From positions 1-47,705 of the forward strand of contig JAGBAK010000049.1 in assembly GCA_017938985.1 (NCBI GenBank): a stretch of 47,705 nt of DNA, given 5' to 3'. This DNA is from Clostridia bacterium (lineage in GTDB: Bacteria; Bacillota; Clostridia; Oscillospirales; Acutalibacteraceae). Made by a program: the position numbers and the translations under genes. The notes under the pieces are model-generated. The model searched no databases and was not told where the DNA came from. It worked only from the letters and a program-made list of their open reading frames with translations. Below are positions 1 through 47,705 of this stretch, piece after piece (the first letter of the stretch is position 1; each line of letters begins with the position of its first letter).

Positions 1-192
1 ATATTAATTATGGAAATCAACACCCAGGGCATTCAGGAGCTTATCCTTACCATCGCAAACGCTCTTGCAAATTTTGACCTCAAAACCCTTGAGCTTGACT
101 GGCTTGCAGAGCTTCTCACAAAGTACAGCAGCATCTGGAACCCCATCTGGGCAGCCGTTAACGTTTTCCTTGAAAGATGGTTTGGTTTCTGA
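1..192 (+). CDS. C-terminal fragment of an unknown protein, cut by the window edge
   Basis: The frame is open from the first base of the window and ends in TGA just before a strong terminator, so this is the 3' end of a longer gene; the internal ATG at position 10 has no ribosome binding site before it. The visible ~63 residues are two amphipathic helices rich in Leu, Ile, Ala and Trp, ending in ERWFGF. The ending loosely recalls the hydrophobic C-terminal helix of the secreted lipase at 1637-3556, but the identity is too low to claim homology. I do not recognise the family. Confidence 0.55.
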   Translation: MLIMEINTQGIQELILTIANALANFDLKTLELDWLAELLTKYSSIWNPIWAAVNVFLERWFGF

Positions 193-207
193 GAAAAGCC
201 AAAAATT

Positions 208-239
208 AAGCAGGAACGGAAAATCCGTTCCTGCTTTTT
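208..239 (+). terminator. Rho-independent terminator of the upstream partial gene
   Basis: A perfect stem pairs AAGCAGGAACGGA with TCCGTTCCTGCTT around an AAA loop and runs into a T tract. It lies 16 bases after the stop codon and isolates the NERD gene from upstream transcription. Confidence 0.93.
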
Positions 240-248
240 CTTGTTCAG

Positions 249-277
249 TTGCAATTTAAAAACAGAAATGATATACT
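249..277 (+). promoter_or_regulatory. Sigma-A-type promoter of the NERD-domain gene
   Basis: TTGCAA (-35) and TATACT (-10) are separated by exactly 17 bases. The start codon lies about 25 bases further on, with GGGAGGTG in between. The promoter sits directly after the preceding terminator, so the gene is an independent unit. Confidence 0.75.
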
Positions 278-302
278 ATTGCCATAATTGGGAGGTGTTT
301 AT

Positions 303-1595
303 ATGGATATAAAAGGTGTTTATAAACAATTGACAAACGTAGATATTGAACAACAAAAAGAACTTTGGGACGAACGCGGAAAAGGCTATTATGGTGAATA
401 TCTTGTGTTTTGCGAATTATATAAACACGTTGAAGGTAATTGCAAAATATTAATGAATTTAAATATACCTGTTAATGATTCAAAAACCACAGAAATAGAC
501 TTGTTGTTAATACACGAAACAGGTCTATACGTTTTTGAAATCAAGCACTACAAAGGCGTTATATATGGTAAAGATACTGATAACTTATGGACTCAATATT
601 TTCGGACTGCACCAAACCACACCTTCACAAACCCAATCAAACAAAACGAATACCATTTAAATGCTTTGAGAAAAAAATTTCCACACCTTGATTTTCGTTC
701 GGTTATTGTATTTACAAGCGATGAGTGCAATGTGAAAATATCAAATGCAAACACGGAAGTGGACGTGTGTGCTTTGTATGATATAGATAAAATCTTATCT
801 CATAGATTTAACAGGCATAAATCAATTTTTTCTCAAATTGATATCGATAATATTTTTGTCGAACTTAAAGAGTTTTCTCAAATGAAAACCCCTGTTGAAA
901 TTGATGGTACATCAAAAGATTTTTTATCTTGGGTTCAACCTACAATCAATTTACTAAACAGTAAAAAAAGTGAACTTGATAAAGAAAAATCCAAATTAGA
1001 AAAGATGTATAAATCATTAAAGACAGCCAAATATAAAGGCTGGGCTGTTAATGCTGCTGTTGCCGCTGTTTGTATTATGGTAGCGTTATTTTTTGTTTTT
1101 AGCTCTCAAAAGTTCTATGACTTAAAAATTCAAGAAAACAACGCTGAACTCGCTAAATTCAAACAAAACTTTTTGCATATTGATGAAATTGATAACGAAT
1201 ATATCGATTCTCTAGCAACCTATGTTAAGGTGTCCGATGTCGTTTTAGAAAAGCTCACCGAAGATGCTGTTTCTTTTTCAGCTTCTTTATCTATGTTAAA
1301 TGAAACATATGGTTTAGTGATTCAAAACGATGCAAAATATATTGTTATGACCGAATCCGGCAAAATATATGAATATGATTTGTTCGGAGAAAGTGTGGCA
1401 TATAATTCTTGGAAAAACAAACTCGGTAAACCATATAATAAATCTGTAAATTTGTCAGATACACAATTTTATGGAATTATCGACCCTAACGATGTTACAT
1501 ATATAAAACTAAAAAATGTACAACTAACAAAAACCGATACAAGCACAACCGTCATAAAAGACGGATTAGAAGTAGAACTTTATACAAAGCAATAA
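303..1595 (+). CDS. NERD-domain membrane protein
   Basis: 430 residues from ATG at 303, chosen because GGGAGGTG lies 7 bases upstream; an in-frame TTG at 288 would precede that site. The N-terminal ~170 residues match the NERD (nuclease-related) domain: G31-E32, E64-x-D66 and E79-x-K81 form the PD-(D/E)xK-like core, in the segments TTEIDLLLI and YVFEIKHYKG. A charged coiled coil follows near 218-245, then one membrane helix near 250-268 and a ~160-residue C-terminal part I do not recognise. NERD proteins are thought to act on nucleic acids, but function is rarely proven. The gene is markedly richer in A+T than its neighbours (many TTA, ATA and AAA codons), has its own promoter and is bracketed by terminators, which suggests transfer from elsewhere. 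Confidence 0.85.
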   Translation: MDIKGVYKQLTNVDIEQQKELWDERGKGYYGEYLVFCELYKHVEGNCKILMNLNIPVNDSKTTEIDLLLIHETGLYVFEIKHYKGVIYGKDTDNLWTQYFRTAPNHTFTNPIKQNEYHLNALRKKFPHLDFRSVIVFTSDECNVKISNANTEVDVCALYDIDKILSHRFNRHKSIFSQIDIDNIFVELKEFSQMKTPVEIDGTSKDFLSWVQPTINLLNSKKSELDKEKSKLEKMYKSLKTAKYKGWAVNAAVAAVCIMVALFFVFSSQKFYDLKIQENNAELAKFKQNFLHIDEIDNEYIDSLATYVKVSDVVLEKLTEDAVSFSASLSMLNETYGLVIQNDAKYIVMTESGKIYEYDLFGESVAYNSWKNKLGKPYNKSVNLSDTQFYGIIDPNDVTYIKLKNVQLTKTDTSTTVIKDGLEVELYTKQ

Positions 1596-1643
1596 AATAG
1601 GACTGCTTGCAATTAATTTAGCAAGCAGTCCTATTTTTATTTT
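1596..1643. terminator. Bidirectional terminator between the convergent NERD and lipase genes
   Basis: AAATAGGACTGCTTGC pairs with GCAAGCAGTCCTATTT around a 10-base loop, with A tracts on the left and T tracts on the right, so it can work in both directions. It starts directly after the NERD stop codon and overlaps the last bases of the lipase gene. Confidence 0.92.
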
Positions 1644-3556
1644 GCTATAAAACCGAAAATCGGTACGATTCTGTAGTAAATCATCGTGTAAATCATTGAA
1701 AGCAATTCATACAAGCCAAGGTTTTTGAGCAGCTTTGCAAGACCGTCACCGATTACGTTATCAAACGGTGTTTTTGCCTGCGCTGAAACCGTTCCGCCTT
1801 CGTAATCAACGGCACCACCGTTCACAACCATATAATTCTGTGTTCTGTAACCGAGCGGCGATACGGTTCCCATTGTGTAATAAACCGTTATGCTGAACAC
1901 CTTCTTGCTGACGTCGGGAACCGTGCCTGTGAAAGAAACCTCAACGCTTTCGCCGGGAGCAAGGGTAACTCTTTCAAGGTCAAAATCAAGGTCAAGACCG
2001 TCAACGTGAATTGCCTCCAGCTTAACGTTATTCTTAAGGCAGCAGTTGGATATGATAAGACTTGTTGCATCGCCGTCAAGAATACCGGGGTCGGCTGTGT
2101 TGAACTGTGCATAAACACCGTGCGAGGGGTTCGACGTATCTCTGAACTGCGGATATTCGGGATCAGAATAAACGTCGGTTATGTTGTCTGTAAGCAGCGT
2201 TGTAAGAAGCAGGCTTGCAGTATAGTAATCCTTGAAGGTCATTCCGTGGAAAAGACCGTCAACAAACCAGGTGTTATCGGGCAGATATGCAGTTGATGCA
2301 TCAATATCCATATCGGGGCTGATTTTGTTCTTGCCGCCGCAGGGGTTCTTCTGAACGTAGCCGTCTGCAAATCTTTCGCCCAGAGGTGCGCAGTAAGCAC
2401 CTGTTGAAGCGTTGGTTGTGATGATGCCGTCTGAATTTTCCATCAGACCGGTAACGATTCTGTTGCCTGTGCCCGAAATGATGCTGATATTCATTCCGTA
2501 GTCATCAATGCATTTCTGGAGCTTTTCACCCATTACGGGAAGAATCTCATAGTGGAAGCGGTCACTTTTTTCAATAAGCGCCGCACTCTCAACGGGGTCA
2601 AGAAGTCTTTTTTTCAGCTCTTCATACTTTTCGGTAGGGCAGAAATCCCAGAGACTTCCCCAGTAACCGAGGGTCGGGAAGATTTTGGGAATAAGAGCTT
2701 CAAGAATATTGTCAACAAATCCAAGCTGCTGAGCCTTGACAAGCCAGTTATAGTCTTCTTCGGTCATTGTTCCGTGTTCAATAAAACGGATAAGACATTC
2801 TTCGTCAAAATCAATTTCGGCATTGAATGCATCATAAAGAATACCTGCGCCGCCGATTGCGGGTATGGTAAGCACAGCGTTATCAACGTCACCGAGATGT
2901 CCGTAAAGGTTAAGATACGTTGCGGTTACCTGTCCGCCGTGGCTGAGGCAGAAAATGTTAACCTTATCCTTACCCGTTTCTTTCTTGACATCCTGAATAA
3001 ATTCGTGGAGCATACCTGCGCAGATTTCGGGACCCATTCTGAAATCGCTTGTGAAGTTATAGATATTTTCTATGCCCACGTATTCCGCAATAGCCGCCGC
3101 AATTTCCTGCTCGTGGCGGTCATCGGTATCGGTCATATGCTCCAGCATATAGGCGCTGTTGCTTTCCTGAGCAGTAACATATTTGCGTTTTACGTCATAT
3201 GCGCTTGTGCCGTCGGGATTGCAGCGCATTTTTTCAAACATAACGTTTATTTCTTCGCCCAGAGTGCCTGCGATTATTTCGGCATTGCCTATTGTTAACG
3301 CACCCAGACCAATGCCGAGGTCAACGATTCTTGCAAGAACTCTTTCAAGAATGAGGTCCATATTAAGACCCCAGATTTTTTCGCCCGTTTCAAAGCTGTC
3401 GCCTACATAAAGCGTTGCACCGCTGTATCCGGGGACAATAATAACGGGGTAATCGGAAATTTCGCTGCCCTCTTCAACCTCATAAGCTGTTACGCCTGTC
3501 GCACAGGTTGCAATAAGAACCGCAACGCAAAGCAATACGGAAATAAGTTTTTTCAT
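1637..3556 (-). CDS. Secreted LCAT-like lipase/acyltransferase (alpha/beta hydrolase)
   Basis: 639 residues with a Sec signal peptide (MKKLISVLLCVAVLIATCAT, cleavage probably near VTA-YE). YPVIIVPGYSGATLY at residues 36-50 is the oxyanion-strand motif of the lecithin:cholesterol acyltransferase family, and KVNIFCLSHGGQ places the nucleophile at S205. Candidate acid and histidine are the Asp in the NSDGII segment and the His in GLFHGMTF, both upstream of a Thr/Leu-rich helix. The nucleophile elbow is unusual: the first Gly of GxSxG is Cys. A beta-rich region follows, and the chain ends in a hydrophobic amphipathic helix (about 607-636) that could hold the protein at the membrane surface. A phospholipase or esterase acting outside the cell is likely; the substrate is unknown. 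GGCGGAG lies before the ATG. Confidence 0.8.
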   Translation of the reverse strand: MKKLISVLLCVAVLIATCATGVTAYEVEEGSEISDYPVIIVPGYSGATLYVGDSFETGEKIWGLNMDLILERVLARIVDLGIGLGALTIGNAEIIAGTLGEEINVMFEKMRCNPDGTSAYDVKRKYVTAQESNSAYMLEHMTDTDDRHEQEIAAAIAEYVGIENIYNFTSDFRMGPEICAGMLHEFIQDVKKETGKDKVNIFCLSHGGQVTATYLNLYGHLGDVDNAVLTIPAIGGAGILYDAFNAEIDFDEECLIRFIEHGTMTEEDYNWLVKAQQLGFVDNILEALIPKIFPTLGYWGSLWDFCPTEKYEELKKRLLDPVESAALIEKSDRFHYEILPVMGEKLQKCIDDYGMNISIISGTGNRIVTGLMENSDGIITTNASTGAYCAPLGERFADGYVQKNPCGGKNKISPDMDIDASTAYLPDNTWFVDGLFHGMTFKDYYTASLLLTTLLTDNITDVYSDPEYPQFRDTSNPSHGVYAQFNTADPGILDGDATSLIISNCCLKNNVKLEAIHVDGLDLDFDLERVTLAPGESVEVSFTGTVPDVSKKVFSITVYYTMGTVSPLGYRTQNYMVVNGGAVDYEGGTVSAQAKTPFDNVIGDGLAKLLKNLGLYELLSMIYTMIYYRIVPIFGFIAK

Positions 3557-3578
3557 AATTTCTCCGCCTTTCTGCTAC

Positions 3579-3607
3579 ATTATAAAACAATAATAACACA
3601 ATGTATC
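3579..3607 (-). promoter_or_regulatory. Probable promoter of the lipase gene
   Basis: On the minus strand TATAAT is preceded, at 17 bases, by GATACA, a weak -35 box. It lies between the antiporter terminator and the lipase ribosome binding site. Confidence 0.5.
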
Positions 3608-3630
3608 TGAAAATGCACCATAAAAAGCAA

Positions 3631-3658
3631 AAAAATCCTGCAAAATGCAGGATTTTTT
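3631..3658 (-). terminator. Terminator of the antiporter gene
   Basis: AAATCCTGCA pairs with TGCAGGATTT across a short A-rich loop; read on the minus strand it ends in a T tract. It separates the antiporter from the lipase downstream. Confidence 0.88.
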
Positions 3659-3668
3659 CTTAAACAGC

Positions 3669-4949
3669 TTATAATTTTGCAGGAGCCGTTCTGTTCTTTC
3701 TGTGATGGTGAGGCTCCTTGGGGGCAATTTCGCCTGCTTTGGTGAGCGAAATCTTTGTGAGCGTGGGACCGACAAGCTCATAAACCAGAACAGAGAAAAG
3801 AACGATGTTTCTGATAAGGTTGCCGACTTCGCCAAGCTCCATTGCAGTTACGCTCATACCAAGCGCAACGCCTGCCTGAGGCAGAAGCGTTATGCCAAGA
3901 TACTTTGTTGTTTTTTTGTCACAGTGCGAAATTTTTGCGCTTGTATAAGCACCAAGGTATTTGCCGATTGAACGTGATGCGATATATGCAACGCCGATGC
4001 CGACAATCGCAATGTCCGTAAACACGCCGAGTTCAAGCTCTGCGCCGCTGAGAACAAAGAAAAGAGTGAAAATCGGATTTGTCCATTTATCGGTCTTTTC
4101 CATAATTTCAGCCGAGAAATCACAAAGATTGCAGAACATTGTTCCGAGCATCATGCAAACAAGAAGTGTTGAGAAGCCGATGTGAACACTGCCGATTTTG
4201 AATTTCATCATGGAAATTGCAACAGTCAGTATTACAAACGTAATGGAAAGGCTCAGACGTTTGCTGTTTGAGCTGAAGAACTTTTCGCAGAAAGTGAAAA
4301 GAACACCCATAATTGCACCGAGCGCCAGTGAGCAAACAATTTCAAGAATCGGCTCAAGAATAATCGCAATAAGGCTGACCTCGCCGTGAACAAGAGCCTT
4401 TGCAATGCCGAACGAAACGGCAAATATTATAAGACCCACGGCGTCGTCGATTGCAACGATGGGCAGCAGCAAATCGGTAAGCTTGCCCTTTGCTTTATAC
4501 TGACGGACAACCATAAGAGTTGCCGCAGGAGCGGTAGCCGCCGCAACGGCACCGAGTGTGATTGCCATAGGCAGAGGAAGTCTTTCGCCCAGAACAAAGT
4601 GAAGACCTATCATAGCGGCATCAACGCAGAGCGTAGCCACACACGCCTGAAAAATGCCGATGAACGTTGCCTTTTTGCCGACCTGCTTGAGCTGTGAAAG
4701 TCTGAATTCGTTGCCGATTGCAAAAGCAATGAATCCGAGAGCAACGTTTGAAATAATTTCAAACTCCTTAACGTTTTCGCTTGAAATAAAGCCGAGACCG
4801 GCTATGCCGAGTCTGCCGAGGCAATAGGGGCCGACAACTATTCCGGCAACAAGATATGCCGTAACTGACGGCAGGTTGAGAACCTTTGACAAACGGCTCA
4901 TAAAAAGGCCCGCAGCAAGGGCAATTGAGATACACAGTAAAGTTTCCAT
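3669..4949 (-). CDS. CPA2-type cation:proton antiporter
   Basis: 426 residues, almost entirely hydrophobic, with about 12 membrane segments, the length of a bare CPA2 membrane domain. The N-terminal LNLPSVTAYLVAGIVVGP is the family's first conserved motif, and LPIVAIDDAVGLIIF contains the D168-D169 pair expected at the ion-binding site. No RCK/TrkA-N regulatory domain follows the membrane part, so KefB/KefC-type gating is not encoded here. It should exchange Na+ or K+ for H+ across the cytoplasmic membrane; the ion cannot be told from sequence alone. It is monocistronic, with its own promoter and terminator. The C-terminus is basic and His-rich (EPHHHRKNR). Confidence 0.85.
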   Translation of the reverse strand: METLLCISIALAAGLFMSRLSKVLNLPSVTAYLVAGIVVGPYCLGRLGIAGLGFISSENVKEFEIISNVALGFIAFAIGNEFRLSQLKQVGKKATFIGIFQACVATLCVDAAMIGLHFVLGERLPLPMAITLGAVAAATAPAATLMVVRQYKAKGKLTDLLLPIVAIDDAVGLIIFAVSFGIAKALVHGEVSLIAIILEPILEIVCSLALGAIMGVLFTFCEKFFSSNSKRLSLSITFVILTVAISMMKFKIGSVHIGFSTLLVCMMLGTMFCNLCDFSAEIMEKTDKWTNPIFTLFFVLSGAELELGVFTDIAIVGIGVAYIASRSIGKYLGAYTSAKISHCDKKTTKYLGITLLPQAGVALGMSVTAMELGEVGNLIRNIVLFSVLVYELVGPTLTKISLTKAGEIAPKEPHHHRKNRTAPAKL

Positions 4950-4988
4950 TTTTTCGCCTGATTTCTTTTAGATTTTTGAACCTATTAA

Positions 4989-5017
4989 GGTATAACACAA
5001 CCGCATACTAAAGTCAA
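4989..5017 (-). promoter_or_regulatory. Promoter of the antiporter gene
   Basis: Read on the minus strand: TTGACT, 17 bases, TATACC. It lies about 40 bases upstream of the antiporter ATG. Confidence 0.78.
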
Positions 5018-5119
5018 GCAATCAAAAATTTTTTGTATGAATTAATAATTCTGCCTCAAAAAGCACTGTTCAATCAATAAAAATGCTGAAATATTATGAC
5101 GTGTTATGTCGCAAAACGG

Positions 5120-5148
5120 TTTACAAAGCAGAATTAAAGTGGTAGAAT
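5120..5148 (+). promoter_or_regulatory. Promoter of the uracil permease gene
   Basis: TTTACA, 17 bases, TAGAAT, followed about 45 bases later by an ACGGAGG ribosome binding site and the ATG. The leader is too short for a PyrR attenuator or a purine riboswitch, and I see no such structure. Confidence 0.78.
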
Positions 5149-5192
5149 ATCTGTGGCAATTCCTCAACACATTATATTACGGAGGTTGAAAA

Positions 5193-6590
5193 ATGAAACT
5201 CGTTTACAACATCAAAGACAAGCCCAAGTTTGGCCAGCTGATTGTCTTTGCATTCCAGCAGCTCCTTGCCATTATGGCGGCAACGGTTGCCGTGCCCATG
5301 ATTATCGGCAACGGAATGCAGCCCTCCGCCGCACTTTTCGGCGCAGGTGTGGGCACACTTATTTACGTTCTGTTCACCAAAGGCAGAAGCCCCGTTTTCC
5401 TCGGCTCTTCATTCGCCTTCCTCGGCTCAATGCCCGTAGCTTTTGCAGGCGCCGTTTCAATGGAAAAGGGCTTTGCAGGTCTTATTGTGGGCGCAATCTT
5501 TGCAGGTCTTGTTTACGTTATAATTGCTGCAATCGTTAAGTTTGCGGGCGTTAAATGGGTTGATAAGCTTATGCCCAAGCAGGTTATCGGACCCACGGTT
5601 GCAATCATCGGTCTTTCCCTTGCAGGCAACGCTGTGGGCGACCTTCAGAAAGGCAGCTATATGGTTGAAAACATCACACAGGCTATCGAAAACGGTGCAA
5701 TTGTTGACGTTGTCGGCTTTGTTCCCGCCGCCAACCCCCTCATCGCAATCGTTTGCGGTCTCGTTACCCTTGGCGTAACCGTTCTTTGCTCGGTTTACGG
5801 CAAAAAAGGCATAAAGCTTATTCCTTTCATTATCGGTATTGTTTCGGGTTATGCCGTTGCCGCCGTTTTCACAGCCATCGGCATTTCAACAGGCAACGAT
5901 GCTCTCAGAATCATCAACTTTGACCTGTTCAAGGATATGGGCGCATTTTCTGTTCCTGATTTCACATTTATCAAAGCTATTAAGGGATTCAAAGAAATTG
6001 ACGGCAAATTCATCGCATCTCTTGCAGCAGCGTATATTCCCGTTGCATTTGTTGTTTTTGCCGAACACATTGCTGACCACAAAAACATTTCTTCAATCAT
6101 TGAAAAAGACCTTCTTGAAGACCCCGGTCTTCACAGAACGCTTCTCGGCGACGGCGTAGGTTCAATCGCAGGTGCATTTTTCGGCGGCTGCCCCAACACC
6201 ACGTACGGCGAATCCGTTGCCTGCGTTGCAATCACAGGCAATGCCTCCGTTGCAACAATCATAACAACTGCAATTCTTGCAATGATTATTTCGTTTGTTT
6301 CGCCTTTTGTAATCTTCCTTAACTCAATCCCCTCCTGCGTAATGGGCGGCGTATGCATGGCTCTTTACGGCTTTATTGCGGTAAGCGGTCTTAAGATGGT
6401 TCAGAAGGTTGACCTTGAAGATAACAGAAATCTCTTTGTTGTTTCGGTTATCCTTATCGCAGGTATCGGCGGTCTTGTGCTTGATTTCGGCGCAATCAAA
6501 ATCACGGCAATCGCAACAGCTCTTATCCTCGGCATCCTCATGAATATCATGCTTTCAAAGAAAAAGAAAGCACAGGGCAAAATGAAATAA
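5193..6590 (+). CDS. uraA: Uracil permease (NCS2 / nucleobase-ascorbate transporter family)
   Basis: 465 residues with about 14 membrane segments, as expected for an NCS2 symporter. The N-terminal block (KFGQLIVFAFQQLLAIMAAT) is typical of the family. VVFAEHIADH around E291-H292 corresponds to the substrate-binding helix of UraA, and GGCPNTTYGES (E340) is the family signature in its uracil-type form: xanthine and urate permeases usually have QNNG there. It takes up uracil, probably with protons, for the salvage pathway. It has its own promoter and terminator and no pyrimidine gene next to it. A xanthine-type permease is the alternative, judged less likely from the TTYGE motif. Confidence 0.85.
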   Translation: MKLVYNIKDKPKFGQLIVFAFQQLLAIMAATVAVPMIIGNGMQPSAALFGAGVGTLIYVLFTKGRSPVFLGSSFAFLGSMPVAFAGAVSMEKGFAGLIVGAIFAGLVYVIIAAIVKFAGVKWVDKLMPKQVIGPTVAIIGLSLAGNAVGDLQKGSYMVENITQAIENGAIVDVVGFVPAANPLIAIVCGLVTLGVTVLCSVYGKKGIKLIPFIIGIVSGYAVAAVFTAIGISTGNDALRIINFDLFKDMGAFSVPDFTFIKAIKGFKEIDGKFIASLAAAYIPVAFVVFAEHIADHKNISSIIEKDLLEDPGLHRTLLGDGVGSIAGAFFGGCPNTTYGESVACVAITGNASVATIITTAILAMIISFVSPFVIFLNSIPSCVMGGVCMALYGFIAVSGLKMVQKVDLEDNRNLFVVSVILIAGIGGLVLDFGAIKITAIATALILGILMNIMLSKKKKAQGKMK

Positions 6591-6597
6591 ACAGCAG

Positions 6598-6635
6598 AAA
6601 AGGACATCGGTTTTTGCCGATGTCCTTTTTATTTT
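6598..6635. terminator. Terminator shared by uraA and the convergent LRR lipoprotein gene
   Basis: AAAAGGACATCGG pairs with CCGATGTCCTTTT around a TTTTTG loop and is followed by TTTATTTT. A runs on the left side let it also serve the convergent gene, whose stop codon overlaps its end. Confidence 0.9.
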
Positions 6636-7671
6636 ATTCTGCTGATTTTTCACCGAATATTATGCTTGCGTTAACAAATGCTTTGTCGCCGACCCAGACC
6701 GCAGCCCATGCCGTTTTGCTGCCTGCGTAATAAACTTCTTCAACTGATTCGGCAAAAGCTTCGGTTCCTATGGTGGTGACGGATTTCGGCAGGTTGAGCG
6801 CAGTTATGCCCGTGCAGCCTGCAAACGCCCTGTCGCCGATAACCTGAACCGTTTCAGGGAATTTTACCTCTTTGAGTGACGTGCAGTTTTCAAATGCCGA
6901 GACACCGATGAGCGTTATCTGCTTGGGCAGATTGATTTCGCGCAGATTTTCGCAATCCGCAAATGCTCTTGCGCCAATTTCTTTAAGACTTTCGGGGAAC
7001 GTTATTCCAACAAGATTTTCGTTGCCGAGGAAAGCGTTTTTGCCTATTTTTTCAACGGTGGACGGAACGGTATATGAATTCATTCTGAAACCGTCGGAAT
7101 AGAAAACAAGCTCCGTTTTTGCCTTGTTAAAGACTACTCCGTATCGGTCTGTTGAGTAATATGCATTATCCGAGCTGATTTTTATATCCGTTATTTCGCA
7201 TTCGTCAAACGCATCTGCCGAAATAAGCGCCACGTTTTTGCCAAGATTCAACGACTGAACGTTGCAGCCCGAAAATGCTTGTTCTTCAATAATCTGCATA
7301 CTTTCGGGCAAAACAAGCTCCTTGAGATTTTTGCAATCCTTGAATGATTCTTTGGCAATTGCGTTTATCCCCTCGCCGAAGCGAACTTTTTTGATTTGGT
7401 CGGCATAAGCAAGAACATCTGTGCTTATCTCCCATTTTCCGTTGCCCGTAATTTCAAGCGCACCGTCATTATAAAGAATCCATTGATTCTGCGCATTGTT
7501 TCCGCTTGCAGAAACGCCGCTTTCATTCGGCTTTTGCACTGCGGTTACGGTTTCTCTTTCTGCATGAGGAATAACGGAAGGCTCTGTTGTATCCTCTTTG
7601 TTTCTACCGCCGCACGCAGTGAAAGACACTGCAGCAACAAGCACCATTAAAACTGATATTGCTTTTTTCAT
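6634..7671 (-). CDS. Leucine-rich-repeat (BspA-like) lipoprotein
   Basis: 345 residues from MKKAISVLM; a longer in-frame reading runs back into the preceding gene and lacks a ribosome binding site. The signal peptide ends in a lipobox (SFTAC), so the protein is anchored outside the membrane. After a linker rich in Thr and Glu come BspA-type (LRR_5) repeats of about 23 residues, recognisable as FxxCxxLxxVxLPxxVxxIGxxAFxGC: for example SFKDCKNLKELVLPES, AFADCENLREINLPK and AFENCTSLKEVKFPE. Such repeats usually bind proteins or surfaces. It is the last gene of the response regulator - kinase - CAP - LRR operon and starts 20 bases after the CAP gene, so it is probably exported and regulated with it. 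Confidence 0.85.
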   Translation of the reverse strand: MKKAISVLMVLVAAVSFTACGGRNKEDTTEPSVIPHAERETVTAVQKPNESGVSASGNNAQNQWILYNDGALEITGNGKWEISTDVLAYADQIKKVRFGEGINAIAKESFKDCKNLKELVLPESMQIIEEQAFSGCNVQSLNLGKNVALISADAFDECEITDIKISSDNAYYSTDRYGVVFNKAKTELVFYSDGFRMNSYTVPSTVEKIGKNAFLGNENLVGITFPESLKEIGARAFADCENLREINLPKQITLIGVSAFENCTSLKEVKFPETVQVIGDRAFAGCTGITALNLPKSVTTIGTEAFAESVEEVYYAGSKTAWAAVWVGDKAFVNASIIFGEKSAE

Positions 7672-7691
7672 TAAAAACAGACCTTTGTTTT

Positions 7692-8609
7692 TTATTCTAT
7701 GGTTATAAAATGGTTCGCCCAGCAAAGCTTTCCTCTTTCATCGGGGTCGGCGGCAACACCTATGCCGATTTCGGTAAAATCCGGGTTCATAAGGTTTTTA
7801 TAGTGAGTTCTTGACTCTTTCCACGCCAGACAGACGTCCTCGGGATTATCAAAAACGTAACCGAGGTTTTCGCCTGCCATTCCCGTTTCATATCCCGCAT
7901 CCTTGAAGATTGTAAAACACGTGGAGCCGTCGGGTCTTCTGTGTGAATGTTCGCCCGACCAGGCAATTTCTTCTGCTCTGGCGCACGCCATAACCGTCAT
8001 TTTTTCGTTGAGCCTGAGCGGAGCGATACCTTTTGCCGCTCTGTAGGAATTGATTATGCGAAGATTTTCTTCAATATAATCGCTGTATTTCTCTCTGTTT
8101 TCTCTTGCCGCAGGCAGAAGATCCTCATACGTTGCCGAATAGTTTCGCCTGTTGATAAAACTGCCTGTGTATTCGTAGCCAACGTCAACCCTTTCGCCGT
8201 CAATCATCTGATAATAAACGGTTTTGTATCTGTGTTCAACCACACCGTATCTCAACTCAACCACTTCAATCTGACTGTCTTTATATACGCGTCCTTTTGC
8301 CGTGGTTGCGATGTCGGAAACCTTCGTTGTCGAAGGCACTCTTGTTGTGGGAGCCTTGGTTACAGCCGGTGCTTTTGTTGTTAACGGAGCCGTTGTTGAA
8401 GTCGCTTGCATTGTTGACGGTTCAGCCAACGTTGCGGCATCTGTAAGAAAAATTGTTGAGGGCACTGTTGTCGGTACGGTTGTGCTCTGCGTCAGCAAAG
8501 CTGTTGTTTCTGCCTTGGTTGTTTCAGCGCCGTTATCTTTTTTTGCACAAGCGCCGAAGAGCGACACCGCCGCAACAAGCACCGCCGCCGCAATTATTCT
8601 GAATTTCAC
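7692..8609 (-). CDS. CAP-domain (SCP/YkwD-like) lipoprotein
   Basis: 305 residues with a signal peptide ending in lipobox LFGAC. Residues about 30-100 are a Thr/Ser/Ala/Pro-rich linker with repeated TTKAP-like units, probably a wall-spanning spacer. The C-terminal ~125 residues are a CAP domain: INSYRAAKGIAPLRLN, the histidine motif EHSHRRPDGS, GENLGYVF and the closing HYKNLMNPDFTEIGIG. Bacterial CAP proteins are extracellular and mostly of unknown activity. The gene starts with GTG inside the kinase stop codon (GTGA overlap), with CGGAGG at 7 bases, so the two are translationally coupled. That ties the CAP protein to the output or the sensing function of this two-component system. Confidence 0.88.
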   Translation of the reverse strand: MKFRIIAAAVLVAAVSLFGACAKKDNGAETTKAETTALLTQSTTVPTTVPSTIFLTDAATLAEPSTMQATSTTAPLTTKAPAVTKAPTTRVPSTTKVSDIATTAKGRVYKDSQIEVVELRYGVVEHRYKTVYYQMIDGERVDVGYEYTGSFINRRNYSATYEDLLPAARENREKYSDYIEENLRIINSYRAAKGIAPLRLNEKMTVMACARAEEIAWSGEHSHRRPDGSTCFTIFKDAGYETGMAGENLGYVFDNPEDVCLAWKESRTHYKNLMNPDFTEIGIGVAADPDERGKLCWANHFITIE

Positions 8610-10627
8610 TTTATTTCCTCCGGGTTTTTCTTCTTTCTTTTTGTTTCCGAAGCAGTTTTGTTTTGAACAACGTCAAACAAAATAGAGGCTTTGAACACGT
8701 TGTTTTCTGCTTCAACTTCAAGCTCTGCACCCTGAAGCTCTGCCAGAGTTTTGGATATCGAAAGGCCCAGACCGCTGCCCTCCGTGTGACGTGAACGGTC
8801 GCCTCTTACAAATCGCTCCGTAAGCTCCTGTGCATCAACGTTAAGCTCGTTCTTTGCCGTGTTCGCAATGCAAAGTCTTGCTCTGCCGCCTTCAACTCCG
8901 AGAGTGATTACAACGTCTGTGTCGGGAGCGGCATATTTGCAGGCATTGTTAAAGAGATTGGCAAGAATTCGCCAGAGCCAGCGCCCGTCGCCCATAACGT
9001 AAACGTCCTGCTCGGGCATTGATATTCTGGGCAGCAGACAGCTTTTTTCAAGCTTATAGGCAAACTCCTCAACCGTCTGGTTGATAATGATATTAAGGCT
9101 GATTTTTGACAGCTCGATTTCAATATTGCCCGAGCTTATCTGCGATGCCTCTATAAGGTCATCAAGAAGAAGGTTCAGGTTTTCCGTATGATGCGAAAGA
9201 ATATCAAGATATTTTGCCTTTTCTTTTTTGGTAAGACCGTCTCTTTTGAGCAAATCAACGTAGCTGACAATTGAGGTAAGAGGTGTTTTGATATCGTGCG
9301 AAACGTTGGTGATAAGCTCGCTCTTGAGCCTTTCGCTTTTGATTTCCTGTTCCATTGCTTTGTTGATTTCTTTTTTTATCTGGTCAAGGTTTTTACCGTG
9401 TGCCCTGAAGCTGGCAATGGTAAGCTTGCTTGCAATTTCGTCGCCGAGAACACCCTCCGCAAGGCGCTGACCTTCTTCGCGGATATAGTTGAGGTTGATG
9501 GCTATCATTGCAATAATGGGAATCATAACAAGCCTTGAAAGCGCCCAGATAACAACAAACGTGCTCAGAACGCTTTTGGGTTCAAAAATTTCACTGATAA
9601 CGCCAAGATATACCGTGCCAAGCAGAATCGCCGCTTCCGCAACGATATAAAAGGAAATACCTATGCATATTTTTTTGAAAAGGCTCAGTTCTTTGAACAA
9701 GCGTTTTCTGATTTTTCTGGGTGTTTTTCTCTTGAACTTTCTTACTATTCTGTATGCAATGGTGTTTTTGTAAAGCTTGCCCATCTTTACTCTCACGGAA
9801 AGTGTTGTGAGGAATATCATAAGAACAAGAATAATGGCAACAAAGGTTATCATAACAACCACGTTGTTAAGAACCATACCTACGTCCGCCGCCGTTGTGA
9901 GTCCCATAATAACCCACGAAACGGCAAAAATAACAAGCACAAACAGCACACAGATATCAAACGGTATGCGGTCAATAAAACCCGGCTGAACTTCACCGCT
10001 TTCATTCTCTTTAAGACCTGCATTAATCGTTATAAGCGAAAGCATAATAACAATTACTATTGCCGCCACACCCAGAGCAAAAAACAAAACGTATTTCAGA
10101 TTATCCGCAACCTCAATCCATCGGAATGCGCTTGCATACTTGTCTTTTACGGAAGTGTTGTCTATTTCGGGAAGATAATAATTTATCCTCAGCGGTATTG
10201 TTTCGCCGTTTTCATCATAAATAAAATAGCTCGAGCTGCCGCTGTAAAGTGCTTCGCTGTGCTCTCTTGCAACATCTTCAACGCCGCCGGGTGAGTTGGT
10301 GTAATAAATCTTACCGCTGTTATCGGTAACGTAGAACATAAAGTTTGTTCTTGATTGAGAAAATCTGTCTTCGTAATAATTTATTCTGTAAGTATCGTTG
10401 CCCTGATAGAAGCAGTTATAATAGTCCTGCGCCTGTTCAAGGTCATCAAGCGAATAAATCTGAAAAGCGATGGTTTTCGCCGTTTTTCCGTCATCGCCTT
10501 TTTCATAGAAATTATATTCCACAAGATAAGATATGCCCAGAACACAGCCCACTGCCACAAACGCCATACAAATAAGAACAATTATGGCTGAGGTGCGGTC
10601 TGTTTCGGAACGCATATTATTGCCCAA
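8606..10627 (-). CDS. Sensor histidine kinase with six membrane segments
   Basis: 673 residues. Membrane helix near 12-35, then an external domain to about 170, then further helices near 172-198, 219-243, 247-272, 319-345 and 350-376, so the input part is a multi-pass membrane unit rather than the usual two helices. The kinase core has the H box NVSHDIKTPL (H444), the N box LANLFNNACKY and the G box GSGLGLSISK, of the VanS/PhoR type. The start is TTG: GGAGGGG lies exactly 7 bases before it, while the nearest ATG, four codons later, would be 19 bases away. It is coded 26 bases after the response regulator, its likely partner, and overlaps the CAP gene. The ligand is unknown; the exported CAP and LRR lipoproteins suggest an envelope signal. 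Confidence 0.9.
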   Translation of the reverse strand: MGNNMRSETDRTSAIIVLICMAFVAVGCVLGISYLVEYNFYEKGDDGKTAKTIAFQIYSLDDLEQAQDYYNCFYQGNDTYRINYYEDRFSQSRTNFMFYVTDNSGKIYYTNSPGGVEDVAREHSEALYSGSSSYFIYDENGETIPLRINYYLPEIDNTSVKDKYASAFRWIEVADNLKYVLFFALGVAAIVIVIMLSLITINAGLKENESGEVQPGFIDRIPFDICVLFVLVIFAVSWVIMGLTTAADVGMVLNNVVVMITFVAIILVLMIFLTTLSVRVKMGKLYKNTIAYRIVRKFKRKTPRKIRKRLFKELSLFKKICIGISFYIVAEAAILLGTVYLGVISEIFEPKSVLSTFVVIWALSRLVMIPIIAMIAINLNYIREEGQRLAEGVLGDEIASKLTIASFRAHGKNLDQIKKEINKAMEQEIKSERLKSELITNVSHDIKTPLTSIVSYVDLLKRDGLTKKEKAKYLDILSHHTENLNLLLDDLIEASQISSGNIEIELSKISLNIIINQTVEEFAYKLEKSCLLPRISMPEQDVYVMGDGRWLWRILANLFNNACKYAAPDTDVVITLGVEGGRARLCIANTAKNELNVDAQELTERFVRGDRSRHTEGSGLGLSISKTLAELQGAELEVEAENNVFKASILFDVVQNKTASETKRKKKNPEEIK

Positions 10628-10653
10628 AATGTTTCCCCTCCGTTAACTGCCGT

Positions 10654-11406
10654 TTAATCCCTGTTGCCGTCGGCAGATAATTTGTTTTTTTCCTCCGTTC
10701 CGGGTGAAGGTTTCTTTTCCATTTTATAGCCGTGACCCCAGACAACCTTAAGATAATCGGGGCTGGCAGGATTGATTTCGATTTTTTCTCTGAGGTGGCG
10801 GATATGAACCGTTACGGTGTTTTCTGCGCCCAAAGGGTCGTCCTTCCACACGTGGCGATAGATGTCCTTTGGCGAAAAAACTCTGCCCTGGTTTTCCATA
10901 AAAAACTTGAGAAGCGAAAATTCCGTGGGAGTAAGGTTGACGGGTTCGCCGTCAATGCAAACGGATTTTGACTTGATATCAAGCTCAATGCCGCCGTTAT
11001 AAAGAATAACTTCAGCCGAAGCGCCTGAGGCAGAGCCGCCGAGACGCATATATCTGCGAAGCTGAGATTTGACCCTTGCGCTTACCTCAATGGGATTGAA
11101 CGGCTTTGTTATGTAGTCATCGGCACCTGAATTAAGACCCAGAATTTTATCCATATCCTGCGTTTTTGCCGTCAGAAGGATAACAGGAATGTTTGAATAT
11201 TCCCTGAGCCTTGCAAGAGCTTTCATTCCGTCCATAACAGGCATCATTATGTCCATCAGAAGCAGGTGAATTTCTTCTTTTTCAATAACCTCAAGTGCTT
11301 TTCTGCCGTTTTCAGCTTCAAAAATCCGGTATCCGTCATCCTTAAGATAAATTCTGAGGGCGGTGCGGATATCGGCTTCGTCATCACAAATCAAGATATT
11401 ATACAT
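10654..11406 (-). CDS. OmpR/PhoB-family response regulator
   Basis: 250 residues. The receiver domain (1-118) has the acidic pair in CDDE, the phosphoacceptor D52 in LLMDIMMPVMDG, and the conserved Lys in DYITKPFN. A winged-helix DNA-binding domain follows (about 133-232), recognisable by LTPTEFSLLKFF, TVTVHIRHLREKI and VVWGHGYKM, closest to VanR-type regulators. The last ~18 residues are a polar tail. It is the first gene of the four-gene operon and pairs with the kinase next to it. AGAGGAAG precedes the ATG. Confidence 0.92.
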   Translation of the reverse strand: MYNILICDDEADIRTALRIYLKDDGYRIFEAENGRKALEVIEKEEIHLLLMDIMMPVMDGMKALARLREYSNIPVILLTAKTQDMDKILGLNSGADDYITKPFNPIEVSARVKSQLRRYMRLGGSASGASAEVILYNGGIELDIKSKSVCIDGEPVNLTPTEFSLLKFFMENQGRVFSPKDIYRHVWKDDPLGAENTVTVHIRHLREKIEINPASPDYLKVVWGHGYKMEKKPSPGTEEKNKLSADGNRD

Positions 11407-11468
11407 AGCAACTTCCTCTTTGACGTCGGTTTGGGGGCGGTGTTTGCCCGGCCCCTTGCTTTTGTCTT

Positions 11469-11477
11469 ATTATAACA
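11469..11477 (-). promoter_or_regulatory. Extended -10 promoter of the two-component operon
   Basis: Read on the minus strand the site is TGTTATAAT: a perfect -10 with the TG extension, and no convincing -35 box at 17 bases. Such promoters can depend on an activator, so autoregulation by the response regulator is possible. About 60 bases of leader follow. Confidence 0.6.
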
Positions 11478-11545
11478 GGCGTGCAAACAGAAATAAATAG
11501 TTTTTGAAATATTTCATAATTATTTAAGAATTAGACGGAGTACAT

Positions 11546-11587
11546 AAAAAGCTAAAGGCACCGGTTACCCGATGCCTTCAGCTTTTA
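11546..11587 (-). terminator. Terminator of the MFS transporter gene
   Basis: AAAAGCT and AAGGCA pair with TGCCTT and AGCTTTT, with one bulge on each side; on the minus strand a T run follows. It lies 80 bases after the MFS stop codon. Confidence 0.75.
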
Positions 11588-11666
11588 TAGAAGGATGTAT
11601 GAATTTGCCGGAATTGCAAGCCGAGTTGCGGAGTCTCTGCTGACCGTTCCGGCAGAAGAAAGCGGA

Positions 11667-13169
11667 TTAATCTTCGTTAGCTTCCTTTGCAGCCTTAACA
11701 ACGTCTTCGGGAACGGCTTCGCCGTGCTTAACAAAGAGGATGAGGAGAAGGCTGAGCGCAAACATAACGGGGCTGTAAACAAACAGTGACATATATGTGC
11801 CTGAAAGCATACGAACAATACCGTAAACGATGGGGGAAGCAATCTGTGCCGAGAAGGTTGCGGTGTAATAATAGCCTGTGAAAGTACCAACCTTATCAAT
11901 ACCGCCGATATCAAGAACAAGGGGAAGAGTATTAACGGTGATAAGCATATTTGCAAAGCCGCCAAGAACAAGAGCAACCCAGATAAGAGCCATGTTCTGA
12001 ATAACAACGTAAATTGCAAATACAGCCATAAACACTGCAAGACCCATGAGGATTGTCTTTTTTCTGCCGAGCTTCTTGCCGAGATAGCCGGCAGGGATTG
12101 CCGCTGCTGCGGAGCAAACGGCAAAGAGTGTTGTCATAATGGTTGCCTGAGACGTTGTTTTGCCGAGAACTTCTGCTGCGAAAAGTGAGAAGAATGTTGT
12201 GATTGCGTTTGTGCCGCAGAAGAGGAAGAACAGGCCGCCAAGCATACATATAAGGCTCTTTCTTTCTGCCTTTGAAAGCTTTTCGGCTTTTCTTGCAGCT
12301 TTTTCTGCTTTCTTTGCTTCTTTTTCCGCCTTAGCTCTTGCTGCCTCGTCAAGAGCCTGATTTCTCTCGGCAACTGCTTCAAGCTTGCTTGAAGGTTCTT
12401 TTACAAAGAAAAGAATAACAAGCATACCGATAATCATAACAACGGAACCGGTAAGGAAAACATAGGGGAAGGTAAGATATTCGTTTCCGTTTTCAACGGA
12501 GATTTCTGTTTTGGTGAATAAAGTATAAATTGCAACAACGATTGTGCCTGCAAACATACCGATTGCGCTGCCGACACCACCCATAAGGTTGATAATGGCG
12601 TTGCCTTCACTTCGCAGTGCAGGGGGAGTCAGTGCGGGCATAAGTGCAACAACGGGAGCTCTCCAGAGCGACATCGAGAATACGAACAGGATGATGAAGA
12701 GCATTGTGAGCGGCAGAGAACCTTTGAGCGCAACAAAGGGGATAATTGCGAAAAGGAGCGCTGAAACAGGTGCGCCGAAAACGATGAAAGGACGGCGTTT
12801 GCCGAGCTTTGAGTGACAACGGTCCGAAAGCTTACCGAAGGTAGGCTGGAAAATAACGCCGAAGATGTTATCGAACGTCATGATGATACCGATGAAAAGA
12901 GGAACAAGCGTAATACCGCCTGCTGCTGTGGTAACCTCTTCACCCTGTGATTCTGCAAATTTTGCAAGAACGGGGAACATTTCGTTGAGCTTTGCACTCC
13001 AACTTGTAACGGTTGCGGATGCATTAAGCAATCTTTCAAGAATTTTGGTGATGTAGGGATCATAAATTGCCCATGCGATTGAGGAAGCCATAAAGCCGAA
13101 ACCTGTGAGAATGGTTCTCGGGCGGTGAAGCTTGCCGTTCTCTCTTTCGCAGAATAAGGTGTTGTTCAT
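11667..13169 (-). CDS. MFS transporter of the GPH (glycoside-pentoside-hexuronide) type
   Basis: 500 residues with 12 membrane segments. The conserved first cytoplasmic loop contains FGKLSDRCHSKLGKRRPFI, the form of the MFS motif found in GPH/SLC45-like sugar symporters. The central loop is enlarged by a Lys/Ala/Glu-rich helix (repeats such as KAEKEAKKAEKAARKAEK) predicted to be a cytoplasmic coiled coil; this is uncommon in length but occurs in clostridial members. The C-terminus is acidic. Substrate is probably a sugar or glycoside taken up with H+ or Na+, but no glycosidase lies beside it. It has its own promoter, a leader with a dyad and a terminator. The start is supported by AAGGAGAG. 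Confidence 0.8.
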   Translation of the reverse strand: MNNTLFCERENGKLHRPRTILTGFGFMASSIAWAIYDPYITKILERLLNASATVTSWSAKLNEMFPVLAKFAESQGEEVTTAAGGITLVPLFIGIIMTFDNIFGVIFQPTFGKLSDRCHSKLGKRRPFIVFGAPVSALLFAIIPFVALKGSLPLTMLFIILFVFSMSLWRAPVVALMPALTPPALRSEGNAIINLMGGVGSAIGMFAGTIVVAIYTLFTKTEISVENGNEYLTFPYVFLTGSVVMIIGMLVILFFVKEPSSKLEAVAERNQALDEAARAKAEKEAKKAEKAARKAEKLSKAERKSLICMLGGLFFLFCGTNAITTFFSLFAAEVLGKTTSQATIMTTLFAVCSAAAAIPAGYLGKKLGRKKTILMGLAVFMAVFAIYVVIQNMALIWVALVLGGFANMLITVNTLPLVLDIGGIDKVGTFTGYYYTATFSAQIASPIVYGIVRMLSGTYMSLFVYSPVMFALSLLLILFVKHGEAVPEDVVKAAKEANED

Positions 13170-13193
13170 AAAAACTCTCCTTGCTGTGTAGTT

Positions 13194-13207
13194 ACCTGTC
13201 TACAGGT
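13194..13207. promoter_or_regulatory. Perfect dyad in the leader of the MFS gene
   Basis: ACCTGT-CT-ACAGGT is a perfect 6+2+6 inverted repeat downstream of the promoter and just upstream of the ribosome binding site. It could be a repressor operator (roadblock position), or a small RNA hairpin limiting translation. A second weaker dyad, CCGATTTTTTCGG, lies about 10 bases further upstream in the same leader. Confidence 0.5.
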
Positions 13208-13240
13208 GTTGCCCGAAAAAATCGGACGATACGTACAGAT

Positions 13241-13269
13241 ATTATATCATCTTTGATATGGATTTTAAA
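13241..13269 (-). promoter_or_regulatory. Promoter of the MFS gene
   Basis: Read on the minus strand: TTTAAA, 17 bases, TATAAT, with TG at the extended -10 position. Confidence 0.72.
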
Positions 13270-13348
13270 GACAACATTTTAACCTAAAAATCGGTTGTTT
13301 TTTTGGTAGACTTGCCGAAAAATTTTTCCAAAAAACAAAAAAATAATC

Positions 13349-13377
13349 TTGACAAACATATCATAGGGGTTTATACT
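13349..13377 (+). promoter_or_regulatory. Consensus promoter of the leader-controlled ABC exporter operon
   Basis: TTGACA, 17 bases, TATACT: the -35 box is a perfect match. It is the strongest-looking promoter in the window. Transcription would start near 13384, leaving only about 28 bases before the leader start codon. Confidence 0.9.
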
Positions 13378-13412
13378 CTAAAACATATAAATTATGAAAG
13401 GAGGCGGACTCA

Positions 13413-13484
13413 ATGACAATCAGAAAGAACCTTTTAACTGCTTGCTCCTCGGGCAAAGTGTTGCGTCCGCACGCCGTTTTATAA
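13413..13484 (+). CDS. Leader peptide of the ABC exporter operon (23 residues)
   Basis: AAAGGAGG lies 8-9 bases before the ATG, as good a ribosome binding site as any in the window. The peptide begins MTIRKNLLTAC and ends with TAA 22 bases before the 5' arm of an intrinsic terminator. Codons 12-15 contain one strand of the antiterminator (see next entries), so translation and RNA folding must interfere. The arrangement resembles the bmrB leader of Bacillus subtilis, which controls the bmrCD multidrug exporter by ribosome-dependent attenuation; I claim similarity of layout, not of sequence. An alternative reading of the region as a 69-residue ORF in another frame starting upstream has no proper ribosome binding site. 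Confidence 0.7.
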   Translation: MTIRKNLLTACSSGKVLRPHAVL

Positions 13485-13523
13485 TTTTTGCGGATATGCT
13501 ATGCACACAGCGCTGCCTGAGGA
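13446..13523 (+). promoter_or_regulatory. Antiterminator: leader-ORF strand pairs with the terminator's 5' arm
   Basis: TCCTCGGGCA (13446-13455) can pair over ten continuous bases, with a single G-U, with TGCCTGAGGA (13514-13523), which is the inner 5' arm and loop of the terminator; the two structures exclude each other. The first strand covers leader codons 12-15. A ribosome moving through these codons would block it and let the terminator form; a ribosome stalled in the first ~8 codons would leave it free and allow read-through. GCGGAC beside the ribosome binding site can in turn pair with GTCCGC (13465-13470), closing a further leader helix. Confidence 0.65.
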
Positions 13524-13545
13524 CAGGAGCGCTGTTTTATTTTTT
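13507..13545 (+). terminator. Intrinsic terminator (attenuator) before the ABC exporter genes
   Basis: ACAGCGCT pairs with AGCGCTGT, continued after one bulged G by CCTG/CAGG with an AGGA loop, and followed by TTTTATTTTTT. It lies between the promoter and the first exporter gene, so all expression of the operon from this promoter must read through it. Confidence 0.9.
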
Positions 13546-13607
13546 ACCAACCTTTTGCTCTCAGTCAACACTATATATACGATTACATTCACGAAAGAGG
13601 TGAAAAA

Positions 13608-15953
13608 ATGGGAAAGAAAGAAAAAAAGAACAAGTCGCAACGCAACGAAAAAAACAAGCACAAGTTTCCCGAGCCGTTGCTGAAAAAGCTTGAGGAAGCA
13701 GGTCTTGACACAAAAAATCTGATTTTCTGCTGCACGGGCGATATGGACAACGACGCCTGTTACCGCAACGCATGGCTCAGCTTTGACGAAAAAGGGCTAT
13801 ACGTTGCTTACGGCACGGAAAAGCTTGTCAAAGCAAAGCACAAAAAGCACGTTGAGCCAAGCTACACGGTTGAAGAAATCACTGCAATTCCCATTGACGA
13901 CGTCGATTCGCTTGAAACCGAGCGATACGTTTCAACAGGCAGACTCATCGCGGTCAAAGACGGCGAACAGCAAAGCGTTGTTCGCTTTTCCGTCGGTAAG
14001 CTGGGTCAGTTTGACAATCTGACAAAAGCTTTCAATTCTTTCAAAGAAAAAGGTGAAGCCGAAATCCCGTCTTCTGCCGAACCCGAAGAAAAAAAGTGCA
14101 AAAAATGCGGCAAACCCTGTCCCGACGGAAAAGACTTCTGCAAAAAATGCGGCAAAAACTCTGCCGTTGCCATCCGTCTTTTCAATTTTTTCGGCGGTTA
14201 CGTGCCTCATATTGTTGCAATAATCGCCATCATGCTGCTCGGCTCCGCTGTCACGGTGTTTATTCCGCAGGTCAGCACCCGTGCGCTGTTTGACGATATC
14301 CTTGCAAACCCCAACGGTCTGCCCGCAGTTGAGCTTATTAAGGCTTTGGGCGTGCTTGTTCTTTCAATTTTCGGCATAAAGCTGCTCAACACCCTGCTGA
14401 CCGTGATTCAGCAGTACCTTACGGGCGGAATTATGCCTAAAGTCATCTACGATATCCGAGTCAAAATTTTCAGGGCGATGCAACGCCTTTCGGTAGGCTT
14501 CTATTCCTCAAAGCAAACGGGCTCCCTTATGGAAAGAGTTATCAGCGATTCCAACAACATTTATTGGTTCTTTGTTGACGGCGTTCCCAGCGTCATAATC
14601 GATACGGCAACCATTATCGGCGTTCTTGCTCTGATGTTCATTATGAGCTGGAAGCTTTCGCTGATTGTTATCGTTGCCCTTCCCCTGCTTATGACGGCAC
14701 TTGTGCTGGGCGATAAATTTTTCAGAAGGCTTCACCACAGAAACTGGCTGTTCGGCGCAAGAGTTTCGTCAATGGTCAGCGATAACATCAACGGACAGCG
14801 TGTTATCAAAGCTTTTGCAAAAGAAAACGATGAATTTGACCGCTTCAGCAAAGCGAGCGAGGATCTGATGAATTCAGAAATCAAGCTCTCTGTTACCGAG
14901 GCAACCGTATACCCGATTTTTGAAGTTTTCATTCTTATGCTGTCAACCGTTGTTCTCGGCGCAGGCGGCGTTCTTGTTGCAAAAGGCGAAATGACCGCAG
15001 GCACACTGCTCACTTATATCGTTTATCTCGAAATGCTCAGAGGTCCGTTTGACTTCCTTTCATGGGTTTCAAACTGGTGGTCAAGATGTGCGGATTCAGC
15101 GCAGAGAGTTTTTGAAATCTGCGACGCCGAGCCCGATATCGTTGAAAAAGAAAATGCCGTCAGCTTTGAAAATCTTCAGGGTGACATCGAAATTAACGAG
15201 CTTGAATTTGAATATGAACCCGCAAGACCGATTATCAGAAAGCTCAGCCTCAAAGTCAAGGCAGGCGATATGCTCGGCATAGTCGGCAAAACGGGTGCGG
15301 GCAAAACAACCATTGCAAACCTTATTGCCAGACTTTACGACGCAAAAGAAGGCTCTGTAAAAATCGACGGCATTGACGTGCGTGACCTCAAACTCACCGA
15401 GCTTCGCCGCAACATAGGTCTTGTTTCACAGGATATCTATCTTTTCATCGGCACGATTGCCGACAACATCCGCTACGCAAAACCCGATGCCACGATGAGC
15501 GAGGTTATTGCTGCAGCCAAGGCGGCTTCGGCGCACGATTTTATTATGAAGCTGCCCGATGCTTACGAAACAAGAGTCGGCGCAGGCGGACAGAAGCTTT
15601 CAGGCGGCGAAAGACAGCGTATTTCCATTGCACGAACAATAATTCAGAATCCCAAAATTCTTATTCTTGACGAAGCTACCGCCGCAATGGATACCGAAAC
15701 CGAGCGCAATATTCAGCATTCGCTCACAAAGCTCAAGGCTGGCAGAACAACGCTTGCCATTGCTCACAGACTTTCAACGCTCCGTGATTCCGATTATCTT
15801 GCGGTTATCGACGGCGGCAAAATTATCGAATACGGTACATATTCCGAGCTTCTCAAGCAGAAGGGCGAATTCTATAAACAGTATAAGATTCAGTCCGAAG
15901 CTCTCAAAACAATCGGCATCGGCACAGGCGAAGCCGAAACGGAGGAGGAATAA
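13608..15953 (+). CDS. ABC half-exporter with extra N-terminal domain and zinc ribbon (first subunit)
   Basis: 781 residues, about 200 more than a standard half-exporter. Residues 1-150 form a highly charged start followed by a beta-rich region of unknown family. A zinc ribbon follows with C164/C167 and C178/C181 (CKKCG...CKKCG). Six membrane helices (about 190-500) and an ATPase domain follow: Walker A GKTGAGKTT, Q-loop SQDIYLF, signature LSGGERQR, Walker B LILDEATAAMD and H-loop AIAHRLS are all intact. It should pair with the second half-exporter two genes downstream; all ATPase motifs in both are canonical, so neither site looks degenerate, unlike many heterodimers. The cargo is unknown: drugs, peptides or lipids are possible. 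GAAAGAGG precedes the ATG. Confidence 0.9.
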   Translation: MGKKEKKNKSQRNEKNKHKFPEPLLKKLEEAGLDTKNLIFCCTGDMDNDACYRNAWLSFDEKGLYVAYGTEKLVKAKHKKHVEPSYTVEEITAIPIDDVDSLETERYVSTGRLIAVKDGEQQSVVRFSVGKLGQFDNLTKAFNSFKEKGEAEIPSSAEPEEKKCKKCGKPCPDGKDFCKKCGKNSAVAIRLFNFFGGYVPHIVAIIAIMLLGSAVTVFIPQVSTRALFDDILANPNGLPAVELIKALGVLVLSIFGIKLLNTLLTVIQQYLTGGIMPKVIYDIRVKIFRAMQRLSVGFYSSKQTGSLMERVISDSNNIYWFFVDGVPSVIIDTATIIGVLALMFIMSWKLSLIVIVALPLLMTALVLGDKFFRRLHHRNWLFGARVSSMVSDNINGQRVIKAFAKENDEFDRFSKASEDLMNSEIKLSVTEATVYPIFEVFILMLSTVVLGAGGVLVAKGEMTAGTLLTYIVYLEMLRGPFDFLSWVSNWWSRCADSAQRVFEICDAEPDIVEKENAVSFENLQGDIEINELEFEYEPARPIIRKLSLKVKAGDMLGIVGKTGAGKTTIANLIARLYDAKEGSVKIDGIDVRDLKLTELRRNIGLVSQDIYLFIGTIADNIRYAKPDATMSEVIAAAKAASAHDFIMKLPDAYETRVGAGGQKLSGGERQRISIARTIIQNPKILILDEATAAMDTETERNIQHSLTKLKAGRTTLAIAHRLSTLRDSDYLAVIDGGKIIEYGTYSELLKQKGEFYKQYKIQSEALKTIGIGTGEAETEEE

Positions 15954-15955
15954 CA

Positions 15956-16471
15956 ATGAGTTCAAACACAATATCTCCCGAAACACTTAAAACCGAGTAT
16001 GTTTTACCCGAAAAATGTGTTTTTTCGCTTAACCCCAACGGCTTTCTTGCCGCTGAAATTGACGGCAAAGTTTATAAAAGAGTCATTCTTACACGCTCCC
16101 TGCCGCTGTCACTTCCCGATGAATACATCTGCATTTCCGATATCGAAAAAAACGAAGTCGGCATCATCAAGACAATTGCAGATTTTTCAAAGGAGCAGCA
16201 GGAGCTTATCAACAGCGAGCTTTCACAGCGCTACTATTGTCCGATAATCAGCAAAATTGAATCCATCAAAGAAAAAATGGGCCATTTCTATTTTGACGTT
16301 TTAATCGGCGACACCAAAAAATCCTTTGCAGTTAAGGATATCACCAAAAGCATCCGTCAGCACGGCGATGCAATTGACGTTACCGATATCGACGGCAACC
16401 GTTACAGAATAACGGACTTTGAGTCAATCGAAGCAAAGAGCCGCCGCAAACTGGAACCCTATCTTTATTAA
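15956..16471 (+). CDS. DUF1854-family protein
   Basis: 171 residues, soluble, starting 2 bases after the exporter stop codon with GGAGGAG as ribosome binding site. It matches the pattern I know for DUF1854: an FSLNPNGFLAAEIDG start, the LPLSLPDEYICISD segment, a helix ending in ELSQRYYCPII, and the C-terminal VTDIDGNRYRITDFESI and SRRKLEPYL. DUF1854 genes are recurrently found next to ABC exporters, and in some proteobacteria beside cyanophycin genes, but their role is not established. Here it sits between the two half-exporters, so a part in exporter assembly, gating or cargo delivery is the natural inference. Confidence 0.78.
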   Translation: MSSNTISPETLKTEYVLPEKCVFSLNPNGFLAAEIDGKVYKRVILTRSLPLSLPDEYICISDIEKNEVGIIKTIADFSKEQQELINSELSQRYYCPIISKIESIKEKMGHFYFDVLIGDTKKSFAVKDITKSIRQHGDAIDVTDIDGNRYRITDFESIEAKSRRKLEPYLY

Positions 16472-16481
16472 GCGAAAAACG

Positions 16482-16535
16482 AACAGTTAAAAATGAATAG
16501 TTTCGGAAAGGCTTTGCCCTTACCCGACTATATTC
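16482..16535. repeat. Partial copy of a MITE-like intergenic element
   Basis: The segment contains AATGAATAGTTTCGGAAAGGC and, after a short stretch, GACTATATTCAC, which match parts of the longer element at 43811-43919 (GAATAGTG..., GGAAAGGCTTCGCCTTTG, CGATTATA). It lies inside the exporter operon, upstream of the GGGGTG ribosome binding site of the second half-exporter. Confidence 0.55.
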
Positions 16536-16565
16536 ACACCAAACATCCGAAAAAGGGGTGAAAAT

Positions 16566-18725
16566 ATGAAAAACAAAGTGCGGTTTGACCTGACCGCAGA
16601 CGGAAAACTATGCGATGGTGAGCTGATTTTTGAAAACGGCTGCCTGCTTGCCGTCTGCAACGGCGAAACCGTTTTCAGCCATAACCTTGACGGAGTTGAA
16701 GAGCTTCTGCAGCGCTCATACGTAGGCTGCGGATGCCTTGAGCTTGTTCAGAAAGAAACAAGCGCCGAAATGGAAAACTCCATCTTTGTTTGCCGCTTTT
16801 CGCTTTCGCAGGCAAACGAAATCGGCGAATTCTGCAAGGTTGTGAACCACTATATAAAAACAGGCGAAGAAACCGAGCTTTCCCGTGAGGATTTCAGAGT
16901 TTGTCCCAAGTGCGGCAAGCACTATCCCAAGGGCATTGACGTATGCCTTTTCTGCGTTGAAAAAAGCTATATATTAAAACGTGCATATAATCTTGCAAAG
17001 CCTTACCTCGGCGGTCTTGCGATTTCGGGAATTTTTCTTTCAATCTCAACCGCCCTCGGTGCAATGCTGCCCGTGCTCAACGCAAAAATGCTTGACGGTT
17101 ACCTCGCAAACAACACAATAACAACCGAAGAAAAAATCAGAGGTATCGTTATTCTTGTTGTTCTTATGGCACTCACGCAGATTGGCGGCAGGGTTTTTTC
17201 CATTATTTCCTTAAGACGGACAAACAGAATCAGCTCACGCTTCTCAAACGATTTGCGCACGCTTGTTTACGACAAGGTACAAAGACTCTCGCTTTCATCA
17301 ATGTCAAAGAAAACCTCGGGCGACCTGATGAAAAGAGTCACAAACGATACCGAAGTTGTGCGCCGTTTTGTGACGGAGCACGGTATGTACGCCATCGAAA
17401 AGCTGATAATGTTCATCGTTATCCTGATTATTCTTATCAGCATAAGTCCGCTTCTGACCCTGCTTGTGTTTATCCCCGTTCCCCTTGTTATTCTTGCTAT
17501 AAGAGGCTTCTGGAAGTTTATTCACATCCGTTATGAAAAACAGTGGAGATGCAATTCAAGGTCAAACTCGGTGCTTCACGATATTGTCAAGGGTATCAGA
17601 GTTGTTAAAACCTTTGGCAGCGAAGAAAGAGAAATAAAAAAATTTGACAGTCTCTGCCTTCGTCTTGCACAGATTTGCGCAAGCAACGAACAGCTCTGGG
17701 CAAGAGTTTTTCCGTTTCTCTCGTTCTTTATGGGCGTTGGCGAATTCCTTGTGCTTTATTTCGGCGGCAGAATGGCAATCAGCGGTCGCATTTCGGTTGG
17801 TGAACTGCTTGAATTCACGCTTTTCCTTGCCTACATTTATCAGCCTTTACGCTGGATCTCAACTCTGCCACGCAGACTCGGTGAAGTTGCAACAAGCCTT
17901 ATAAAGATTTTTGAGGTTATCGACGAAAAACAGAGCGTTGAGGATTCTGAAAATCCCGTTGAGGCAACGCTTGACGGCGACATTGTTTTCAGCGACGTAC
18001 GCTTCGGCTACAAGGCATATGAGCCTGTGCTCAAGGATATCAACCTCACCGTAAAACAGGGCGAAATGATTGGTCTTGTCGGTCATTCGGGCGCAGGCAA
18101 ATCAACGCTTATCAATCTGATTATGCGTCTTTATGACACCGACGCAGGCAGCATCACGGTCGGCGGCAAAGATATAAAACAGATGCGCCAGAGCGATTAC
18201 AGAGAAAAGGTCGGCGTTGTTTTTCAGGAAACGTTCCTGTTTGCAGGCACAATTTATGATAACATCGCCTATGCACGCCGCACCGCAGAACCGAGCGAGG
18301 TTATTGCTGCGGCAAAAGCGGCAAACGCTCACGAATTCATTATGAAGCTGCCCGACGGATATAACACTATCGTCGGCGAAAACGGTCATAACCTTTCCGG
18401 CGGTGAAAGACAGCGCATTTCAATCGCAAGAGCTGTTTTGAGAAACCCCGAAATTCTTATTCTTGACGAAGCAACGTCGGCGCTTGACCCCGAAACCGAA
18501 AGTCTTATTCAAGAGGCGCTCGCAAAGCTCGTCAAGGGCAGAACAACCTTTGCCATTGCGCACAGGCTTTCAACTCTGCGCAACGCAGACCGCCTTGTTG
18601 TTATTGAAAAAGGCAAAATCGCAGAGGTCGGCACTCACAGAGAATTGTTGCTTCATAACGGCATATACGCAAAGCTTGTTATGGCTCAGCGCCAGACGGC
18701 AAAGCTTTCAAATCAGAACATATAA
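16566..18725 (+). CDS. ABC half-exporter with extra N-terminal domain and zinc ribbon (second subunit)
   Basis: 719 residues. Residues 1-105 are a beta-rich cytoplasmic region whose layout parallels the first subunit but whose sequence is different. A zinc ribbon follows (C113/C116 and C127/C130, in CPKCGKHYPKG and CLFC), then six membrane helices and an ATPase domain with Walker A GHSGAGKST, Q-loop FQETFLF, signature LSGGERQR, Walker B LILDEATSALD and H-loop AIAHRLS. Both subunits share a near-identical run between Q-loop and signature (EVIAAAKAA...HEFIMKLPD), as expected for sister half-transporters. It ends the operon at a terminator. The shared N-terminal plan in both subunits suggests that the extra domains are part of the machine, perhaps a docking site for DUF1854. 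Confidence 0.9.
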   Translation: MKNKVRFDLTADGKLCDGELIFENGCLLAVCNGETVFSHNLDGVEELLQRSYVGCGCLELVQKETSAEMENSIFVCRFSLSQANEIGEFCKVVNHYIKTGEETELSREDFRVCPKCGKHYPKGIDVCLFCVEKSYILKRAYNLAKPYLGGLAISGIFLSISTALGAMLPVLNAKMLDGYLANNTITTEEKIRGIVILVVLMALTQIGGRVFSIISLRRTNRISSRFSNDLRTLVYDKVQRLSLSSMSKKTSGDLMKRVTNDTEVVRRFVTEHGMYAIEKLIMFIVILIILISISPLLTLLVFIPVPLVILAIRGFWKFIHIRYEKQWRCNSRSNSVLHDIVKGIRVVKTFGSEEREIKKFDSLCLRLAQICASNEQLWARVFPFLSFFMGVGEFLVLYFGGRMAISGRISVGELLEFTLFLAYIYQPLRWISTLPRRLGEVATSLIKIFEVIDEKQSVEDSENPVEATLDGDIVFSDVRFGYKAYEPVLKDINLTVKQGEMIGLVGHSGAGKSTLINLIMRLYDTDAGSITVGGKDIKQMRQSDYREKVGVVFQETFLFAGTIYDNIAYARRTAEPSEVIAAAKAANAHEFIMKLPDGYNTIVGENGHNLSGGERQRISIARAVLRNPEILILDEATSALDPETESLIQEALAKLVKGRTTFAIAHRLSTLRNADRLVVIEKGKIAEVGTHRELLLHNGIYAKLVMAQRQTAKLSNQNI

Positions 18726-18727
18726 AC

Positions 18728-18762
18728 AAAACAGGCTTGCGCATATGTGTAAGCCTGTTTTT
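18728..18762 (+). terminator. Terminator of the ABC exporter operon
   Basis: AAAACAGGCTT pairs with AAGCCTGTTTT around a 12-base loop and is followed by further Ts. Confidence 0.9.
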
Positions 18763-18790
18763 CATTGTTATATTATTTAGTCAACATCAG

Positions 18791-18847
18791 AAGTTCAACA
18801 ATTGTTGAACTTGAGTTGAAGCTTGGTTGATACTGTCATTTTATAAT
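18791..18847 (+). promoter_or_regulatory. 22-bp perfect palindrome and -10 box before the DUF2804 gene
   Basis: AAGTTCAACAA is followed directly by its exact reverse complement TTGTTGAACTT (18791-18812). Extra half-sites (TCAAC before it, AGTTGAA and GGTTGA after it) lie within 30 bases. TATAAT follows at 18842-18847 without a good -35 box at 17 bases. The palindrome centre is about 40 bases upstream of the -10 box, a position suited to an activator or to a repressor covering the -35 region. The form TTCAACAATTGTTGAA is MarR-like, but no MarR gene is in the window. Confidence 0.7.
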
Positions 18848-18901
18848 TAACCTCATAATGGAAATATTGTTAAATTTTAAATCCGATATGAGGTTGCCTG
18901 A

Positions 18902-19921
18902 ATGAATCACAAAGTTAAAAAACCGCATAAGCTTCTCGGCACAGACGGCACTCTGCTTGAACCCGGCTGGGCAACAAGGCTGATAATGGAATACAGTCCG
19001 CTCGATATCAAAGCCGATAAAATCCGCATCAAGGAATGGGATTATTACTGCATCGTTGACCGTGACGGCTTTGCGTTTTCCCTAACGATAACCGACGGCA
19101 GGTATATGGGGCTTTGCAATGCAAACTTTTATAACCTCAACGAGGGCAAAAGGCACGCCTATCTTACGCCCATTCCGTTACCTATGGGCAAAATGAACAT
19201 GCCCACCGACAGCTCTCACGGTGATATAATTGTCAACAAAAACTTCTGCTCCGTATCCGTCACCCACGAAAACGGCGGTCGCAGGCTCAAAGGCAAATAT
19301 ATAAAATGTCCGCTTCACGGCGAGCTTGAGTTTGATATTTTTCTGCACGGGTACAGCGGCGACACAATGGTTATTGCCATCCCGTGGGAAGACGATGACA
19401 AAGCGTTTTATTACAACCAGAAAATCAACTGTCTGCCTGCTGACGGCTACGTAAAATATGACGGTAAAATTCACGTTTTCACCCCCGAAAAGGACTTTGC
19501 AACTCTTGATTGGGGCAGAGGCGTTTGGACGTACGACAACACCTGGTACTGGAGCTCGGGCAACGGAGTTGTTGACGGAAAGCATTTTGGCTTTAACCTC
19601 GGTTACGGCTTCGGCAACACCTCCGCCGCAAGCGAAAATATGATTTTTTACGACGGTAAATGCCACAAGCTTGACCGTGTTTTGTTCGACATACCGAAAA
19701 ACATTATGCAGCCCTGGCACATCATCAGCTCCGACGGCAGATTTGATATGCGTTTTCAGCCTGTATACGATAACAAAAACGTCTGGAATGCAGGTTTGAT
19801 CGGGCAGGACAGCCATCAGGTTTTCGGTAAGTTTTACGGCAACGCCGTGCTTGATGACGGCACACATCTCAGGCTTGACGGTCTGACCGCCTTCGCCGAA
19901 AGGGTGCGAAACAGATATTGA
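18902..19921 (+). CDS. DUF2804-family protein
   Basis: 339 residues, no signal peptide or membrane helix, beta-rich. The family hallmarks are present: an early GWATR motif, FNPEK-like FTPEKDFATLDWGRGVWTY with the W-rich WYWSS, FNLGYGFGNTSAASEN, and a closing KFYGNAVLDDGT. DUF2804 proteins resemble lipocalin/carotenoid-hydratase-like beta barrels (CrtC/AttH type), which suggests binding or modifying a hydrophobic or lipid-like molecule, but no activity is known to me. It sits alone between terminators, with a strong palindromic operator in front. GAGG precedes the ATG. Confidence 0.82.
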   Translation: MNHKVKKPHKLLGTDGTLLEPGWATRLIMEYSPLDIKADKIRIKEWDYYCIVDRDGFAFSLTITDGRYMGLCNANFYNLNEGKRHAYLTPIPLPMGKMNMPTDSSHGDIIVNKNFCSVSVTHENGGRRLKGKYIKCPLHGELEFDIFLHGYSGDTMVIAIPWEDDDKAFYYNQKINCLPADGYVKYDGKIHVFTPEKDFATLDWGRGVWTYDNTWYWSSGNGVVDGKHFGFNLGYGFGNTSAASENMIFYDGKCHKLDRVLFDIPKNIMQPWHIISSDGRFDMRFQPVYDNKNVWNAGLIGQDSHQVFGKFYGNAVLDDGTHLRLDGLTAFAERVRNRY

Positions 19922-19928
19922 CGGTTTT

Positions 19929-19962
19929 AAGCGGGCGGTTGAGAAATCGCCCGTTTTGTTGT
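19929..19962 (+). terminator. Terminator of the DUF2804 gene
   Basis: CGGGCG pairs with CGCCCG around GTTGAGAAAT, followed by TTTTGTTG. Confidence 0.82.
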
Positions 19963-19965
19963 ATA

Positions 19966-19994
19966 TTGATTTATCGGTAAAAATAATGTAGAAT
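19966..19994 (+). promoter_or_regulatory. Promoter of the second two-component system
   Basis: TTGATT, 17 bases, TAGAAT, placed directly after the preceding terminator and 33 bases before the response regulator start. Confidence 0.75.
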
Positions 19995-20027
19995 ATTTAA
20001 GGTATTATTTTCTTGAGGATGGTGCAG

Positions 20028-20699
20028 ATGTTCAAAATACTTATTGCCGAAGACGATACGGAGCTTCGGGACCTGTTTAAACACGTTCTTATCAAAAACG
20101 GTTTTGCCGTTACGGGCGTTTCAAACGGAAAAGAGGCTCTTGATGCTCTTGACGAAAGCTACCACGACCTTATAATTTCCGATATAATGATGCCTGTTAT
20201 GGACGGCTATGAGCTTGTACGCAGCCTGCGTGAATCAGGCAACAACATTCCCGTTCTGACAATAACCGCAAAGGACGCCTTTGACGATATGCGCCTCGGT
20301 TTTCTTTCAGGCATGGATGACTATATGATAAAGCCCGTAAACGTTAACGAAATGGTGCTGCGTGTCGGCTCGCTTTTAAGAAGAGCGCAGATGATGAATG
20401 AACGCAGGCTCACCATCGGCTCAACGGTTATGGAGTGCGATTCGCTGACCGTCAACACAGGCAGCGAAAATATGATTCTGCCGCAGAAAGAGTTTATGCT
20501 GCTTTATAAAATGGCATCTTACCCCGGCAAAATTTTTACCCGTCAGCAGCTTATGGACGAAATATGGGGATATGAGTCGGTTACGGATACCCACACCGTT
20601 GACGTACACATCGGCAGACTTCGCGACAGATTCAAGGATAACAACGATTTCAGAATAGTAACGATGAGAGGCGTCGGCTACAAGGTGGAGAAGTCATGA
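20028..20699 (+). CDS. OmpR/PhoB-family response regulator
   Basis: 223 residues from ATG at 20028, with GAGGA 8 bases before it; an in-frame TTG five codons upstream overlaps that site and is rejected. Receiver domain: AEDD acidic pair, phosphoacceptor D52 in IISDIMMPVMDG, and Lys in DYMIKPVN. Winged-helix domain: LPQKEFMLLYKMA, TDTHTVDVHIGRLRDRF, and TMRGVGYKVEK. It pairs with the kinase that overlaps it by four bases. Targets are unknown; no transporter follows in the same operon. Confidence 0.93.
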   Translation: MFKILIAEDDTELRDLFKHVLIKNGFAVTGVSNGKEALDALDESYHDLIISDIMMPVMDGYELVRSLRESGNNIPVLTITAKDAFDDMRLGFLSGMDDYMIKPVNVNEMVLRVGSLLRRAQMMNERRLTIGSTVMECDSLTVNTGSENMILPQKEFMLLYKMASYPGKIFTRQQLMDEIWGYESVTDTHTVDVHIGRLRDRFKDNNDFRIVTMRGVGYKVEKS

Positions 20700-21718
20700 A
20701 AAAACCGAAAAACAAAAACAAACGAAAACTCTGGACCTATTTTCTATCCTGTGTTGTTGCAGGTTTCGGCATAACAATTCCTCTTGAAATTCTGCTTGCC
20801 GCATCGGTTAAACATTTTTTCAATATGGAGATAAGCCTGCCCAACCTGCTCTGGATTATTTTTGTCGGCATTGTAGCAGGCGGTATTGTAATGTCCTTTG
20901 CATCAAAGGTTGTAATTACTCCCCTCACAAAGCTCAGCACGGCAATGACCAGGGTTGCGCAGGGCGATTTTGAAACGCAGATTGAAACGGAAAGCAGGCT
21001 TGAAGCCATACAGGATATTTATACAAACTTTAACCTTATGGTAAGTGAGCTGAACGCAACCGAAACACTCCAGACAGATTTTGTTTCAAACGTTTCGCAC
21101 GAAATCAAAACGCCGATAACCGCAATTGAGGGATATGCAACTCTTCTGCAAGATTGCAGCGACCCGAAAAGTGAGGCGGAATACGTTGAAAAAATCCTTT
21201 ATAACACCAAACGCCTTTCGGAGCTCGTCGGCAACGTTCTTCTGCTTTCAAAGGTTGATAACAAAGCGATTCAGGCTAAAAAATCAACCTACCGTCTTGA
21301 TGAGCAGATACGGCAGGCAATACTTATGCTTGAATCCAAATGGAGCGCAAAAAACTTGGAGTTTGACGTTGATATGGATGACGTTGACTATACGGGCGAC
21401 AAAAGCCTGATGTTTCACGTCTGGAATAATCTTATTGACAACGCAGTTAAATTCAGTCCCTGCGGCGGTCTTATTAAAATATCGCTTAAAAGGTCGGGCG
21501 ACAGAATCGTTTTCATAATTGAAGATGAAGGCTGCGGAATCAACGACGACGAAAAGAACCGCATTTTCAACAAATTCTATCAGAGCGACAGCTCCCACAA
21601 GGCAGAAGGCAACGGTCTCGGTCTTTCGCTCACAAAAAATATTCTCAGCCTCTGCGGCGGCGAAATCAACGTTGCCAACTCCGCAAAAGGCGGCGCGGTT
21701 TTCACCGTTAATCTGTAA
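20696..21718 (+). CDS. Sensor histidine kinase (two membrane helices)
   Basis: 340 residues, starting in an ATGA overlap with the regulator. Two membrane helices (about 15-36 and 48-70) flank a loop of only ~12 residues, so there is almost no external sensing domain and the signal is probably read inside the membrane or from a partner. A HAMP-like segment follows (VVITPLTKLSTAMTRVAQGDF), then the H box NVSHEIKTPI (H135), N box VWNNLIDNAVKFS, and G boxes EDEGCGI and GNGLGLSLTK. Kinases of this short-loop type often respond to cell-envelope stress together with an ABC transporter, though none follows here. Confidence 0.92.
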   Translation: MKKPKNKNKRKLWTYFLSCVVAGFGITIPLEILLAASVKHFFNMEISLPNLLWIIFVGIVAGGIVMSFASKVVITPLTKLSTAMTRVAQGDFETQIETESRLEAIQDIYTNFNLMVSELNATETLQTDFVSNVSHEIKTPITAIEGYATLLQDCSDPKSEAEYVEKILYNTKRLSELVGNVLLLSKVDNKAIQAKKSTYRLDEQIRQAILMLESKWSAKNLEFDVDMDDVDYTGDKSLMFHVWNNLIDNAVKFSPCGGLIKISLKRSGDRIVFIIEDEGCGINDDEKNRIFNKFYQSDSSHKAEGNGLGLSLTKNILSLCGGEINVANSAKGGAVFTVNL

Positions 21719-21725
21719 TAATTTA

Positions 21726-21770
21726 CCCCCGAAGAAAGGCTTTGCCAATCTTCGGGGGTTGATTTTATTT
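21726..21770. terminator. Bidirectional terminator between the kinase and the convergent secreted-protein gene
   Basis: CCCCCGAAGA pairs exactly with TCTTCGGGGG, with a small inner GGC/GCC stem, and T-rich sequence follows on the plus strand. It overlaps the last bases of the convergent gene. Confidence 0.88.
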
Positions 21771-24383
21771 TGACGGATTCATTATTCCGTGATAAATGCC
21801 CAACCAATAAGGTAAGGTGTAGGTTGTTGAGCCCTGCATACTGAAGTTGTTGCTGTATGCATCAAGATGGAATGAGCTCAGGTTATATTTATTAAACGCC
21901 CTTTCATCAGGAGCGGCAACAGCCCATTCAAGTTTTGCCAGCTGAAGCACGATGCCCACAATATCGGTTATTTTCGCTTCCTCGCCGAGTTTCGGCAGAG
22001 GACCGTTTTTGCCTATACGGTAGCTCAGGCTTTCGTTTAAATTCAAGCCGTAATCACTTAGCTTCACCTGCGCAATATCATCACGGTTGATATTGGTAGC
22101 GTTATACATAACAAGGTCGCAAGGGTGTCGGCTCAAAGACCACGCCGCCGTTTCAACAATATTGTTGCCGTAAGCATCTTTAACCGTTTTATCGGGATAT
22201 GCAAGCTGATATATGTAATACCAGAGCGGATTTTCGCTGTACCGCATTGAAATCCACCAATCATCAATCGCCAGACGGTAATATTTCAGAATTGTTTCAT
22301 CGTTTTCAAGCTGGAAAAGATTATAAAAGCCGAGCATCGCCATCTCTTCGCTTGAATAGTTAACAATAAACCTGTAAACCGTTTCAACAAGATCTGTTTT
22401 TTGCAAAGCTCCCACAACGTTTCCGAGCAGATGGATTGTTGCGTCGCCAACTGTGAATTTTACCGCCATAAGCATACGCTCATAGTGCTGCGCTGCAACC
22501 TTTGCATATTCATAGGCAGGATCAAGAGCCACCATGCGGTATTCGTTTTCCCACTTTTCATAGCCTGTTATGTATGCCGCAGTTTTGAAAATATCCAGCA
22601 AAACCATTGCGTGAAGCGAGCTTTCGGCAACGGAGCAGCCTGCATTGAAAAGCGTTCTGCCAAAGTTTGACCAGGTTGAAGGCTGACCCGTTGCATCGCA
22701 GAGCATATAGCTGTTATCGCTGAGATGCTGTGCAAGGTTATCAACCGCATTCACAAGAAGCTCCTTGATTTCAGGGTCCTCGGGTGCGATGATATCGTAA
22801 ATCAGCTTAAAAATAAACATATGGCCCACAAGCTCGTCTGCGCTTGTGTCGGTTTTATAAATAATATCCTCGGGTCTGATATCCTCGCCGAGAATATCTT
22901 TCCACAAACGCTCGGGAACCTCACCCGTAGCGTCAACAGTCACGCCGCGGAGATTTTCGTTGTTGAGCAGATAGCCGTTTGCGGTGGCAGGCTTATCCGA
23001 AGCGCCTGTTGCAGTGCCGTCTGCATTGACATACCAATATATATTATCGTGCAAACTCGGATTATCGCTTTTAAGAGTAAAAGTTCTTGCAGGGTAACCC
23101 TCAAGAAGACGGGTCTGCTTTTCATATTCAACGTCGGAGTTTTCGGCAGGATTTGACCAGTCGGACGGAGTTACGGGATAATAATAGTCCTTGCTTTCAA
23201 TCTTTGCCGACGAGCTTGTTAAAATATACGCAGTGTTTGCAGAAGTGAAAGTATCTGCAGGACTTGCCGACGGCGTTATGAACGACGGGTCACCGCCTTT
23301 TTCAAGCGCCTGTGCCGACTGCCAACGGTCTTGAGTTGTGCCCGGAATATTCTGCGTTGTCTGCATTCTCACATATGCCTCGGTTGTTCCCGTACGCATT
23401 GAGATATAATAGAGCAGCAACACTGCTTCCGCCGATTTATAAGCCGCCGCTTTTGCCTGGGCTATTTCTTCTGCGGTGGCGTTCGGGTCGTTTCTGACGC
23501 TTGCATATCGCATCAGCTCCCCTGCGCCGTACATAGAAGTCCACAAACCATCGTTATCGCTCCAGGTGCTTTTCCAACCGTCACCGTTGCGGAAAGCCAT
23601 ATCAACGTAACCGAAACGGCTGACGTTCTGCTGAGTAACGCCGCTCAGATAAGTCGCTTTGAACTCGGCAGATGCTTCTATCATATCAATATGCGAAACG
23701 CCCGCTTCCATTACAGTCCATATACCGTTGCCGCCGTCGGGCACGATTGCAAGCACCTTACCTTTTGAGGTATCATTTGAATAAAAATATCTTTCGCCCA
23801 TAAAGCGCTGTTCTACGTCACGCTCTGTGGGTGCGTTTTTGTCTGTGCGCAAAACGCCGTAGTCCGTTATTTCCCAAACAGCTCCGTCAGCGGTAACCGC
23901 CGTCTGATAAGCGGAATAATCGGTTATTGACGAAACGTACGAAGGAATACCGTTACTGCCGTGAGGAAATCTTACGGCAAGCTTTTGCAGGTTGTTTACT
24001 TCATCAATGCTTGTGCCGCCGTAATTGACCTGCAGGATGCTTCTGTCCTTAATCATTGTCGGCGTTGCAACAACCTGAAGCTCCACGCTGTCCGAAAAGC
24101 CGTCGCCCTCGGCGGTAATTGTTGCCTTGCCCTCGGCAAGAGCAGTCACTCTTCCCCATTTGTCAACAGCCGCAACGTTTTCGGGCTCTGCGCTCCATTC
24201 AAGACGCCTGTCCCTGACCTTTTTGTCAAAAACACATTCAAGAGTTCGGCTGTCTCCGACGCAAAGCTCCCAGTTTTCGGGCACAACAATGCGCAATTTA
24301 CCCGAAACGGGAACAACTCCCGTAAGAAGCGAAGAAACCGCCAGCCACAGCGAAACGAACATCGAAATAATGCGGTTTATCAT
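21765..24383 (-). CDS. Large secreted protein: Ig-like domain, propeller-like repeats and a helical domain
   Basis: 872 residues with a Sec signal peptide and no lipobox or wall anchor. Residues ~29-108 are a bacterial Ig-like (Big_2) domain, seen from VDKWGRVTALAEGKATITA. From ~150 to 330 there are W/G-rich repeats (AVWEITDYGVLR, GIWTVMEAGVSHI, GLWTSMYGAGELMRYA) similar to two-component-regulator propeller blades. The rest (about 330-872) is helix-rich with many aromatic residues, like alpha/alpha-toroid carbohydrate-active enzymes, but I cannot name a catalytic motif. It could be a secreted glycan-degrading or glycan-binding protein; that is inference. The ribosome binding site AGGAGG is strong. 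It lies 70 bases after the FHA-ABC permease gene and could be the last gene of that transcript. Confidence 0.6.
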   Translation of the reverse strand: MINRIISMFVSLWLAVSSLLTGVVPVSGKLRIVVPENWELCVGDSRTLECVFDKKVRDRRLEWSAEPENVAAVDKWGRVTALAEGKATITAEGDGFSDSVELQVVATPTMIKDRSILQVNYGGTSIDEVNNLQKLAVRFPHGSNGIPSYVSSITDYSAYQTAVTADGAVWEITDYGVLRTDKNAPTERDVEQRFMGERYFYSNDTSKGKVLAIVPDGGNGIWTVMEAGVSHIDMIEASAEFKATYLSGVTQQNVSRFGYVDMAFRNGDGWKSTWSDNDGLWTSMYGAGELMRYASVRNDPNATAEEIAQAKAAAYKSAEAVLLLYYISMRTGTTEAYVRMQTTQNIPGTTQDRWQSAQALEKGGDPSFITPSASPADTFTSANTAYILTSSSAKIESKDYYYPVTPSDWSNPAENSDVEYEKQTRLLEGYPARTFTLKSDNPSLHDNIYWYVNADGTATGASDKPATANGYLLNNENLRGVTVDATGEVPERLWKDILGEDIRPEDIIYKTDTSADELVGHMFIFKLIYDIIAPEDPEIKELLVNAVDNLAQHLSDNSYMLCDATGQPSTWSNFGRTLFNAGCSVAESSLHAMVLLDIFKTAAYITGYEKWENEYRMVALDPAYEYAKVAAQHYERMLMAVKFTVGDATIHLLGNVVGALQKTDLVETVYRFIVNYSSEEMAMLGFYNLFQLENDETILKYYRLAIDDWWISMRYSENPLWYYIYQLAYPDKTVKDAYGNNIVETAAWSLSRHPCDLVMYNATNINRDDIAQVKLSDYGLNLNESLSYRIGKNGPLPKLGEEAKITDIVGIVLQLAKLEWAVAAPDERAFNKYNLSSFHLDAYSNNFSMQGSTTYTLPYWLGIYHGIMNPSK

Positions 24384-24453
24384 ATTTTATCCTCCTGAAA
24401 AGCAAATTCGGTTTCTGCACAAAATAGAATTTTTGAGTATTTACGTTTTTTAT

Positions 24454-25335
24454 TTAAGAATCTCTGTTCTTTATCTTAAGACCCAGAATGCTTATACCAG
24501 CACAGGCAACGGTAATAACAAGGCAGGCAAACCACGAACCGAGAACGTTTTCTGTTGTTCCCTTATATTCATCAACCTCTTCAAAGTTGCCCGATTCTTT
24601 TAATGACTCTGCAATCATCTGGTTTTGCGGGTCTTTGTCGTCTTCAAGCTCAACAATAATTTTATATTCGGTTTCATCGTTGATATCCGCAGTTGCCGCA
24701 AATGCAGACATACCCCATTTGCTGTAGGTAACGTTTGCAAACGTATCGGCAGCGCCTTTAAGCTCAAACAGAACGCCGCTCATAACAAGCTGAATGATAA
24801 GCACAAAAGGCATTATGGTCATAGCAGTTGTGGGTGTACCCGAAAGCGAAGATACCATAATACCAAGCACAGCTGAACCGAAAGTAAGAAGAAACATTGT
24901 TACAAAGTTTTCCATAAACGCAGGCAGAAAAACGCCGTCAGACGGTGCATGCCTGAAAAAACCGAAAATAAGGCATATGATAAACATAAGCACGGTCTGA
25001 ACAAAACAGAGCACCGCCTGCCACATAACGTTGGCAGTGATGTATGATGCAAGATTCATACCCTGTCTGTATTCAGAACGGATGATATCGTGTTCTTTGC
25101 AAATGCTCTGTATGGAGTTGAAGATGCCGAGCCAGATGCAGGCGGAAGCAAGCGTAAAGAAACCCGACTTTGTCTGTTCAAAGGATTCAAACATATTTTC
25201 GCCCGTTACCACGGCAACGATTGTTGCGATAATAGCTGCAAAAAGAATGAACTTCCATACCTTTTCCCTTATGGAAATACGTGAGATTTTGCCAAAATAA
25301 ACCTTTGTCTGTTTAAAATACGATGCGTTATTCAA
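24454..25335 (-). CDS. ABC-2 type permease of the FHA-ABC exporter
   Basis: 293 residues with six membrane segments and a large loop between the last two (about 215-265) rich in Asp and Glu. The segment SIQSICKEHDIIRSEYRQGMNLASYI is typical of ABCG-like permeases that pair with an FHA-domain ATPase. It overlaps the ATPase gene by eight bases, so the two are surely co-translated. The cargo is unknown. (The quoted segment is split here as SIQSICKEHDI and SEYRQGMNLASYI.). Confidence 0.83.
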   Translation of the reverse strand: MNNASYFKQTKVYFGKISRISIREKVWKFILFAAIIATIVAVVTGENMFESFEQTKSGFFTLASACIWLGIFNSIQSICKEHDIIRSEYRQGMNLASYITANVMWQAVLCFVQTVLMFIICLIFGFFRHAPSDGVFLPAFMENFVTMFLLTFGSAVLGIMVSSLSGTPTTAMTIMPFVLIIQLVMSGVLFELKGAADTFANVTYSKWGMSAFAATADINDETEYKIIVELEDDKDPQNQMIAESLKESGNFEEVDEYKGTTENVLGSWFACLVITVACAGISILGLKIKNRDS

Positions 25336-26875
25336 TCCACTTACCTGCCTTTATTGCCGTATATTTATCAATATAATAATCTGCTCTGCCTCTGCCGCCT
25401 TCGTGAGGAGGATTGATTTCTTTCATAATATCCTGAAGCTTTGTAACGTTAAAATATTTCAGCGCATCATAGGGATTGCCGAAAAACGCAAGATGACCTG
25501 CGTTGTCGCGGCTTGATTTTGCAAGCACGATGACCTTTGTAAACAGAATCTCGTTTGTTTCGGGGTCTGCCGCATCATCGGGTTCGTGAGAAATAACCAT
25601 AACGATTTTGCCGTTATTGGAAATTTCTTTAAGAATTTCCATCTGCTGAACTCTTGACGCCGCATCAAGACCCGAGTCAGGCTCGTCACAAATGAAAACC
25701 TTCTGGAAGCCGACAAGTTGAGCCGCAACGGACACCTTCTTTTTCTGACCGCCCGAAAGCTGTCTGATAAGGTGGTTTTCAAGGTTTTTAACGCCGACCT
25801 TTTCCATTACGTCATCAATGCGCTTTTGCATATCTTCTTTTGAATAATACTTGCTGTCAAGCTTTATCTGAGCAATATCCATAAGAGTCTGGTTAACCTT
25901 ATCGTTAACACGCAGATTAACAAACTGCGGCACAAGACCTATCTGCGACTTCATTGTTTTGAAATTCTGATAAAGGTTCTGACCGTCAAGAATAACCTCT
26001 CCCTCTGCCTTACCGTCGCCGAGGATTGCGTTAACAAGAGTAGTTTTACCTGCGCCCGAACCGCCGAGAATAAGAATAAAATCGCCTGCCTCCGCCTCAA
26101 AACGGATATCCTTGATAAGCGTTTTTCTTCCGAAGTTAACGTCTTTTTTCGCTATGTATACGGACAAGGTACCCGAGCGCTCACCGGGATTGTTATAAAG
26201 AATATCGTTGCCCAGAACCACAAGCATTGTGTTTGCAATTTTTATAACGTCAAGATTATAAAGCGGTCTGGGATTGAAAAGCACCGCACCGTTTACAATG
26301 GTTTTGTTCTGGCTGCCTCTGTCATGAATAACCATTCCCTGAGGAGTAACGTTGATAAGCGCGTGCTCCCTTGACGCCATCATATCCTGCAGGCAAATTG
26401 TGTTCTGATTGCCTCTGCCGATTGCAATTGTGCCGTGGGCGCTGATATTTCTGAACGTTTCCCACTTTTCATTTTCTTTCATGCTTCGGCTGAAAACCAT
26501 AAGCACCGCCTGCGGGTGAGGGGTATTAAGAGCAGAGCTGTCGATACGGATAACATCGCCGTCAGAAAGTCTGTAGGGCTGCGTACCTCTCTGATTGAAA
26601 GGAGGCAGCTTATATCCGTTGATATACGTTCCGTTTGTTGAGTTGTTGTCGATATAATAGTATGAATCGCTCGCAGCGTCATAAAAAAACTCGCCGTGGC
26701 GTCTGCCTGCAATACCCGAGTTTACTCTGATATCGGTTGTTGCCTCGGCATAATCTCTGCCAAGCGTCATATTGCCTTTAAGCGTAACCATAACGGGGGT
26801 TCTTCTGCTGTCAATCAAGAGCAGTTTTGCCGTCTGCACCGGCTTGGGTGCATAATAAACTGTCATATCGTTCAT
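25328..26875 (-). CDS. ABC ATPase with two FHA domains
   Basis: 515 residues. FHA domain 1 spans about 15-128 (G39-R40, GRRHGEF and N81-G82), FHA domain 2 about 140-222 (GRGNQN, SREHALI, N-G at 195-196). The ATPase domain follows: Walker A GGSGAGKTT (271-279), Q-loop GLVPQFVNL, signature LSGGQKKKVS, Walker B VFICDEPDSGLD and a switch His in VISHEPDD. FHA domains bind phosphothreonine peptides, so the exporter is probably controlled by a Ser/Thr kinase such as PrkC, not encoded here. Codes for one ABCG-like half with its ATPase and permease as separate chains. It overlaps rlmD (ATGA) and the permease gene, forming a three-gene operon. Confidence 0.92.
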   Translation of the reverse strand: MNDMTVYYAPKPVQTAKLLLIDSRRTPVMVTLKGNMTLGRDYAEATTDIRVNSGIAGRRHGEFFYDAASDSYYYIDNNSTNGTYINGYKLPPFNQRGTQPYRLSDGDVIRIDSSALNTPHPQAVLMVFSRSMKENEKWETFRNISAHGTIAIGRGNQNTICLQDMMASREHALINVTPQGMVIHDRGSQNKTIVNGAVLFNPRPLYNLDVIKIANTMLVVLGNDILYNNPGERSGTLSVYIAKKDVNFGRKTLIKDIRFEAEAGDFILILGGSGAGKTTLVNAILGDGKAEGEVILDGQNLYQNFKTMKSQIGLVPQFVNLRVNDKVNQTLMDIAQIKLDSKYYSKEDMQKRIDDVMEKVGVKNLENHLIRQLSGGQKKKVSVAAQLVGFQKVFICDEPDSGLDAASRVQQMEILKEISNNGKIVMVISHEPDDAADPETNEILFTKVIVLAKSSRDNAGHLAFFGNPYDALKYFNVTKLQDIMKEINPPHEGGRGRADYYIDKYTAIKAGKWIE

Positions 26876-28080
26876 TTTTTATCCCTCATCTTCAACGGTG
26901 TTTTGTTGCCGTGTGCTTTGCAAAGCTGAACCACGCATTCTATATGGTTGGTATGCGGAAACATATCAACGGGCTGAATTGCTTTTACTTCATAGCCTTT
27001 TTTGGTTATCAATTGCAAATCCCTTGCAAGTGTTTCGGGGTTGCAGGAAATATATACAACTCTTTCGGGCGCCATTTTTACAAGCGATTCAATGAATTTT
27101 TTGCTGCTGCCCGCTCTGGGAGGGTCCATAAACACAACGTCTGCGCTCTCGCCCTCATCTGCCAGAGCCTCCATAAAATCGCCTGCATCGGCGCAATAGA
27201 ATTTTGCGTTGTTCATCGCATTGCGCTTGCAGTTGGATATTGCGTCCTTGACCGCTTCGGGGTTCAGCTCAACGCCGATAACCTCTCCCGCCGTTTTTGC
27301 GGCAACCAGACCGATTGTTCCTATGCCGCAATAGGCATCTATAACTCTTGACTTTGCATCAAGCTGTGCAAGCTCCATAGCTTTATTATAAAGCTTTTCG
27401 GTCTGCACGGGATTTATCTGATAAAACGATTTTGTCGATATCCTGAAAACGCAGCCGCAAAGAGTGTCTTCAATATATCCGTTGCCGTAAAGAACCTCTT
27501 CTTTATCGCCCAAAACAAGGTTTGTGTTTTTGGGGTTGATATTAAGCACAACCGTTGTTATTTCGGGGTGCTTTTCAAGCAGTTCTGCCGTAAACTTTTT
27601 CTTCATCGGAAAGTATCCGCTTGCTCCGACAAGAACAACCATAACCTCACCGCTTGTGAAACCTCTTTTTACCAGCACGTGTCGCAAAAAGCCCGTACCC
27701 TTATCCTCGTCGTAAGTCCAGATTTTGAATTTGGGAATCATATTGCGGATATCGACTATGATTTTATCTGCAATTTCATCCTCAGTCATGCACGAATCAA
27801 CAGAAACAATTCTGTGGCTGCCCGACTGATAGACACCCGAGATGATTTTGCCGCTTTTTGTTCTGCCGAAAGCCGCCTGCACCTTGTTGCGGTAATGATA
27901 AGGCTCGTCCATACCTATAATCTTTGAAACCTTGCCGAATCTTTTAAGCAGAATTTCACACCGTGCCTGCTTCCATTTGAGCTGACGGTCATAGGTCATA
28001 TTCTGAAGCTGACAGCCGCCGCATTTTTTGGCAAGCGGACAGGCGTCGGGGTTTGTTTTTAAGTTTGAGGTCTGTGACAT
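26872..28080 (-). CDS. rlmD: 23S rRNA (uracil-5-)-methyltransferase, RlmD/RlmCD family
   Basis: 402 residues. The 4Fe-4S cluster ligands are visible as C14, C20, C23 (CPLAKKCGGC) and C97 (VDSCMTE). The SAM-binding part has DAYCGIGTIGL, the substrate motif MDPPRAG, and the catalytic cysteine in YISCNPETLARDL. It transfers a methyl group from SAM to C5 of a uridine in 23S rRNA (position 1939; in Gram-positive RlmCD also 747). The usual N-terminal TRAM domain is absent, so the protein starts directly at the cluster domain. AAGAGGTG precedes the ATG. First gene of an operon with the FHA-ABC exporter, a combination without an obvious functional link. Confidence 0.88.
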   Translation of the reverse strand: MSQTSNLKTNPDACPLAKKCGGCQLQNMTYDRQLKWKQARCEILLKRFGKVSKIIGMDEPYHYRNKVQAAFGRTKSGKIISGVYQSGSHRIVSVDSCMTEDEIADKIIVDIRNMIPKFKIWTYDEDKGTGFLRHVLVKRGFTSGEVMVVLVGASGYFPMKKKFTAELLEKHPEITTVVLNINPKNTNLVLGDKEEVLYGNGYIEDTLCGCVFRISTKSFYQINPVQTEKLYNKAMELAQLDAKSRVIDAYCGIGTIGLVAAKTAGEVIGVELNPEAVKDAISNCKRNAMNNAKFYCADAGDFMEALADEGESADVVFMDPPRAGSSKKFIESLVKMAPERVVYISCNPETLARDLQLITKKGYEVKAIQPVDMFPHTNHIECVVQLCKAHGNKTPLKMRDKK

Positions 28081-28095
28081 ATTGCACCTCTTATT

Positions 28096-28158
28096 GAGTG
28101 AATAGTAAATAATGAAAAGTGAAGAATTCAGGGTGGGCTACGCCCACACCCGATTATA
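28096..28158. repeat. MITE-like element remnant with a strong hairpin
   Basis: GAGTGAATAGTAAATAATG and CACACCCGATTATAT match the ends and middle of the element at 43811-43919. The central hairpin pairs TGGGC with GCCCA around TAC, extended by GGG/CCC. It lies between cysK and rlmD, and could act as a weak terminator for cysK. Confidence 0.65.
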
Positions 28159-28199
28159 TTTTTATTATATCTGCGTAAATTCGTCTGCCGTAATACGGA

Positions 28200-29120
28200 T
28201 TATTCAAACATCGGGGTTGAAAGATATCTTTCGCCGCCGTCAGGCAGAAGAACAACTATTCTTTTGCCTGCGTTTTCGGGTCTTGAAGCGATAACCGTTG
28301 CCGCGTGAAGAGCAGCACCCGAGCTTATGCCCACAAGAATACCTTCCGTCTTAACCGTTTTCTTTGATGAAGCATATGCTTCTTCGGTTGAAACGGTTAT
28401 TATTTCGTCATAAATTTTTGTGTCAAGGATTTTCGGCACAAAGCCTGCACCGATACCCATTAAGCCGTGAGCACCTGCTCTGCCTTCGGAAAGAAACGGC
28501 GAATCCTTTGGCTCAACGGCAATTATTTTTATATCGGGATTTTTTTCTTTGAGATATCTGCCCGTACCCGTGATTGTACCGCCCGTGCCGACACCTGCAA
28601 CAAAAAAGTCAATTTTGCCGTCGGTATCTTCCCAAATTTCGGGACCCGTCGTCTTATAGTGAGCGGCGGCGTTATCGGGATTGTCAAACTGAGCAGGAAT
28701 AAAGCTGTTTGGCGTTGCTTCGGCAATTTCGTTTGCCTTTTCAATTGCTCCCGCCATACCCTTTGAGCCGTCTGTCAGAACAAGCTCGGCACCGTAAGCC
28801 GCAAGCAGCTTTCTGCGCTCAACGCTCATTGTTTCGGGCATAGTGATGATAACTTTCATTCCGTTCTGAGCTGCAAAAGAAGCAATTCCTATGCCTGTGT
28901 TTCCGCTTGTCGGCTCAATAATAACGGAGTCCTTTGTGATTCTGCCGTCAGCGAGAGCCGCTTCAAGCATTTCTTTGCCGACCCTGTCCTTTGCACTGCC
29001 TGCAGGGTTCATATATTCAAGCTTGGCAACTATCTCCGCCTGCAGTCCCTGTGAAAATCTTGCAAAACTGACAAGCGGTGTGCCGCCGACAAGCTCGGAA
29101 GCATTGCCGTAAATCTTCAT
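28200..29120 (-). CDS. cysK: Cysteine synthase (O-acetylserine sulfhydrylase)
   Basis: 306 residues, the normal length. PLP-binding K44 lies in NPAGSAKDRV, the substrate loop is TSGNTGIG, the phosphate-binding loop is GTGGTITG, and the PLP ring contact is in ISSGAAL. It makes cysteine from O-acetylserine and sulfide in the cytoplasm. No cysE or sulfur gene lies beside it. AAGGAGC precedes the ATG. Cystathionine beta-synthase of the short bacterial type is the alternative, judged less likely because MPETMSVERR and the closing LLPDGGERYLST are CysK-typical. Confidence 0.93.
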   Translation of the reverse strand: MKIYGNASELVGGTPLVSFARFSQGLQAEIVAKLEYMNPAGSAKDRVGKEMLEAALADGRITKDSVIIEPTSGNTGIGIASFAAQNGMKVIITMPETMSVERRKLLAAYGAELVLTDGSKGMAGAIEKANEIAEATPNSFIPAQFDNPDNAAAHYKTTGPEIWEDTDGKIDFFVAGVGTGGTITGTGRYLKEKNPDIKIIAVEPKDSPFLSEGRAGAHGLMGIGAGFVPKILDTKIYDEIITVSTEEAYASSKKTVKTEGILVGISSGAALHAATVIASRPENAGKRIVVLLPDGGERYLSTPMFE

Positions 29121-29178
29121 TGTTTCAGCTCCTTAAATTAAACCGAACCGTAATTCATAAATAATAATTTAATCGGTT

Positions 29179-30906
29179 TTATGAAATTCCATACATTGTC
29201 TTGCGGCTGTCAATATAGGGTTTAAGAATTTCATAGGAATGCTCCTGCGCAACATCGATGCAGCCGCTGTTTTTGTTTTTTGAAGCAAATTCCTTGTTGA
29301 CTCTTGATTCAAAATCCTTATCGTATTTCTCGCTGCCGATTGAGCCTCTTGCAACGTCAACCCAGTCATAATCATCGGGGTTTTCGTTCAGATAAACGAT
29401 AAAATATGAAGCGTCTGCATTATCGATTCTGACGCTGTCGCCTTCTTTTCTTGCAGGGTCAAACACCCATTCATCAACCTCAATACCATAGTCTCTTACC
29501 GAAACAGCCTGGTTAAAGCCAATGAGTTCTTCTTCCATTCTGAGAGCCGCCGCTTTGTTTGCGCCGTATTCGGCATAAGCAGCCTGAGCCGCATCGGCAG
29601 ATGCTTTGTTTTCATTTATCAGCATTTCATTTGTTTCATATCCGTTATAATATTCGCAAACAAGTGCCTGATGGGTTGCAATTTCAAACGGTGCATCAAT
29701 AATATAAACAAGGCACTCATAAACCGAGCCTTTAATCAGACCGATATCTCCTTTTTTAACGTTGCCCTCAAATATCCATTTTGCAACTTCTTCGCCAAAG
29801 GTTCCGCCGATTGCATTATAGTCAATCCAAAGATATTCCGTTGCTGTTTCTGCATTATAAACGCTGTAGAGGCTGTATTTCTGCGCAAATGCAAGGTAGG
29901 TTTCTTCGTTTACAACTGTCTGGAGGTCTGCTTCTTCATATTCCTTTTCTATGGGATAAATTCTGGCGTTTGCAACCTGAAGATAAGGTTTGTTTTCTTT
30001 ATAATAGCTGTTAAGCTCCTCATCGGAAACTGCATTGCTGAGCCTTTCAATTTCACTCTCCTGATATTCCGCCGCATAATATCTCATTACGCAGTGAGCC
30101 GCATACATTTCATAAGTCATGTTCTCGGCAACCTTTGTTTCAAGATACTCATCGAGGCTCAGACCGTTGTTTTCTGCGCTTTCAATTGCCATCTCGTATT
30201 CATATATCATTCGCTGGAACGTGCCGTCCGAAAGCTGAATCTTGTTTTCAACGGCATATTCAAAAGCAGCAAAATAGTACTGCATATCCTCTATGGCATC
30301 ATCCGTGAATTTGTTTGCCCAGGTGTAGTTTGCATCCGAGCTGCCGGGATACTTCTGTTCGGACGGAGCTTTGTTATAATCGAAGCCCGTGGTATTCATC
30401 TGCCTGCTTCCGTCCATTGCAAGGCTTTCGTTTGCCTTTTCTGAATAGGCATAGTTATAGTACATCTCAAATCTGGGGCGTGAGACCTGATAGTTTCCTA
30501 TGCTCATCGCCACACCGTATTTTTTACAGGCTTCAGCATTGTCAATCTCTGCCTGATTAAGGATAACCGCAACCTCTGCAGGCATCTGAAGACCTCTGTA
30601 GTCAACGTATTCATAATCGCTGTCTTCGGGAGGCGTAACCGTTTCAAACGAATGTGTAACGGCAGGCTTTGCGGTAACGGTAACGTCAGCCTTGGTTGTT
30701 GATGAGGTGCCGGAAGCACCGCCGCTGTTCTTCTGTACCATAGGCTTTATAACAAAAATACCAAGCAGAACAATCGCAACAACTGCTGCAACAGCTGCGG
30801 CAACTGCAATTATCTGTTTGTTTTGCTTCTGCTTTTTCGCCTGATTTTTTCTGTTGGCATAATCAGGTGTTTTCGTCTTGTTTTTTGTATTTTTCTTGTT
30901 ATCCAT
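29179..30906 (-). CDS. Membrane-anchored PrsA/SurA-like foldase
   Basis: 575 residues. A very basic cytoplasmic start (KNTKNKTKT, KKQKQNKQ) precedes one membrane helix at about 31-53, then a Ser/Thr-rich linker and a large extracellular part. The region 115-330 is helical with the look of a SurA/PrsA N-domain. Two later segments resemble parvulin (PpiC) folds: AKWIFEGNVKKGDIGLI and VDEWVFDPARKEGDSVRI, each in the W-F-x-GD pattern of these domains, but without the usual catalytic histidine motif, so isomerase activity is doubtful. Probably helps secreted proteins fold outside the membrane. Last gene of the 13-gene run; GGAGG precedes the ATG. Confidence 0.72.
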   Translation of the reverse strand: MDNKKNTKNKTKTPDYANRKNQAKKQKQNKQIIAVAAAVAAVVAIVLLGIFVIKPMVQKNSGGASGTSSTTKADVTVTAKPAVTHSFETVTPPEDSDYEYVDYRGLQMPAEVAVILNQAEIDNAEACKKYGVAMSIGNYQVSRPRFEMYYNYAYSEKANESLAMDGSRQMNTTGFDYNKAPSEQKYPGSSDANYTWANKFTDDAIEDMQYYFAAFEYAVENKIQLSDGTFQRMIYEYEMAIESAENNGLSLDEYLETKVAENMTYEMYAAHCVMRYYAAEYQESEIERLSNAVSDEELNSYYKENKPYLQVANARIYPIEKEYEEADLQTVVNEETYLAFAQKYSLYSVYNAETATEYLWIDYNAIGGTFGEEVAKWIFEGNVKKGDIGLIKGSVYECLVYIIDAPFEIATHQALVCEYYNGYETNEMLINENKASADAAQAAYAEYGANKAAALRMEEELIGFNQAVSVRDYGIEVDEWVFDPARKEGDSVRIDNADASYFIVYLNENPDDYDWVDVARGSIGSEKYDKDFESRVNKEFASKNKNSGCIDVAQEHSYEILKPYIDSRKTMYGIS

Positions 30907-30927
30907 AGAAAAATCCTCCGTAATAAA

Positions 30928-31107
30928 TCAGTTCTGTTTTCTGACTACCTTATATTCGTCATAAGGCGTGAAATAAGGACACTCAAATGAGCCGCCCCGC
31001 ATAAATCTGTAGAGCTCGTCCTCATCAAGGTTAACGCCGCATTCATAGCACTCATATTCTTCGTTGTAGTCATAATAAGCGCAGTTGTCGCAAATATTTG
31101 ATGCCAC
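30928..31107 (-). CDS. Small cysteine-rich protein (DUF6472-like)
   Basis: 59 residues from GTG at 31107. An earlier GTG at 31116 lies inside the ribosome binding site AGAGG and is rejected. The layout is CDNCAYY, YECYECGV, LDEDELYRF and CPYF, ending in VVRKQN, with five cysteines in a pattern suggesting a small zinc or iron site. I recall this as a conserved clostridial family annotated DUF6472, of unknown function; recognition is from memory of the pattern. Placed 12 bases after folK. Confidence 0.75.
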   Translation of the reverse strand: MASNICDNCAYYDYNEEYECYECGVNLDEDELYRFMRGGSFECPYFTPYDEYKVVRKQN

Positions 31108-31119
31108 GCAAAACACCTC

Positions 31120-31623
31120 TCAATAAATCGGAATAATTATTTCTTTCTCTATCCTGCGCACGCCGTCCGGACCAATATCCCTCAGGTGAGGACCGAAAAA
31201 CAGTCCCGGCGCTCTGCCTGTGGGATAAAACTCCAGCAGCGGCGCCATAACAAACGCACGCTCAAGAATTCTCGGATGGGGTACGGTAAGCTCGTAGCTC
31301 TCGCTTTTGAAGCCTTCATAAAGAATAAGGTCAAGGTCGATTATTCTCGGCTCGTTCTTTTTGGTGCGGTGTCTGCCCATTGCCGCTTCTATTCCGAGGC
31401 ATTCGCCCAAAAGAAGTGCCGGCGATGCGTTGGTTTCGACCAGAATTGCCGCATTGTAATATTTATCGCTGTCATCGTCGCAACCAATCGGCTCCGTTTC
31501 ATAAACTGATGATGCCTTGATAATTTTAACTTCCGATAAACGGGCAATTGCTCTGACTGCGGCGTTTAAGTTTTCAATTCTGTTGCCGAGGTTTGAACCC
31601 AGCGCAATAACCGCTTCACTCAT
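31120..31623 (-). CDS. folK: 6-hydroxymethyl-7,8-dihydropterin pyrophosphokinase
   Basis: 167 residues from ATG at 31623, with GGGAGG upstream; the in-frame extension of 11 codons lies inside folB and is rejected. AVIALGSNLGNR is the family start. The Mg-ATP motif is MGRHRTKKNEPRIIDLDLI with both Asp present, although the usual GPR is EPR. VPHPRILERAFVMAPL closes the active site. It activates hydroxymethyldihydropterin for FolP. It overlaps folB by eight bases. Confidence 0.93.
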   Translation of the reverse strand: MSEAVIALGSNLGNRIENLNAAVRAIARLSEVKIIKASSVYETEPIGCDDDSDKYYNAAILVETNASPALLLGECLGIEAAMGRHRTKKNEPRIIDLDLILYEGFKSESYELTVPHPRILERAFVMAPLLEFYPTGRAPGLFFGPHLRDIGPDGVRRIEKEIIIPIY

Positions 31624-31993
31624 TGCAAAAATCCTCCCGTTTTCTGTTGATTTCAACGCCTACCCAGTCAAAATCCGCTTCAATGGGGGCGTCGGGTTTT
31701 TTAAGTAATATTTTAAGCTCGCTGATTCGCTCAAACGATTCAAAAAGTTTTTCGGCTACCCTCTGAGCCGCTCTTTCGATAAGATCGTCTTTCTGAGCCG
31801 TGAACGTTTCGGTGATACAATCAACCATAAGAGCGTAATTCACCGTATCGTCAACGTTATCGCTCTCACACGGCTTTGAAATATCAACAAGCGCATCAAT
31901 ATCAAAAATAAAATACTGACCGTTTGCCTTTTCCTTTTCCATAACGCCGTGATAAGCGAAAATTTTAAGATTTCTGATTAAGATTTTATCCAT
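31616..31993 (-). CDS. folB: Dihydroneopterin aldolase
   Basis: 125 residues, normal length. FAYHGVMEKEKANGQ holds the catalytic Glu (E21), and the conserved Lys lies in LLKKPDAPI. It splits dihydroneopterin into hydroxymethyldihydropterin and glycolaldehyde. It starts one base after the folP stop codon and overlaps folK, so all four folate genes are translationally linked. Confidence 0.93.
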   Translation of the reverse strand: MDKILIRNLKIFAYHGVMEKEKANGQYFIFDIDALVDISKPCESDNVDDTVNYALMVDCITETFTAQKDDLIERAAQRVAEKLFESFERISELKILLKKPDAPIEADFDWVGVEINRKREDFCNE

Positions 31994-32827
31994 TTATTCT
32001 CCCTGTTTTCTGAAAATAACGTCGGCAACTTTTGCTGCCTGAACCGCACCTGCAACGTCGTGCACTCTGATTATATCTGCACCTGCCGCAATTGCCGCCG
32101 TATGAGCCGCAACCGTGCCGGGGTCACGCAGAGCACTGTTTTCCTCTCCGCTTGCAATGCCGATGAATCTTTTTCTTGACGCCGCAACAAGCAGCGGAAC
32201 TCCCTTGAATTTGAGCCACTCCAGATTACGCAGAATCTCAAGATTATCCTCATAGCTTTTGCTGAAGCCGAGACCCACGTCAAAGCAAAGCTGCTCTTTG
32301 CAAAGACCTGTTTCCGCCGCAAGACTGAGCGCATCAAGGAACAGGTTTCTTATGTGGCTCACAACACCGTCTTTATATTCCTGAACAATATCCGCACCGC
32401 AGGGGTTATGCATAACAACGTAACCTGCGCCGTACTGTTTTGCAAGCGCCGCCATTTCGGCGTTGAATTCACCGCTGACATCATTAATAATACTTGCGCC
32501 TGCCTCAAGAGCCACTTTTGCAACCGAGGGATAAAAAGTATCAACAGACAGCGGAACGCTCAGCTTTCCCTCAAGCGCTTCAAGGGCAGGAGCTATTCTT
32601 TCAAGCTCCTCTGCCGCCGTCAGAATTTTTGCGCCCGGTCGGGTTGAATTTGCACCAAGGTCAATAATATCTGCCCCTTGCTCCTGCATCCTGAGTGCGT
32701 GGCAAAGAGCCTGCTCGGGTGTGTTGAACTTTCCGCCGTCAGAAAATGAATCGGGGGTATAATTCAAAACACCCATAATATATGTTCTTTTGCCGAGAGG
32801 CAAAGAAAAATCACGAGCCTTAAACAT
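31994..32827 (-). CDS. folP: Dihydropteroate synthase
   Basis: 277 residues from ATG at 32827, which shares a base with the folE stop (TGATG); a longer in-frame reading of 43 codons lies inside folE and is rejected. Motifs: MGVLNYTPDSFSDGG (usual LNVTPDSF, here Tyr for Val), ADIIDLGANSTRPGA, SIINDVSGE, DVGLGFSKSYEDN, AASRKRFIG and IRVHDV. It condenses hydroxymethyldihydropterin diphosphate with p-aminobenzoate and is the sulfonamide target. The Tyr in the first loop is close to the region where sulfonamide resistance changes fall, but alone it does not show resistance. Confidence 0.93.
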   Translation of the reverse strand: MFKARDFSLPLGKRTYIMGVLNYTPDSFSDGGKFNTPEQALCHALRMQEQGADIIDLGANSTRPGAKILTAAEELERIAPALEALEGKLSVPLSVDTFYPSVAKVALEAGASIINDVSGEFNAEMAALAKQYGAGYVVMHNPCGADIVQEYKDGVVSHIRNLFLDALSLAAETGLCKEQLCFDVGLGFSKSYEDNLEILRNLEWLKFKGVPLLVAASRKRFIGIASGEENSALRDPGTVAAHTAAIAAGADIIRVHDVAGAVQAAKVADVIFRKQGE

Positions 32828-33393
32828 CAGGGTCTTCCTCCCGTAAGTAATGACATTGCCTCCGCCCTTGTTCTTGCATCGGAACGCATAATACCTCTGA
32901 GAGCCGAAGTTCTTGTTTCCGCGCCCGAAGCTCTTGCGCCCCTCATTGTCATACAAAGATGCTCTGCCTCAACAACCACGGCAACACCTTTGGGTTCAAG
33001 GTGGTCAAACAGAAAATCTGCAATCTGTGCCGTCAGACGCTCCTGAAGCTGAGGTCTTTTTGCAAAGCTTTCGGTTATTCTTGCAAGCTTTGAAAGACCG
33101 ATAACCTTGCCGTCTGCTGGAATATACGCTATATGTGCCTTACCCATAAAAGGAATAAGGTGATGTTCACACATTGAATAAAGCGGAATATCCCTGACGA
33201 TAACCATTTCTTCGTTACCCTTTTCGTTAAAAAGCTTCAGGTGACGGGTCGGGTCGTCTTCAAGTCCCGCAAAAATCTCTTCATACATTCTGGCAACCCT
33301 TGCAGGGGTCTCAACAAGACCCTCTCTGTCCGGGTCTTCTCCGATAGCGATAAGAATTTCTCTGACCGCTGCTTCTATTCTCGGTTTATCCAT
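32827..33393 (-). CDS. folE: GTP cyclohydrolase I
   Basis: 188 residues. Zinc ligands C75 and H78 ([10 protein letters not shown]) and C147 (EHLCMTMRG) are all present, so this is the classical zinc-dependent FolE (type IA). [12 protein letters not shown] and the QLQERLT motif are also intact. It makes dihydroneopterin triphosphate from GTP and starts the folEPBK block. It follows the transglutaminase-like gene by 18 bases with AGAGGAAGG upstream. Confidence 0.95.
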
Positions 33394-33411
33394 AAAGCAA
33401 GTACCTTCCTC

Positions 33412-34584
33412 TCATTTACGGTATTCAGGCACAATGGCAAAGCACAGCATTGTGTCGTCAACAATGTATTTTGCCGTTGAAGTTGAAAATTTAAAGTCTG
33501 AATTCTTTTTTGCATATTTCAGAACGGTATACATTCTTTCGTTTTCAACCATATCTTCAATCACATAATCAAAGGTTTCTTTGTCTGCAAAACGAAAATA
33601 TACCGTACTGTTGCCTCTGTCAATTTCTTTGACTATTATTTCGGCAAGCTTTTTTTCGTCATCACGGCTGTAAGATTCAAAAAACGCACCGGTTTTTATA
33701 AAATAGTTTTCTTTTGTTTCGCTGCAGCCGAAATCATAAGAAAACTTTGAATGCGTAACGGAAATGCTCTTGTTATCAAGATTGAAATAGGTATAGGTTT
33801 TTGAAATATCTCCGCTTTCATCAACAGGGTCATCCCAGGTACAATCAAGGTGATACCAGCTGCCGTCAAGCCTGACAACGTTCCACATATGCGGCTGCTT
33901 TTCGCCTTTACGGCTTTCTGCTTCGCCGCTGATAACCGCACTTTCTATTCCTGCACTGTCCATAAGCAGCTTTGCCGCTTTTGAGTATCCCTCACAGGCA
34001 CCGCTGCCGTTAACAAGAACACCGTAAGCGGTTGAACCGATAAGATCATCGTCAAGAACGTAATTGCAGTTATCCACCACGTAATCGTGGATTTCAAGTT
34101 CCGTCTGCCATATATCTTCGGGGTTGCTGAAGCTTGCCGTTATTTCTGCGCACGTTTCGTCAAGCTCTTTCTTCATTGCATCATATTCCGCTTTATCAAC
34201 GGTGTAATCCACTGAAAACCACGTTTTTTTGTTTTCGGCGCGCAGAACGCATTTTCTGCCGACAAAAAACAAGTCGGGATTATCGCATAAAAGTGCATAA
34301 AAAACGTTATCCAGCATTTCGGAATCAATACGGTTGATTTCTATGGCTTCAGGCATTTCATAGATGCTTTTAAGAATTAAGTTATATGCGTGTTTTTCAT
34401 CGTTACTGAGCTGATGGAACCAGAACTTGAAATTACTTCCGTAACCGGTAAGCTCTGTTGCGGTTTGGCTGATATCTATCTGCGGTTCTTCTGCTTTTTC
34501 AACGTCAGAAACAAGCATAAGTGCACTTGATGCCACAAGCACCAGCGAAACCAAAGCCGCCAGACCCAAAAAAATCTTTTTCAT
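33412..34584 (-). CDS. Exported transglutaminase-like (cysteine protease-type) protein
   Basis: 390 residues with an uncleaved or Sec-type N-terminal signal (MKKIFLGLAALVSLVLVASS). The transglutaminase core triad is complete: C197 in GACEGYSKAAK, H232 in PHMWNVVRLDG and D247 in YHLDCTWDDP. Such proteins in Firmicutes are outside the membrane and probably act as peptidases or cross-linkers in the cell envelope; the target is unknown. It sits between the LCP-like protein and folE, with 21- and 18-base gaps. Confidence 0.85.
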   Translation of the reverse strand: MKKIFLGLAALVSLVLVASSALMLVSDVEKAEEPQIDISQTATELTGYGSNFKFWFHQLSNDEKHAYNLILKSIYEMPEAIEINRIDSEMLDNVFYALLCDNPDLFFVGRKCVLRAENKKTWFSVDYTVDKAEYDAMKKELDETCAEITASFSNPEDIWQTELEIHDYVVDNCNYVLDDDLIGSTAYGVLVNGSGACEGYSKAAKLLMDSAGIESAVISGEAESRKGEKQPHMWNVVRLDGSWYHLDCTWDDPVDESGDISKTYTYFNLDNKSISVTHSKFSYDFGCSETKENYFIKTGAFFESYSRDDEKKLAEIIVKEIDRGNSTVYFRFADKETFDYVIEDMVENERMYTVLKYAKKNSDFKFSTSTAKYIVDDTMLCFAIVPEYRK

Positions 34585-34605
34585 AGGCTTTCTCCCTGAC
34601 CGCCG

Positions 34606-35481
34606 TCAATTAAGCTCTTCGGGATACACGGCTACCGCAGAATCTTTTATGCCTTCCTGCATAAGCTGCAGCACACCGTCTTCTTCTTCCCTCAAATCCA
34701 CTACCGTTATATCTGTTGTGAAATTGTTTGTTATCTGTGAAAAGATTTTGTCACTTTTTTCAACGTTCTTGGGTGTAAACACTGCACCCAGAATTTCAAT
34801 TATTGCTTTTGCCTGCTTTTCCGCACCGTTTTCCGCAGTGTCATTGAGGTAAAGCATATATTTATAAAGCTCATCGCCGTTAAGCGCTTTTGTTCCCTTT
34901 ATGAGAACCAGATTTATTCCGTCAGCCTTATAGTCAACCTGCTCGGGCACGGTGATTTTAATGCCGCCGAAGAAATTGACCGTTGACTTGAACTGCGTTG
35001 GTGTTGCACTTAAATAACGGTTGATTTTTATATCGTATGCCTCTTCCAGAGCGGAGGTAAGCTCTTTTTCGCCCGATTTTGCAAAAATCGCCGCTGAACT
35101 TTCGCCACTGCCCGACGTTGCACGGATAACCGCCTCGGGGTCAAGCGTAAGCACCGTTACACGGCATTCGGGAAGCTCAACTTTGATAAGGTTCATGAAA
35201 TGAATCTTCTGCCTGTCGCCGTCCGCACACATAAACAGGAAAATTCTTTCTGCCTCGGATACCGTCGGCACGGTCTGAGTTTCCGTTTCCTGTGTTGTTT
35301 CTTCTTTTTCCGTACCGAAAAACGCCTTGCGGAAATCAAAGTCGTTGCTTTTAAGTATAAGTGCGAGCGAAACCGAAAGAACAGTCAGCACGCTTATGAT
35401 AAGAATAATCCAGAATCTATATAAACTGCCGTTGCTTCTGCGTTTTTCCGTTTCAAAAACAAGGCTTTTTTTCTTTGCCAT
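34606..35481 (-). CDS. LCP-like (LytR-CpsA-Psr) membrane protein, probably without activity
   Basis: 291 residues from ATG at 35481 (an upstream in-frame GTG lies in the ribosome binding site). One membrane helix (~24-45) follows a basic cytoplasmic start; a Thr/Glu-rich linker leads to an LCP-like domain recognised by FFGGIKITVPEQVDYKADG and LKGTKALNGDELYKYMLY-like spacing (LIKGTKALNGDELYKYMLY). LCP enzymes attach glycopolymers to peptidoglycan and need arginines after this motif and an Asp-containing RSDT stretch; here the YxRxR and GRxxRQ parts read YMLYL and AEKQAK, and no RSDT is visible. Hence a degenerate LCP with perhaps a binding role. Confidence 0.72.
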   Translation of the reverse strand: MAKKKSLVFETEKRRSNGSLYRFWIILIISVLTVLSVSLALILKSNDFDFRKAFFGTEKEETTQETETQTVPTVSEAERIFLFMCADGDRQKIHFMNLIKVELPECRVTVLTLDPEAVIRATSGSGESSAAIFAKSGEKELTSALEEAYDIKINRYLSATPTQFKSTVNFFGGIKITVPEQVDYKADGINLVLIKGTKALNGDELYKYMLYLNDTAENGAEKQAKAIIEILGAVFTPKNVEKSDKIFSQITNNFTTDITVVDLREEEDGVLQLMQEGIKDSAVAVYPEELN

Positions 35482-35509
35482 ATATATCACCGCTTAACGG
35501 CGCCGACAA

Positions 35510-35527
35510 TCCGCTGAAAGCAGCGGA
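35510..35527. repeat. Small inverted repeat between the GH13 and LCP-like genes
   Basis: TCCGCTG pairs with CAGCGGA around AAAG. No T tract follows on the minus strand, so it is not a terminator; it may adjust mRNA stability between the two genes. Confidence 0.55.
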
Positions 35528-35531
35528 CTGC

Positions 35532-37388
35532 CTACGCCTTTTTAATTATTATTGCCGCAGTATTTTCATCAAGATAAAGTTCTCTGCCGTTGACGCCGCC
35601 GCCCATAACAGCCTCGTATCCGTCCTCGGGAAGGATATAGGTTATCGGGTGGCTGTTGCGGTTTGCAACCGTCATTATTCTTTCACCCCTGCCCGTTCTT
35701 TCATAGGCAACGCAGCCAAGCATTGCCGAAACAGGCACAAATTCGCCGTCTTTGAACACGGCGTGTTCCTTGCGGAGTCTGCCCAGAGCCTTATAGTGCT
35801 CCGTCAGCTCCGTGTCCTCTTTTCCCCACGGGTAACATCCTCGGTTGAACGGATCTTCGCCGCCGTCCGTTCCCGCCTCGTCACCGTAATAAATGCAGGG
35901 CACGCCCGGAAGCGTAAACTGCATCATAGATATCATTTTGAGAAGCTTTTTGCCTTCAGCCTTTTCGTGTCCCGTCAGACCGCCGCTGTAACGGTTAAGG
36001 TGGTCGGAATAATATCCGCCGCCTGTTCCCAGACGGTTGAGTACACGGCAGGTATCGTGCGTGCCGATATGGTTCATCAGACAGTCCACGGCAGGCTTGG
36101 GATAATTTTCGCAGATTTCCGCAACTCTGTCATTAAAGCCCTCTGCCACACCGCCGATTGCAAAACCGATGAGCAAATCGGCAAACGGATAATTCATAAC
36201 CGAGTCAAGCTGTGCACCCTGAAGATAGCGGCGGCGGTCGCCGTAGCTGACCTTGTTTGACGCATCCTCCCAGACCTCACCGAGAATATAGGCATCGCTT
36301 TTTTCCGACTTAACCGCAATTCGCAGCGCATCAAGGAATTTATCGGGCAGCTCGTCGGCAACGTCAAGCCGCCAACCGCCTGCGCCAAGGCGGAGCCATT
36401 TGCGCAGAATTCCGTTTTCTCCTGCCATATATTCGATGTATCCGTCGTTTTCCTCGCTGATTTCAGGCAGAATGTCAACGCCCCACCAGCTTTCATATTC
36501 ATCGGGATATTCTTTGAATTTGTACCAATCGTAATACGGTGAATCGGGTGAATTATACGCTCCGACACCGCTATATCTGTTTTCTCTGTTAAAGTAACGG
36601 CTGTCAGCGCCCGTGTGGCTGAAAACGCCGTCAAGAATAATCTTTATGCCTCTCTTTTCTGCACTTTTGCAAAGCGATTCAAAATCGTTTTCGTCGCCGA
36701 GAAGCATATCGATTTTTTCATAATCCGCCGTATCGTAACGGTGATTTGAATGCGCCTCAAAAATCGGATTGAGATAAATACAACCCACGCCGAGCGAGCT
36801 GAGATAATCCAGCTTCTGCTCTATGCCCTCAAGATCGCCGCCGAAATAATCGTACTGCGAAATTCTGCCCTGCGAATCGGGCTGCCACATAGGCTTGCCT
36901 CCCCAATCGGAGCGCATAACTCTTTCGGGCGGAACGCCATTCTTGTATTTACCTGAAAAATTAAACCTGTCGGGAAAAATCTGATATATAACAGAACCCT
37001 TTATCCAATCCGGAGTTTCAAAATCCTCTGAATAAACCGTAAGCTGAAAGCTGCCTCCGTCGGGCGAAATTCTGCCCGTACCGCCGTAGGATTTTGTTAT
37101 AAGGCTCTCTCCGTTTTCGTTTTCGAGGCTGAACCTGTACCAATAAAGTCCCTGCTCACCTGCGGTAAAGCTGACCTTCCACCATTCCTCGGCTGTACCC
37201 TCGGGTTTTTCCCACTCCATCGGGCAAACGGTTTTTTCGCCGCCGTCGCTTTCAATAATGAGGCTTGCCCCCGTGCAGCCGAAGCTGACAGGCAAAACTA
37301 TGCGCAGGGTAACCTGCGTGCCCTCACTGACCGCACCGAACGGCGATTTGTGATATATAAGCCTTGAATTGTAAGGAATAAATTCCAT
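35532..37388 (-). CDS. GH13 alpha-amylase-family enzyme (neopullulanase/cyclomaltodextrinase type)
   Basis: 618 residues, no signal peptide, so cytoplasmic. An N-terminal carbohydrate-binding-like beta domain (about 1-125) precedes the catalytic barrel, as in the GH13_20-like group. Catalytic residues: nucleophile D342 in GWRLDVADE, acid E371 in LGEVWEDA and D445 in MNHIGTHDT; regions I (DGVFSHTG) and V (LNPIFEA) are present. It should break down imported maltodextrins or cyclodextrins. No sugar transporter is beside it, and its place between the Rnf-like module and envelope genes is odd. It starts one base from the end of the small membrane-protein gene. Confidence 0.9.
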   Translation of the reverse strand: MEFIPYNSRLIYHKSPFGAVSEGTQVTLRIVLPVSFGCTGASLIIESDGGEKTVCPMEWEKPEGTAEEWWKVSFTAGEQGLYWYRFSLENENGESLITKSYGGTGRISPDGGSFQLTVYSEDFETPDWIKGSVIYQIFPDRFNFSGKYKNGVPPERVMRSDWGGKPMWQPDSQGRISQYDYFGGDLEGIEQKLDYLSSLGVGCIYLNPIFEAHSNHRYDTADYEKIDMLLGDENDFESLCKSAEKRGIKIILDGVFSHTGADSRYFNRENRYSGVGAYNSPDSPYYDWYKFKEYPDEYESWWGVDILPEISEENDGYIEYMAGENGILRKWLRLGAGGWRLDVADELPDKFLDALRIAVKSEKSDAYILGEVWEDASNKVSYGDRRRYLQGAQLDSVMNYPFADLLIGFAIGGVAEGFNDRVAEICENYPKPAVDCLMNHIGTHDTCRVLNRLGTGGGYYSDHLNRYSGGLTGHEKAEGKKLLKMISMMQFTLPGVPCIYYGDEAGTDGGEDPFNRGCYPWGKEDTELTEHYKALGRLRKEHAVFKDGEFVPVSAMLGCVAYERTGRGERIMTVANRNSHPITYILPEDGYEAVMGGGVNGRELYLDENTAAIIIKKA

Positions 37389-37389
37389 T

Positions 37390-37668
37390 TTATCTGCTTC
37401 CTTTGAACGTTTCTGTGATAAATAAAGCTTCGGGTTCGTTATAAGGTATTTCCGTTATGCGCACAAGCACGTCGGTTATAAAATAACCCAGAGCAATCAA
37501 CGCCGTGACACCGAGAATAATCAGAATAACGTTTATTATGCGCCTTTTCTTTACTTTTTCCTCATAGCTCGGCTCCGAACCGAAATGCGCCGAAAATTCT
37601 GTTATGCTTTCTCTCTGAGAAGGCTTGAGCGCTTTTTCGATAACGCCTTTGTTTTTATTCTTTGCCAT
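37390..37668 (-). CDS. Small single-helix membrane protein of unknown function
   Basis: 92 residues: a basic cytoplasmic N-terminal half (KNKNKGVIEK, PSYEEKVKKRR), one membrane helix at about 45-70 and a short acidic external tail. I do not recognise the family. It lies 12 bases after the RnfA-like gene and one base before the GH13 start region, so it is translated as part of the run and may belong to the Rnf-like module. Confidence 0.72.
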   Translation of the reverse strand: MAKNKNKGVIEKALKPSQRESITEFSAHFGSEPSYEEKVKKRRIINVILIILGVTALIALGYFITDVLVRITEIPYNEPEALFITETFKGSR

Positions 37669-37680
37669 AAATTCACCTTT

Positions 37681-38277
37681 TTACGCAAACAGCGACGTGC
37701 CTGCAAAGCCTGCAAAAGCAAGCGACAGCAGACCTACGTAGATAAGCATTGCAGGCGTACCCCTGAATGCTTCGGGAATGTTTTTGTTTTTTTCAAGAGC
37801 CGCCGAGCCCTTGCTGATAAGCGCAGCCGCAAGAACAAACGCTATGCCTGCGCCGATGCCCGAACCCACCGCAAAAACAAACGAATATGCGGCTGAATCG
37901 TTGATAAACGGAACGGCAAAAACGAGCGTATTGAGCGCCGCTATGCCGAGTGTGCCGAGAAGTTTATCGCTCACTCTGAATATAAGCTTAAGCAAAAGCG
38001 CAACAAAAATATACACACCCGCAAGTATTCCGCCGTAAACCGCCGCCTTACCTGCGAACGGCAGAGTTTTGAGGCTCAACGCCTTGTTATTAAGAAGACT
38101 GCATATAACGCTCGTTATAACCGAAAATCCCGAAATCATAACGGCAATTTTACCGAAAGTGCCGGGTTTCTTTGACACTCTGATTGCTTCGCTCATACCA
38201 AGACCCGAGCTGAGAACAAGATTCTGCACAAAAACCGTGAAAAGGGCGGTTATCAGCAAATCCGAAACTATTTTCAT
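37681..38277 (-). CDS. RnfA-like membrane protein lacking both Fe-S ligand cysteines
   Basis: 198 residues with six membrane helices, aligned end to end with RnfA/RsxA (VSKK loop, EAFRGTPAMLIYVGLLSLAFAGF at the end). In RnfA the first Cys lies in LGLCPFMGVSKK; here this reads LGMSEAIRVSKK, so it is Ser. The second, in TTNCAVLG, reads ALNTLVFA, so it is Thr. RnfA and RnfE together hold a 2Fe-2S cluster in the membrane through these four positions. It starts in an ATGA overlap with the RnfE-like gene. It cannot be a normal electron-carrying RnfA; a structural or transport role is inferred. (Closing motif split: EAFRGTPAML, YVGLLSLAFAGF.). Confidence 0.82.
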   Translation of the reverse strand: MKIVSDLLITALFTVFVQNLVLSSGLGMSEAIRVSKKPGTFGKIAVMISGFSVITSVICSLLNNKALSLKTLPFAGKAAVYGGILAGVYIFVALLLKLIFRVSDKLLGTLGIAALNTLVFAVPFINDSAAYSFVFAVGSGIGAGIAFVLAAALISKGSAALEKNKNIPEAFRGTPAMLIYVGLLSLAFAGFAGTSLFA

Positions 38278-39065
38278 TGTGCCGAACCCTCCTCACTGTT
38301 CAAGTCTATGCCGACGGTCTTAAGAAAATCCTCAAGTTCATTTTCGTCAATGCCGAAAACGTCAGCCGTTCCGTCAGCTTTGTGTTCTTCTTCGGGAACA
38401 ATGTCTGCGGTTTCTGCCTGAGGTTCTTCTTTTATTTTATCCGACGGAATCTCCGTCTGAACGTTTTCCGCTGACGGCAGAATTTTTTTAAGACCTGCTG
38501 CAAGAAAACCGAGAAAAATAAGGCAGCCGAACGGAAGAGTCATACCTTTGAGAGTTACGGGCAGGTTAAGCCTTACGCCGGCAAAGGTTGAGTAACCCAG
38601 AATTTCTCTGACCGCACCCGTAAGCAAAAATATTGCCGTACCGCCGATGCCGCTTGCCGCCGCATCATAAACCGTGAGCTTCAAATCGCTCTTAACAGCA
38701 ACCTGCTCACAGTGCACCGCCACAACGGAATTGATTGCCGTAAGGGGCAGATATATCTTCATGCCGAGGCTTATACCGCTGAGCGAATAGGCTTCAAACC
38801 AGTACAGCACGGGACAAACAATTGCAAGACCGACAAGCAGATAAAGGGGCATTCTTATCCAGCGCGGCAGATTTTTCATCAACACGTTCGCAATAACGCT
38901 GATTACAAGAAGCTCGGCACACATTGCCGCCGAGAGAATTACAGCCTGTATAAAAGTGGTTGACGCCGCAATAACGGGGCAAAGACCCACAAGCTGAACA
39001 AGAACGGGGTTGTACCTGACCGCACCCTTTTTGAGGGCATCTATGAAAGAAATTGAATTATTCAT
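38274..39065 (-). CDS. RnfE-like membrane protein with one of two ligand cysteines and an acidic tail
   Basis: 263 residues, about 60 longer than usual. The first 200 align with RnfE/RsxE: NPVLVQLVGLCPVIAAST keeps the first ligand Cys, and GAVREILGYSTF matches the LREIIGNGT block. The second ligand, in TNCIVVGRAEAFA, has become AINSVVAVHCEQVA, with Ser in place of Cys; another Cys lies five residues on but at the wrong position. The C-terminal ~60 residues are an acidic cytoplasmic tail (IKEEPQAETADIVPEEEHK) not found in normal RnfE. The gene overlaps both neighbours by four bases. Confidence 0.83.
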   Translation of the reverse strand: MNNSISFIDALKKGAVRYNPVLVQLVGLCPVIAASTTFIQAVILSAAMCAELLVISVIANVLMKNLPRWIRMPLYLLVGLAIVCPVLYWFEAYSLSGISLGMKIYLPLTAINSVVAVHCEQVAVKSDLKLTVYDAAASGIGGTAIFLLTGAVREILGYSTFAGVRLNLPVTLKGMTLPFGCLIFLGFLAAGLKKILPSAENVQTEIPSDKIKEEPQAETADIVPEEEHKADGTADVFGIDENELEDFLKTVGIDLNSEEGSAQ

Positions 39066-40024
39066 TCGGCACGCACCTCCTTGCGGGATGCTTTTTTGCC
39101 AAATTGGGGAATATTATTGATAGCGGAATCCAGAATCGGTCTGAAAGCGTTTGCCAGCAGAACCGCAAAGCAAACGGGTTCTTCATATGCTCCAAGCAGA
39201 CGCATTGCCATACATATTGCTCCGCAGACCGCACCGTAAATTATTTTATTGATTATCTTTTCGGGCTGCGTTACAGGGTCTGTCACAAAGAAAACAGCCG
39301 CAAACAGCAATGAACCCGAGCAAAGTTCGGAAACAAGGTTGGTTCTGAACGATGCAGTAACTCTGGGGAAAAGAGCAACCATCAGAACACACACCGCAAT
39401 AAAGCTGACCGATGAAACCAAAGCCTTGGGGCGTCTGATGAGCAGATAGAACGCACAGGCAACCATAAGCAAAGCGCAACCCGTACCCATCGGACCTGCA
39501 ACGTTTCCGCCTACAATGTCATAAACACTTGATTCGCCAATGTATACGGCTCTGCCGCTCATAAGCATTGAACCCAGCGACGTTGCGCCAAACAAGCTGC
39601 CTCTCAGACCAGCCGTGTAATCAAAAACCTTATCGCTGAAGCAGACGCTTGCAAACGCAAAGCCTGCCGCCGCAGGAACAAACGGCGCTTTAAGACTGCC
39701 GCCAAACGGAACTTTAACGACCGCAACCGCAAAAACCGAAGCAAAAACAGGAACGTAATACGGTATGCCTGACGGCATCATCATTGCAATTGCCGCACCC
39801 GTAAATATGCTTCCGGGATCGCCTGTATTGATTTTTTTATTTATGACTATGCCTGCAAGCATATCGGTTATCACCGCCGAAGCAACACTTGCCGCAACAA
39901 CAAGCAAACTGCGCACTCCGTAATACCAATACGCCGTAAAGCAGGGAACGGTAAGCATCAGCAGATAATCGCCGTATATGCTTCGGGTGCTGCTCTTATT
40001 TAGTTTTTCGGCTCCGTTTGCCAC
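39062..40024 (-). CDS. RnfD-like membrane protein with flavin site kept
   Basis: 320 residues from GTG at 40024, 8 bases after AGAGG; an earlier GTG at 40033 is part of that site. About ten membrane helices. The conserved half is recognised by TGDPGSIFTGAAIAMMMPSG, PFGGSLKAPFVPAAAG and FFVTDPVTQPEK. The motif SLFGATSLGS keeps the Thr that carries covalent FMN in RnfD (SGAT type). RnfB, RnfC and RnfG, which bring electrons and the second flavin, are not in the window. It is the first gene of the 13-gene run, divergent from mecA. A clear minus-strand promoter was not found; a weak candidate lies under the mecA promoter. (First block split: TGDPGSIFTG, AIAMMMPSG.). Confidence 0.85.
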   Translation of the reverse strand: MANGAEKLNKSSTRSIYGDYLLMLTVPCFTAYWYYGVRSLLVVAASVASAVITDMLAGIVINKKINTGDPGSIFTGAAIAMMMPSGIPYYVPVFASVFAVAVVKVPFGGSLKAPFVPAAAGFAFASVCFSDKVFDYTAGLRGSLFGATSLGSMLMSGRAVYIGESSVYDIVGGNVAGPMGTGCALLMVACAFYLLIRRPKALVSSVSFIAVCVLMVALFPRVTASFRTNLVSELCSGSLLFAAVFFVTDPVTQPEKIINKIIYGAVCGAICMAMRLLGAYEEPVCFAVLLANAFRPILDSAINNIPQFGKKASRKEVRAE

Positions 40025-40057
40025 GGCTCTCACCTCTTGATTTCCATTATTTATTCA

Positions 40058-40086
40058 TTGCACAAAGCAAGTAAAAATCATATTAT
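40058..40086 (+). promoter_or_regulatory. Promoter of the mecA-like gene
   Basis: TTGCAC, 17 bases, TATTAT; the AAGGAGG ribosome binding site follows about 25 bases later. Confidence 0.72.
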
Positions 40087-40119
40087 AGTTAATAACTGCA
40101 CAACAAGGAGGTTTGCGTT

Positions 40120-40692
40120 ATGCAAATTAATTCCCCGTCGGAAAACAGGATTATTGTTGAACTCTCCGCACCCGATATGCGTGAGCTGGATATTACATAT
40201 GAAGCTATGGACTATGCCTCGATTGAAACACGGCGTGTCATCTGGACAGTTCTTGATGCCGCAGGCAAACAGCTTGGCAGAGAGCTTGACCTCTCACGCA
40301 GAATGCTTATTGAGGCATCGCCGCTTGCCGACGGCGGCTGCGCACTGACTTTCACTTTGCTTGACAGCACAATCAGATTAAACCGTTCAACTCTGATTAA
40401 ACAGGCAGGCAACCTTATCTGTGACTTCCAAAGCCTTGACGGCTTGTTTGCCGCCGCAGAGCAATGTGATGTTGACTCTCACACGCACAGCAGTCTTTAT
40501 GAAAACAACGGCAGATACAGGCTGATTATAAGCTCACCGTTTGATCTGAACCTGATTGAACACCGTATGTGCGAATTTGCAAAATGCAGAAAATGTGAAA
40601 ACCTTGAAACTGATTTTACCCGTGAACACTGGACTGTGATTACAGAAAACAACGCCCTTGAATCGCTGAGCCGCCACAAGAATCAGATATAG
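40120..40692 (+). CDS. mecA: MecA-like adaptor protein
   Basis: 190 residues, soluble. The N-terminal block (NRIIVELSAPDMRELDITYE, then AMDYASIETRRVIWTVLDAA) follows the MecA/YpbH pattern in which an N-terminal substrate-binding domain recognises proteins; the C-terminal half (from about 105) would bind ClpC. MecA proteins hand substrates to ClpCP protease. The length is slightly below the usual 200-220. The protein has extra cysteines in CKCRKCEN-like order (FAKCRKCENLE). Recognition rests on the overall pattern; the C-terminal domain is divergent. It runs convergent with rpe and overlaps its end by ten bases. Confidence 0.7.
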   Translation: MQINSPSENRIIVELSAPDMRELDITYEAMDYASIETRRVIWTVLDAAGKQLGRELDLSRRMLIEASPLADGGCALTFTLLDSTIRLNRSTLIKQAGNLICDFQSLDGLFAAAEQCDVDSHTHSSLYENNGRYRLIISSPFDLNLIEHRMCEFAKCRKCENLETDFTREHWTVITENNALESLSRHKNQI

Positions 40693-41348
40693 GATTTTTC
40701 TGCTTTACTGCGAAGCATTTCAATCACTTCAGCCGGATTCTCTGCACCGAAAACGGCACTGCCCGCAACAAAAACGTTTGCACCTGCCGCAGCCGCAATT
40801 TCAACCGTTTCGGCGTTTATTCCGCCGTCAACCTGAATATCAACTTCAAGGCCTCTGCGTTTGATTTCCGAACGCAGGGTCTTTACTTTTTCCATTGTAT
40901 CATGCATAAACGACTGTCCGCCGAAGCCCGGCTCAACTGTCATAACAAGCACCATGGCAAGCTTTTCAAGATAAGGAAAAACCTCTTCTGCCGCCGTTGC
41001 GGGCTTGATGCTTATGCCTGCTTTGCAACCGCATTCAAGAATTTTATCAACCGTTTCGCCGACAGGCGATGAGCTTTCAAGGTGGAAAGTGATTAAATCA
41101 GCACCAGCTTTTTTAAAATCTTCAATATATTTCAGCGGATTCTGAATCATAAGATGCACGTCAAAAACAAGGTTTGTTTTGCTTCTTACGCTTTTGATAA
41201 CGGGTGCTCCGAACGAGATGTTCGGCACAAAACAACCGTCCATAACGTCAAGATGCAAATAATCTGCGCCACCCTTTTCAACTCTGACAGCTTCTGCGCC
41301 GAGAGCAGAAAAATCGCTTGCAAGAACCGAGGGAGAAATCTTTATCAT
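40683..41348 (-). CDS. rpe: Ribulose-phosphate 3-epimerase
   Basis: 221 residues, normal length. The TIM-barrel signatures are all present: ISPSVLASDF, YLHLDVMDGCFVPNISFG, FDVHLMIQNP, MTVEPGFGGQSF and VDGGINAETV, including the metal-binding His and Asp residues. It interconverts ribulose 5-phosphate and xylulose 5-phosphate in the pentose phosphate pathway. It has its own promoter. AGGAAGG precedes the ATG. Its stop codon lies within the last codons of mecA, on the other strand. Confidence 0.95.
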   Translation of the reverse strand: MIKISPSVLASDFSALGAEAVRVEKGGADYLHLDVMDGCFVPNISFGAPVIKSVRSKTNLVFDVHLMIQNPLKYIEDFKKAGADLITFHLESSSPVGETVDKILECGCKAGISIKPATAAEEVFPYLEKLAMVLVMTVEPGFGGQSFMHDTMEKVKTLRSEIKRRGLEVDIQVDGGINAETVEIAAAAGANVFVAGSAVFGAENPAEVIEMLRSKAEKSYI

Positions 41349-41405
41349 AACAAACCTTCCTTTCTGCTGCCTGAAGGCAACACTTGCGGCATTATAATCT
41401 GTAAT

Positions 41406-41434
41406 ATTATATCAGTTACATTATAAAAGGTCAA
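41406..41434 (-). promoter_or_regulatory. Promoter of rpe
   Basis: Read on the minus strand: TTGACC, 17 bases, TATAAT. The spacer contains GTTACATTATAAAAG, nearly repeated in the divergent promoter region. Confidence 0.85.
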
Positions 41435-41478
41435 TATTAATAAATTTAAATTAATATTTTAATTTTTTTACAAAGTAC

Positions 41479-41507
41479 TTTACAAAAATCGGATTTTGTA
41501 ACATAAT
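41479..41507 (+). promoter_or_regulatory. Promoter of the ABC exporter/fucose region
   Basis: TTTACA, 17 bases, CATAAT. GTAACATAATAAAAG covers its -10 box and differs at two of 15 positions from the copy in the rpe promoter. Confidence 0.68.
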
Positions 41508-41555
41508 AAAAGATGAGTTATTATAGGCTTCATCCGACTGAAAGAAGAAAGAAAA

Positions 41556-43328
41556 ATGAAAAATAACCAAGAAAAAAAGACATCCGCACAAAACTTTTCA
41601 CTGGTAAAACGGTTTTTTCCCTATCTGAAAAAACATCTCGGCACAGAGCTTATAGTGCTTGCCTGCGCCGCAACTTCAGCCGCCTGTGAAATTATTCTGC
41701 CGCTGATTGTCAGAAAAATCACAGACCGCGGCGTTTCCGACCCGGCAGGTCTGACAGTCAAGCTCATCGTAACCATCGCCGTTGCCTACATAGCCCTCCG
41801 CGGTCTGGACAGCCTTGCAAGCTTCTGTCAGTCATACTGGGGACACAAAATGGGCACAAAAATCGAAAATTCAATGCGTGAGGATATGTTTGACCATCTG
41901 CAGACGCTTTCTTTCACGTTTTTTGATAACACCAAGGTCGGCCAGCTTATGAGCCGTATGACCTCCGACCTGTTTGACGTTGCCGAATGGGCGCACCATT
42001 TCCCCGAAATGCTGCTTATGACGATAGTCAAATTCATAGCAAGCTTTTTTATTTTTGCAACAATGGATTTCCGCTTCGCCATCGCCATTTTTATTCTTAT
42101 GCCGTTTATGATAATCCTCACAAAACGCTCAAGAACAAAAATGCGTGACACCTTCAAAGAAGGCAGACATCAGGTGGGCGAAATCAATGCTCGCATCGAG
42201 GACAGCCTTCTGGGCGTAAGAGTTGTGCGTTCGTTCACAAACGAAAAAACAGAAAAAGAAAAGTTTTCCAAAGGTAACGAGCAATACGTTAAAATCAGAA
42301 ACAGAAGCCACAAATATATGTCGCAGTTTCACGCAACAGTCAAGCTCATTGACGGCATCACCTACATCTGCGTTGTTGCAATGGGTGCCTTCCTTATGAA
42401 AGAGGGCATAACCTCTGCGGGCGACTTTGCGGCAAGCCTTCTGCTGATTTCAACTCTTCTCGGTTCAATCCGCACAATCGTTGATTTCAGCGAACAGTTC
42501 AGCAGAGGCATAACGGGCATTGAACGCTTTGCTGAAATTATGGACGAAAAAGCTGAAATCGTTGACAGCGAAAACGCTGTTGATATCACTGACGTTCGGG
42601 GCGAAATTGAGTTCAGAAACGTTTGCTTCAGCTACGTCAAAGGCGAAAAAGAGATTCTCCATAATCTCAATCTTCATCTCAAAAAGGGCGAAAACCTTGC
42701 GCTCGTCGGTCCGAGCGGCGGCGGCAAAACCACCCTCTGCAACCTTATTCCCCGTTTCTATGAACCCGAAAGCGGCGATATTCTGATTGACGGTAAAAAC
42801 ATAAAGGATATCACCCTGCATTCACTGCGCTCAAACATCGGCGTTGTTGCACAGGACGTTTATCTTTTCAGCGGCACAATCCGTGATAATCTTGTCTACG
42901 GCAAGGCGGAAGCCACCGACGAAGAACTCATCGAAGCCGCCAAAAAAGCAGGTGCACATGACTTTATAAGCGCTCTGCCTGACGGATATAACACGTATAT
43001 CGGCGAAAGAGGCGTTAAGCTCTCGGGCGGACAGAAGCAGAGAATTTCGATTGCCAGAGTTTTTCTCAAAAACCCGCCCATTCTTCTGCTTGACGAAGCA
43101 ACCTCAGCTCTTGATAACGAAAGCGAAAAGATTGTTCAGGAATCACTTGAACGCCTTGCAAAAGGCAGAACAACTCTCACTATAGCTCACCGCCTTACAA
43201 CAATCCGCAACGCCGACGAAATAATCGTTCTGACCGAAGACGGCATTGCCGAGCAAGGCTCGCACAAAGAGCTGATGCAGAAAAACGGCATCTACAGCAA
43301 TATGTATAATATGTACGCAATAATGTAA
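41556..43328 (+). CDS. ABC exporter, MsbA/LmrA-like half-transporter
   Basis: 590 residues: six membrane helices (about 25-330) and one ATPase domain with Walker A GPSGGGKTT, Q-loop AQDVYLF, signature LSGGQKQR, Walker B LLLDEATSALD and H-loop TIAHRLT, all intact. It lacks the zinc ribbon of the pair at 13.6-18.7 kb, so it is the ordinary type and would form a homodimer. Cargo unknown; drugs or lipids are typical. It starts the plus-strand series that continues with fucU after 36 bases, so the fucose genes may be read from its promoter. AAAGAAG is a modest ribosome binding site. Confidence 0.9.
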   Translation: MKNNQEKKTSAQNFSLVKRFFPYLKKHLGTELIVLACAATSAACEIILPLIVRKITDRGVSDPAGLTVKLIVTIAVAYIALRGLDSLASFCQSYWGHKMGTKIENSMREDMFDHLQTLSFTFFDNTKVGQLMSRMTSDLFDVAEWAHHFPEMLLMTIVKFIASFFIFATMDFRFAIAIFILMPFMIILTKRSRTKMRDTFKEGRHQVGEINARIEDSLLGVRVVRSFTNEKTEKEKFSKGNEQYVKIRNRSHKYMSQFHATVKLIDGITYICVVAMGAFLMKEGITSAGDFAASLLLISTLLGSIRTIVDFSEQFSRGITGIERFAEIMDEKAEIVDSENAVDITDVRGEIEFRNVCFSYVKGEKEILHNLNLHLKKGENLALVGPSGGGKTTLCNLIPRFYEPESGDILIDGKNIKDITLHSLRSNIGVVAQDVYLFSGTIRDNLVYGKAEATDEELIEAAKKAGAHDFISALPDGYNTYIGERGVKLSGGQKQRISIARVFLKNPPILLLDEATSALDNESEKIVQESLERLAKGRTTLTIAHRLTTIRNADEIIVLTEDGIAEQGSHKELMQKNGIYSNMYNMYAIM

Positions 43329-43364
43329 CGGATAAATAATTCTGCAAAGAAAGGAAATATAACC

Positions 43365-43790
43365 ATGCTTAAAAACATCTCCCCCATCATTTCCCCCGAA
43401 CTTCTTAAAATCCTTATGGAAATGGGTCACGGTGACGAAATCGTTATCGGCGACGGCAACTTCCCCGCAGCAGCCAACGCAAAAAGACTTGTACGTCTTG
43501 ACGGCCACGGCGTAAACGAAATTCTTGAAGCTATTCTCAAGCTTATGCCTCTTGATACATATGTTGAGGCTCCCGTTGCTCTTATGGATAACGGCGACGC
43601 ATCAAATCCCCCTCCCATCTGGGCTGAATACAAAAACACCGTTGTTGCAGAAGAAGGCGAAAAGAATTTTGAGCTTGTTGAGCGTTTTGCTTTCTATGAA
43701 AGAGCAAGAAACGCCTATGCAATCATCGCAACAGGCGAAACCGCAATTTATGCAAACATTATCCTCAAAAAAGGCGTTGTTATTCAGTAA
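43365..43790 (+). CDS. fucU: L-fucose mutarotase
   Basis: 141 residues, the normal length of the RbsD/FucU family. LKNISPIISPELLKILMEM and GHGDEIVIGDGNFPA carry the substrate-binding His and Asp, and the C-terminal YANIILKKGVV ends in the family pattern. It equilibrates the alpha and beta forms of L-fucose so that the isomerase can use it. Next to fucI, FucU is preferred over RbsD (D-ribose). AAAGGAA precedes the ATG. Confidence 0.92.
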   Translation: MLKNISPIISPELLKILMEMGHGDEIVIGDGNFPAAANAKRLVRLDGHGVNEILEAILKLMPLDTYVEAPVALMDNGDASNPPPIWAEYKNTVVAEEGEKNFELVERFAFYERARNAYAIIATGETAIYANIILKKGVVIQ

Positions 43791-43810
43791 TTGTTCAAGC
43801 AAAATCTAAA

Positions 43811-43919
43811 AGTGAATAGTGAAAAGTTAAGGAAAGGCTTCGCCTTTGACCGATTATAAAATACGGGTGTGGGCAGAGCCACCCGAAACTATTCACTCTT
43901 CACTATTCATCATTCACTC
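43811..43919. repeat. MITE-like element with 11-bp inverted repeats
   Basis: TGAATAGTGAA near the left end is repeated exactly, inverted, as TTCACTATTCA near the right end. Two hairpins lie inside: AAAGGC-TTC-GCCTTT and CGGGTG...CACCCG. No ORF is present. Related pieces lie at 16482-16535 and 28096-28158. It separates fucU from the kinase gene and may reduce transcription into the latter. Confidence 0.75.
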
Positions 43920-43934
43920 AGAAAGGATATAAAA

Positions 43935-45404
43935 ATGAACAAACGAGTTCTTGCCATAGACTTCGGCGCATCAAGCGGCAGAGCCATTCTCGGTTCTTTT
44001 GACGGCAAAAAGATTACGCTCGAAGAGGTTCACCGCTTTTCAAACGATCCCGTCAAGGTCGGCGACACTATGTACTGGGACGTTCTGCGCCTTTTTCACG
44101 AAATCAAGCAGGGCATAGTCAAGGCCAAGCTTGCCGGCGGCTTTGACAGCGTCGGCATTGACACCTGGGGCGTTGATTTCGGTCTGATTGACGAATTCGG
44201 CTGCCTGCTCGAAAACCCCGTTCACTACAGAGATGAACGCACAAAGGGTCTTATTGAAGAATGCGCCGAAACCGTTCCCAACGATGAATTTTACGGCACA
44301 ACGGGCATTCAGTTTATGGAGCTCAACACCGTTTACCAGCTCTATGCCCTCAAAAAGTACCGTCCTCACCTGCTTGAAAGAGCAGATAAAATTCTGTTTA
44401 TGCCCGACCTTTTCGGCTATATGCTCACAGGCAAAATGACAACCGAGTATTCAATCGCAACCACCTCGCAGATGATTGACCTCAAAACAAAAAAATGGGC
44501 AACACCGCTTCTTGACAGACTCGGAATCCCCTCAAGGCTTCTCTGCGATATCGCTCCGTCAGGCTCGGTTCTGGGCAAAATCAGAGCCGATATCTGCACC
44601 GAATGCGGTATCCCCGAGGTTGACGTTATCAGCGTTTGCGGTCACGATACACAGAGCGCAATCACCGCCGTTCCCTGCACAGAGGGCGATTTTGCCTTCC
44701 TTTCAAGCGGCACGTGGTCGCTTTTCGGAACAGAGCTTGACAAACCCATCGTTGACGAAAAATCAATTGCGATGAACGTCACAAACGAGGGCGGCTACAA
44801 CGAAAAAGTAGGCTTCCTCAAGAACATAATCGGTCTCTGGCTCATTCAGGAAAGCCGCCGTCACTGGAACAGACACGGCAGCGATTATTCATATGCAGGC
44901 CTTGAAAAACTTGCCCTTGCGGCAGAGCCTTTCAAGTGCTTCATTGACCCCGATGCACCCGAATTTGTGCCTCACGGCAACATTCCCGAGCGTGTGCGCG
45001 AATACTGCCGCAAAACGGGTCAGGCTGTTCCCGAAAGCGTTGGCGAGGTTATGCGCTGCATCTACGAAAGCCTTGCAATGAAATACCGCTTAACCCTTGA
45101 AAAGCTTGAGGAATGCACAGAAAAAACCTATCCCGCAATCCACGTTATCGGCGGCGGAACAAAGGATATTCTCCTTTGCAAAATGACCGCCTGCTCCTGC
45201 GGCAGAAAGGTTGTTGCAGGTCCTATTGAAGCAACGGTTTTGGGCAACATTCTTGTTCAGCTTCTCTCCTGCGGCGCAATCGCAGATATTGACGAGGCAA
45301 GAAAAATCGTTCGCGAAAGCGAAAACACCGTTGAATATGCTCCCGAAGATACCGCCGAATGGACAGCGGCATACGAGAGATTTAAAAAGGTTGTTAACGG
45401 CTGA
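43935..45404 (+). CDS. FGGY-family sugar kinase, rhamnulokinase-like, probably acting on L-fuculose
   Basis: 489 residues from ATG at 43935 (GAAAGGA before it); a 22-codon extension runs through the repeat element and is rejected. AIDFGASSGRAILGSF is the RhaB-type phosphate loop, SVGIDTWGVDFGLID the substrate loop, and FAFLSSGTWSLFGTE and HVIGGGTKDILLCKM the ATP-binding half; the length equals that of E. coli RhaB. Rhamnulokinase-like kinases serve as fuculokinases in several gut bacteria, and the location between fucU and fucI makes L-fuculose the likely substrate. There is no rhamnose isomerase or aldolase here. Confidence 0.87.
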   Translation: MNKRVLAIDFGASSGRAILGSFDGKKITLEEVHRFSNDPVKVGDTMYWDVLRLFHEIKQGIVKAKLAGGFDSVGIDTWGVDFGLIDEFGCLLENPVHYRDERTKGLIEECAETVPNDEFYGTTGIQFMELNTVYQLYALKKYRPHLLERADKILFMPDLFGYMLTGKMTTEYSIATTSQMIDLKTKKWATPLLDRLGIPSRLLCDIAPSGSVLGKIRADICTECGIPEVDVISVCGHDTQSAITAVPCTEGDFAFLSSGTWSLFGTELDKPIVDEKSIAMNVTNEGGYNEKVGFLKNIIGLWLIQESRRHWNRHGSDYSYAGLEKLALAAEPFKCFIDPDAPEFVPHGNIPERVREYCRKTGQAVPESVGEVMRCIYESLAMKYRLTLEKLEECTEKTYPAIHVIGGGTKDILLCKMTACSCGRKVVAGPIEATVLGNILVQLLSCGAIADIDEARKIVRESENTVEYAPEDTAEWTAAYERFKKVVNG

Positions 45405-45414
45405 TATTGCCGTT
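45396..45414 (+). promoter_or_regulatory. Hairpin at the end of the kinase gene
   Basis: AACGGC pairs with GCCGTT around TGATATT, overlapping the kinase stop codon. No T tract follows, so it may protect an mRNA end or set the ratio between kinase and fucI. Confidence 0.45.
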
Positions 45415-45462
45415 TCAAATAAGAAATAATAAACTTCACTACATAGAAAGGACTTGATTATC

Positions 45463-47259
45463 ATGGCAAAAAGCAGACTTATCGGCGATTATCCCGTAAT
45501 CGGCATTCGCCCCATCATTGACGGCAGAAGAGGACCCCTCAAGGTAAGAGAATCCCTCGAAGACCAGACAATGAACATGGCAAAGGCAGCAAAGGCTCTC
45601 TTTGAAGAAAACCTTCGCTATTCAAACGGCGAACCCGTAAAGGTTGTTATCGCTGACACAACAATCGGCAGAGTTGCAGAAGCAGCAGCCTGCGCAGCAA
45701 AGTTCAAAAAGGAAGGCGTTGACATCACTCTTTCCGTTACTCCCTGCTGGTGCTACGGCTCCGAAACAATGGATATGGATCCCAACACAATCAAGGGCGT
45801 TTGGGGCTTCAACGCAACAGAAAGACCCGGCGCAGTTTACCTTGCAGCTGTTCTTGCCGCTCACGCACAGAAGGGTCTGCCCGCATTCGGCATTTACGGC
45901 AAAGACGTTCAGGACGCTGACGACACATCAATGCCCGACGACGTTAAAGAAAAGCTTCTCCGCTTCGGTCGCTCCGCTGTTGCAGTTGCAACAATGAGAG
46001 GCAAGAGCTATCTTCAGATCGGCTCAACCTGCATGGGTATTGCAGGCTCAGTTATCGACCCCGATTTCATCGAAGAATATCTCGGCATGAGAGTTGAATC
46101 CGTTGACGAGGTTGAAATCATCCGCCGAATGACCGAGGGCATCTATGACGAAGCTGAATTCCAGAAGGCTCTTGCATGGACAAAGGCAAAGTGCAAGGAA
46201 GGCTTTGACAAGAACCCCGAATTCGTAAGAAAGAGCGACGAACAGAAAGAAAAGGATTGGGAATTCGTTGTTAAGATGATGTGCATCATCAAGGACCTTA
46301 TGAACGGCAACGACAATCTTCCTGCAGGCTGCGAAGAAGAAGCTGTCGGCCACAACGCTATTGCAGCAGGCTTCCAGGGTCAGAGACAGTGGACAGACTT
46401 CTATCCCAACGCTGACTTTGCAGAAGCACTTCTCAACACATCCTTCGACTGGGAAGGCGTAAGAGAACCCTACATCCTTGCAACCGAAAACGACGTTCTC
46501 AACGGCATCGGTATGCTCTTCATGAAGTTGCTCACCAACAGACCCCAGATGTTTGCTGACGTTCGTACTCACTGGAGCGCAGACGCTGTTAAGAGAGTAA
46601 CAGGCTACGACATCGAAGGCAAGGCTGCAGAAGCAGGCGGATTTATCCACCTTATCAACTCAGGCGCTTGCTGCCTTGACGCTTGCGGCGAAGTTAAGGA
46701 CGAAAACGGCAACGGCATCATGAAAGAATGGTACAACGTTACAGAAGAAGACGCTGACAAGATTCTTGAAGCAACAACCTGGAACGCAGCTGACAACGGC
46801 TATTTCAGAGGCGGCGGATATTCATCACGTTTCCTCACCAGAGCAGAAATGCCTGCAACAATGATCCGTCTTAACCTTGTCAAGGGTCTCGGCCCCGTTC
46901 TTCAGATTGTTGAAGGCTGGACTGTAAACCTTCCCGACGAAGTTTCAGACATCATCTGGAAGAGAACAGACTACACATGGCCCTGCACATGGTTCGCACC
47001 CAGATGCACAGGCGAAGGCGCATTCAAGTCAGCATATGACCTTATGAATAACTGGGGCGCAAACCACGGCGCAATTTCCTACGGTCACATCGGCGCAGAT
47101 ATCATCACAATGGCATCAATGCTCCGTATCCCCGTTGCTCTCCACAACGTTCCCGACGAAAAGATTTTCCGTCCCGCTTGCTGGGGTGCATTCGGCACAA
47201 AGGACCTTGAAGGCGCAGACTTCAGAGCTTGCGAAAACTACGGCCCTCTTTACAAATAA
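45463..47259 (+). CDS. fucI: L-fucose isomerase
   Basis: 598 residues from ATG at 45463 (E. coli FucI has 591). Manganese ligands are E342 (ATENDVLNG), D366 (ADVRTHWS) and H542 (SYGHIGAD), with the same 24-residue step from Glu to Asp as in E. coli. [20 protein letters not shown] and [12 protein letters not shown] are family blocks. It converts L-fucose to L-fuculose in the cytoplasm. The codon use differs from its neighbours: many AAG, GCA, AAC and CTT/CTC in a consistent pattern, as in highly expressed genes. AAAGGA is 11 bases before the ATG. The final gene before a terminator. Confidence 0.96.
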
Positions 47260-47276
47260 TTTAAGCTGAACAAAGC

Positions 47277-47319
47277 AAAAGACTTGCATCGGTTAACCGC
47301 CTTTGCAAGTCTTTTTTGT
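47277..47319 (+). terminator. Terminator of fucI
   Basis: AAAAGACTTGCA pairs with TGCAAGTCTTTT around a 15-base loop with a T tract after it. Confidence 0.92.
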
Positions 47320-47343
47320 GTGCATTTTTAATTGAACGTTTTC

Positions 47344-47705
47344 GGGCGGATGATATCCGCCCCTACACTGAAATCTATTATTTATTAAGTTTCAAAGCGC
47401 ACAATGTTTCGGACAGCCGCAAGGGCTGTCCCTACGTTGTTGCCATGAGCTATCGGCAAAAATGCAGCCGATTGTCTGGGCTCCCTTTCAAGGGAGCTGT
47501 CACGGAGTGACTGAGGGTTGCAAAAGGTAACGCATAGCTGCATTTTTTCGGGCGCCGCCCCTACGTTGTTGCCGTGGGATTTGGTTTTATCGAGGCAAAT
47601 GTAGGGGTTGGCGACCCCGACAACCCGTCAGACCGCAGGTCTGAATTGTTATATGTTTACACACATCGGGACGTCGAGTCGCCGTCCCCTACAATTTTTC
47701 CGCCG
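47344..47705. repeat. Cluster of at least six palindromic intergenic repeats
   Basis: There is no gene in the last ~390 bases. Hairpins seen: GGGCGGAT/ATCCGCCC (47344-47362), GGACAGCC/GGCTGTCC (47411-47431), GCTCCCTT/AAGGGAGC with a GTCAC/GTGAC partner (47480-47511), GGGC/GCCC (47550-47560), GGGGT/ACCCC in reverse orientation (47604-47618), TCAGACC/GGTCTGA (47628-47644) and GGGACG/CGTCCC (47668-47688). Four of them end in CCCTACA/G, and the reverse one begins with TGTAGGGG. These are repeats of a type common between genes in Oscillospiraceae-like clostridia; the cluster runs to the window edge. Confidence 0.8.

Follow-up and report, generated by a model that had tools for sequence, protein, structure and literature searches.

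Upstream of a zinc-ribbon ABC exporter operon in a Clostridia bacterium lies a leader that most probably acts as a transcription attenuator under ribosome control, in which three helices compete and which ribosome arrest just after initiation opens; we put the probability of this reading at about 80%. The DNA analyzed, referred to here as the window, is the whole contig stretch of 47,705 nucleotides. The first-pass annotation of the window had described a promoter, a Shine-Dalgarno sequence, a 23-codon ORF and a terminator before the exporter gene, and direct reading found all four where it had placed them (Table 1). Its 12-bp terminator stem had to be redrawn: the hairpin and T tract are present, but the stem consists of 8+4 pairs with one bulged G at 13515. 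This hairpin begins 22 nt past the leader stop and is visible in the fold, while the list returned by a simple terminator scan does not contain the hairpin at 13507. The pairing of ORF codons 12-15 with the terminator arm and loop (helix B), over ten bases with one G-U, was confirmed by reading. To this description the present analysis adds helix A, an anti-antiterminator, and a wider family of leaders.

The minimum-energy fold of 13384-13550 contains helix A beside the terminator and beats 200 of 200 dinucleotide shuffles (z -2.97). Additionally, the duplex between the window ORF and its terminator reaches -23.4 kcal/mol, a value equalled by 1 of 1000 ORF shuffles. Helix D, which at first looked by eye like part of the ON state, is a minor candidate feature: by eye it is visible in seven of nine exporter leaders, but was not seen in L009, in L011 or in the wider leader set.

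Table 1. Features of the leader and the exporter operon in the window.
Feature	Position	Strand	Basis
Sigma-70-type promoter, TTGACA-17-TATACT	13349..13377	+	11/12 consensus bases; TTGACA 13349-13354, TATACT 13372-13377
Shine-Dalgarno sequence of leader ORF, AAAGGAGG	13397..13404	+	Read directly
Helix A 5' strand, GCGGACTCAAT; Shine-Dalgarno flank and beginning of start codon	13404..13414	+	Fold and comparison
Leader ORF, MTIRKNLLTACSSGKVLRPHAVL; 23 codons plus TAA	13413..13484	+	Read directly; frame-keeping spacings in relatives
Helix B 5' strand, TCCTCGGGCA; antiterminator, codons 12-15	13446..13455	+	Duplex tests
Helix A 3' strand, GTTGCGTCCGC; anti-antiterminator, in final third of leader ORF	13460..13470	+	Fold and comparison
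Helix D 5' strand, TCCGCA; alternative partner of helix A 3' strand, fits inside B	13466..13471	+	By eye
Helix D 3' strand, TGCGGA	13489..13494	+	By eye
Intrinsic terminator, hairpin 13507-13535 and T tract to 13545	13507..13545	+	Fold, script
Helix B 3' strand, TGCCTGAGGA; terminator 5' arm and loop	13514..13523	+	Duplex tests
ABC exporter half 1, 781 aa; zinc-ribbon-like CxxC...CxxC before membrane domain	13608..15953	+	Pfam PF00664, PF00005; motif read
DUF1854 protein, 171 aa	15956..16471	+	Pfam PF08909, E 1.6e-30
ABC exporter half 2, 719 aa; also CxxC...CxxC	16566..18725	+	Pfam PF00664, PF00005; motif read

For both exporter halves and the DUF1854 protein the nearest NCBIfam name is 'cyanophycin metabolism-associated', with every match below its cutoff, and DUF1854 is named in no paper of the literature searched. 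Of the PDB sequences that match the two halves (585 and 591), the best 60 do not include the BmrC/BmrD chains (7m33), a ranking that speaks somewhat against orthology with BmrC/BmrD; for L125, a related locus, these chains are within the best 60 PDB matches. On the opposite strand, a divergent MFS transporter gene (11667-13169) starts approximately 180 bp upstream of the leader promoter, with promoter-like minus-strand sites near 13241-13269. Adjoining the MFS gene, also on the minus strand, is a histidine kinase and response regulator pair (8606-11406).

In order to compare the leader among relatives, we located the exporter N-terminal domain in 32 of the 45 genomes of the genus and read the upstream DNA for 30 of the 32. 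A leader with ORF, helices A and B and terminator stands upstream of nine of these 30 orthologues, and no other exporter of the 30 is as close in protein sequence as these nine (66-100% identical). The other 21 are without the leader, although for L016 the upstream sequence available was just 161 nt long. Five of the nine exporter-leader loci come from metagenome-assembled 'Clostridia bacterium' genomes from the gut of goat, yak, sheep and roe deer. Reading of the nine leaders found TTGACA and TATACT upstream in each, and the Shine-Dalgarno sequence is AAAGGAGG in seven and AAAGGGGG in two.

Lack of a conserved leader ORF in relatives had been set beforehand as a result that would refute the attenuator; instead, the ORF is kept at these nine of 30 orthologous loci, encoding peptides of 18-23 residues. 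The distance from the ATG to a conserved GNG codon is 45, 45, 45, 36, 45, 36, 33, 36 and 33 nt in the nine exporter leaders, all multiples of three. From the GNG codon to the terminator the distances are 46, 48, 44, 45, 46, 50, 46, 51 and 45 nt, with no such restriction. Thus, the spacings provide comparative evidence that the leader is translated.

Lack of covariation was the other refuting result set beforehand, and here too the outcome was the opposite: the antiterminator proved in permutation tests to be re-made from different letters. Because helix B has been rebuilt with new sequence in relatives, the mutual exclusion of terminator and antiterminator first read from the window holds up. 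In the nine exporter leaders, the duplexes between each ORF and its own terminator average -14.8 kcal/mol versus -9.5 kcal/mol when swapped, and 23 of 362,880 permutations were as good. Shuffles of the leader's own ORF gave duplexes as good in 60/1000 cases for L007, 128/1000 for L009 and 423/1000 for L014. The duplexes of L009 and L014 do not stand out beyond these shuffles, and not every member is strong alone.

The same test was applied to 49 leaders of the wider set described below, leaving out L113 with its doubtful terminator. Own duplexes average -13.3 kcal/mol versus -8.6 kcal/mol swapped. Ranked among unlike arms, a leader's own terminator arm came first in 18 of 49 cases and within the top tenth in 31. 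With 17 unlike terminators (few common 6-mers), none of 200,000 permutations reached the observed sum. Helix B is weak in some individual leaders, for example L009, L014 and L117; L078, L080, L084 and L117 rank low among swapped pairings, a ranking for which the terminator arm was cut at the loop, and this shortens B in their AT-rich subfamily. One subfamily (L074, L077, L078, L080, L116 and L117) has a near-fixed antiterminator strand, TGATAAAATCA-like in the ORF and TGATTTTATCA-like in the terminator, so that pairing can extend through the loop into the terminator 3' arm. An IKSxAxLSA-like stretch is common to most peptides of this subfamily.

Helix A is conserved as well: with the register picked by best match and no shuffle control applied, 48 of 50 leaders form nine or more of its 11 pairs; L083 and L086 have only 8 of 11 pairs. 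A MAFFT alignment of 34 of the 50 leaders, made without reference to the structure, has 96.8% of helix A cells paired. This alignment omits near-repeats together with L009, L012, L083, L086, L088 and L113, and leans to the clearer cases. Its helix A covariation score of 0.309 lies above every shuffle (0.221, sd 0.010) and every slid register (at most 0.108). The three two-sided changes were reached by 75/500 shuffles, and the 14 further pair types by 12/500. Within the nine exporter leaders, six of the 11 helix A pairs are invariant and one shows a two-sided change; there the combined structure of A and terminator beats its controls, with most of the signal coming from the terminator.

The second helix A strand is not tied to one reading frame: 36 leaders have it in frame 0, two have it in frame 1, and in the remaining 12 (L055, L083, L086 and the nine exporter leaders) it lies in frame 2. 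A strand held in differing frames indicates that RNA is kept, not peptide. We also considered the exporter-leader ending [VAE]L[CRW]P as an arrest peptide and rejected it. Its invariant third positions match helix A instead, and in most GNAT-type leaders this strand of the helix is translated in a different frame (VLSA-type); RNA pairing therefore accounts for the ending better than peptide arrest does.

Since B and A covary, a constitutive terminator behind a chance upstream ORF, with no regulation, is the explanation to which we give the least credence. Intrinsic terminators and short ORFs are indeed common, but the order promoter, Shine-Dalgarno, ORF, terminator is kept in nine of nine exporter leaders, and the design recurs before unrelated genes. 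Strong conservation of helix A as RNA could also be expected if A and B formed together as a pseudoknot in a ligand-binding, riboswitch-like RNA with an incidental ORF. The 0-5 nt between the end of the first B strand and the end of the GNG codon, where the second A strand starts in the nine exporter leaders, would fit an H-type pseudoknot. Yet if a longer piece of the ORF is admitted, the strongest B duplex in L006 and L011-L014 extends into the second A strand, and in these leaders the two helices therefore vie for the same bases. Nor does B show the sequence conservation expected of a binding site. Together with an ORF of 16-28 codons at a Shine-Dalgarno sequence in 50 leaders and the frame-keeping spacings of the exporter leaders, these points leave the pseudoknot highly improbable.

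The wider set was collected by covariance-model searches. Model R1, built from the nine exporter leaders, was used on the genus and the order. Matches at E ≤ 0.01 in the genus were examined, together with L106 above that limit; R1 followed by inspection by eye gave 32 leaders, with at least one in 18 of 45 genomes and two or three in 11. One of the 32, L101, is cut by a contig end before the terminator and was excluded from tests. Across the order, 19 of 394 genomes, the window's own included, matched at E 0.01 or better, and 15 of the 19 were judged genuine; a strict sequence pattern matched 12 of the 394, and its reversed control none. After 50 distinct leaders had been tested, a search of the class with model R2 (built from 34 leaders) matched 11 of 391 genomes, again including the window's own, and eight loci in seven other genomes were accepted and added. 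Among these class-level loci, the L126 leader has 11 of 11 helix A pairs, while L127 and L131 have only 9 of 11, in a shifted register in L127. Seven candidates were scored per genome in the order, class and phylum searches, so the leader counts are lower bounds and the family is likely larger than they indicate.

Beyond the class, a phylum-wide sample of 398 genomes gave one match besides the window (L132), judged false by eye. The window's own genome holds no second leader copy, its two matches at E of approximately 0.3 being judged false, and the pattern GGTGGACAARATGAN{25,55}TTTTGTCCG gave 0 matches in viral contigs. L082, L085, L087, L090, L128, L129, L130, L132, L133 and L134 were judged by eye to be non-leaders and dropped, as were L104 and L106, in which the searches recognized no leader; L107, L109, L110, L112, L114, L115, L118 and L119 duplicate loci already collected. 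Rfam has no match in the window at gathering scores, and in 16 related loci its four matches up to E 0.5 all lie off the leader. The nearest of the Rfam matches to a leader is a weak NsiR1 on L081, ending approximately 45 nt before it. A terminator hairpin with T tract was found by script in all 50 distinct leaders, that of L083 being hand-corrected and that of L113 doubtful.

Outside the exporter set there are 41 leaders; 38 of them have a called first gene, and the Pfam scan covered 30 of these 38 genes. The 30 comprise 16 GNAT-type genes, three ABC exporters, one HflX, two LytTR response regulators, one methyltransferase, five others and two without a match. At the eight class-level loci the first genes are four GNAT and four ABC transporter genes, and among all 38 scanned first genes outside the exporter set there are 20 GNAT-type genes, seven ABC transporters and one HflX. 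The L126 gene, from another family of the class, encodes a zinc-ribbon exporter 27% identical to that of the window over 495 aligned positions. The HflX GTPase behind L083 scores above the NCBIfam cutoff. Its start lies approximately 320 nt past the terminator, and the first gene of L092 starts 167 nt past its terminator; with such long gaps, control by the leader is less sure at these two loci. The L073 leader begins approximately 190 nt past a 23S rRNA 3' end (Rfam; L073:1-136 and 329-485) and has a GNAT first gene. LytTR-type response regulators lie behind the L060 and L098 leaders and, by likeness, behind L096.

In classic attenuators the ribosome stalls at leader codons whose charged tRNA is in short supply, and amino-acid shortage had been offered in the first-pass annotation as one possible signal. 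The leader codons give this no support. Although codons 1-5 often specify Thr, Met, Arg or Ile and runs of three occur in a few leaders (Ile in L084 and L088, Thr in L105, Val in L113), no run in the set is longer than three, the run amino acid differs between leaders and codons 3-5 vary. The window leader peptide has no single-amino-acid run longer than two. Additionally, the scanned downstream genes are exporters, GNATs, HflX and others, with no biosynthesis or tRNA synthetase genes among them. We therefore regard starvation control as very unlikely.

To ask where a ribosome would have to stand, we folded each transcript up to the terminator loop with the ribosome footprint masked, in 49 leaders (L113 left out). 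In these models, B formed in 49, 49, 46, 38, 31, 13 and 6 of the 49 leaders with the P site on codons 1 through 7, respectively, and in only one or two leaders with the P site on codons 8-12. Footprints of 13/10 and 17/16 nt gave a similar result. The scan discriminates poorly at codons 1-2, where swapped terminators still gave B in 26-37 (codon 1) and 28-35 (codon 2) of 49 leaders; with the P site on codon 3 they gave it in 16-27. At codon 4 the swapped control gave 13-21 versus 38 with the own terminator, and at codon 5 it gave 9-10 versus 31. The modeled codon window is consistent with the original proposal that a ribosome stalled early in the leader turns the exporter on, with the control being weak at codons 1-2. 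B also formed in 28 of the 49 when the ribosome stood on the last codon, which makes slow release at the leader's stop codon a possible further trigger. When no ribosome was present, A formed in 36 of the 49 at equilibrium, and B was favored over A in 15. The window leader is among those 15, so an OFF state without translation depends on A forming first; A is made approximately 50 nt before B becomes possible, and from this kinetic argument we infer the OFF state of the window.

The proposed switch would work as follows. With the ribosome absent or departed, the leader start site would pair with the leader's own last codons as helix A, blocking B, so that the terminator would form and the exporter operon would remain untranscribed. 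A ribosome traversing the middle of the leader would cover the first strand of B, and termination would again follow. Only a ribosome held at approximately codons 1-5 would cover the start-site strand of A while leaving the first B strand free; B could then capture the terminator 5' arm, and RNA polymerase would continue into the exporter. The signal would be arrest right after initiation, which the exporter may in turn relieve.

The most likely inducer would be an early-acting ribosome inhibitor with little codon preference, of the pleuromutilin, lincosamide, streptogramin A or tetracycline type. These classes are suggested by analogy with other systems: pleuromutilins, lincosamides and streptogramin A arrest ribosomes after initiation (PMC10201436), and tetracycline and retapamulin arrest them at the start codon (PMC12121999). 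The same three-helix attenuator might instead sense general translation speed or initiation frequency as set by growth, nutrients or stress. The leader peptides across the whole set share little besides a frequent MT start, with no drug-specific arrest motif visible. Several downstream genes are not known resistance genes, and the LytTR regulators and the sialidase-like and HNH-like genes are not obvious ones. Rare codons alone, moreover, alter read-through in bmrB of Bacillus subtilis and set its basal level (PMC4191407). Against a general sensor, HflX and ABC exporters recur downstream, and codons 1-5 are where early-acting inhibitors hold ribosomes (PMC10201436, PMC12121999). On balance, we consider sensing of translation speed unlikely and inhibitor-induced arrest the better account of the signal.

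The principle of such a switch is known from bmrB, hflXr and cplR. The leader family itself was not found in the literature searched, including the accessible text of four surveys (PMC8632094, PMC11109978, PMC6429828, PMC2965389), with supplements and subscription journals outside that scope, and it may be described in literature beyond the search. We regard these leaders as a new family of considerable size that belongs to a known kind, the window exporter being one member. A bolder reading, to which we give slightly less than even odds, is that they are one undescribed, fast-rewiring family of cis-switches. They would then form a regulon without a regulator, tying unlinked Clostridia genes (DUF1854 exporters, many GNATs, HflX, LytTR regulators, a methyltransferase) to ribosome arrest at the first codons, as unrecognized intrinsic defenses against ribosome-targeting compounds of the gut. 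If so, a start-site strand re-paired by the last codons, together with an ORF strand complementary to the terminator arm and loop, would be a sequence signature. It would mark genes that uncultured gut Clostridia switch on when their ribosomes are blocked and would supply function hypotheses for exporters without an assigned substrate and for unassigned GNAT enzymes. The prediction is that compounds arresting at codons 1-5 induce, while those arresting in the middle of the leader do not.

Several characterized systems resemble the window leader in part, judging from the accessible text of the papers cited. In toiL/topAI-yjhQP of Escherichia coli, tetracycline and retapamulin hold ribosomes at the start codon and the downstream genes come ON; unlike the window leader, toiL frees a ribosome-binding site and prevents Rho termination, with no intrinsic terminator (PMC12121999). 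The uORFC-6-1 motif before hflX in Bacillales likewise has a leader ORF within covarying RNA structure and a ribosome-rescue gene downstream. It differs in its taxonomic range, its RLR motif and a structure wholly downstream of the start codon, which helix A includes (PMC8632094). Closer in layout is cplR of Clostridioides difficile, with a 5' hairpin predicted to sequester the leader ORF, an antiterminator and a terminator; its induction was assayed with two drugs whose action comes directly after initiation, retapamulin and lincomycin. However, its leader ORF is MRI (three codons), its gene encodes an ABC-F factor and translational control operates too (PMC10201436).

The rli80/hflXr leader of Listeria monocytogenes shares an anti-antiterminator, antiterminator and terminator with the window, as well as a short ORF over the anti-antiterminator. 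There, loss of the start codon abolishes expression (OFF) and loss of the anti-antiterminator fixes it on (PMC6310831). The related leader L083 precedes an HflX GTPase. The rli80/hflXr ORF has 14 codons and an RLR arrest motif (PMC6310831), whereas the Arg-Leu-Arg motif is absent from the window peptide; the likeness drawn here is one of design. Similar to the window, bmrB/bmrCD combines a translated leader ORF, alternative stem-loops, a terminator with an antiterminator and a two-half ABC exporter downstream, and blocking translation of the bmrB leader abolishes induction by lincomycin (PMC4191407). The bmrB leader has 53 residues and its terminator lies inside the ORF (PMC4191407), whereas the window leader is shorter and ends before its terminator. 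The window exporter halves also carry CxxC motifs, with the DUF1854 gene between them, unlike bmrCD. The bmrB and hflXr papers also describe three alternative stem-loops or an anti-antiterminator (PMC4191407, PMC6310831); compared with bmrB, the window leader builds its anti-antiterminator from its own start site and last codons.
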